Source: an uncultured Bacilli bacterium (GTDB lineage: Bacteria; Bacillota_I; Bacilli_A; RF39; UBA660). From it: 40,491 nt of DNA. Below are positions 1-40,491 of this stretch, piece after piece; position 1 is the first letter of the stretch, and every line of letters starts with the position of its first letter. A program made the position numbers and the translations under genes. The notes under the pieces are model-generated. The model did no database searches. It was not told the origin of the DNA and saw nothing but the letters and a program-made list of their open reading frames with translations. The DNA is taken from the NCBI GenBank assembly GCA_947595045.1, contig CANQEN010000004.1, forward strand, positions 1 through 40,491. Direction: 5' to 3'.

Positions 1-43
1 TATTTTTATTTCTTAATTCTTGTATTTTTTTGCTAAATTCCAT
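1..43 (-). CDS. N-terminal fragment of a probable XRE-family regulator, truncated by the window edge
   Basis: Minus-strand ATG at 41-43 preceded by AAGGAGAA; reads MEFSKKIQELRNKN, typical of XRE HTH N-termini. Only 14 residues visible. Confidence 0.45.
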   Translation of the reverse strand, partial: MEFSKKIQELRNKN

Positions 44-134
44 AACTATATTTCTCCTTGACAACTTACTATTTATCGCTCTGTTTACATTTAAAATTAT
101 ATCATAAATTTACAATTATTCACATTCTTTTAAT

Positions 135-428
135 TTAACTTTTTATGCTATTTTGCATTTTTAAAATCAATTCTACTTCTTCATTCATTTGAAGATAAGC
201 ATTTGTTATTATTTGCTCATATTCTTCTATTTTTTTGTTATGTTCTTCTAATTTTTTCTTTTGAAAAAATAAAGGTTTAGTATCTTCTAAAAATCTTATT
301 TGACTTTGATAAAATTTAATTTTATTATCAAGAACTTTTAGATATAATTCAGAATCCTTAATTCCATATATTAAACATAGATCTATTACTTTATTTAATA
401 ATTCATTATCTTTGTTCTTTTTACTCAT
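135..428 (-). CDS. hypothetical protein (charged, coiled-coil-like), mobile-element cargo
   Basis: 97-aa ORF with an SD-like AGAGAGGTTGATAATATG context; no family recognised. Confidence 0.5.
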   Translation of the reverse strand: MSKKNKDNELLNKVIDLCLIYGIKDSELYLKVLDNKIKFYQSQIRFLEDTKPLFFQKKKLEEHNKKIEEYEQIITNAYLQMNEEVELILKMQNSIKS

Positions 429-543
429 ATTATCAACCTCTCTTTTACAAAATTATAACACACATCAGCAAAAAATAATCTTCAAATCAGCAAATTTCTA
501 AATTTTTTGTTATTAATGGGAAAATTAATTATAGGTGATAACT

Positions 544-990
544 ATGATTGATTACACAAAACTAAAAGATATTAGAGAAGATAATGAAATAAGCCAAGAA
601 GAAATGGCAAAGTACTTAAATATTCCTCGTTCAACATATTCAATGTGGGAGATTGGTATCAGTATTATTCCTTTACCTTATTTATGTAAATTGAGTGATT
701 ATTTTAATTTTAGTGTAGATTATATTTTAGGACTTACTGACAATAGAAGTAGCAAAAACTTAATTAAGGACTTTGATATTAAGACTTTAGGAAATAATTT
801 GAAAGAAATTAGATTGAAACATGAGTTATCTCAAGAAAATGTTGCTGATATTCTTGGTGTTAAACAACCATGTATCTACAAATATGAAAAAGGACTAATT
901 TGTATTTCAACTTCTAATCTCTACAAGTTTTCTAAAGAGTTCAAAATATCTATGAACGAAATTTGCGGAAAAGGGAAAATAGGAAAATAA
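544..990 (+). CDS. protein with two tandem XRE-type helix-turn-helix domains
   Basis: Two HTH_3-like segments (KLKDIREDNEISQEEMAKYLNIPRSTYSMWE and NLKEIRLKHELSQENVADILGVKQPCIYKYE). Start at 544 preferred because AGGTGATAACT precedes it. Confidence 0.8.
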   Translation: MIDYTKLKDIREDNEISQEEMAKYLNIPRSTYSMWEIGISIIPLPYLCKLSDYFNFSVDYILGLTDNRSSKNLIKDFDIKTLGNNLKEIRLKHELSQENVADILGVKQPCIYKYEKGLICISTSNLYKFSKEFKISMNEICGKGKIGK

Positions 991-1013
991 AAAGATGAAT
1001 TTGATCGATTAGA

Positions 1014-2360
1014 TTATCTCTCAAAATCATCTTTATTTTTTGAATTATTTTGAATAATATCAATATCATTTTCATCAAGTATATCTTCATCATATAAATC
1101 ATCAATGAAGTCATCATACTTATTAGAAGAGAAGAATTTATTTTGTAAAAATTCTATAAATTTTTCCCACAATTCTTTAAAGTAATCAACTATTTTTTGT
1201 AATTCTGATACCTTATCTTCTAACTCATCAATAGTTTCATTTGCTTCGTTCAAATCATATTCTAATTCTTCAATTCTATCATCACGAGTTTTTATTTTCT
1301 TTTTTAAATTTCTAACTTCGTTAGAGTGTTCTCTTAAATCATCTTCATATTTTTTTAAGACTATATTTATATCATTTGCATTTCTTAAATTAGAAGTAGT
1401 GTCATTAGTTTGTTCTATATATTTTTTGATTTTATCTATATTTTCATTAGAAATAGTAAAGTTATTTTTATTAGTGATAGTAGGTTTTAAATTATCAATA
1501 ATATCATTAATCTCATTAGATTTGTTTTTTAATTCATCTGCTTTATTATTCAGTTCTTTAAGTTGCTTTTTGTATTTTTCTTGTTCTCGTTTGAACTTTT
1601 TATATTCATTCATATTAGCAACATTAATATCAACATTTCTTCCTTCTTCTTTTTCTTTAAGAGTGTAGTTTAAATGATAAATTCTATTAAAGGAATTAAT
1701 ACAATATACTCTCATTTTATCTTGAATTTCTTTTAAACTTATTTTATTAAAGACATCAGATTTACCAACTTGTTTCTCCATACCATTTTTCATTCCATCT
1801 TTAAAAGGGACACCAACTATATGTAAATGTGGACTTGATTCATCAAAATGAATAGTTGCATTTGCGATCTTAAAATTAGGCACAACTTCTTCTAAATCTG
1901 ATATTTGCTCTTTAAAGACATCAACCATTTTATGTTTAAATTTATCATTTTTATCAGACCAAAAATCCATATCTCCAAGTTCAATAATTATTTCACAAGC
2001 AAGATCTCTTTTGTTATCATTTGAGATATGATTAAAATAATTTTCTATCTGTCTATCATTTCTAGTTTGCTTTTCGTTGTATTTAATTCGTGCATCTTCA
2101 AACAAATCTAAATACAAATTTTTAGTATCTTCTACAACAGAAGATGTTCCTTTAATCGTACAAATTAATTCTTTTTCATCATCATATTTTCTCAAATTAT
2201 GTTTATCAACTTTTGATAATTGTTGATGATTTTGGATTGCATTATTATTAAATGAAGTAGTATTAGTATCATTCGTTTTTGCTGTTCTTCTTGCTCGTTT
2301 TGATTTATTTTTGTCATTACCTAAATGTAATGAATAAGATAATTCTTCCTTATCATTCAT
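1014..2360 (-). CDS. MobV-type relaxase (plasmid recombination/mobilization enzyme, Pre/Mob family)
   Basis: Motif ATIHFDESSPHLHIVGVPF (HxDExxPHxH), N-terminal KHNLRKYDD motif, long C-terminal coiled coil. Confidence 0.85.
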   Translation of the reverse strand: MNDKEELSYSLHLGNDKNKSKRARRTAKTNDTNTTSFNNNAIQNHQQLSKVDKHNLRKYDDEKELICTIKGTSSVVEDTKNLYLDLFEDARIKYNEKQTRNDRQIENYFNHISNDNKRDLACEIIIELGDMDFWSDKNDKFKHKMVDVFKEQISDLEEVVPNFKIANATIHFDESSPHLHIVGVPFKDGMKNGMEKQVGKSDVFNKISLKEIQDKMRVYCINSFNRIYHLNYTLKEKEEGRNVDINVANMNEYKKFKREQEKYKKQLKELNNKADELKNKSNEINDIIDNLKPTITNKNNFTISNENIDKIKKYIEQTNDTTSNLRNANDINIVLKKYEDDLREHSNEVRNLKKKIKTRDDRIEELEYDLNEANETIDELEDKVSELQKIVDYFKELWEKFIEFLQNKFFSSNKYDDFIDDLYDEDILDENDIDIIQNNSKNKDDFER

Positions 2361-2390
2361 ATTTTATATTCCCCCTTTGTTAGAATAGAG

Positions 2391-2498
2391 TCCTACTATT
2401 TATAGTAGGGTAATTTTGCTATGTCAAAATCTCTAACCCCCTATAGATTTTGACGCAAGCATCAAAATCTGGGGGGCTAAGGTTTAGGCAACCTTAGA
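2391..2498. other. candidate oriT: cluster of three hairpins upstream of the relaxase gene
   Basis: CCTACTAT-tt-ATAGTAGG (2392-2409); CCCCC...AGATTTTGA-cgcaagca-TCAAAATCT...GGGGG (2437-2476); CTAAGGTT-taggc-AACCTTAG (2477-2497), immediately upstream of the relaxase start. Confidence 0.55.
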
Positions 2499-2843
2499 AT
2501 CCACCTGTCTTATTCCGTAATATTTCAAAACTTCGTAATGAAATAAAACTACATAAGACTTCTGATAAAATAATAAGCACTGCTTTTTATTTTATCTTTT
2601 AAAATCATTCGTACTTTTACAAACTTTGTAAGTAAAAGTTCTCATAATTTTATCTAAACAATCTATCGCCAATTTCATCAGCATAGCTGACAAAACTTGC
2701 CACGATTGTTATAACTTTTTTTAAAAAAAGTTAACAAAAAATTTTTCTTTGATTGATAACTTCAAAACTAAAAATATTATTTTTGTTTTAAAGTTTTTCA
2801 ATTATTGCTCTTACTTTTGTTAGTCAAGAATCAAGACAAGCAA

Positions 2844-4715
<1,872 letters not shown>

Positions 4716-4747
4716 TTAATCAAATCCTTTCTATCTTTATCTATCAA

Positions 4748-4799
4748 AAAAGAGGCGACAAAGACAATAACAATCGTTTTATGTCTTTGACACCTCTAA
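4748..4799 (-). terminator. intrinsic terminator or attenuator in the leader of the serine recombinase gene
   Basis: Minus strand AGAGGTGTCAAAGACA...TGTCTTTGTCGCCTCT followed by TTTTTT, between the promoter at 4881-4908 and the recombinase start at 4715. Confidence 0.65.
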
Positions 4800-4880
4800 T
4801 GGTTATTCATATAAATTGTATTACTTCAACTTTGTTTTATATTAACCCCACAAAACATAAAACTTGTTTCTTGGTTGTTT

Positions 4881-4908
4881 ATTATATAGAGTTTTACCTA
4901 AAAGTCAA
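4881..4908 (-). promoter_or_regulatory. sigma-A-like promoter for the serine recombinase
   Basis: Minus strand TTGACT-16 bp-TATAAT. Confidence 0.65.
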
Positions 4909-4963
4909 GACATATAGCCCATTTTAAGCCCAATAGGGCGAGTTTTTACTTGAAATAGTATAT

Positions 4964-5248
4964 TTATACTAATTTTTTAATATATTCTTCTAAATCTGAT
5001 AATTTAATCTTGTTTGATAGATTTTCAATAAATATCTCATTAGAATAATTAAATGCTAGAAAATTAATACCTTTAATGATAATTCTATGGGGTTCAATGT
5101 AGGTTAAATTAGTTTTATCTATCTTACGAATATTACCATTTATAATAGTAGGTGTAGTTTTAGCAAATTCACAGATAAACTCAATTTTCCTTTTTAAAGA
5201 TTCATCAATAGATATTTCTTCCTTAATAATATTTACCATAGTTCCCAT
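4964..5248 (-). CDS. hypothetical protein
   Basis: 94-aa ORF with AAAGGATGGG upstream; no family recognised. Confidence 0.5.
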   Translation of the reverse strand: MGTMVNIIKEEISIDESLKRKIEFICEFAKTTPTIINGNIRKIDKTNLTYIEPHRIIIKGINFLAFNYSNEIFIENLSNKIKLSDLEEYIKKLV

Positions 5249-5282
5249 CCTTTCTTTTAAAGTAGGATAGTTTTAAATACAA

Positions 5283-5310
5283 AAAAACTAATCCATTTTT
5301 TGAATTAGTT
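5283..5310 (-). terminator. intrinsic terminator downstream of tRNA-Gly
   Basis: Minus strand AACTAATTC-AAAAAAT-GGATTAGTTTTTTT. Confidence 0.65.
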
Positions 5311-5348
5311 ATCTATCAAAACTCGAAAAGTTCGAGCGTATTTCACTT

Positions 5349-5422
5349 TGGAGCGGGTGATGGGAATCGGACCCACGTTATCAGCTTGGAAGGCTGGAGT
5401 TCTACCATTGAACTACACCCGC
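5349..5422 (-). tRNA. tRNA-Gly (anticodon TCC), CCA encoded
   Basis: Reverse complement GCGGGTGTAGTTCAATGGTAGAACTCCAGCCTTCCAAGCTGATAACGTGGGTCCGATTCCCATCACCCGCTCCA folds as a cloverleaf: 7-bp acceptor GCGGGTG/CACCCGC, anticodon loop CTTCCAA, discriminator U. Confidence 0.93.
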
Positions 5423-5441
5423 ATTTCAATTAACAAATACA

Positions 5442-5470
5442 ATTATACATATCTTTTATGAAAATGTCAA
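5442..5470 (-). promoter_or_regulatory. consensus promoter of tRNA-Gly
   Basis: Minus strand TTGACA-17 bp-TATAAT just upstream of the tRNA. Confidence 0.8.
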
Positions 5471-5539
5471 TACCTAAAAAATAAAACTGTGATTCGTGTT
5501 AATTTTCATTTGGAAGTCAGTTTTATAGTTTAAAACTGA

Positions 5540-5638
5540 AATAATAGATCAGATAATAGGATTAGTGCTACAGATGAATTTATCAAATGGTATAAGCAAA
5601 ATTATCAAAATAGTAAAAAATTAGTTAAAAATTACTGA
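5540..5638 (+). pseudogene. possible C-terminal gene remnant (no start codon)
   Basis: Open frame reading NNRSDNRISATDEFIKWYKQNYQNSKKLVKNY*, protein-like, closed by TGA, with a stop directly upstream and no initiator. Confidence 0.3.
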
Positions 5639-5651
5639 TATTATTTAATAA

Positions 5652-5697
5652 TAAAAAAAGCAACTATATCATTTATGATTAATTTGTGATATAGTTG
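5652..5697 (-). terminator. intrinsic terminator of the radical SAM / HMUDK_hel-like operon
   Basis: Minus strand AACTATATCA...TGATATAGTT (10 bp) followed by GCTTTTTTT. Confidence 0.75.
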
Positions 5698-5717
5698 TTA
5701 AATGGAATTTTTAATAA

Positions 5718-6689
5718 TTATTTTGAGTTAACTTTAGATTTTTCGTAATATTGAGTATTATTCCACTTTGGAGGATAAATATAATTAATTTTATCTTTTT
5801 TGGGAATGTAATGTTTTTTGATTTTTGATCTATTAGATTTTAATTCTGGCAATGCTTTTCTACAATATTTATCTAATTCACAAAATATATTTTGACAATC
5901 AATTAATTGTAATGGTCTATTAGCAATTCTTCTAAAATCTAAATTAAGTCTTTTAAATTCTTCATCTTGATGTTCAAACATATATCTAATAATATCTTCA
6001 TTACTCATTTTCCCTTTATCAATAAAACATTTTTTAATTCCTCTAAGTGATCCTGGTCCAGCAATTGTAAATTCATCTTCTTTCCAATTTACTATTTCAC
6101 TATAATTAATATCTGTTACCAATTGATATGCCATAAAGTTTCCTATTAAAGGATAATTTTTAATTATATTAAAGGCTTCTTCCATAGTTTTACACTTAAC
6201 TATTTTATCTTGCATTCTATCTTCATTAAACATTTTATTGAGTAAGGCTAAATGGTTATCATGTTTTCTATTATATCCAAATGCTTTATTAGCACAACTG
6301 ATATAAGCATCATTATATATTTTAATACCATTTGTCATAGCTTCTTCTAATACTTTAGAATATTCTTTTATGTTAAATGTTTTTAGCGTGATATCGTGAA
6401 AATTATTTAACAATAATTCCCAAGTATATTCTTTATTAAATAGCTTAAATAATAATATCCTAAATAACATATCTTCATCCTCATATTTTTGACCATTATA
6501 AATCACATTTTTTAATAAATATTGACTTACACGATCATTAACTCTATAACTATTACAAAATTTATATTCTTGTAATATTTTATCATCAGTCCATGGAGCA
6601 GGTTCGCCATTTATTTTTTTCCAAAATATATTTTGTCTTTCATAAGCAAAATACCAATATAAATCATATACTTCTTGTCTTTTTTTCAT
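5718..6689 (-). CDS. putative DNA base hypermodification protein: alpha-glutamyl/putrescinyl thymine pyrophosphorylase / 5-hmdU DNA kinase helical-domain (HMUDK_hel) family
   Basis: Family-like segments: YWYFAYERQNIFWKK, PWTDDKILQEYKFCNSYRVNDRVSQYLLKNVIY, NFMAYQLVTDINYSEIVNWKEDEFTIAGPGSLRGIKKCF, and C-terminal LQLIDCQNIFCELDKYCRKALPE. Recognised from memory. Confidence 0.78.
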   Translation of the reverse strand: MKKRQEVYDLYWYFAYERQNIFWKKINGEPAPWTDDKILQEYKFCNSYRVNDRVSQYLLKNVIYNGQKYEDEDMLFRILLFKLFNKEYTWELLLNNFHDITLKTFNIKEYSKVLEEAMTNGIKIYNDAYISCANKAFGYNRKHDNHLALLNKMFNEDRMQDKIVKCKTMEEAFNIIKNYPLIGNFMAYQLVTDINYSEIVNWKEDEFTIAGPGSLRGIKKCFIDKGKMSNEDIIRYMFEHQDEEFKRLNLDFRRIANRPLQLIDCQNIFCELDKYCRKALPELKSNRSKIKKHYIPKKDKINYIYPPKWNNTQYYEKSKVNSK

Positions 6690-6693
6690 ATTA

Positions 6694-7698
6694 TTACCTC
6701 ATACATTTTGGATCTTTTTCTTGGATACATCTTTTTAGAGTTAAGACTTTATTATCACTTTTAGTATAATTGGCAATTATCTTTTGTCCTATACAACCAC
6801 TTTTACATATAGGATATTGTGAACAATTATGGCAAGAATTATCAGTACTAAATTTTCTAATATTGGTAAAATACTCTGAATTATACATTTCCATTAATGA
6901 ATTTTCTTTTATATTTCCACTAATACCTAATTTAGTGAAATATTTAATTGAATCACAAGGATATGCTATCCCATCAAAACCAATTATCATTATTTCATCA
7001 GCTATGATACAAGGTGTATTTTTAATTCCTAGAATATTCCAAGGAGTACCTAATCTAATTTTATTTTTGTCATTTACATTTAAATAGAAGTTTTTAACTG
7101 CTAACAATTCTTCTGTTGATAAATCCATGTCGCTAATTCCTTTACCATGTGGCACAAAGCGCAATAAACTAACTCTATCAAAATAGCTTTTATTTTTAAA
7201 CGATTCTATAGTTTCAGTTACCACTGATTCCAATTTATAGAGAGAATCTTTTGAAACAGTGTAATGAAATCCTAATCGTGCGTTATTATTTTCAAATACA
7301 CTATCAAAAAATTCCGTTCTATTATAAATAGAAATATCTTCTTTATTAGATAATGAATCAGCAAGTGAATAAATTATTTTATTTAATCCTAATTTAATTA
7401 ATTCTCTATATTTATTTAAATTTTCATCAGTTCTATATGCAAAAGTATAAATAATTGATTCCATTCTTAATTTTGAAGTTAATTTAACAAGTTCAGGAAG
7501 TTTATCATACATTAAAGGTTCGCCACCTGTAAAAATAATAGTATTAGCACCCATTAGCTTGGCTTCATTTATGATTTTCAATACATCTTTAAAATCTAAC
7601 TCTTTTAAGTCGCCGATATTATTAGTAGCGTTACTTGAACAATGTTTGCAATTTCTAGAACATTTATTAGTCAATTCTATTTTTAAATCTTTAAGCAT
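6694..7698 (-). CDS. radical SAM protein with C-terminal SPASM-like Cys-rich region
   Basis: CSRNCKHC (CxxxCxxC), TGGEPLMY, and C-terminal CHNCSQYPICKSGCIGQK plus later Cys. Ends 4 nt before the next gene. Confidence 0.88.
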   Translation of the reverse strand: MLKDLKIELTNKCSRNCKHCSSNATNNIGDLKELDFKDVLKIINEAKLMGANTIIFTGGEPLMYDKLPELVKLTSKLRMESIIYTFAYRTDENLNKYRELIKLGLNKIIYSLADSLSNKEDISIYNRTEFFDSVFENNNARLGFHYTVSKDSLYKLESVVTETIESFKNKSYFDRVSLLRFVPHGKGISDMDLSTEELLAVKNFYLNVNDKNKIRLGTPWNILGIKNTPCIIADEIMIIGFDGIAYPCDSIKYFTKLGISGNIKENSLMEMYNSEYFTNIRKFSTDNSCHNCSQYPICKSGCIGQKIIANYTKSDNKVLTLKRCIQEKDPKCMR

Positions 7699-7954
7699 AA
7701 TCTCATCTCATAAAATATTATAACATATAATATTAAATTTTTAAGATAACTAGTTTGCTTTTTTTTATGAAATTTTTATCCAATTTATCTAATTAATTTA
7801 AGCCATTTTTAAAGTTATAGCAATATAACAAAAAAATAAGTTCGTTAAAGGAAAATATACTTTATTACATATAAATAGTTAAAATATATCAAAATTATGG
7901 TAAAATTATATTAATTAGGGATTTATATTTAAATAAACTAGAGTTGGTGATAAT

Positions 7955-8446
7955 ATGCATGTTGTTCATCCTTTAAAACCTATTTATGATAGAAATTCTA
8001 AAGTTTTAATTTTAGGTAGTATGCCATCTGTTAAATCACGTGAGTTAGGTTTTTATTATGCTCATCCACAAAATCGTTTTTGGAAAATATTAGCGAAAAT
8101 ATATAATGAACCAATTGCTACGACTATTGAGGCTAGAAAAAATTTCTTATTAAAACACCATATTGCTCTTTTTGATGTTATCCAAAGTTGTGATATAATA
8201 TCATCGAGTGATAGTAGTATTAAAAATCCTATTCCTAATGATTTTACACCAATTTTAGAAACCGCTAATATTAAAGCTATTTTTACAACAGGGCGTAAAG
8301 CTTATCAATTGTATAATAAATATTGTTATTCTAAAACGGGAACAGTAGCTAAAATACTTCCTAGTACTTCACCAGCTAATTGTAGAAAAGGAATAGAAGA
8401 AGAATTACTATTAGCTTATAGTCAAATAAAAAAGTATACTGATTAA
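7955..8446 (+). CDS. uracil-DNA glycosylase superfamily protein, DNA-deoxyinosine (hypoxanthine) glycosylase-like
   Basis: LILGSMPSVKSRELGFYYAHPQNRFWKIL and LPSTSPAN motifs. Confidence 0.82.
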   Translation: MHVVHPLKPIYDRNSKVLILGSMPSVKSRELGFYYAHPQNRFWKILAKIYNEPIATTIEARKNFLLKHHIALFDVIQSCDIISSSDSSIKNPIPNDFTPILETANIKAIFTTGRKAYQLYNKYCYSKTGTVAKILPSTSPANCRKGIEEELLLAYSQIKKYTD

Positions 8447-8482
8447 TGAAATGAGGTGAAACGAGTTATACTCGTGAATGAT

Positions 8483-8920
8483 ATGGATAAGACAATGAGA
8501 CGTAGTATTATTTTAGAACATTATCAAAATCCTAAACATAAAGGATTAATTGATGATGATACATATATAAAAGTAAATATGAATAATGAATCATGTATTG
8601 ATGAAGTAAATGTACAAGTAAAAATAGAAGATAATAAAATAACTGATATTCGTTTTGATGGGGAAGCTTGTGCGATATGTACTAGTTCATCATCCATTAT
8701 GGTTGATACCTTAATTGGAAAAACGATTGATGAAGCTAAAGAAATTTTAATTAATTATGCTAATATGATTGATGAGAAAGAATATAATCCTGATCTTTTA
8801 GAACAGGCTATAGTTTATGATGATATCTATAAACAACCTAATCGTAAAAAATGTGCATTATTACCATGGTGGGGTATAGAGAAAATTTTAGGAGAATTAA
8901 TTAAAAATGATTGCCACTGA
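8483..8920 (+). CDS. sufU: Fe-S cluster assembly protein SufU (IscU-like)
   Basis: MRRSIILEHYQNPKHKGL, NNESCIDE, FDGEACAICTSSSSIM, KKCALLPWWGIEKIL; three conserved Cys. ORF track starts at GTG 8456; ATG 8483 gives the expected N-terminus. Confidence 0.85.
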   Translation: MDKTMRRSIILEHYQNPKHKGLIDDDTYIKVNMNNESCIDEVNVQVKIEDNKITDIRFDGEACAICTSSSSIMVDTLIGKTIDEAKEILINYANMIDEKEYNPDLLEQAIVYDDIYKQPNRKKCALLPWWGIEKILGELIKNDCH

Positions 8921-9358
8921 TATTAAAATAGCTAAAATAGTTCAATTTGGAAATATTCAATATGAAGATGACAGTATATATCTAGATTTTATTCAGGATT
9001 ATTTGTGATATGTAATTGTTGTGGATGATAATATTATCGATATTTTTAATCATAAAATATATAAACAGTTACAAATGGTTGATGGAATTATACCTGAAGA
9101 ATATGTATATAATTTAGGTGATGATTTATATGCATATGAAGTTTATAGTACTGTAGCTTTTAATGTAAATGCAGATATATGGAAAATTTAAAAATTTTTG
9201 CTGAAGCAATTTATGAGTGGTACCAAAAATTAGCTAGTAATGATAAAGTTATTTTCTTTGATCAAGAAAATAATAGGTCTTTTAAATAAAAAAAATTAAA
9301 ACATAATAATTTATCTGATAACAAAGTATTACTTTATCCTAAAAAAGATGAGAAATAG
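8907..9358 (+). pseudogene. degraded ORF between sufU and sufB
   Basis: Frame from ATG 8907 reads MIATDIKIAKIVQFGNIQYEDDSIYLDFIQDYL*YVIVVDDNIIDIFNHKIYKQLQ...NVNADIWK, continues after a frameshift as ENLKIFAEAIYEWYQKLASNDKVIFFDQENNRSFK, then after another as KLKHNNLSDNKVLLYPKKDEK*. One in-frame TGA and at least two frameshifts. Confidence 0.6.
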
Positions 9359-9422
9359 TATTAATTTTAATAAATTTCTTTTTATTTTAGGGAATTTTTA
9401 GTATAATGAAATAGGTGATAAC

Positions 9423-10736
9423 ATGGACATAGTTGGGATAAGTACTGAAAAAGTAGAACAAATATCACGTATTAAACAAGAACCTGATTGGATGTGTTCT
9501 TTTAGAAAACAGGCGTATGCTAAATTTTGCAGTATTGCTCAACCTCTTTTTGGTCCAGAATTAACAATTGATTTTGATAAAATTACTTATTATAAGCCAA
9601 GAGTTAGTAAAAAAGTAGAAAAAGATTGGCAAAAAATACCTGAAGATGTTCGAACTACTTTTGATAAGTTAGGACTACCAGATGCTGAGCGGAAATATTT
9701 AGCGGGTATTGGTGCTCAATATGAGAGTGAAGCTGTTTATCATAATATGATTAAAGAATTAGAAGATAAACATATTATTTTTTGTGATACTGATACAGCT
9801 TTAAAGAAATATCCGGAAATATTTAAGAAATATTTCAATAAGTTAGTTAAATATGATGAAAATAAATATACTGCTTTAAATGGTGCGGTTTGGAGTGGGG
9901 GAACTTTTATTTATGTTCCACCGCATACTAAAATTGATCGACCATTGCAGAGTTATTTTCGAATGAATAGTGAAAATATGGGACAATTTGAGCGTACATT
10001 GATTATTGTTGATGATGATAGTGAATTACATTATATGGAAGGGTGTACAGCTCCAACTTATTCTACGGATTCACTTCACGCTGCAGTGGTAGAAATTTAT
10101 GTTGGTAAAAATGCTAAATGTCGATATACAACTATTCAGAATTGGTCGGATAATGTTTATAATTTAGTTACTAAAAGAGCTATTGTTGATGAAAATGGAT
10201 TAATGGAATGGATTGATGGTAATATCGGTTCTAGTGTAAATATGAAATATCCTTCTTGTATTCTATCTGGAACTGGTGCGAATGGTAAATGTATTTCTAT
10301 AGCTGTAGCTAATAAAAATCAAATTCAAGATACTGGGGCTAAAATGATACATTTGGCTCCTTATACAACGAGTGATATTATCAGTAAATCGATAGCAGCT
10401 AATGGTGGAGAGGCTGATTATCGAGGCACAGTGAGAATTAATAAAGGTGCTCATCATTCGGTAAGCCATATTAAGTGTGATACCATTATTATTGATAAAA
10501 TCTCTAAAAGTGATACTATTCCTAAAAATATAGTTGAAAATTCAACTTCTACTTTAAATCATGAAGCAACGGTGGCTAAAATCAGTCCTGATAAATTATT
10601 CTATCTTATGACTAGGGGAATAAGTGAAGAACGTGCTAAAGAATTAATTATTATGGGATTCATTGATCGCTTTCGCGAAGAATTACCAATGGAATATGCC
10701 GTTGAATTAAATGCTCTATTAAAAAATTATTTTTAA
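9423..10736 (+). CDS. sufB: Fe-S cluster assembly protein SufB
   Basis: [12 protein letters not shown]-like ([26 protein letters not shown]), [24 protein letters not shown]-terminal [23 protein letters not shown]. Confidence 0.95.
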
Positions 10737-10894
10737 TATGAAAAATAGTAATATGCATAAGTATATTGCTATTTTTTTAATTTCAACTAATAAAATTTTG
10801 TAATTTGATTATTAAAATTATGTAGAAATTAAAAAATAGTTTTTTGCATGCTAAACTAGAAAATGTTATTATGCAAGTGAAAGGAGGAATCAAT

Positions 10895-11236
10895 ATGCTT
10901 AATCAAGCAGTATTAGTTGGAAGAATTGTTCGTGATCCTGAATTAAAAGAAACAGAAAACGGTAACAAATTAGCAAAAATTACCTTAGCTGTTCCTCGTT
11001 CATTTAAAAATTCAGATGGAGAATATGAAACAGACTTCATTTCCTGCGTATTATGGAAAGGAGTTGCTGAGAGCACTGTAGAATATTGTAAACATGGCGA
11101 TTTAGTAGGCGTTAAGGGTCGTATTCAAACTAGGACCGTTGAATTAGAAGAAAATGAAAAAAAGCAATTAGTTGAAGTAGTAGCTGAAAAGGTTACTTTC
11201 TTATCCAGCAAGTCAAGAGAAAAGGATACTGATTAA
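10895..11236 (+). CDS. ssb: single-stranded DNA-binding protein, short form
   Basis: MLNQAVLVGRIVRDPELKETENGNKLAKITLAVPRSFKN; SD AAAGGAGGAATCAAT before ATG 10895. No acidic DDDIPF-like tail. Confidence 0.9.
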   Translation: MLNQAVLVGRIVRDPELKETENGNKLAKITLAVPRSFKNSDGEYETDFISCVLWKGVAESTVEYCKHGDLVGVKGRIQTRTVELEENEKKQLVEVVAEKVTFLSSKSREKDTD

Positions 11237-11363
11237 ATATTCTTTTTTCTATAATTATTTCAATTATAAAAGACAACTTTTCTTTTTTATTGGGGTATGA
11301 TACAATGATAATATAATAATAAAAATATTATATATTTATTAAAAAAGGAAAGAGAGTAGAGAT

Positions 11364-12638
11364 ATGACCATATTGGATGTAATTAATAAAAAGAAAAAAA
11401 AGCAAAAATTAAGTAAAGATGAAATTGTATTTTTTATTGATGGTATGTTAGATGGAAGTATTGCTGATTATCAAATTAGTGCTTTATTAATGGCTATTGT
11501 TTTAAATGGTATGGACTTAGAAGAAACTATTAATTTAACCGATGCGATGATTAATAGTGGCATTGTTATAAATTTGAGTTCCATAGATGGTGTAATTGTT
11601 GATAAGCATTCTACTGGTGGAGTAGGAGATAAGGTGACATTAATATTGGCTCCTTTATTAGCTTCACTTGGTATTAAAATTGCTAAAATGAGTGGTCGTG
11701 GATTGGGACATACGGGTGGAACTATAGATAAATTAGAATCTATACCTGGATATAAAGTAGAGATGAATCAAGCAGACTTTATTAAGCAAGTAAATGATAT
11801 AAATATATCGGTTATTAGTCAATCTCCTGAACTAGTTCCAGCCGATAAAAGACTATATGCTTTAAGAGATGTAACTGGTACAGTTGATTCAATACCTTTG
11901 ATTGCATCTAGTATTATGTCAAAAAAAATAGCTAGTGGGGCTGATTTAATTGTTATTGATGTTAAAGTTGGTAATGGTGCTCTTTTGAATACTTTGGAAG
12001 AGGCGAAAGAATTGGCTAAAACAATGGTATATATTGGTAAACATTATAATAAAATAGTTATCTGTGAATTAACGGATATGAGTGTCCCATTAGGATATGC
12101 TATTGGTAATTCTTTAGAAGTGAAAGAGGCAATTAATACCCTACAAGGAATTGGGCCAGATGATGTTATGGAATTAATTATATCTACAGCTTCAATGATT
12201 GTTGGTGCTGTTAAAAATGTAGGTATAGAAGAGGCTGAACAACTTTGTTTTAAACAGATTAATAATGGAGAAGCATATCAAAAATTTGTGGAATGGATTA
12301 AAGCACAAGGTGGTAATTTGGATAAGCTAGAAGTGTCAGAACACAGTGTTTCTGTTTATAGTGATAAAGCAGGATATATTAGTGGTATTAATACAATGCA
12401 ATTAGGGGAAATTGCGCGATTATTAGGAGCTGGTCGATTAAAACAAACTGATAAGATTGATTATAAAGTTGGGTTAGTTCTTAATCATAAAATTGGTGAT
12501 TATGTTGATGTTAATGATGAATTAGTTAAAATTTATTTAGGTGACAAAGATGTTAAGTTAAGTGCTGTTTTAGCTTGTTTTGAGATTAGTGATACTTATC
12601 CTAAAAAACTACCTTTAGTATATGATGTTATCAATTAA
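11364..12638 (+). CDS. pdp: pyrimidine-nucleoside phosphorylase
   Basis: KHSTGGVGDKVTLILAPLLASLGIKIAKMSGRGLGHTGGTIDKLESIPGY signature. Confidence 0.95.
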   Translation: MTILDVINKKKKKQKLSKDEIVFFIDGMLDGSIADYQISALLMAIVLNGMDLEETINLTDAMINSGIVINLSSIDGVIVDKHSTGGVGDKVTLILAPLLASLGIKIAKMSGRGLGHTGGTIDKLESIPGYKVEMNQADFIKQVNDINISVISQSPELVPADKRLYALRDVTGTVDSIPLIASSIMSKKIASGADLIVIDVKVGNGALLNTLEEAKELAKTMVYIGKHYNKIVICELTDMSVPLGYAIGNSLEVKEAINTLQGIGPDDVMELIISTASMIVGAVKNVGIEEAEQLCFKQINNGEAYQKFVEWIKAQGGNLDKLEVSEHSVSVYSDKAGYISGINTMQLGEIARLLGAGRLKQTDKIDYKVGLVLNHKIGDYVDVNDELVKIYLGDKDVKLSAVLACFEISDTYPKKLPLVYDVIN

Positions 12639-12721
12639 TGTAAAATTTTTGTCAATTTAACACGTACTTATTGAACTAATAAATAAAATATATTATTATC
12701 ATAATAGGGAGCGTGATTAAA

Positions 12722-12928
12722 ATGATTTATCCATCGATTGATAAGTTATTACAAAAAGTTGGGTCTAAGTATTTATTAGTTAATATTGTAGCTAAACGCG
12801 CTAAGGAAATGGATGAAACAGAATATTATCAAATGAACGAGAGTGAATATGTCTCATCTAAATCTATTGGTAAAGCGTTAGAAGAAATAGCAAAAGATCT
12901 TATTATATTAGGTTCAGATGAAAAATAA
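12722..12928 (+). CDS. rpoZ: DNA-directed RNA polymerase subunit omega
   Basis: MIYPSIDKLLQKVGSKYLLVNIVAKRAKEM...SKSIGKALEEIAKD, omega-like. Confidence 0.8.
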   Translation: MIYPSIDKLLQKVGSKYLLVNIVAKRAKEMDETEYYQMNESEYVSSKSIGKALEEIAKDLIILGSDEK

Positions 12929-13751
12929 AATAGTAAATAAGATTAAAGAAGTATTAGCTAGATTATGGTTTGTAATTAATAAACCTATGGTAGGTGTGTT
13001 GCCTGGACAAATTGCCTTTTTTTTAGTTCTATCTATTTTTCCTATCCTAATTTTAATTGGTTTAATAGGTTCGACATTTGATATTTCCATAGGAACTATA
13101 TTAGACTTTTTTAAAGGTGCTTTGCCTAAAGAAATAATTGAATTGTTAGCTAATTTTCTTGATGGTAAAGGTTTTGATACTAATATTGGTTTTTCAATGA
13201 TTTCAGGATTCTTAATTGCTAGTAATGGAGCTCATTCTATTATTATGGCTTCTAATACTTTATATGGTTTTCCTAATGATAGCTATATTAAAAGAAGAAT
13301 TAAAGCTTTATTTATTATAATACTATTAATGCTATTGTTCTTTTTAACTTTCTTTGTATTAGCATTTGGAAATATTATACTTAAAATAATATTTGAAGTA
13401 TTGGATATGAGTGATTATTTATCATTAATATATCATTTATTTATATATTTCAAATGGCCTGTTGTTATGTTTTTTATGTTTTTTGTTATTAAGCTTATTT
13501 ATACTATTGCGCCAGATTGGAATGTATTAAGTCAGCAAACAACTAGAGGGGCATGGTTTACTACAATAGGGTGGATAGTAGCAACCTTTATATATTCTTG
13601 CTATGTTAATTATTTTACATCATATGATATTTTTTACGGTAGTTTATCTAGTATTGTTGTTATGATGATTTGGATTTATGTTTTGTCTTATATATTAGTA
13701 GTAGGGATTGCTATTAATGTGAGTGATTATGAGATCAATCATAGAGATTGA
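12918..13751 (+). CDS. YihY/BrkB-family inner membrane protein
   Basis: Multi-TM, GQIAFFLVLSIFPILILIGLIG and C-terminal IVVMMIWIYVLSYILVVGIAIN. Confidence 0.88.
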   Translation: MKNKIVNKIKEVLARLWFVINKPMVGVLPGQIAFFLVLSIFPILILIGLIGSTFDISIGTILDFFKGALPKEIIELLANFLDGKGFDTNIGFSMISGFLIASNGAHSIIMASNTLYGFPNDSYIKRRIKALFIIILLMLLFFLTFFVLAFGNIILKIIFEVLDMSDYLSLIYHLFIYFKWPVVMFFMFFVIKLIYTIAPDWNVLSQQTTRGAWFTTIGWIVATFIYSCYVNYFTSYDIFYGSLSSIVVMMIWIYVLSYILVVGIAINVSDYEINHRD

Positions 13752-13783
13752 TCTTTTAATAAATATATTAAAGGAGGAATAAA

Positions 13784-14491
13784 ATGACACCACATATTGA
13801 AGCTCAAAAGGGTGAGATTGCCCCAACAGTAATAATGCCGGGTGATCCATTAAGAGCAAAATATATTGCTGAAAATTATTTGGAGAATGTTAAGTTAGTT
13901 AGTAAGGTTAGAAATATTTATGCTTATACTGGCGTTTATAAAGGTCATACAATTACAGTAATGGCATCTGGAATGGGAATTCCAAGTATAGGGATTTACT
14001 CTTATGAGTTATATCATGAGTATAATGTTCAAAATATTATTAGAGTTGGCTCATGTGGTACTTATACAAAAGATTTAAATTTATATGATGTGGTATTAGT
14101 TAATTCATGCTACTCAGAATCAAGTTATTTAAAAGTTCAAAGTAATCTTGATGATAATGAATTAAAGTCATCTCAAGATCTTAATTTATATATTACCCAA
14201 GCTGCAGATAAAAATAACATACCTCTTACAATTACTAAAGCATATTGTACTGATGTATTTTATAAAAAGGAAGATAATTATGAAGAAATTAAAGATAAAT
14301 ATGGTTGTTTAGTTTGTGAAATGGAATCATTTGGGTTATTTGCCAATGCTAAACTATTAAATAAACGTGCTACTTGTCTTTTAACAGTATCTGATAGCCT
14401 AATTACAAAAGAAGAAACAACAAGTGAGGAACGTGAAAAATCATTTAACAATATGATAAAATTAGCACTTGAAACAGCAATATTATTATAA
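13784..14491 (+). CDS. deoD: purine-nucleoside phosphorylase (DeoD type)
   Basis: TPHIEAQKGEIAPTVIMPGDPLRAKYIAENYL, IIRVGSCGTY. Confidence 0.95.
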   Translation: MTPHIEAQKGEIAPTVIMPGDPLRAKYIAENYLENVKLVSKVRNIYAYTGVYKGHTITVMASGMGIPSIGIYSYELYHEYNVQNIIRVGSCGTYTKDLNLYDVVLVNSCYSESSYLKVQSNLDDNELKSSQDLNLYITQAADKNNIPLTITKAYCTDVFYKKEDNYEEIKDKYGCLVCEMESFGLFANAKLLNKRATCLLTVSDSLITKEETTSEEREKSFNNMIKLALETAILL

Positions 14492-14542
14492 AAAGATAGT
14501 AATAAATATCAGAAATGGTTAATAATAGAAGTAGGTGATATG

Positions 14543-15802
14543 ATGAACTATCAAAAGATAAAAACTGATTTTTATAATTTGCATATGATACAGACAGATA
14601 AATTTAAAACTATATCTATTAAAGTTAATTTAAAACGTAAAATCAAAAAAGATGAAATTACGAAAAGTAATATGTTAATTAATGTATTATTTGATTCAAC
14701 TGCAAAATATAGCAATAAACGTTTATTAGAAATTGAGACAGAAGAATTATATGGATTGAAATATCGTGGATCAAATTATCAATCTGGTATATATACTGTT
14801 ATGAGTTTTGATATAGTGTTGTTAATGGAGAAATATACAGAACCTGGTATGATAGAAAAATCATTAGCATTTTTATCAGAAATTATATTTAATCCTAATA
14901 TCAAAGATAATGGATTTGAAGAAACTAGTTTTAAAATGGCTTATCAATTAATGGACGATTATATTAGTTCATTGGAAGAAAATACACCATTATATAGTCA
15001 AATCAGAATGTTAGAGGATATGAATGATAAAGCCGTTTTTGCTTATCGAAGTTCAGGATATAAGGACGATTTAAATAATATTAATCGCTTTAATCTGTAT
15101 CAGTATTATTTAGATATTTTAGCTAATGCTATGGTAGATATTTTTGTAATTGGTAATTTTGATACAGAAAAAATGCAAAAGACTATTTTAAAATATTTAC
15201 CATTTAAATCTAAGCCAGCATTTAATGAATCACATTTTATATCTTATAATAGTATACATAGTACCGTGCAAGAATATATAGAGCATAAAAATATTAATCA
15301 GAGTCGATTAGTTATGGGAGCTTTGCTCAAAGATGCTAGTGATTTTGAATTACGATATGTATTTATGATTTATAATTATATTTTAGGAGGTAGTCCTGAT
15401 TCTAAGTTATTTAAGCATGTTAGAGAAAAAGAATCGTTGTGTTATAATATTTCATCGACACATCAACCATTGGTTAGTTTATTAATTATTCAAGCTGGCA
15501 TTAATAAAGACCAATATAGAAAAGCAGTAAATTTAATTAAACAAGAACTAGAAAGTATGAAAAAGGGAGAATTTTTAGAAGAAGATTTAATTAAAGCAAA
15601 GTCAACTTATATTAATTCACTATACGAATTACAGGATAATGAAGATAGTATTATATCTTTGTATAGTGGTATTGAATATTTAAACTCTGATGATATTGAT
15701 ACTAGAATTAATAAAATTCAAAAAGTATCATTAGAAGATGTTAGGAAGTTAGCTAATAAGATATACTTAGATACGATATATCTATTAGAGGGGAATGATT
15801 AA
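14543..15802 (+). CDS. M16-family peptidase-like protein (YfmF-like, no HxxEH)
   Basis: M16 architecture (GALLKDASDFELRYVFMIYNYILGGSPDSKLFKHVREKESLCYNISS), directly upstream of an HxxEH M16 protein. Confidence 0.85.
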   Translation: MNYQKIKTDFYNLHMIQTDKFKTISIKVNLKRKIKKDEITKSNMLINVLFDSTAKYSNKRLLEIETEELYGLKYRGSNYQSGIYTVMSFDIVLLMEKYTEPGMIEKSLAFLSEIIFNPNIKDNGFEETSFKMAYQLMDDYISSLEENTPLYSQIRMLEDMNDKAVFAYRSSGYKDDLNNINRFNLYQYYLDILANAMVDIFVIGNFDTEKMQKTILKYLPFKSKPAFNESHFISYNSIHSTVQEYIEHKNINQSRLVMGALLKDASDFELRYVFMIYNYILGGSPDSKLFKHVREKESLCYNISSTHQPLVSLLIIQAGINKDQYRKAVNLIKQELESMKKGEFLEEDLIKAKSTYINSLYELQDNEDSIISLYSGIEYLNSDDIDTRINKIQKVSLEDVRKLANKIYLDTIYLLEGND

Positions 15803-17086
15803 ATGATAAAAAGAACTTTTACTAACTTAGACATAGATTTATATGAAGAAAAAATAGATAATGGTTTATCAATTTATGTTGTTCCAATGACTAAGGTTAA
15901 TAATATATATGCTACCTTCACTACTAATTATGGTAATATGCAAAATGAATTTATCCCAATTGGTAAAAATGATTATATTAAAGTACCTATGGGAGTAGCT
16001 CATTTTTTAGAGCATAAAGTTTTTGAGAGTGCTGATGGTAGTGATCCTTTTTCATTCTATACAGAAAATGGTGCAGATGCTAACGCTAATACGTCTAATT
16101 ACCGTACTACTTATCTGTTTTCTGGTGCCAGTAAATTTAATGAAAATTTAGAATATTTATTAGATTTTGTTCAAAGTCCATATTTTACAGATGAAAATGT
16201 TGAAAAAGAAAAAGGAATTATTGAACAAGAAATTAATTTATATGCTGATATTCCTTATTGGAAAGTGTATAATCGTATTATTTTTAATTCATTTGTTAAT
16301 AATCCTATTCGATATCCAATTGAAGGTACTAAAGAAAGTATTTCAAATATTAATAAAGAAATACTTTATGATGCTTATAATACCTTTTATCATCCATCTA
16401 ATATGTTCTTAATTGTAGTTGGCAATGTTAAAGTAGAAGATGTTATTGATTTAGTTAAAAAGAATCAAGAAAATAAAACATTTTTAAAGCCATATAATAT
16501 TAAAACTAAACTAATAAAAGAACCTGATGAAGTATATAAACCACTTGATATTATTGAAGCTGATGTTATTATACCTAAAGCAGCTATTTCATATAAACTT
16601 AATATTAGGGATATGGATTTTGAAAAGATATATCAATATTTGCTAATATTTTTAAGCATTAAGTTAGGACCAACATCAAAATTAAATAATGAATTAAGAA
16701 ACGAAGGACTTATTTCTAATGCAATAGACTATGATATTGTATATACAGATACCCATATTTTGTATTTTATTAGTATTGAAAGTTATGAACCAGAGAAAGT
16801 ATTAGATAGAATTAAACAAGAGATGAATGATAGAAATATTTTAGAACCAACTTTTTTGCGAAAGAAAAAAGTGTTAAAAAGTTCTAAAGTTTTTAGAAGT
16901 GATGATATCTTTGCTATTAGTTCTAAAATTAATCAAGATTTAATTCAATATGGTAAAATACGTACTGATATAATTCCTTATATTGACTCATTAAATTATA
17001 ATGAATTTCAAAAGTTGCTTAATCAGCTAGATTTTAACAACACTGCTCAAGTAATTTTAAAAAATCATTTGCATTCTAATAAATAG
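15803..17086 (+). CDS. M16-family zinc peptidase (YfmH-like)
   Basis: AHFLEHKVFE (HxxEH) and downstream EQEINLYADIPYW; paired with the preceding M16 ORF. Confidence 0.9.
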   Translation: MIKRTFTNLDIDLYEEKIDNGLSIYVVPMTKVNNIYATFTTNYGNMQNEFIPIGKNDYIKVPMGVAHFLEHKVFESADGSDPFSFYTENGADANANTSNYRTTYLFSGASKFNENLEYLLDFVQSPYFTDENVEKEKGIIEQEINLYADIPYWKVYNRIIFNSFVNNPIRYPIEGTKESISNINKEILYDAYNTFYHPSNMFLIVVGNVKVEDVIDLVKKNQENKTFLKPYNIKTKLIKEPDEVYKPLDIIEADVIIPKAAISYKLNIRDMDFEKIYQYLLIFLSIKLGPTSKLNNELRNEGLISNAIDYDIVYTDTHILYFISIESYEPEKVLDRIKQEMNDRNILEPTFLRKKKVLKSSKVFRSDDIFAISSKINQDLIQYGKIRTDIIPYIDSLNYNEFQKLLNQLDFNNTAQVILKNHLHSNK

Positions 17087-17120
17087 TATGGTATATTAAT
17101 ATATAGTTAAGGAGGAACTT

Positions 17121-17327
17121 ATGCAAGTTGTATTAATAATTATTTCTGTTCTATTAATTGCAATTGTATTATTACAAAGTGGTAAAGCTGAAAATGCTTC
17201 TGATATTATTAGTGGTGGCAATAGTGATTTATTTAGTAATCGAAAAGAAAGAGGTGGTGAATTATTCATCACTAGACTAACTTTTTGTTTAGGGGTCTTA
17301 TTCTTTGTTATATGTATTATTATGTAA
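17121..17327 (+). CDS. secG: preprotein translocase subunit SecG
   Basis: Two-TM 68-aa protein, VLLIAIVLLQSGKAENASDIISGG. Confidence 0.88.
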   Translation: MQVVLIIISVLLIAIVLLQSGKAENASDIISGGNSDLFSNRKERGGELFITRLTFCLGVLFFVICIIM

Positions 17328-17350
17328 AAGACGATTTGAGTCTTTTTTTT
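17328..17350 (+). terminator. intrinsic terminator after secG
   Basis: AAAAGAC-gatttga-GTCTTTTTTTT. Confidence 0.6.
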
Positions 17351-17420
17351 GATTTTAGATTATGGTAAAATATTATATTAGTAATAGTTTTATAGTAGCG
17401 ATGAAATATAGGAGGTTTTA

Positions 17421-18704
17421 ATGAAAAATAATGTTTTACCAGCTGATACTTTTGTTGTGGTCAATAAAACAGTATTACAGGAAGATCGAAAATTATTAAT
17501 AAGTTTATATCAACCTTTGATTGGCTCAACGGCTATTAGTCTTTATTATACTCTCTGGACTTATTTAGATCAATTTGAAATGATGTCTAATGAGTATACT
17601 CATACAACTTTGTTAAATAATATGATGATTACTATCAATGAAATGAATGATGCTAGAGTAAAACTGGAGGCCATTGGTTTGATTAAAACATATGTTAGAG
17701 AGGATAGTATAACTAATTTTGTTTATGAATTGTATTCTCCATTAAGTGCTAAAGAATTTTTGACAAATCCTGTTTTGAATATAGCTTTAAAAAATGCTGT
17801 TGGTATAACGGAATTTGAACGAATTGTTGAATATTTTAAATTACCAAATATTAATTTAAAAAAATATAATGATATAACACATAAATTTAGTGATATTTTT
17901 CTTTGGAATGAATCGCATGATCGTAGTATAGATGTGCTAAATTTACGTAATAAAAATAAAGGTAAAATAACTATTATATCTAAGATTGATTTAGCAACTA
18001 TTTTTAATTTAATTCCTGATGATATTTTAAATCATAAGAGTATTACTCGTGATATGAGAGATTATATTACTAAAATTGCTTATATTTATAATTATGATAA
18101 TGAAGCAATGGTAGAATTAATTCGCAATTCTATTACTGATAAACATACTGTTGATAAAAAAAGATTACGAGATAATGCTGATAAGTATTATCAATTTGAT
18201 CATATGGGTAAATTACCTAGTTTGATATATCGTAATCAACCTGAATATTTAAGAAGTAATAAACAGGGTATGACTAAAAAGATGCAGATGATTCATATAT
18301 TTGAGACGACTAGTCCTTATGATTTTATATCTAGTAAATATAGAACGGGTAATCCCACTCAAAATGATTTAAAAATTATTGCTTATTTATTGCTTGATTT
18401 GGATTTAAAACCAGGTGTGGTTAATGTATTAGTGGATTATGTATTAAAAATTAATAATAACAAATTAATTAAATCTTTTGTTGATACTATTGCTGGTCAA
18501 TGGAAAAAGAATAATATTGAAACGGTTGAAGATGCTATGGGTATTGCCGAGACTGAGTACAAGAAAAGAAATAATAGGGATAAAAAACAAATAGGTAATA
18601 AAAAACAAGAATTAAAACCTAATTGGTTTAATCAAGATATTAAATCAAATGAAGCTAGTGATGACGAAATTCGGGAATTAGAAGCTATGTTAGCAGGAAA
18701 GTAA
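17421..18704 (+). CDS. dnaB: replication initiation and membrane attachment protein DnaB (B. subtilis type)
   Basis: ISLYQPLIGSTAISLYYTLW N-terminus, DnaD-like C-terminal segments, followed directly by a dnaI-like gene. Confidence 0.85.
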   Translation: MKNNVLPADTFVVVNKTVLQEDRKLLISLYQPLIGSTAISLYYTLWTYLDQFEMMSNEYTHTTLLNNMMITINEMNDARVKLEAIGLIKTYVREDSITNFVYELYSPLSAKEFLTNPVLNIALKNAVGITEFERIVEYFKLPNINLKKYNDITHKFSDIFLWNESHDRSIDVLNLRNKNKGKITIISKIDLATIFNLIPDDILNHKSITRDMRDYITKIAYIYNYDNEAMVELIRNSITDKHTVDKKRLRDNADKYYQFDHMGKLPSLIYRNQPEYLRSNKQGMTKKMQMIHIFETTSPYDFISSKYRTGNPTQNDLKIIAYLLLDLDLKPGVVNVLVDYVLKINNNKLIKSFVDTIAGQWKKNNIETVEDAMGIAETEYKKRNNRDKKQIGNKKQELKPNWFNQDIKSNEASDDEIRELEAMLAGK

Positions 18705-18712
18705 GTGGTAGA

Positions 18713-19615
18713 TTGAAAAATGCATTAGATGAATTAAACAGTATGAAAAATGTTAAAATAGATTTAAAAAAAGAATATAAAAAAGCATTAACTAATTTAT
18801 CATTTCAAGAATTAGTAAAAAAACTTAAATTGAATGATGAAGTATTGATGAATTATACATCTCGTTTAGAAGAATGCGCTACAGAATGGGGACATTGTAA
18901 AAATTGTAAATCTATTTTAGAGTGTAATAATCGAATGAGAGGGCATGTATTATTACCTAAAGTTGATAAAAATAGTTTGAATTTTTATTATAAACCATGT
19001 AATAAAAAGAAAAAAATTGATAAAGAGACTAATTTTTTTAAAAATATAAATTATTTTAATACACCTGATTATTTAAAAGAAGCAAGTATTGCTAATATTT
19101 ATAAAAGAGATAAAAATAGATTCCCAGCTATTTTATGGATTAATGAATTTAAAAATACTTATTTTAATAATCAAAAACAAAAAGGTCTTTATTTGCATGG
19201 TAATTTTGGTTGTGGTAAAACTTATTTTATAGCAGCTTTATTTAATGATTTAGCTAAAGATGGAATTGAGTGTGCAATTGTTTTTTGGCCTGATTTTATA
19301 AGACAAGCATTTTATTCTGATTTTAAAGAGAAATATGAATGTATAAAATCAGTACCTCTTTTATTGATTGATGATATTGGAGCAGAGAACGTAACAGCAT
19401 GGAATCGTGATGAAATATTGTGCCCTTTATTACAATATAGAATGGAGGCTAATTTAGTTACTTTTTTTACTTCTAATTTTAATTTAGATGAATTAAAAGA
19501 ACATTTATCAATTAGTAAAAATGGAGTTGAAGAAGTTAAAGCAGAGAGAATAATCGCTAGAATAAAACAGTTATCATCACCATTAGAAATGATTAGTAAA
19601 AATTTAAGAAATTGA
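18713..19615 (+). CDS. dnaI: primosomal protein / helicase loader DnaI
   Basis: GLYLHGNFGCGKTYFIAALFNDLAKDG Walker A, VPLLLIDDIGAENVTAWNRDEIL Walker B; N-terminal Cys cluster. Confidence 0.9.
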   Translation: MKNALDELNSMKNVKIDLKKEYKKALTNLSFQELVKKLKLNDEVLMNYTSRLEECATEWGHCKNCKSILECNNRMRGHVLLPKVDKNSLNFYYKPCNKKKKIDKETNFFKNINYFNTPDYLKEASIANIYKRDKNRFPAILWINEFKNTYFNNQKQKGLYLHGNFGCGKTYFIAALFNDLAKDGIECAIVFWPDFIRQAFYSDFKEKYECIKSVPLLLIDDIGAENVTAWNRDEILCPLLQYRMEANLVTFFTSNFNLDELKEHLSISKNGVEEVKAERIIARIKQLSSPLEMISKNLRN

Positions 19616-19656
19616 TATGATTATTTGAATAAAAAACAATTAATTATATTTATATA

Positions 19657-19685
19657 TTCACATTTTTTATAAAATATGTTAAAAT
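19657..19685 (+). promoter_or_regulatory. promoter of the thrS T-box operon
   Basis: TTCACA-17 bp-TAAAAT. Confidence 0.45.
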
Positions 19686-19691
19686 TAATTT

Positions 19692-19895
19692 ATAAAAAGT
19701 TTTGATTGAGACATGGTTTATTATGTACCTAGATAGAGAGCTAAGGATGATGGAATCTTAGTTAGGAAATTAATAGATTACTACTCATGAACTGAATTTG
19801 AAAAAATATCCGGTTAATATCCGTTATCTGATGAGTAATAAGGTAGGATGGTACCGCGTTTATACGCTCCTTTAATAAGGGGCTTTTATTTATGG
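19692..19895 (+). promoter_or_regulatory. T-box leader, threonyl
   Basis: T-box AGGATGGTACCGCG at 19845-19858 followed by a terminator (ACGCTCCTT...AAGGGGC-TTTTATTT region). Bulge UGGU complements ACCA of tRNA-Thr; ACC in GTACCTAG is a possible specifier. Confidence 0.9.
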
Positions 19896-19904
19896 GGTAA
19901 ATAT

Positions 19905-20778
19905 ATGAGTTCAAATAATAAAAGCATATTAAAATATTTTACTAATAATGCGTTAGACATTTAATGCGTTAGACATTTACATTTTTTTAAGAGATTATTA
20001 TGGAATATCGGAGTCATATTTTAATGGCAATAAAATAACTCATAAAGATATAAAAATTTTATTTCCTGATTTAAAACGAATTGATTTTGATATGACATTA
20101 AAAGAAAGGGATTTGTTATGCCGTGGAGAGATTATTATGGTTAAAGATTCATTTGGTAATTGTGCTCCATATTCTAAACCTATTCATATGTCATACGATG
20201 CTGATAATGATTTTATTGCTAGAGTAATAAATACAATTATTCAATATCAAGAAGAAGAAAATGAGTGTTGTATCGTTATTCCAAGAAACGATATTCTAAA
20301 TGTTGATTTTAATCCAATAGAAGAAAAATTTTTTACTGTTGATTTTGAAAAATTAGAGGGTGTTAATACTGGAACTTTAAATGATTTGTTAAATGATATA
20401 ACTTTGTTATCGAAAAAATTTGATTTTATTTTTATAACTGTTGAAAAACAAAATGGTGTTTCTCTTTTTATTGATGGAGAATCTAAATATAATTGTACAT
20501 TGAACAATGTAAAGCTGATTTTAATAGAAGAAAAAATATTATTTAATAAACCTAATCCAAAATTTAATTCAGTTGATGAAGATGAATATTATCCAGATGT
20601 ATATAGTTTGGAAGATTTGAAACTTTATGAATTGTTAAACTTACTTGATAAGTATAAAAGCAAGGATAAAGTATTGTACTGGCGTATTAGACATGAAATA
20701 ACAAGACGTAAAAGTAAGAATAATAAGAAGAAAAAAAAGAAAAAATTTGAATTAAGAAAGGGAGATTTTGATGATTAA
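19905..20778 (+). pseudogene. hypothetical protein gene between T-box and thrS, disrupted by a 16-bp tandem duplication
   Basis: ATG 19905 reads MSSNNKSILKYFTNNALDI then TAA. Removing one copy of AATGCGTTAGACATTT (19947-19962/19963-19978) restores an open frame ...NNALDIYIFLRDYYGISESYFNGNKITHKDIKILFPDLKRIDFDMTLKERDLLCRGEIIM... into ORF 20092-20778. Confidence 0.8.
19947..19978. repeat. exact 16-bp tandem duplication
   Basis: AATGCGTTAGACATTT x2. Confidence 0.98.
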
Positions 20779-22528
20779 TATAAAAGAAAATGCAAGATTA
20801 AATATTTTGAACCATTCATGTGCTCATTTAATGGCTCAGGCTATTAAACATTTATACTCGAATGCTAAATTTTGGGTAGGACCTGTTATAGAAGATGGTT
20901 TTTATTATGATATTGATTTAGGTGATGAAGTAATAAAAGAAGAGGATTTACCTAAAATTGAAAAAGAAATGAAAAAAATAGCTAAAGATGGCAAAAAAAT
21001 TATTCGTCATGAACTTAGTAAAGAAGAAGCTTTAGATATGTTTAAAGATGATCCATATAAAATTGATTTAATAAATAGAATGGATGAAAATGATACCATA
21101 ATATCTTGTTATACTCAAGGTGATTTTACTGATCTTTGTCGAGGCCCTCATGTTGATACTGTTAAATTGTTAAAACATTTTAAACTGTTAAAAATAAGTG
21201 GGGCTTATTGGAAGGGCGATGCTAATAATAAAATGCTTCAAAGAATATATGGTATTTGTTTTGAAAATGAAGCAGATTTAGAGGCCCATCTACAAGAATT
21301 AGAAGAAGCTAAAATGCGTGATCATCGAAAACTAGGTAAAGAATTAGAGTTATTTATGTCAGATGATTTAGTAGGACGTGGTTTACCTATGTTTTTGCCT
21401 AAAGGATATATTGTATGGCAAGAATTAGAAAATTATATAAAAAATAAAGAAAGGCAATTAGGGTATCAACATGTTATGACACCTTGTGTTGGAAATGTAG
21501 AATTATATAAGACGAGTGGGCATTGGGATCATTATAAAGATAATATGTTTCCAGCTATGGAAGTTGATGGTGAAGCATTTGTTTTAAGGCCAATGAATTG
21601 TCCACATCATATGATGATATATGCTAATAAATTGCATTCATATAAAGATTTGCCAATTAGAATAGGAGAAATAGCTCATGATTTTAGGTATGAAGCTAGT
21701 GGTGCTATAAAAGGAATTGAGCGTGGTCGCCATTTTTGTCAAAATGATGCTCATTTATTTGTTACACCAGAACAAATTAAGGATGAATTTAAAAATGTTG
21801 TAGATTTGATATTTGATGTATATAAAGATTTTAATATTATTGATTATCGTTTGGTGTTATCATTGCGTGATCCTGATGATAAAGAAAAATATCATCCTGA
21901 TGATGCAATGTGGGATAAAGCCGAAAATGAGTTACGTGAAGTTTTAAATGATTTAGGAATGGAATATACAGAAGAAATTGGTGAGGCTGCTTTCTATGGA
22001 CCAAAATTAGATGTAAATGTTAAGCCAGCAGTAGGAAATGAATATACTTTATCAACGTGTCAATTAGATTTTTGTTTGCCGGCAAAATTTGATTTAAAAT
22101 ATGTTGACTCTGATGGTATAAAAAAGACACCAGTTGTATTACATCGAGCTATTTTAGGGTCACTTGATCGTTTTATGGCTTATATAATTGAGGAAACAAA
22201 AGGCAACTTACCTCTTTGGTTAGCACCAGTTCAAGTAAATATTATTCCTGTTAATAATGAATATCATTTAGAGTATGCTACTGCTATAAAAACATTATTA
22301 GAACAAAATAATATTAGAGTAGAACTTGATGATCGAGATGAAAAATTAAGTTATAAAATGCGTGAAAGTCAAACTAAAAAAATACCATTTACTTTAATTT
22401 TAGGTGATAGAGAAAAAGAAAATAATGAGATAAGTTATCGAATACATGGTAGTAGAGATACTATTAATCTTGATAGACAAGCCTTTATTGATATGTTAAA
22501 TAATAAAATAATAAAAAAAGAATTTTAA
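20771..22528 (+). CDS. thrS: threonyl-tRNA synthetase
   Basis: HSCAHLMAQAIKHLY, MNCPHHMMIY, RYEASGAIKGIERGRHFCQNDAHLF; apparently lacks an N-terminal TGS domain. Confidence 0.96.
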   Translation: MINIKENARLNILNHSCAHLMAQAIKHLYSNAKFWVGPVIEDGFYYDIDLGDEVIKEEDLPKIEKEMKKIAKDGKKIIRHELSKEEALDMFKDDPYKIDLINRMDENDTIISCYTQGDFTDLCRGPHVDTVKLLKHFKLLKISGAYWKGDANNKMLQRIYGICFENEADLEAHLQELEEAKMRDHRKLGKELELFMSDDLVGRGLPMFLPKGYIVWQELENYIKNKERQLGYQHVMTPCVGNVELYKTSGHWDHYKDNMFPAMEVDGEAFVLRPMNCPHHMMIYANKLHSYKDLPIRIGEIAHDFRYEASGAIKGIERGRHFCQNDAHLFVTPEQIKDEFKNVVDLIFDVYKDFNIIDYRLVLSLRDPDDKEKYHPDDAMWDKAENELREVLNDLGMEYTEEIGEAAFYGPKLDVNVKPAVGNEYTLSTCQLDFCLPAKFDLKYVDSDGIKKTPVVLHRAILGSLDRFMAYIIEETKGNLPLWLAPVQVNIIPVNNEYHLEYATAIKTLLEQNNIRVELDDRDEKLSYKMRESQTKKIPFTLILGDREKENNEISYRIHGSRDTINLDRQAFIDMLNNKIIKKEF

Positions 22529-22625
22529 TTGATTGTATTTAAAATTCTTTTTCTTGTTTTATTTTTGCATATTTTGATAATTTATAGTATAATGATCTTA
22601 GTGGTAATAAAGATAGGAGGTCTTT

Positions 22626-23222
22626 ATGGAAACAGGTAAGACAAGAGAACCAATTAATTTTGCTTCATTATTTATATCTGTAATAGCACTTATTTTAGGT
22701 ATAGTATTATTAGTTAATAGTTCAGATAGTATTTTTAAAATAATTGGTTATATGACTAGTGGTATATTGTTAATATTAGGTCTTATTAAGATAATTATTT
22801 ATTTTAAAAGGAGAGAATCATTTGGTGATATAGCTTCTGGTATATTATGGATGATATTAGGAGGATTAATTTATTTATTTCCCCAATCTGTTTCTATAGG
22901 ACTTAGTATTATGATTGGTGGTTTAGTTTTATTTAATGGTATAAATCGTCTTATTCTAGGTATTGTTGTACGCAGTATTGATAATAATGGATCTAAGGTT
23001 TTTATTATTGATTCTATATTATTAATTATAGTTGGATTTATTATTATTACACAGCGATTTCTAAATTTAATAGGCTTATTTTTAATTATATATGCCATAT
23101 CTGAATTAGTAAGTTATATTTACTATACAACACAACATAAAGATTATTCAGAAGTTTTAAATAAAAAAGTATCAAAAGAAGTAAAAAAAGCAGAAGCTAA
23201 AGATGCTGTTATTGAAGAATAA
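22626..23222 (+). CDS. DUF308/HdeD-like membrane protein
   Basis: Six-TM protein with repeated GIL...GGLIYLFP / GGLVLFNGINRLI segments. Confidence 0.7.
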   Translation: METGKTREPINFASLFISVIALILGIVLLVNSSDSIFKIIGYMTSGILLILGLIKIIIYFKRRESFGDIASGILWMILGGLIYLFPQSVSIGLSIMIGGLVLFNGINRLILGIVVRSIDNNGSKVFIIDSILLIIVGFIIITQRFLNLIGLFLIIYAISELVSYIYYTTQHKDYSEVLNKKVSKEVKKAEAKDAVIEE

Positions 23223-23307
23223 AAAAAGATTATTTAGCTGAAGTTGTCAATAAAAAGTATACACTTTTATCTTACAATTTCATATTTATATATAATCTTT
23301 TTTTATT
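23218..23307. terminator. bidirectional terminator between convergent genes
   Basis: Perfect 16-bp inverted repeat AATAAAAAAAGATTAT ... ATAATCTTTTTTTATT with a further nested hairpin. Confidence 0.7.
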
Positions 23308-25261
23308 CTTGTATTTTAATAGTTGGAACTGAGTCGTCTAATGAACTAGCATTGTATGTTGGTTCTGTTCCTTTAATATAGTAAAACATAGTAGCATTTT
23401 TAGTATTAGTATCAGCAATATGACCGGTGATAGGGTCTACTAATGTACCTACTACATTATTAGGTAAAGTATACCAACCATCATCATCTTTATCTGCCAT
23501 ATAAGCTTCAGCTACATCACGCCAGATATATTTAATAGCTTTACCATCACTTACATCACTATCTCGATTATCATCATAGCCACTCCAAATCCCAATAACA
23601 ATATCTTTATTGTAACCAAAAATTAAATGATCGGTATCAGTAGTACCTGTTTTAATTGCATACTTATGAGTTAGAGAACTAGTTAAATCATAGCAAGTAG
23701 GATAATTGTAATCAATAAAATTATAATTATAGGTACTAGTTAATAGTTCATTCATAATGTAAACTATACTTTTATTTAGCACATTTTCAGTATCATCTTT
23801 GTTTTCATATAAGATATTACCATTCATATCTTCAACTTTTTTTATCAATTTAGGCGTTACTTTATTACCTTCATTAGCAAAAGCAGCATAAGCTCTAGTC
23901 ATTTCTGTTAAACCAATTTCTTCACTGCCTAATGCTAATGATGGTATGGCACTTAAATGAGTATCAATACCCACTCTTTTAGCCATATCAACTAGGGATT
24001 CTTCACCTAAAAATAAATGTGTTTTAACGGCATAAATATTATCGCTATAAGCAATAGCAGCAGCCATAGATATCTCTTTATCAGCATATTTATTACTATA
24101 ATTAGTTGGACTATAAGTTTTATTTTCTGAGAAGACAAAAGTTGTTTTTTCACTAGTAAATGTCGATGAAGCTGTAAAACCATTTTCCAAGGCCGAGTAA
24201 TATAAAAAGGGTTTCAAAGTAGAACCAACTTGTCGCTTCATTTGAGTGGCTCTGTTATATTGACTTTTAGAATAATCTTTACCACCAGTTAAAGCCAAAA
24301 TGTGGCCGGTATTAGGATCCATAACAATAGAAGCTACCTCAATATCTTCGTTTTCAACATTATTTTTAATAGCTTCTTCTAGTGACTTTTGAACATTTGT
24401 ATCAAGATAAGTGTATATTTTTAATCCTCCTGTTTCTAAAAAGGAGTTAGGAATATTATCAATTTCATTCAATTCTTCTAATACAGCATCTTCATAATAC
24501 ATAACTGTATTATTGCTATTTTCATTTAAGGCTCCATGATAAGTTAATTCTACATTAAGTGCTTCTTCCATTTCATTTTCACTGATAAATTTGTTATTAA
24601 CCATAGCTTCTAAGATTAGCTTTTGTCTTTTTTTTGCATTTTTGGGATTAGCAATTGGCGAATAGTTAGATGGTGATTTAGGAATACCAGCTAAAATACT
24701 TGCTTCAGCTAAAGTTAATTCACTAGCACTTTTATTAAAATAATAATGACTAGCATTTTCAATGCCATATATTCCTCCATAATTAATTGTGTTTAAATAT
24801 GATTCTAATATTTTATCTTTAGAGTATTGAGATTCTAACTGTATAGTTAACCAAGCTTCCTTAATTTTTCTTTTCCATGTCTTATCAAAATCAAGAAATA
24901 AATTTTTAGCTAATTGCTGCGTAATAGTCGATGCTCCTTGGAGTGTTTTTCTGTTAGTAATATTAACATATAGTGATTTTAAAATACGTGGATAGTCAAA
25001 ACCACTATGATGATAGAAGTTTTTATCTTCAATAGCTAAAGTAGCATTAATTAAGTTAGGTGAAATATCATCTAAATTATCCCATTTATTATTTAAATCT
25101 TCAACTAAAGTATCATTAATATCATAGATATAATATTGATTAGCACTATCAATTGATAATTTAGTATTGTATTTAGCATATAAATATAATCCAAAGTAAA
25201 TAATAAGAAAAATGGCTATGATAATCCCTAATATTATTACTATTTTTTTAAACTTTTTCAT
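23303..25261 (-). CDS. class A penicillin-binding protein (PBP1A family)
   Basis: LAIEDKNFYHHSGFDYPRI, GASTITQQLAKNLFL, transpeptidase KRQVGSTLKPFLYYSALE and KTGTTDTDH. Confidence 0.95.
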   Translation of the reverse strand: MKKFKKIVIILGIIIAIFLIIYFGLYLYAKYNTKLSIDSANQYYIYDINDTLVEDLNNKWDNLDDISPNLINATLAIEDKNFYHHSGFDYPRILKSLYVNITNRKTLQGASTITQQLAKNLFLDFDKTWKRKIKEAWLTIQLESQYSKDKILESYLNTINYGGIYGIENASHYYFNKSASELTLAEASILAGIPKSPSNYSPIANPKNAKKRQKLILEAMVNNKFISENEMEEALNVELTYHGALNENSNNTVMYYEDAVLEELNEIDNIPNSFLETGGLKIYTYLDTNVQKSLEEAIKNNVENEDIEVASIVMDPNTGHILALTGGKDYSKSQYNRATQMKRQVGSTLKPFLYYSALENGFTASSTFTSEKTTFVFSENKTYSPTNYSNKYADKEISMAAAIAYSDNIYAVKTHLFLGEESLVDMAKRVGIDTHLSAIPSLALGSEEIGLTEMTRAYAAFANEGNKVTPKLIKKVEDMNGNILYENKDDTENVLNKSIVYIMNELLTSTYNYNFIDYNYPTCYDLTSSLTHKYAIKTGTTDTDHLIFGYNKDIVIGIWSGYDDNRDSDVSDGKAIKYIWRDVAEAYMADKDDDGWYTLPNNVVGTLVDPITGHIADTNTKNATMFYYIKGTEPTYNASSLDDSVPTIKIQE

Positions 25262-25358
25262 TGTATCACCTAGTTCTAATTTTATTATTAGAAAAAAAAT
25301 AGAAAATATGAGTGCAATTTAAAAGAAAGTATGCTATAATGTTTGGGAGTTGATGCAT

Positions 25359-25700
25359 ATGAGTAAAATAAGTATTAAAGCATATCAAAAAAATAGCTTA
25401 GATGAATATACTTATGAAGGTTATGCTATTAAGAGTAAAAATCGTTTAATTTATAATGATAATGGTATTAAAACAATAGTAGAATATTTAAAAGATCAAT
25501 TAATAATTACACGGTTATCATCTGAATATAAGATTAAATTAATTTTAAATTTAAATAGTATGACTGAAGCTATTTGTACGTATCAACATATAACATTTAA
25601 GATACCTATTAAAACAGTTATTTTAAATGTTACACCATATAAAATAGAAACTCATTATTTTATTGATAAAGAATTTTATGAATATATTCTTGAATATTAA
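25359..25700 (+). CDS. DUF1934-family beta-barrel protein
   Basis: Position upstream of argS and beta-rich composition. Confidence 0.65.
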   Translation: MSKISIKAYQKNSLDEYTYEGYAIKSKNRLIYNDNGIKTIVEYLKDQLIITRLSSEYKIKLILNLNSMTEAICTYQHITFKIPIKTVILNVTPYKIETHYFIDKEFYEYILEY

Positions 25701-25710
25701 GGAGAATAGT

Positions 25711-27408
25711 ATGATTATAAATATATTAAGTGAGCTTTTAAGTCAATTTACTATTAAACTTGGTTATGGCGAGGTAAGAGTAATTGTATCTAATCGACCT
25801 GATCTATGTGATTATCAATGTGATGATGTATTTAGATTAGCTAAATTAAATCATAAAAATCCTCAAATTATTGGTGAGGAAATTGTTAATGCTATATTAG
25901 ATGATAGTGATTATTATAAATATTTTTCCAAAGTTGAATTTATAAAACCTGGGTTTATTAATTTAACATTGAATGATGCTTTTATTTGTAGTATTTTAAA
26001 TAATATGTCACTGGCTAATCATTTTGGTTTAATTAAACCTAAAAAAGTCGAACTATTTTTCTTAGATTATGGTGGTCCTAATATTGCTAAACCCTTACAT
26101 GTAGGTCATATGAGAACGGCTATTGTTGGAGAATCAATTAAACGGATTATTCAATATATGGGTCATAAAACAATTAGTGATATTCATTTAGGGGATTATG
26201 GTTTACAAATAGGGCAAGTTATATATGGAATTATTCAAGAAGATATAGCATATGAAGATATAGATATTCATGTGTTGGATCAAATATATCCTAAAATGAG
26301 TGCTTTATGTAAAGAAAATGATGAAATAAAAGAAAAATGTGCTAGTATTACTAAAGAGTTACAAGATGGTAATGAAAAATATCAAATTTTATGGCATAAA
26401 ATATTAGATGTATCACTAAAAGATATAAAAAAGGTATATAAATATTTATCCGTTGATTTTGATTTGTGGCTAGGAGAAAGTGATGCTTATCCCCATATTC
26501 CTTTAACAGAGTCTATTTTAAATAAACAGGGCTTAACCCAAATTAGTAATGGTGCTACTATTGTACCAGTTACTAGAGAAGATGATCAAAAAGAATTACC
26601 ACCGTTACTTTTTAAAAAAGCTAATGGGGCATATCTTTATGCTTCTACTGATTTAGCTACTATTGTAGATAGAGTTAATAAATATAATCCTGATCATATT
26701 TTATATATTACAGATAGCAGACAATCACTTCATTTTGAACAAGTATTTAGAACTTGCCAATTAGCTAATATCATTTCCTATCAATCATTAGAACATTTAG
26801 GATATGGTACTGTTAATGGTTTAGATGGAAAACCATATAAAACACGAAGTGGTGATACACCTAAATTGCAAGATTTATTTAAACAAGCTAAAGAAGTATT
26901 AATTGATAAAAAAGAAACTAATCAAGATATGAGTGATGATGATATTGATAAAATAGTTAATGCTATTTTGAAATTTGCTGATTTACAAAATAATAGAGAA
27001 CGTGACTATATTTTTGATATTAGTAAATTTTCTTCTGTGGTAGGAAAAACAGGACCTTATATTTTGTATACTTATCTTAGAATTAATAAAATTATTAATA
27101 ATGAGACTATGCCTGACATATCTATTAGTGATAACATTTATAATGAATACGATCGTAAATTACGATTAGCCATGTTAAATATGCCATTAGCGCTTAATAA
27201 TGCTTTTATTAATCGTATGCCTCATTATATAGCAGAATATGTATATAATTTATGTGTTCTTTTAAATGCTTTTTATCAAAATAATCATATTCATGGTATA
27301 GATGATAAACAAAAATTAAAAGATTGGCTTAGTATTTTAATCAAGGCTAATCAAATGATAAAAGAATTATTATCTTTATTAGTAATTGAAATACCTACGG
27401 TTATGTAG
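25711..27408 (+). CDS. argS: arginyl-tRNA synthetase
   Basis: DYGGPNIAKPLHVGHMRTAIVGESIKRI, KTRSGDTPKL. Start at 25711 after AAGGAGAATAGT. Confidence 0.95.
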   Translation: MIINILSELLSQFTIKLGYGEVRVIVSNRPDLCDYQCDDVFRLAKLNHKNPQIIGEEIVNAILDDSDYYKYFSKVEFIKPGFINLTLNDAFICSILNNMSLANHFGLIKPKKVELFFLDYGGPNIAKPLHVGHMRTAIVGESIKRIIQYMGHKTISDIHLGDYGLQIGQVIYGIIQEDIAYEDIDIHVLDQIYPKMSALCKENDEIKEKCASITKELQDGNEKYQILWHKILDVSLKDIKKVYKYLSVDFDLWLGESDAYPHIPLTESILNKQGLTQISNGATIVPVTREDDQKELPPLLFKKANGAYLYASTDLATIVDRVNKYNPDHILYITDSRQSLHFEQVFRTCQLANIISYQSLEHLGYGTVNGLDGKPYKTRSGDTPKLQDLFKQAKEVLIDKKETNQDMSDDDIDKIVNAILKFADLQNNRERDYIFDISKFSSVVGKTGPYILYTYLRINKIINNETMPDISISDNIYNEYDRKLRLAMLNMPLALNNAFINRMPHYIAEYVYNLCVLLNAFYQNNHIHGIDDKQKLKDWLSILIKANQMIKELLSLLVIEIPTVM

Positions 27409-27428
27409 ATTTTATAGGAGGAATAAAA

Positions 27429-27866
27429 ATGAAATTAAAAAATATGAGACAAGAAGAATTAGAATTACTTTCTTATACAGATCTAACAGAACTTATTTTA
27501 GCTGAAAATAATAAACCAATGAATACACCAGCTATTTTTAAGAAAATATGTGAACTATTGGAATTTAATGATGAAGATTATAACTCCAAAATAGGGGATT
27601 TTTATACATCACTTACTACAGATAAACGCTTTTTATTATTAGATAGTGCAGAATGGGATTTAAGAGATCGTCATGCTGTTAAAATTGAGTTTGATAATGA
27701 AGAAGAAGAGGATGACGTTGATGAAGAACCTGATGAAGAAGTAAGTACTGATGAAAATGAAGTAGATGATATAGAAGAAGCTATTGAAGATGATGATTTA
27801 GATGATGATAATGATATTGATGAGTTAGCTATTTTAGATGATTCAGAATTAGAGGAAGATAGCTAG
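27429..27866 (+). CDS. rpoE: RNA polymerase delta subunit
   Basis: N-terminal HARE-HTH-like domain and highly acidic C-terminal tail. Confidence 0.85.
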   Translation: MKLKNMRQEELELLSYTDLTELILAENNKPMNTPAIFKKICELLEFNDEDYNSKIGDFYTSLTTDKRFLLLDSAEWDLRDRHAVKIEFDNEEEEDDVDEEPDEEVSTDENEVDDIEEAIEDDDLDDDNDIDELAILDDSELEEDS

Positions 27867-27868
27867 GC

Positions 27869-27897
27869 TTGACTAAATAGTTAAAATATATTAAAAT
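27869..27897 (+). promoter_or_regulatory. promoter of glyQS
   Basis: TTGACT-17 bp-TAAAAT. Confidence 0.6.
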
Positions 27898-27903
27898 TGA
27901 TTT

Positions 27904-28010
27904 TATCAATGTGATGACAGGCTTGGAAACCTCGAGCAATATATAAAGAGTGATTCTTCTAGAATAAATAGGGTGGAACCACGGGTAATACTCGTCCCTA
28001 TATATTTTAG
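27904..28010 (+). promoter_or_regulatory. T-box leader, glycyl, unusually short
   Basis: CTCGAGCAAT linker, stem III-like ATTCT-tct-AGAAT, T-box AGGGTGGAACCACGGG (27970-27985), terminator ACGGGTAATACTCGTCCCTAT. Bulge UGGA complements UCCA of the tRNA-Gly at 5349-5422. Confidence 0.85.
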
Positions 28011-28067
28011 AAGTTTTTTATTTATAAGTAGTCACTTTGAATATAATTAGAAAAGGAGAGTTTATTT

Positions 28068-29438
28068 ATGGAAAGTTTATCAATGGAAGGATTAGTTAAT
28101 TTATGCAAACAGTATGGTTTTATATATCAAGGTAGTGAAATATATGGAGGACTTGCTAATACATGGGATTATGGACCATTAGGTAGTAGATTAAAAAATA
28201 ATATTAAAGATGCTTGGCGTAAACGTTTTATTCAAGAGAGATCTAATGCTTATGAATTAGATGCTGATATTTTAATGCATCCAAAAGTTTGGGAAGCGTC
28301 AGGACACGTAGAGTCATTTGCTGATCCATTACTAGATTGTAAGGAATGTAAAACACGTCATAGAGCTGATAATTTAATTAATGATTATTCTAATAGTTCT
28401 ATTGGAGATGCAATGACTAATGAAGAGATGGTAACTTATATTAAAGATAATAAAGTACCATGCCCAAAATGTGGCAAATGTAATTTTACTGATATTAGGC
28501 AATTTAAACTTATGTTTGAAACATATCGTGGTGTGACTCAAGATGATAAAAGTATAGTTTATTTGCGTCCTGAGAATGCTCAGGGTGAATATGTTAATTT
28601 TTTAAATGTTCAACGTAGTATGCGAGCTAAATTACCATTTTCTATCGGTCAAATTGGTAAAGCATTTAGAAATGAAATAACACCTGGTAATTTTACATTT
28701 AGGACTATTGAATTTGAACAAATGGAATATCAGACTTTCTGTAAAGAAGGTCAGGATATGGAACTTTATGAGTATTTTAAACAGTATGGGAAACAATTTT
28801 ATATTGATTTAGGATTACCAGAAGAAAAATTAAGGTTTCATGACCATGAAAAATTAGCACATTATGCTAAATCAGCTTGTGATATAGAATATGAGTTTCC
28901 ATTTGGTTGGGGTGAAATAAATGGAACTCATAATCGAACAAATTTTGATTTAACTAGACATCAACAATATAGTGGAAAGAGTCAAGAATATCTAGATCCT
29001 GATACAAATGGAAAATATATTCCTTATATTATTGAATCAACATATGGTTTGGATAGGACTGTTCTAGCTATTTTATTTGATGCATATCATAAAGATGAAT
29101 TAGAAGATGGGACTGAAAGAGAAGTATTGAGTTTACATCCTTACTTAGCCCCATATAAAGTAGCCGTTTTACCATTAGTAAAAAAATATCATAATGATAA
29201 AGCTTTAGCAATATATCATGATTTGCAAAAATGTTTTATGGTACAATATGATGAAACTGGTAATATTGGAAAAAGATATCGTAGACAAGATGTAATTGGA
29301 ACACCATTTTGTATTACTGTCGATGATGATACTTTAAATAATAATACAGTAACAATTAGATTTAGGGATACAATGGAACAAATCGTCTTACCGATTGATG
29401 AAATAGTAAAATATATTGAAGAGCGCATTAAATTTTAA
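28068..29438 (+). CDS. glyQS: glycyl-tRNA synthetase, single-chain type
   Basis: CKQYGFIYQGSEIYGGLANTWDYGPLGSRLKNNIK, RPENAQGEYVNF, GKAFRNEITPGNFTFRTIEFEQME. Confidence 0.96.
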   Translation: MESLSMEGLVNLCKQYGFIYQGSEIYGGLANTWDYGPLGSRLKNNIKDAWRKRFIQERSNAYELDADILMHPKVWEASGHVESFADPLLDCKECKTRHRADNLINDYSNSSIGDAMTNEEMVTYIKDNKVPCPKCGKCNFTDIRQFKLMFETYRGVTQDDKSIVYLRPENAQGEYVNFLNVQRSMRAKLPFSIGQIGKAFRNEITPGNFTFRTIEFEQMEYQTFCKEGQDMELYEYFKQYGKQFYIDLGLPEEKLRFHDHEKLAHYAKSACDIEYEFPFGWGEINGTHNRTNFDLTRHQQYSGKSQEYLDPDTNGKYIPYIIESTYGLDRTVLAILFDAYHKDELEDGTEREVLSLHPYLAPYKVAVLPLVKKYHNDKALAIYHDLQKCFMVQYDETGNIGKRYRRQDVIGTPFCITVDDDTLNNNTVTIRFRDTMEQIVLPIDEIVKYIEERIKF

Positions 29439-29443
29439 TAATA

Positions 29444-29481
29444 AATTAAAAAGTGGGCATAATTGTACTCACTTTTTAATT
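29444..29481 (+). terminator. intrinsic terminator after glyQS
   Basis: AATTAAAAAGTGGG...CTCACTTTTTAATT. Confidence 0.6.
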
Positions 29482-29524
29482 GCCTTTTATAATGATAATG
29501 TATTATAATAAGAATGGTGATAAT

Positions 29525-30418
29525 ATGAAGGTATTGTGCATTGGTAATGCTGCTTTTGATATTACTACTCCTGTTGATCAATATCCTATTGAAAATAGTA
29601 AGAATAGAGTTCAGGAACGTATTGAATGTGGTGGTGGACCAGCTGGTAATGCTGCTTATTTGTTAGGTAAGTGGGGGATTGATACTTATTTTGCTGGTGT
29701 AGTAGGTAATGATTATTATGGTAATCAAATAATTAAAGAATATCAAGAGGTTAATGTGAATATTGATTATTTAGAGGTCCGTGATGATCATATTACTCCA
29801 TCTAGTTATATTATTTGTAATCGTATTAATGGTTCGAGAACAATACTTACTTATCGACCTAATAGTCTAAATATGAATGTAGTTGATATTAATATTAAAC
29901 CTGATATTATTTTATTAGATGGTCAAGAATATGAGATGTCAAAAAAGGTATTAACTGATAATCCTCATGCTATAAGTATTATTGATGCAGGACGTGATAA
30001 AAAAGAGGTAGTGGCTTTGTGCTATATGGTAGATTATGTCGTATGTTCATTAGCATTCTCTGAAGCTGTAAGTCATATAAAGATTATAGATAATGACAGT
30101 TTAAGTAAAGCATTAAAGTATTTAACAAATACATTTCATAATAAAGTTATAATTACTTTGGAGGATAAAGGTTGTGCTTATTATGAAAATAATAAGATGA
30201 TAATTATTCCAACGATTAAAGTTAAAACGGTTGATTCTACTGGTGCTGGAGATATTTTTCATGGAGCTTTTGTTTATGGGTTAACTAAAAAATGGCCATT
30301 ATCTAAAATATTACGTTTTGCTAATATAGCTGGTGCCATGTCGGTAACTAGAATTGGTGGTCGTAATTCTATTTTTACTTTGCAAGAAATGGAAGAAGTA
30401 TTTAATGAATTTGAATGA
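29525..30418 (+). CDS. PfkB/ribokinase-family carbohydrate kinase
   Basis: GGGPAGNAAYLLGKWG and DSTGAGDIFHGAFVYGL. Confidence 0.92.
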   Translation: MKVLCIGNAAFDITTPVDQYPIENSKNRVQERIECGGGPAGNAAYLLGKWGIDTYFAGVVGNDYYGNQIIKEYQEVNVNIDYLEVRDDHITPSSYIICNRINGSRTILTYRPNSLNMNVVDINIKPDIILLDGQEYEMSKKVLTDNPHAISIIDAGRDKKEVVALCYMVDYVVCSLAFSEAVSHIKIIDNDSLSKALKYLTNTFHNKVIITLEDKGCAYYENNKMIIIPTIKVKTVDSTGAGDIFHGAFVYGLTKKWPLSKILRFANIAGAMSVTRIGGRNSIFTLQEMEEVFNEFE

Positions 30419-30671
30419 TGTTTTATTTATTGAATCTTATCCTAGTATCGATTTGCATGGATTTGATAGTAATTATGCTAAAGTTAAAGTCAATGAGTTT
30501 ATTAATGATAACTATAAAATGGGTAATTATATAATTGTTATAATACATGGTATTGGTAATGGCATTTTAAAGCGTGAAGTTCAAAAGGAACTAAAATTAA
30601 ATAGTAAAGTAGCTGATTATAGATTATTTTATAATAATATTGGATGTACTATTGTTAAATTAAAAAGATAG
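30405..30671 (+). CDS. small Smr-domain protein
   Basis: SIDLHGFDSNYAKVKVNEFI and IIHGIGNGILKREVQKEL; overlaps the end of the PfkB gene. Confidence 0.82.
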   Translation: MNLNDVLFIESYPSIDLHGFDSNYAKVKVNEFINDNYKMGNYIIVIIHGIGNGILKREVQKELKLNSKVADYRLFYNNIGCTIVKLKR

Positions 30672-30685
30672 TTTTGTAAATAAGA

Positions 30686-30720
30686 GTCAAACGACAAAAA
30701 AGCTGTCTTTTTTGTTTGAC
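30686..30720 (+). terminator. intrinsic terminator
   Basis: GTCAAACgacAAAAAAG-ctgt-CTTTTTTGTTTGAC. Confidence 0.55.
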
Positions 30721-30780
30721 AACTATATATTCATTATGATATTATAAATTTAGAATATTTATAATAGGAAGGGGTATACT

Positions 30781-31200
30781 GTGAAGGAAACTTACTTATT
30801 TGACTATACTAATGAGAACGAATTTAGAAAGTTAGAGCGTTCCTTAAAAAAATATAATATGTTGGCTTATAAAAAATTATATTTTGAGTATTACCCAGCC
30901 CTAAAAGAAGGAAATTTTCTAGGTAAGTTGATATCAACTAATAGTACTAATGGTACTAGGACTTATGAACTTAAATTGCCAACAGATGCTTTATTTGCTA
31001 AAGTACATGGTGAAGTTAAGTTATACTATGTAGTCTATACTAAAGAACGGATTGTTATGTTGGATAAGTTTGAACCAATGTCTATTTTAAGTGAAGGACA
31101 TGCAAGTGAGCTTGTTACTTATAAAGGAGTAATGGTATCTAAACAACATGCTGAGAAAGATATGTTTAAAATTAATTTATTAAATATGCTAGATAAATAG
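30781..31200 (+). CDS. conserved hypothetical protein
   Basis: 139-aa ORF, SD AGGAAGGGG upstream; family not recognised. Confidence 0.6.
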   Translation: MKETYLFDYTNENEFRKLERSLKKYNMLAYKKLYFEYYPALKEGNFLGKLISTNSTNGTRTYELKLPTDALFAKVHGEVKLYYVVYTKERIVMLDKFEPMSILSEGHASELVTYKGVMVSKQHAEKDMFKINLLNMLDK

Positions 31201-31285
31201 TCTAGTTTTTTATTTACAAATAAATGTTAGTTATGATAGAATAAATAATTAAATTGTAATATTGTTAAATGTAGGGGAGTTAAAT

Positions 31286-32263
31286 ATGAGTAATGAGACA
31301 GTCAGATTAATTGAATTGATTAATAAGCATAAATCTTTAAATGAGATAAGTCGATTATTGAAATTAAGTAATAAACAAATATTTATGCGATTATCAATGC
31401 TAAAGAATAGTGGATATATCTTTGATAGAAAATATCAATATAATGGTGATATATATTATAATTCACATAATCCTTTTATTAATAGTTTGGATAATAACTT
31501 GAGGATAGAAGGTAAATCAAAATTAGATAGAATTAGAGTTCTTTTGACTTCTGATTATCATTTAGGTAATATTTATGATGATTTAGATAGTATAAACAAA
31601 ATGTATGAATATTGTATTAATCATAGAATTAATATTATTTTAAATTGTGGTGATTTTTTTGAAGGTATTATACATAGTAGTAGGGATAATAAATTTAATG
31701 ATCATATCAAGCAAATTAAATATGGTTTAACCAATTATCCGTATGATAGTAATATTCTAAATGTGGTATTATTGGGAAATCATGATGCTAGTTTTTGGTT
31801 GGAGAAAGGTATTGATATTAAAAAAATTATTTTAGAACGTAGACATGATTTAATTCCAATTGGATATGGATATGGAGATTGTTACATAGGAAATATTGGT
31901 TTTAGATTAGAACATCCTATTGATAGATCTGATTTAAAAATTAATATGCCACAAAATAGTGATAAGCAAATAATTTTGCGAGGTCATTCTCATAAGTTTA
32001 AAATATCCTCTGGTATTAATACTTTCTTAAAAATATATGTTCCATCTTTAAGTAGAGTATCAAATGGTAATAAAAATAATATTATTCCAGGTATGATTGA
32101 TATGGAATTACAAATAAAAGGTAATGAAGTTAATAGAGAATCTATTAGGCAGTTTATATATTTGGATAAAAAATTTATTTGTATAAGTGAGTTAGTATAT
32201 TATATTCCTATAGATTTTACTACTAGTGCTAGTAATGGAAAACAGTTAGTTAAAAATAGGTAA
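31286..32263 (+). CDS. HTH domain fused to calcineurin-like metallophosphoesterase
   Basis: N-terminal winged-HTH-like SLNEISRLLKLSNKQIFMRLSMLKNSGY; SDYHLGN, NCGDFFEG, LGNHD, RGHSHKF phosphoesterase motifs. Confidence 0.8.
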   Translation: MSNETVRLIELINKHKSLNEISRLLKLSNKQIFMRLSMLKNSGYIFDRKYQYNGDIYYNSHNPFINSLDNNLRIEGKSKLDRIRVLLTSDYHLGNIYDDLDSINKMYEYCINHRINIILNCGDFFEGIIHSSRDNKFNDHIKQIKYGLTNYPYDSNILNVVLLGNHDASFWLEKGIDIKKIILERRHDLIPIGYGYGDCYIGNIGFRLEHPIDRSDLKINMPQNSDKQIILRGHSHKFKISSGINTFLKIYVPSLSRVSNGNKNNIIPGMIDMELQIKGNEVNRESIRQFIYLDKKFICISELVYYIPIDFTTSASNGKQLVKNR

Positions 32264-32311
32264 AAGAAAAGAGATAATGATAAAAATAGTTATACATTAT
32301 CTTCTTTTTAG
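32264..32311 (+). terminator. intrinsic terminator
   Basis: AAAAGAgATAATG ... CATTATCttCTTTTT. Confidence 0.5.
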
Positions 32312-32397
32312 TGAATACTGCGAATATTCAATTATATTTTGCGTAGATTCTTTTTTTTTTATACAATTTTTAGTATAATATTTTTGGAGATGATAAT

Positions 32398-33186
32398 ATG
32401 CATCAATTAGAAATAGGCAATTTAGCAGTTAAAATAAAAAATAAGACTATATTACATGATTTTAATTTAACTATTAAAAGTGGGGAAATTCATGCTATTA
32501 TGGGACCTAATGGAGCAGGTAAAAGTACTTTATCTAAGGTTATTATGGGGGATCCCAATTATCGTATTATCGATGGTCAAATAAACTATGATAATCAAAA
32601 TATTAATAATTTTAAAGTAGATGAGAGGGCTAGATTAGGGCTTTTTTTAGCTATGCAATCACCTATAGAAATAGAAGGTGTTAGTACAGCCGATTTTTTG
32701 AGAACAGCTGTGAGTTCTAAAGAACAAGATCAATTTAAATTATTTCCATTTATTAAAGAAATTGATAAAACGATAGCGCAACTTGGTATGGATAAAAAAA
32801 TGATAGAAAGAGGGATTAATCAAGGTTTTAGTGGTGGAGAACGTAAGAAAAATGAAATTTTACAAATGTATTTATTAAAACCTGATATAGTTATTTTAGA
32901 TGAAATAGATTCTGGATTAGATGTAGATAGTCTTAAAATTGTTGGTGAAAATATTATGAAATATTATCATCAATATAAATGTGGCATTATTGTAATTACA
33001 CATTATAAGCGTCTATTAGAATATATTAAACCTGACTTTGTTCATATAATGATTAATGGGCATATTGTGAAAAGTGGGGATTATAAATTAGTTAATGAAA
33101 TTGAACAAAATGGATATGAACAATTTGAAAAAAAAGTTACTAAAGTTAGTGCTGCTATCATAAAGGAAAATGAAAATGATGAATAG
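32398..33186 (+). CDS. sufC: Fe-S cluster assembly ATPase SufC
   Basis: AIMGPNGAGKSTLSKVIMGDPNY, FSGGERKKNEILQM, LDEIDSGLDVDSLK. Confidence 0.96.
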   Translation: MHQLEIGNLAVKIKNKTILHDFNLTIKSGEIHAIMGPNGAGKSTLSKVIMGDPNYRIIDGQINYDNQNINNFKVDERARLGLFLAMQSPIEIEGVSTADFLRTAVSSKEQDQFKLFPFIKEIDKTIAQLGMDKKMIERGINQGFSGGERKKNEILQMYLLKPDIVILDEIDSGLDVDSLKIVGENIMKYYHQYKCGIIVITHYKRLLEYIKPDFVHIMINGHIVKSGDYKLVNEIEQNGYEQFEKKVTKVSAAIIKENENDE

Positions 33187-33979
33187 AATAAAAGTAGTAG
33201 CAGATGAAATTCAAAGTTATAGTATTGATGACAAACAAATTAATTATGAGTTTATATCAAGTAAAAGTGCTTTTGATATTAACCAATTAAAAATACAAGT
33301 TATGGCTAATACTGATTTGTATTTAGAAGGTGATATAAGTAGTAATCGCTATAAAATTACTTTAGAGGTAAATGATAATATTAAATGTAATTTATTTACT
33401 GTTTGGTATGGTAATAATAGTAAAATAAAAGAAATAGTTACTTTAAATAAAAAAAGTAAATTAAACTGGGAAAGATTTAATAATACCAATAGTCATAAAG
33501 AGATGATTATAATTAATTTATGTGGTATTAATGCATTATTAGATTATAACTTTAAAACAATATGTAAGGATAAGTCACAATATGATTTGTTAGTTTACCA
33601 TCAAGCTAAAAAAACAATTAGTAATTTACATAATAATATTGTTACTAAAGATAATGGTAAAGTTCAAATTCAAGTATCAAGTTTTATTCCAAAAGGTATG
33701 GTCCAAAGTATTGCTAATCAAGATAATCGTATTGTTAGTTTTGATGACAATAGGAATATAATAAAACCTAATTTATATATTGATGAATATGATTCTATTG
33801 CTAATCATTGTGCTTTAATTGGAAGATTTAGTGATGAAGAAATGTTTTATTTAAATAGTCGTGGATTACCTAATAATATAGCTTTGCAATTACTTATAAA
33901 AGGTTTCTTATTGAATAATATTACTAATAATATGCTGGTTGACATAATTAAAAATGAAATAAAGCAGAATTGGAGGTGA
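33179..33979 (+). CDS. sufD: Fe-S cluster assembly protein SufD
   Basis: SufBD-like ALIGRFSDEEMFYLNSRGLPNNIALQLLIKGFL; between sufC and sufS. Confidence 0.85.
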   Translation: MNRIKVVADEIQSYSIDDKQINYEFISSKSAFDINQLKIQVMANTDLYLEGDISSNRYKITLEVNDNIKCNLFTVWYGNNSKIKEIVTLNKKSKLNWERFNNTNSHKEMIIINLCGINALLDYNFKTICKDKSQYDLLVYHQAKKTISNLHNNIVTKDNGKVQIQVSSFIPKGMVQSIANQDNRIVSFDDNRNIIKPNLYIDEYDSIANHCALIGRFSDEEMFYLNSRGLPNNIALQLLIKGFLLNNITNNMLVDIIKNEIKQNWR

Positions 33980-33983
33980 TTTT

Positions 33984-35174
33984 ATGCATAGAGAGGATTT
34001 CCCTATTTTGAAAAATAATTTAATATATTTTGACAGTGGTGCAACAACTTTAAAACCTTATATTTTAGCTGATGCCATTAGTGAATATTATAATGAATAT
34101 AGTGCCAATGCCCACCGTGGAGATTATGATATTAGTGTTAAAGTAGATAATATGTATGAAAAATCACGTAAATTAGTAGCTGATTTTATTAATGCTGATT
34201 ATGAAGAAGTAGCATTTACTAATAATGCAACAGATTCTTTAAACAGAATTGTTAATGGCTATTTTGAAAATATATTGGTTGATAATGATGAGGTGTTAAT
34301 TACAGAAAGTGAACATGCTTCTAATATTTTACCTTGGTTTGAATTAGCGCTACGTAAAAATATTAAAGTCAAATATATACCGTTAATTGATGATTTGACA
34401 GTTAATTTGAATAATGTCAAAAAAAGTATTACTGATAAAACTAAAGTTATTTCACTTGCCCATGTTACTAATGTCGTTGGTGATGTTAGACCAATGAAAG
34501 AAATTATTAAATATGCTCATGATCATAATATATTAGTTGTTATTGATGGGGCGCAAAGCATTCCTCATATTAAGACTGATGTTAAAGATTTAGATGTTGA
34601 TTTTTTAGCATTTTCGGCTCATAAAATGTGTGGACCTACTGGTGTTGGTATTTTATATGGGAAAAAAGAATTACTTAAAAATTTTCGGCCAACTATAGTT
34701 GGGGGAGGAATGAATTCTAGCTTTGACTTTGAAGGCAATGTATATTATAATGATATACCACATTATTTAGAAGCAGGTACTCCTAATATTGCTGGAGTTA
34801 TTGGATTTGGTAGAATAATTGAATATCTTAATCAAATTGGTATGAATAATATTAGTAATCATGAAAAAGAATTAAAACGTTATGCTGTTAAAAGATTAAA
34901 AGAAATACCTACTATTAAAATATATAATGAAAATAGTGAGTCTGGTATTGTATCATTTAATATGGAGGGAATATTCCCACAAGATTTAGCTATTTACTTA
35001 AATAAATATCATATATGTGTTAGAGCAGGAAATCACTGTGCTAAAATTTTAAAAGATGTAATAGGAGTTAAAAATACTTGTCGTCTTAGTTTTTATTTTT
35101 ATAATACTAAAGAAGAAATTGATAGGTTAATTGAAGTATTAAAGAATCCACATATTATGGAAGAAATCATCTAG
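33984..35174 (+). CDS. sufS: cysteine desulfurase SufS
   Basis: YFDSGATTLKP, AHRGDYDIS, DGAQSIPHIKTDVKDLDVDFLAFSAHKMCGPTGVGILYGKKELL, VRAGNHCAK. Confidence 0.96.
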   Translation: MHREDFPILKNNLIYFDSGATTLKPYILADAISEYYNEYSANAHRGDYDISVKVDNMYEKSRKLVADFINADYEEVAFTNNATDSLNRIVNGYFENILVDNDEVLITESEHASNILPWFELALRKNIKVKYIPLIDDLTVNLNNVKKSITDKTKVISLAHVTNVVGDVRPMKEIIKYAHDHNILVVIDGAQSIPHIKTDVKDLDVDFLAFSAHKMCGPTGVGILYGKKELLKNFRPTIVGGGMNSSFDFEGNVYYNDIPHYLEAGTPNIAGVIGFGRIIEYLNQIGMNNISNHEKELKRYAVKRLKEIPTIKIYNENSESGIVSFNMEGIFPQDLAIYLNKYHICVRAGNHCAKILKDVIGVKNTCRLSFYFYNTKEEIDRLIEVLKNPHIMEEII

Positions 35175-35178
35175 CTAT

Positions 35179-35201
35179 AAGAGATTAATTTCTCTTTTTT
35201 T
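35179..35201 (+). terminator. intrinsic terminator after sufS
   Basis: AAGAGA-ttaatt-TCTCTTTTTTT. Confidence 0.6.
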
Positions 35202-35389
35202 ATAGAATATTATTGTTTATAGTAGTATTGAGACAATTATGATAAGATATAATAATTAATAAAAAGTTTATAAAATTGAAAAATTTAAGAAAATTAGAGA
35301 CTTTTGAAAAAGATTACTTTTTCAGCAGTTTCAAAATTAGGTACTTTTTTTGAGGTAATATAATAAAATCTAAAAATACAATTAAAGGC

Positions 35390-35418
35390 TTGCACAAAAA
35401 TGAAAAATAGTGTATATT
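35390..35418 (+). promoter_or_regulatory. promoter of rpsO
   Basis: TTGCAC-17 bp-TATATT. Confidence 0.6.
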
Positions 35419-35498
35419 GAATACAGTACTTGATTCTTGGATATTAGATTCTCCAACTATATCTAGGTTTTAAGCGAATAATTGAAAGGAGAGATATA

Positions 35499-35768
35499 AT
35501 GGCTTTAACTAAGGAAGCAAAAGAACAAATTGTTAAAAATTATGGTAAAGATGCTAATGATACAGGTTCAATTGAAGTTCAAATAGCTATTCTTACTGAA
35601 GAAATTAATGGTTTAACAGAACATTTTAAAGAACATCAACATGACCATCACTCAAAGAGAGGGTTGCTTAGAAAAGTTGGTCAAAGAAGAAGTTTATTGA
35701 ATTATTTAAAGAGAAATGATATTACAAGATATCGTAATATAGTAAAAGCTTTAGGCTTAAGAAAATAA
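35499..35768 (+). CDS. rpsO: 30S ribosomal protein S15
   Basis: [51 protein letters not shown]. Confidence 0.97.
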
Positions 35769-35783
35769 ATTATATGGAAAAAC

Positions 35784-35809
35784 AAAGACACTCTTTTTTG
35801 AGTGTCTTT
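35784..35809 (+). promoter_or_regulatory. rpsO-pnp intergenic stem-loop
   Basis: AAAGACACTC-tttttt-GAGTGTCTTT, 10-bp perfect stem. Confidence 0.75.
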
Positions 35810-35827
35810 AGTATAAGAGGAGGTACT

Positions 35828-37957
35828 ATGAAAAAAATATTTGAATTGGATTTTAGAGGACGAAAATTAGTTGTAGAACATGGAGAGCTAGCTAAGCAAG
35901 CTCATGGAGCTGTACTAGTAAGATATGGGGATACAGTAGTATTGTCAACAGCTGTTGTTAGTAAAACAGCTAATGTTTTATCTGATTTTTTTCCACTAAT
36001 GGTATTATATCAAGAAAAATTATATTCAGTTGGTAAAATACCTGGTGGATTTATAAAAAGAGAGGGTAGACCAACTGAAAATGCAACTTTAGCGGCTAGA
36101 ATGATTGATAGACCAATGAGACCGTTATTTCCAGATAATTTTCGGAATGAGGTACAAATTGTTAATACTGTATTATCAGTAGATCCTAGTAATTCACCTG
36201 AGCTAACAGCTTTATTTGGATCTAGCTTATGTACTTGTATTTCAAAAATACCTTTTGGTGGACCCGTTGCAGCTGTTAAAGTGGGACGGGTTAATGGTGA
36301 ATTTGTTATAAATCCCACTACTGAAGAAACTGAAATATCTGATATTGATCTTACAGTAGCAGGGACAAAAGAAGCAATAAATATGGTTGAGGCTGGTGCT
36401 AAACAAGTATCAGAAGATGATATGTTAGAAGCATTAATGTTTGGTCACGAAGCTATTAAAGAATTGATTGCTTTCCAAGAGTCAATTATTGATGAGATTG
36501 GTGAAAGCAAAATGGAATATGAAGTATTAGAAATTACTGATGGTTTTAAGCAGGAAATAATTGATTTATGTGCTGATGACTTAAATAAAGCAATGCGTAT
36601 TCCTGGTAAATTGGAAAAATATGCTGCTATTGATGAAGTTAAAGAACGAGTAGTTTCAAAATATGAAACAGATAATAGTGAATTATCAGCTGATGAATTA
36701 AAAGAATTAATTACTAAAGTTAAATTAGTATTAGAAGAAATTGAATATGATATATTTAGAAAAATAGTTGTTAAAGAACATGTTAGAGCTGATGGTAGAC
36801 AAATGGATGAAATAAGACCAATATCAACGGATATTGATTTATTGCCAAGAACACATGGTTCAGCACTATTTACTCGTGGTGAAACTCAAAGTTTAAGTAT
36901 AACAACTCTTGGAGCATTAGGAGAACATCAAATTTTAGATGGGTTAGATATTGAAACAGAAAAACGTTTTATGTTACATTATAATTTTCCACAATTTTCA
37001 GTTGGTGAAACAGGACGTTATGGTGCACCTGGCCGAAGAGAAATTGGTCATGGAGCATTAGGAGAAAGAGCTTTATTACAAGTAATTCCAAGCGAAGAAG
37101 AATTTCCATATACAATTCGAGTCGTATCTGAAATATTAGAAAGTAACGGTTCATCAAGTCAAGCAAGTATCTGTGCTGGATGTATGAGTTTAATGGCTGC
37201 TGGAGTACCTATAAAGGCACCAGTTGCTGGTATCGCAATGGGTCTTATTACTGATGGTGATGATTATACTATTTTAACCGATATTCAAGGTATGGAAGAT
37301 CATTTAGGAGATATGGATTTTAAAGTAGCTGGTACTCGTGATGGTATTTGTGCACTACAGATGGATATTAAAATAAAAGGTATTAATAAACAGATATTAA
37401 AAGAAGCTTTAGCACAAGCTAAAAAAGCTCGTATGCAAATATTAGATATTATTCATGAACAAATTCCAGAACCACGTGCAGAAGTATCAGAATATGCACC
37501 AAAAACAGAAACCTTTATGATTAATCCAGATAAAATTAAAGAAGTAATAGGTAAAGGTGGCGACACTATTACTAAAATTATTTTGGAATGTAGTAATGTT
37601 ACAGCTGTTAATGATATTAATGCTGTTAAAGTTGATTTAGAAGATGATGGTCGTGTTATTATTTATCATACTGATCGAGATATTATTAATAAAACAGCTG
37701 AACGTATCAAAAATATTGTTAGAGAACCCGTTATTGGTGAAATATATACTGGCCGTGTAGTTAAGATAATTGAAAAAGGCTGCTTTGTTGAAATTTGGCC
37801 AGGTTGTGAAGGAATGGTACATATTTCACATTTAGATGTTAATCGAACTGAAAAAGTAGAAGATGTTGTTAAAGTTGGCGATGAAATTGTTGTAAAATGC
37901 CTTGGATATGATAGTCATGGGCGTCTTAATTTATCAAGAAAAGAAGCTATTAAATAG
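35828..37957 (+). CDS. pnp: polyribonucleotide nucleotidyltransferase
   Basis: PNPase signature segments, C-terminal KH ([15 protein letters not shown]) and S1 ([32 protein letters not shown]). Start 35828 after AGAGGAGGTACT. Confidence 0.97.
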
Positions 37958-38352
37958 GAGACTGATGAAAAATCAGTCTCCAAAATATACCAATAATTCA
38001 ACTTTTGAGATTGACTTTAGATCTCAAATGAAATATCAATTTAACTTTAATGGAATTGCTGCTATTAATGATTTTTCTGTCTATGTTGGTTTTGCAATAG
38101 ATTTTGATGAATTAGATTGCAGCTTTTTAACTATATAATGTAAAAGCAAAATAAAAGTGGAATAATTTTGATATTGTTAAAAAAGTAATCATTTTCTCTA
38201 AAATTTAAATTTTTAAATATATATTCATCAAAAGTTGCAGATGCTATTCATAATTTATATTGTTTTGTATATTAAATTAGAGATTAAAAAAATCAGACTT
38301 TTCATTTTTATTAAATTTCTGATTCTTTCAGTTACCTCAATAATTTCCAATT

Positions 38353-38718
38353 TTATTTTACAATAATTTTAAAAATATTTTCTACAGATTGCCTTTCATT
38401 ACTGCCTTTATAGTATGGTTTTAAATGAAGATGAAAATGTTTAACTTCTTGAATATCACCATTGTTTTGAATTAAAGTCATGCCATCAGCACCTAATTTA
38501 TCTACTAAAACTTTAGTTAAAGATTTAGCTACTTTCATTATATGATTTAATGTATTTTCATCAATATCTAATAAATCCGTATAATGTTTTTTAGGTATAA
38601 TTAAAGTATGACCATTACTATCAGGATTAATATCTAAAAAAGCTAGTACAATATTATCTTCATAAATGTTATAGCACGGAATATCTCCGTTTATGATTTT
38701 ACAAAAAATACAATCCAT
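38353..38718 (-). CDS. HIT-family protein
   Basis: MDCIFCKIINGDIPCYNIYEDN, HFHLHLKP. Confidence 0.93.
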   Translation of the reverse strand: MDCIFCKIINGDIPCYNIYEDNIVLAFLDINPDSNGHTLIIPKKHYTDLLDIDENTLNHIMKVAKSLTKVLVDKLGADGMTLIQNNGDIQEVKHFHLHLKPYYKGSNERQSVENIFKIIVK

Positions 38719-38789
38719 ATATATCACCCATTTAATTATATCATCAATAATAAATAATATAAAGCTTTATTACGATTTGAAATAAAAAG

Positions 38790-38824
38790 AAAGACTTTTA
38801 TTGTAGTTATAAAAGTCTTTTTTG
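38790..38824. terminator. bidirectional intrinsic terminator between divergent genes
   Basis: AAAGACTTTTA-ttgtagtta-TAAAAGTCTTTTTT. Confidence 0.6.
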
Positions 38825-38850
38825 CATATATTAGTATTAGCACATATAAT
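38822..38850 (+). promoter_or_regulatory. promoter of the collagen-like gene
   Basis: TTGCAT-17 bp-TATAAT. Confidence 0.65.
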
Positions 38851-38879
38851 ATTATTTTATGATAAATAGGGGGGTATTT

Positions 38880-39854
38880 ATGTTTAATTGTCCATATAAT
38901 AATATTGAAAATTTAGATAAGATCTTACAAAAAATAGAACATGATTCCAAATGTAGACCGATTGGCTGTTATAATGGTGGACGAATTGGACCAACTGGTC
39001 CTACTGGACCAATCGGTCCAACCGGCTCATCTGGAACTAGTGTTACCATTTTAGGTTCATATGATACAATTGATGAATTAACAAAAGAACATCCAATAGG
39101 AAATATCGGTGATGGATATTTAATTGGTGATGATTTATATATTTGGTCAAATAATGGTGATATATGGAATAATGTTGGAAGAATTCGTGGGCCAAAAGGA
39201 GAACCTGGATTACAAGGAGAGCCAGGAGAACATGGAATTGAAGGAGCGACGGGTCCAACGGGGCCAACTGGTCCACGAGGAGAAATGGGTCCTACAGGGG
39301 AAATAGGTCCTACTGGACCAGCTGGTATAGCTGGAATACAAGGTGAAAGAGGGCCACAAGGAGTGCAAGGACCAACGGGCCCACGTGGAGACATTGGACC
39401 ACAAGGAGTACAAGGAAACCCTGGACCAGTAGGTGAACAAGGAATACAGGGTCCGACCGGACCAACTGGTCCAGCTGGAACAAGTATTAGAATATTAGGT
39501 TCATATGATACAATTGATGATTTAACGAAAGAACATCCAATAGGTAATGTTGGTGATGGATATTTAATTGGTGATGATTTGTATGTTTGGTCAGAAAATG
39601 ATAATACGTGGAATAATGTTGGAAGAATTCGTGGACCACAAGGAGTACAAGGAGAGGTGGGACCAGCTGGCGTTGCAGGCGAAATGGGGTCAATTGGTCC
39701 AACGGGACCAACGGGACCACGTGGAGATATCGGTCCACAGGGTATAAATGGAATACCAGGTCCAATGGGACCAATCGGTCCACAAGGAGAAAGAGGTATT
39801 CAAGGTATAGAAGGAGAGCAAGGTCCAACGGGACCAACTGCTCCGATGACATAA
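38880..39854 (+). CDS. collagen-like (Gly-X-Y) surface protein with two repeated non-collagenous modules
   Basis: Long GPTGPTGPI/GEPG repeats; module ILGSYDTIDELTKEHPIGNIGDGYLIGDDLYIWS...WNNVGRIRG occurs twice. Start 38880 follows AGGGGGGT. Confidence 0.9.
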   Translation: MFNCPYNNIENLDKILQKIEHDSKCRPIGCYNGGRIGPTGPTGPIGPTGSSGTSVTILGSYDTIDELTKEHPIGNIGDGYLIGDDLYIWSNNGDIWNNVGRIRGPKGEPGLQGEPGEHGIEGATGPTGPTGPRGEMGPTGEIGPTGPAGIAGIQGERGPQGVQGPTGPRGDIGPQGVQGNPGPVGEQGIQGPTGPTGPAGTSIRILGSYDTIDDLTKEHPIGNVGDGYLIGDDLYVWSENDNTWNNVGRIRGPQGVQGEVGPAGVAGEMGSIGPTGPTGPRGDIGPQGINGIPGPMGPIGPQGERGIQGIEGEQGPTGPTAPMT

Positions 39855-39892
39855 ACCAAGAGAAATAATAGCGAAATTTACTGATAACATAA

Positions 39893-39922
39893 AAGACATA
39901 GAATAATTGAGTTCTATGTCTT
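39893..39922 (+). terminator. intrinsic terminator after the collagen-like gene
   Basis: AAGACATAGAA...TTCTATGTCTT. Confidence 0.6.
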
Positions 39923-39993
39923 AAATATTTTTATATACTTTTTACTTGATGATCTTATTCATATAAATTGTAATTTGCACTTATTAAAATTGT

Positions 39994-40491
39994 TTAATCC
40001 ACATTTACACCTTTCTTGAATACTTTTATATCTATGAAATAATAGATACCAATTAAAATGATATATAAGCATATTCCTAAAGTTAAAGCTGTTTTTACAA
40101 TATCAACTGAAAGTGTATTACTATTTGAATTAAATAAAGCCATAATATTTGGATTAAATAAGCCAATGATATAAATAATTAAAACGGATATTGCAACAAC
40201 AAATAGGTAGTTTAAGAAACCATAAAGAATTGATTTAGCCATTTTTAAATTATTAGATCTGTGTCCTAATAATAAACCAGTAAACCCTGCTTGTAATATA
40301 GTCGTAAATTCTAAAAATATTACAAAGAAAGCAGTAAGAATTAGTTTAATTGTTGTACTATTCATAACTGTTGCAAAAAATTGCAAAGTATTTTTTAAAA
40401 CTTCTAAATTTTCCTTTGAATAATAAGCAATAAATACACATAATATAATAACTAATATACTTGTAAACATTGTAATAATAGAAGATAAAAA
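39994..40491 (-). CDS. multi-pass membrane protein, N-terminus possibly beyond the window
   Basis: Several hydrophobic segments; frame stays open upstream of the annotated ATG to the window edge. Family not recognised. Confidence 0.6.
   Translation of the reverse strand, partial: FLSSIITMFTSILVIILCVFIAYYSKENLEVLKNTLQFFATVMNSTTIKLILTAFFVIFLEFTTILQAGFTGLLLGHRSNNLKMAKSILYGFLNYLFVVAISVLIIYIIGLFNPNIMALFNSNSNTLSVDIVKTALTLGICLYIILIGIYYFIDIKVFKKGVNVD

What the first reader, a model, noticed from the sequence alone, without database searches (positions are those of the whole stretch)
5652..7698. Two-gene chromosomal cassette: radical SAM/SPASM enzyme plus HMUDK_hel / thymine-pyrophosphorylase-family protein
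The two minus-strand genes are 4 nt apart and end at a dedicated terminator. Seen: radical SAM CxxxCxxC plus a SPASM-like Cys cluster, and a partner with segments (KFCNSYRVNDRVSQYL, GPGSLRGIKKCF, LQLIDCQNIFCELDKY) I associate with the aGPT-PPlase / 5-hmdU DNA kinase helical-domain family. Established: in bacteriophages these families take part in thymidine hypermodification (5-hmdU-derived bases), and radical SAM enzymes appear in some of those pathways. Inference: here, outside an obvious phage and beside a tRNA/mobile-element junction, the pair may be a compact base-modification, epigenetic or defence/anti-restriction module. No 5-hmdU-forming enzyme (dUMP hydroxymethylase or thymine dioxygenase) is in the window, so the substrate is open; it could also be RNA or a free nucleotide. 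I do not recall this two-gene unit being characterised.
Basis: partly seen in the sequence, partly recalled or inferred. Interest (0 to 1): 0.82.

Follow-up and report, generated by a model that had tools for sequence, protein, structure and literature searches.

The report
Mobile thymine-modification-type two-gene cassette
A small gut-type bacterium carries a pair of genes, an enzyme of the family that viruses use to decorate the thymine in their DNA and a radical-chemistry enzyme, that moves between related bacteria as a unit and most likely belongs to the arms race with viruses, though what it does has not been tested.

Summary
5718-6689(-) matches Pfam PF18723 HMUDK_hel (E 1.7e-107; formerly aGPT-PPlase clade 1). 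6694-7698(-) is a radical SAM/SPASM enzyme. They lie 4 nt apart and end at a convincing terminator. In the same GTDB family I found 20 loci with this pair and 14 with the helical-domain gene alone, nearly all in different chromosomal places. Both states are under purifying selection, and identity does not follow that of the core gene sufB, so the unit is horizontally mobile. Outside this family the same helical domain usually sits beside a thymidylate-synthase-like gene, and on plasmids in loci that look like immune loci. One contig has ACP-HTH-peptidase-TS-[thymidylate kinase fused to helical domain]-radical SAM, with a radical SAM of the same subfamily. The helical protein has a confident all-helical model related to viral 5-hmdU DNA kinase helical domains and amino acid:DNA transferases; HhH DNA glycosylases head the PDB list, below significance. 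No kinase, TS/hydroxymethylase or transferase lies beside the pair, and the host genome has ThyX, not ThyA. Best reading: a stripped-down, mobile thymine/5-hmdU-acting module of phage-host conflict. The chemistry and the defence role are untested.

The parts
5718..6689 (-). 323-aa PF18723 (HMUDK_hel, formerly aGPT-PPlase clade 1) protein, stand-alone, no kinase domain
   Evidence: PF18723 E 1.7e-107; phrog_2396 E 4.3e-59; family-invariant R18, F44, N46, R49, D52, A128, F185, Q189, G211, G213, C270, E271, K274 all present; AF2 model pLDDT 92.6
6694..7698 (-). 334-aa radical SAM/SPASM enzyme; CxxxCxxC at residues 13-20, GGEP at 58-61, C-terminal cluster motif CKSGCxxQK...C...DPxC
   Evidence: Pfam PF04055 3.5e-16 and PF13186 4.5e-10; no NCBIfam equivalog above cut-off; alignment A3
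5653..5697 (-). intrinsic terminator downstream of the helical-domain gene (stem 5661-5697, U-tract 5653-5659)
   Evidence: RNA fold -10.9 kcal/mol, z -3.55
7717..7744 (-). promoter-like site TTAAAA-16-TATAAT with TG before the -10 box, just upstream of the radical SAM start codon
   Evidence: consensus scan (number of sites not above shuffles); a TATAAT-like box and purine-rich stretch just upstream of the first gene recur in related loci
5349..5422 (-). tRNA-Gly(TCC) flanking the cassette on the side of the integrated element; context, not part of the unit
   Evidence: ARAGORN

Best explanation
The cassette is a horizontally mobile, self-contained two-gene transcription unit from the thymine-hypermodification world. 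Shown: family membership, operon, terminator, mobility, purifying selection, and recurrent linkage of the same two protein families in other bacteria. Inferred: the PF18723 protein binds DNA (or a nucleotide) through a fold distantly like HhH glycosylases, presents a C5-substituted uracil such as 5-hydroxymethyl-dU, and acts on its C5 substituent, alone or with a host kinase; the SPASM radical SAM enzyme then does radical chemistry on that product. Because no thymidylate-synthase-type hydroxymethylase or 5-hmdU kinase was found in the host genome, the most likely source of the substrate is an infecting phage with 5-hmdU-derived DNA or its nucleotide pool. The cassette would then be an accessory phage-conflict module that corrupts or intercepts phage DNA or nucleotides, kept or lost strain by strain.
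For: PF18723 match and family-invariant residues. Confident model whose significant structural matches are viral 5-hmdU DNA kinase helical domains and other PF18723-type proteins, with amino acid:DNA transferases below; all the leading PDB matches are HhH-GPD glycosylases, although none is significant. TS-like gene near 40 of 77 relatives outside the host family. L102: ACP-HTH-ImmA-TS-[Thymidylate_kin+HMUDK_hel]-radical SAM, whose radical SAM shares the C-terminal Cys motif. Parabacteroides plasmid: ThsB-TIR, Nmad2, HMUDK_hel, radical SAM. Gloeothece plasmid: CBASS phospholipase, HMUDK_hel, MazG-type, TIR. Sister clade in rhizobia: TIR-Nmad2-TS-methyltransferase-HMUDK_hel. Radical SAM relatives fused to MazG point to a nucleotide-type substrate. 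Patchy presence, 13 of 193 family genomes; many chromosomal sites; identity unrelated to sufB (Spearman -0.03); pN/pS 0.15 pair, 0.24 solo. Host has ThyX but no ThyA or HMUDK_HMUD1 match. Published E. coli systems containing a 5-hydroxymethyluracil kinase and a thymidylate synthase domain are anti-phage (PMC13092281), and phosphorylating 5hmU in DNA lowers transcription in vitro (PMC6457204).
Against: No activity is known for a stand-alone PF18723 protein; all chemistry is by analogy. The host-family loci are not in defence islands: 148 neighbours gave scattered PADLOC hits, with few methyltransferases. Neither protein matches a defence family specifically. No phage of these hosts with 5-hmdU DNA was identified. 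The absence of TS and kinase is from a 92.6%-complete genome, and the kinase search had no positive control. I could not show that the E. coli system is homologous to this clade.
Confidence: 0.4

Rival explanations
1. Self-modification: the pair decorates thymine (or a rare C5-modified uracil) in the host's own DNA or dNTP pool, as an epigenetic or anti-restriction mark.
For: Phage relatives serve to modify the phage's own DNA; in M6 a TS, kinase (PF18748), PF18723, PF18724 transferase, PLP enzyme and radical SAM sit in one region. The cassette's neighbours include an integrated element with relaxase and recombinase.
Against: No 5-hmdU-forming enzyme found beside the pair, and no ThyA-type TS in the host genome. 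Fourteen loci carry the helical-domain gene with neither TS nor radical SAM nearby.
Confidence: 0.2
2. Direct removal: the PF18723 protein is a glycosylase-like defence enzyme that excises modified thymines from phage DNA, in the manner of the Brig family but on a different fold.
For: All leading PDB fold matches are HhH-GPD DNA glycosylases, and the segment YPLIGNFMAYQ aligns with the HhH motif LPGVGRKTANV of the relatives' endonuclease III-type proteins. Published Brig glycosylases defend against phages with modified bases (PMC11078745, PMC13160076). Works for the solo state.
Against: Phages with hypermodified thymine encode PF18723 themselves, where base excision would be self-destructive. 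Fold and profile matches to glycosylases are below significance. Brig1 is described as UDG-like, not HhH.
Confidence: 0.13
3. RNA or small-molecule pathway: the pair modifies a uridine in RNA, or makes a modified nucleoside or nucleotide product unrelated to DNA.
For: Radical SAM relatives are fused to MazG NTP-pyrophosphatase domains. Plasmid operons hold acyl carrier protein, TS and MazG/MazG_C, all nucleotide- or thioester-level enzymes. Radical SAM enzymes such as BlsE and DesII, which act on nucleoside- or sugar-type substrates, are among the fold matches.
Against: PF18723's best-studied associations are with DNA-level hypermodification of phage genomes.
Confidence: 0.17
4. Decayed passenger: a remnant of a phage or plasmid modification operon with no present function.
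For: Several copies are broken (G238, G010 and G087 fragments of the helical gene; split radical SAM in L024). Core partners are missing.
Against: Intact frames in about 31 loci, pN/pS 0.15-0.24, conserved gap and upstream elements.
Confidence: 0.1

Closest known systems
PF18723 HMUDK_hel / aGPT-PPlase clade 1 (phage M6 gp55; Bacillus phage SP10 and SBSphiC kinase-helical fusions)
   Same: Same domain over its whole length, same invariant residues, same predicted fold
   Different: Here cellular, stand-alone, with no kinase and no TS-type hydroxymethylase; phage copies sit in hypermodification clusters
Phage M6 thymidine hypermodification cluster (TS, 5-hmdU DNA kinase, PF18723, ADDT, PLP enzyme, radical SAM)
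   Same: Combines PF18723 with a radical SAM enzyme
   Different: M6 gp53 radical SAM is not detectably related to the window's SPASM enzyme; kinase, ADDT, PLP enzyme and TS are absent here
Plasmid operon ACP-HTH-ImmA-TS-PF18723-MazG/MazG_C, and L102 ACP-HTH-ImmA-TS-[TMK+PF18723]-radical SAM
   Same: PF18723 of the same bacterial group (about 42-49% identity); in L102 a radical SAM with the same C-terminal Cys motif
   Different: The window has only two of the six genes, and in reverse order
Parabacteroides plasmid locus SLATT-like/ThsB-TIR/Nmad2/PF18723/radical SAM SPASM/HD-like
   Same: PF18723 directly followed by a radical SAM/SPASM gene
   Different: Radical SAM only 24-25% identical; TIR, Nmad2 and other genes absent in the window
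DefensePredictor-validated E. coli systems with 5-hydroxymethyluracil kinase and thymidylate synthase domains (PMC13092281)
   Same: Same functional theme, named domain type, and shown to be anti-phage
   Different: Homology to this clade not established here; no radical SAM mentioned in that paper
Brig DNA glycosylases (PMC11078745, PMC13160076)
   Same: Bacterial proteins acting on modified bases of phage DNA
   Different: UDG fold in Brig1; no radical SAM partner

Membership tests
PF18723 HMUDK_hel | Profile match over the curated cut-off along the whole domain | tested here: met
   359.5 bits against 25, profile positions 2-280 of 281
PF18723 HMUDK_hel | Family-invariant residues present | tested here: met
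   13 invariant columns over 62 sequences
PF18723 HMUDK_hel | Same fold as viral 5-hmdU DNA kinase helical domains | tested here: met
   Foldseek to SP10 protein E 4.8e-13, TM 0.80 on the query
5-hmdU DNA kinase | P-loop kinase domain fused or adjacent | tested here: not met
   No kinase hit in either ORF; no PF18748 match in the host genome, though that search had no positive control
Thymidine hypermodification pathway | dUMP hydroxymethylase / TS-type enzyme in the cluster or genome | tested here: not met
   None beside the pair in the host-family neighbourhoods; no PF00303 match in the host genome, 9 control genomes positive; ThyX present
ADDT amino acid:DNA transferase (PF18724) | Profile match | tested here: not met
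   No PF18724 hit at E<=1; only marginal profile similarity, P 5.8e-4, probability 29%, and fold similarity
HhH-GPD DNA glycosylase | Fold and catalytic motif | tested here: inconclusive
   Top PDB folds, E 0.3 or worse; only the HhH motif aligns; no PF00730 hit
Radical SAM/SPASM | CxxxCxxC, GGEP and SPASM cluster cysteines | tested here: met
   PDB fold matches to CteB-type sactisynthase, PqqE, SuiB and SkfB
Prokaryotic viperin | Score over the equivalog cut-off | tested here: not met
   33.7 bits against 180; the PADLOC pVip matches are moderate and may reflect the general radical SAM core
Phage M6-type hypermodification radical SAM | Relation to M6 gp53 | tested here: not met
   No profile or hhalign relation
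Anti-phage defence system | Protection against phage | not testable with these tools
   Needs phage challenge

The most novel reading that the evidence does not exclude
A minimal mobile immune module in which an HhH-like thymine/5-hmdU-acting protein and a SPASM radical SAM enzyme attack or tag the hypermodified thymines of invading phage DNA without the host making the modified base itself: phage DNA-modification machinery turned against phages.
Probability: 0.25. Interest if true: 0.78.

Novelty: new variant of a known kind. Interest (0 to 1): 0.55.

Why it matters
PF18723 proteins are annotated in bacteria only as 'nucleotide kinase domain-containing' or 'putative DNA base hypermodification protein', and I found no report of what a cellular stand-alone copy does. 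This cassette is the smallest natural arrangement found here: it is mobile, under selection, and in a host where no 5-hmdU-forming enzyme was found. That makes the question testable: is the phage thymine-modification toolkit used by bacteria as an immune weapon? The comparison also shows a wider, little-described set of loci (TS/kinase/PF18723/radical SAM or MazG, near TIR, Nmad2 or CBASS-effector genes) that deserves a systematic survey.

Tried and rejected
Close relatives in viral contigs: none for either protein alone; only the family alignment reached 70 loci. Brig family: rejected as a homologue, since Brig1 is described as UDG-like. M6 radical SAM as orthologue: rejected. Viperin: rejected by cut-off. 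Defence-island context in the host family: not supported. Conserved third partner in the host family: none. Terminal repeats or a defined mobile end around the cassette: none found; flanking similarity is limited mostly to the promoter/RBS region and to related genomes, and no direct repeat flanks the unit in the window. E. coli homologues by DNA similarity: none. The key papers (Iyer 2013; Lee 2022) were not held in the library; what I say of amino acid:DNA transferase chemistry is from my own knowledge.

Full report
OBSERVATION. The 323-aa ORF matches PF18723 HMUDK_hel at E 1.7e-107 over the whole profile and PHROG 2396 at 4e-59. The 334-aa ORF is a radical SAM enzyme with a SPASM domain; no NCBIfam equivalog is reached. 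The genes are 4 nt apart and are followed by an A+T-rich hairpin with a U-tract (z -3.55). The two families are probably distant relatives (hhalign P 5.8e-4; Foldseek matches to ADDT proteins at probability near 1, E about 0.01-0.08).

DISTRIBUTION. In the window's own GTDB family (uncultured Erysipelotrichaceae/Bacilli/Tenericutes MAGs by record titles; 'RF39-like' is my own label) PF18723 occurs in 13 of 193 sampled genomes, and in 4 of 392 sampled across the phylum. I compared 37 loci of this family. In 20 the radical SAM gene lies directly 5' of the helical-domain gene, with a gap of 1-5 nt in 17 of 18 measured loci (the 18th has a shortened match). In 14 the helical-domain gene stands alone. 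Three are contig-end fragments. Nearly every locus has different neighbours, and no third partner recurs. Close relatives of the radical SAM were found only in genomes that also have the helical gene (3 of 13 against 0 of 180, Fisher P 2.4e-4). The 32 full-length sequences form one supported clade (100/96), within which pair and solo states are mixed, with about 7 changes. Identity of the helical protein to the window does not follow that of SufB (Spearman -0.03 over 13 genomes; for example G186 87% against 61%). Median pN/pS is 0.15 (pair) and 0.24 (solo). I read this as horizontal movement of a functional accessory unit whose radical SAM gene is optional; repeated gain against repeated loss of the radical SAM cannot be told apart.

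RELATIVES ELSEWHERE. The nearest clade outside the host family is two rhizobial plasmid loci with TIR-Nmad2-TS-methyltransferase-helical protein. Plasmids of cyanobacteria, rhizobia and Streptomyces carry ACP, HTH, ImmA peptidase, TS-like gene, helical protein and a MazG/MazG_C protein. Gloeothece has a CBASS-type phospholipase and a TIR gene around it. Two loci outside the host family combine PF18723 with a radical SAM, in the order opposite to the window. One is the Parabacteroides plasmid (also seen as a viral contig, L115): SLATT-like, ThsB-TIR, Nmad2, PF18723, radical SAM/SPASM, HD-like (the SLATT and HD labels are my reading, without a Pfam hit). The other is contig L102: ACP, HTH, CapP-like peptidase, TS-like, thymidylate kinase fused to PF18723, radical SAM. 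L102's radical SAM is 30% identical to the window's and keeps the C-terminal CKSGCxxQK...C...DPxC motif. In all, 40 of 77 relatives outside the host family have a TS-like gene within 2.5 kb. Radical SAM relatives at 40-44% identity in the host family carry a MazG domain inserted before the last Cys motif; none of those genomes carries PF18723 in the same sample.

STRUCTURE. The helical protein folds with pLDDT 92.6, pTM 0.90. Viral matches are 5-hmdU DNA kinase helical domains, best E 4.8e-13, then ADDT. Against the PDB nothing is significant, but the leading matches are all HhH-GPD DNA glycosylases, and the conserved YPLIGNFMAYQ segment aligns with their HhH motif. I treat the glycosylase-like fold as likely but not proven. 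The radical SAM model is moderate (pLDDT 77.6) and matches SPASM maturases and, lower, nucleotide- or sugar-acting enzymes such as BlsE, DesII, viperin and MoaA; this does not settle its substrate.

HOST. No ThyA-type thymidylate synthase (9 of 14 control genomes positive) and no PF18748 kinase (no control positive) were found in the 92.6%-complete genome; a ThyX-type match is present. So an internal source of 5-hmdU was not found.

MECHANISM. The common thread over the relatives is TS-made hydroxymethyl-dU (by analogy with phages) plus PF18723 plus a variable tailoring enzyme: kinase, glycosyltransferase, methyltransferase, radical SAM or MazG-type. In the window only PF18723 and the tailoring enzyme remain. 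I infer that PF18723 recognises and acts on C5-substituted uracil and that the radical SAM acts on its product. With no internal source found, the likeliest supplier is a phage, hence a role in phage-host conflict. Precedents: E. coli systems with 5-hydroxymethyluracil kinase and thymidylate synthase domains protect against phage (PMC13092281), and phosphorylating 5hmU in DNA lowers transcription in vitro, which its authors suggested could serve as defence against such phages (PMC6457204). None of this was tested on the window's proteins, and I could not show homology of the E. coli system to this clade.

NOVELTY. I found no paper describing a PF18723-radical SAM cassette, within a library that lacks most subscription papers and the two key ones. 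The families are known; the stripped, mobile cellular cassette and its optional radical SAM are a new variant.

Noticed in passing
window 1-5248: Integrated mobile element beside the tRNA-Gly: HTH regulator, Mob_Pre relaxase (1014-2360), large serine recombinase (2844-4715) and a 94-aa ORF (4964-5248) with no Pfam hit. Relatives of the recombinase or the 94-aa ORF lie near the helical-domain gene in L016, L019, L025 and L036.
   Followed up: partly
window 7955-8446: A UDG-superfamily protein (PF03167, E 2.7e-12) is transcribed divergently from the cassette; it is not conserved next to other copies.
   Followed up: partly
L066:5523-7196, L067:6141-7784, L069:2489-4141, L070:1613-3319: Radical SAM/SPASM proteins about 43% identical to the window's carry a MazG domain inserted before the last Cys motif; this architecture may be undescribed. 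In L066 it follows BtpA-like, SIS-like and Ham1-like genes (labels from reading the sequence only).
   Followed up: partly
L102:1944-7036: Operon ACP-HTH-CapP-like peptidase-TS-like-[thymidylate kinase fused to HMUDK_hel]-radical SAM on a contig filed as viral.
   Followed up: partly
L061:3334-8492: Parabacteroides plasmid locus with SLATT-like, ThsB-TIR, Nmad2, HMUDK_hel, radical SAM/SPASM and HD-like genes; a candidate uncharacterised immune system.
   Followed up: partly
L057, L058, L059, L063, L065: Six-gene plasmid operon (ACP, HTH, ImmA, TS-like, HMUDK_hel, MazG/MazG_C) across cyanobacteria, rhizobia and Streptomyces; the short TS-like protein has no Pfam hit, although a profile built from the longer TS relative reaches it.
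   Followed up: partly
L078:828-4843 (phage LuckyBarnes), L122: Phage clusters with TS, glycosyltransferase(s) and HMUDK_hel but no kinase detected nearby, suggesting that the helical protein is not tied to the kinase.
   Followed up: no
L174 (host contig 6): The host appears to use ThyX (50.9 bits, within a 405-aa open frame, longer than a usual ThyX) rather than ThyA.
   Followed up: no
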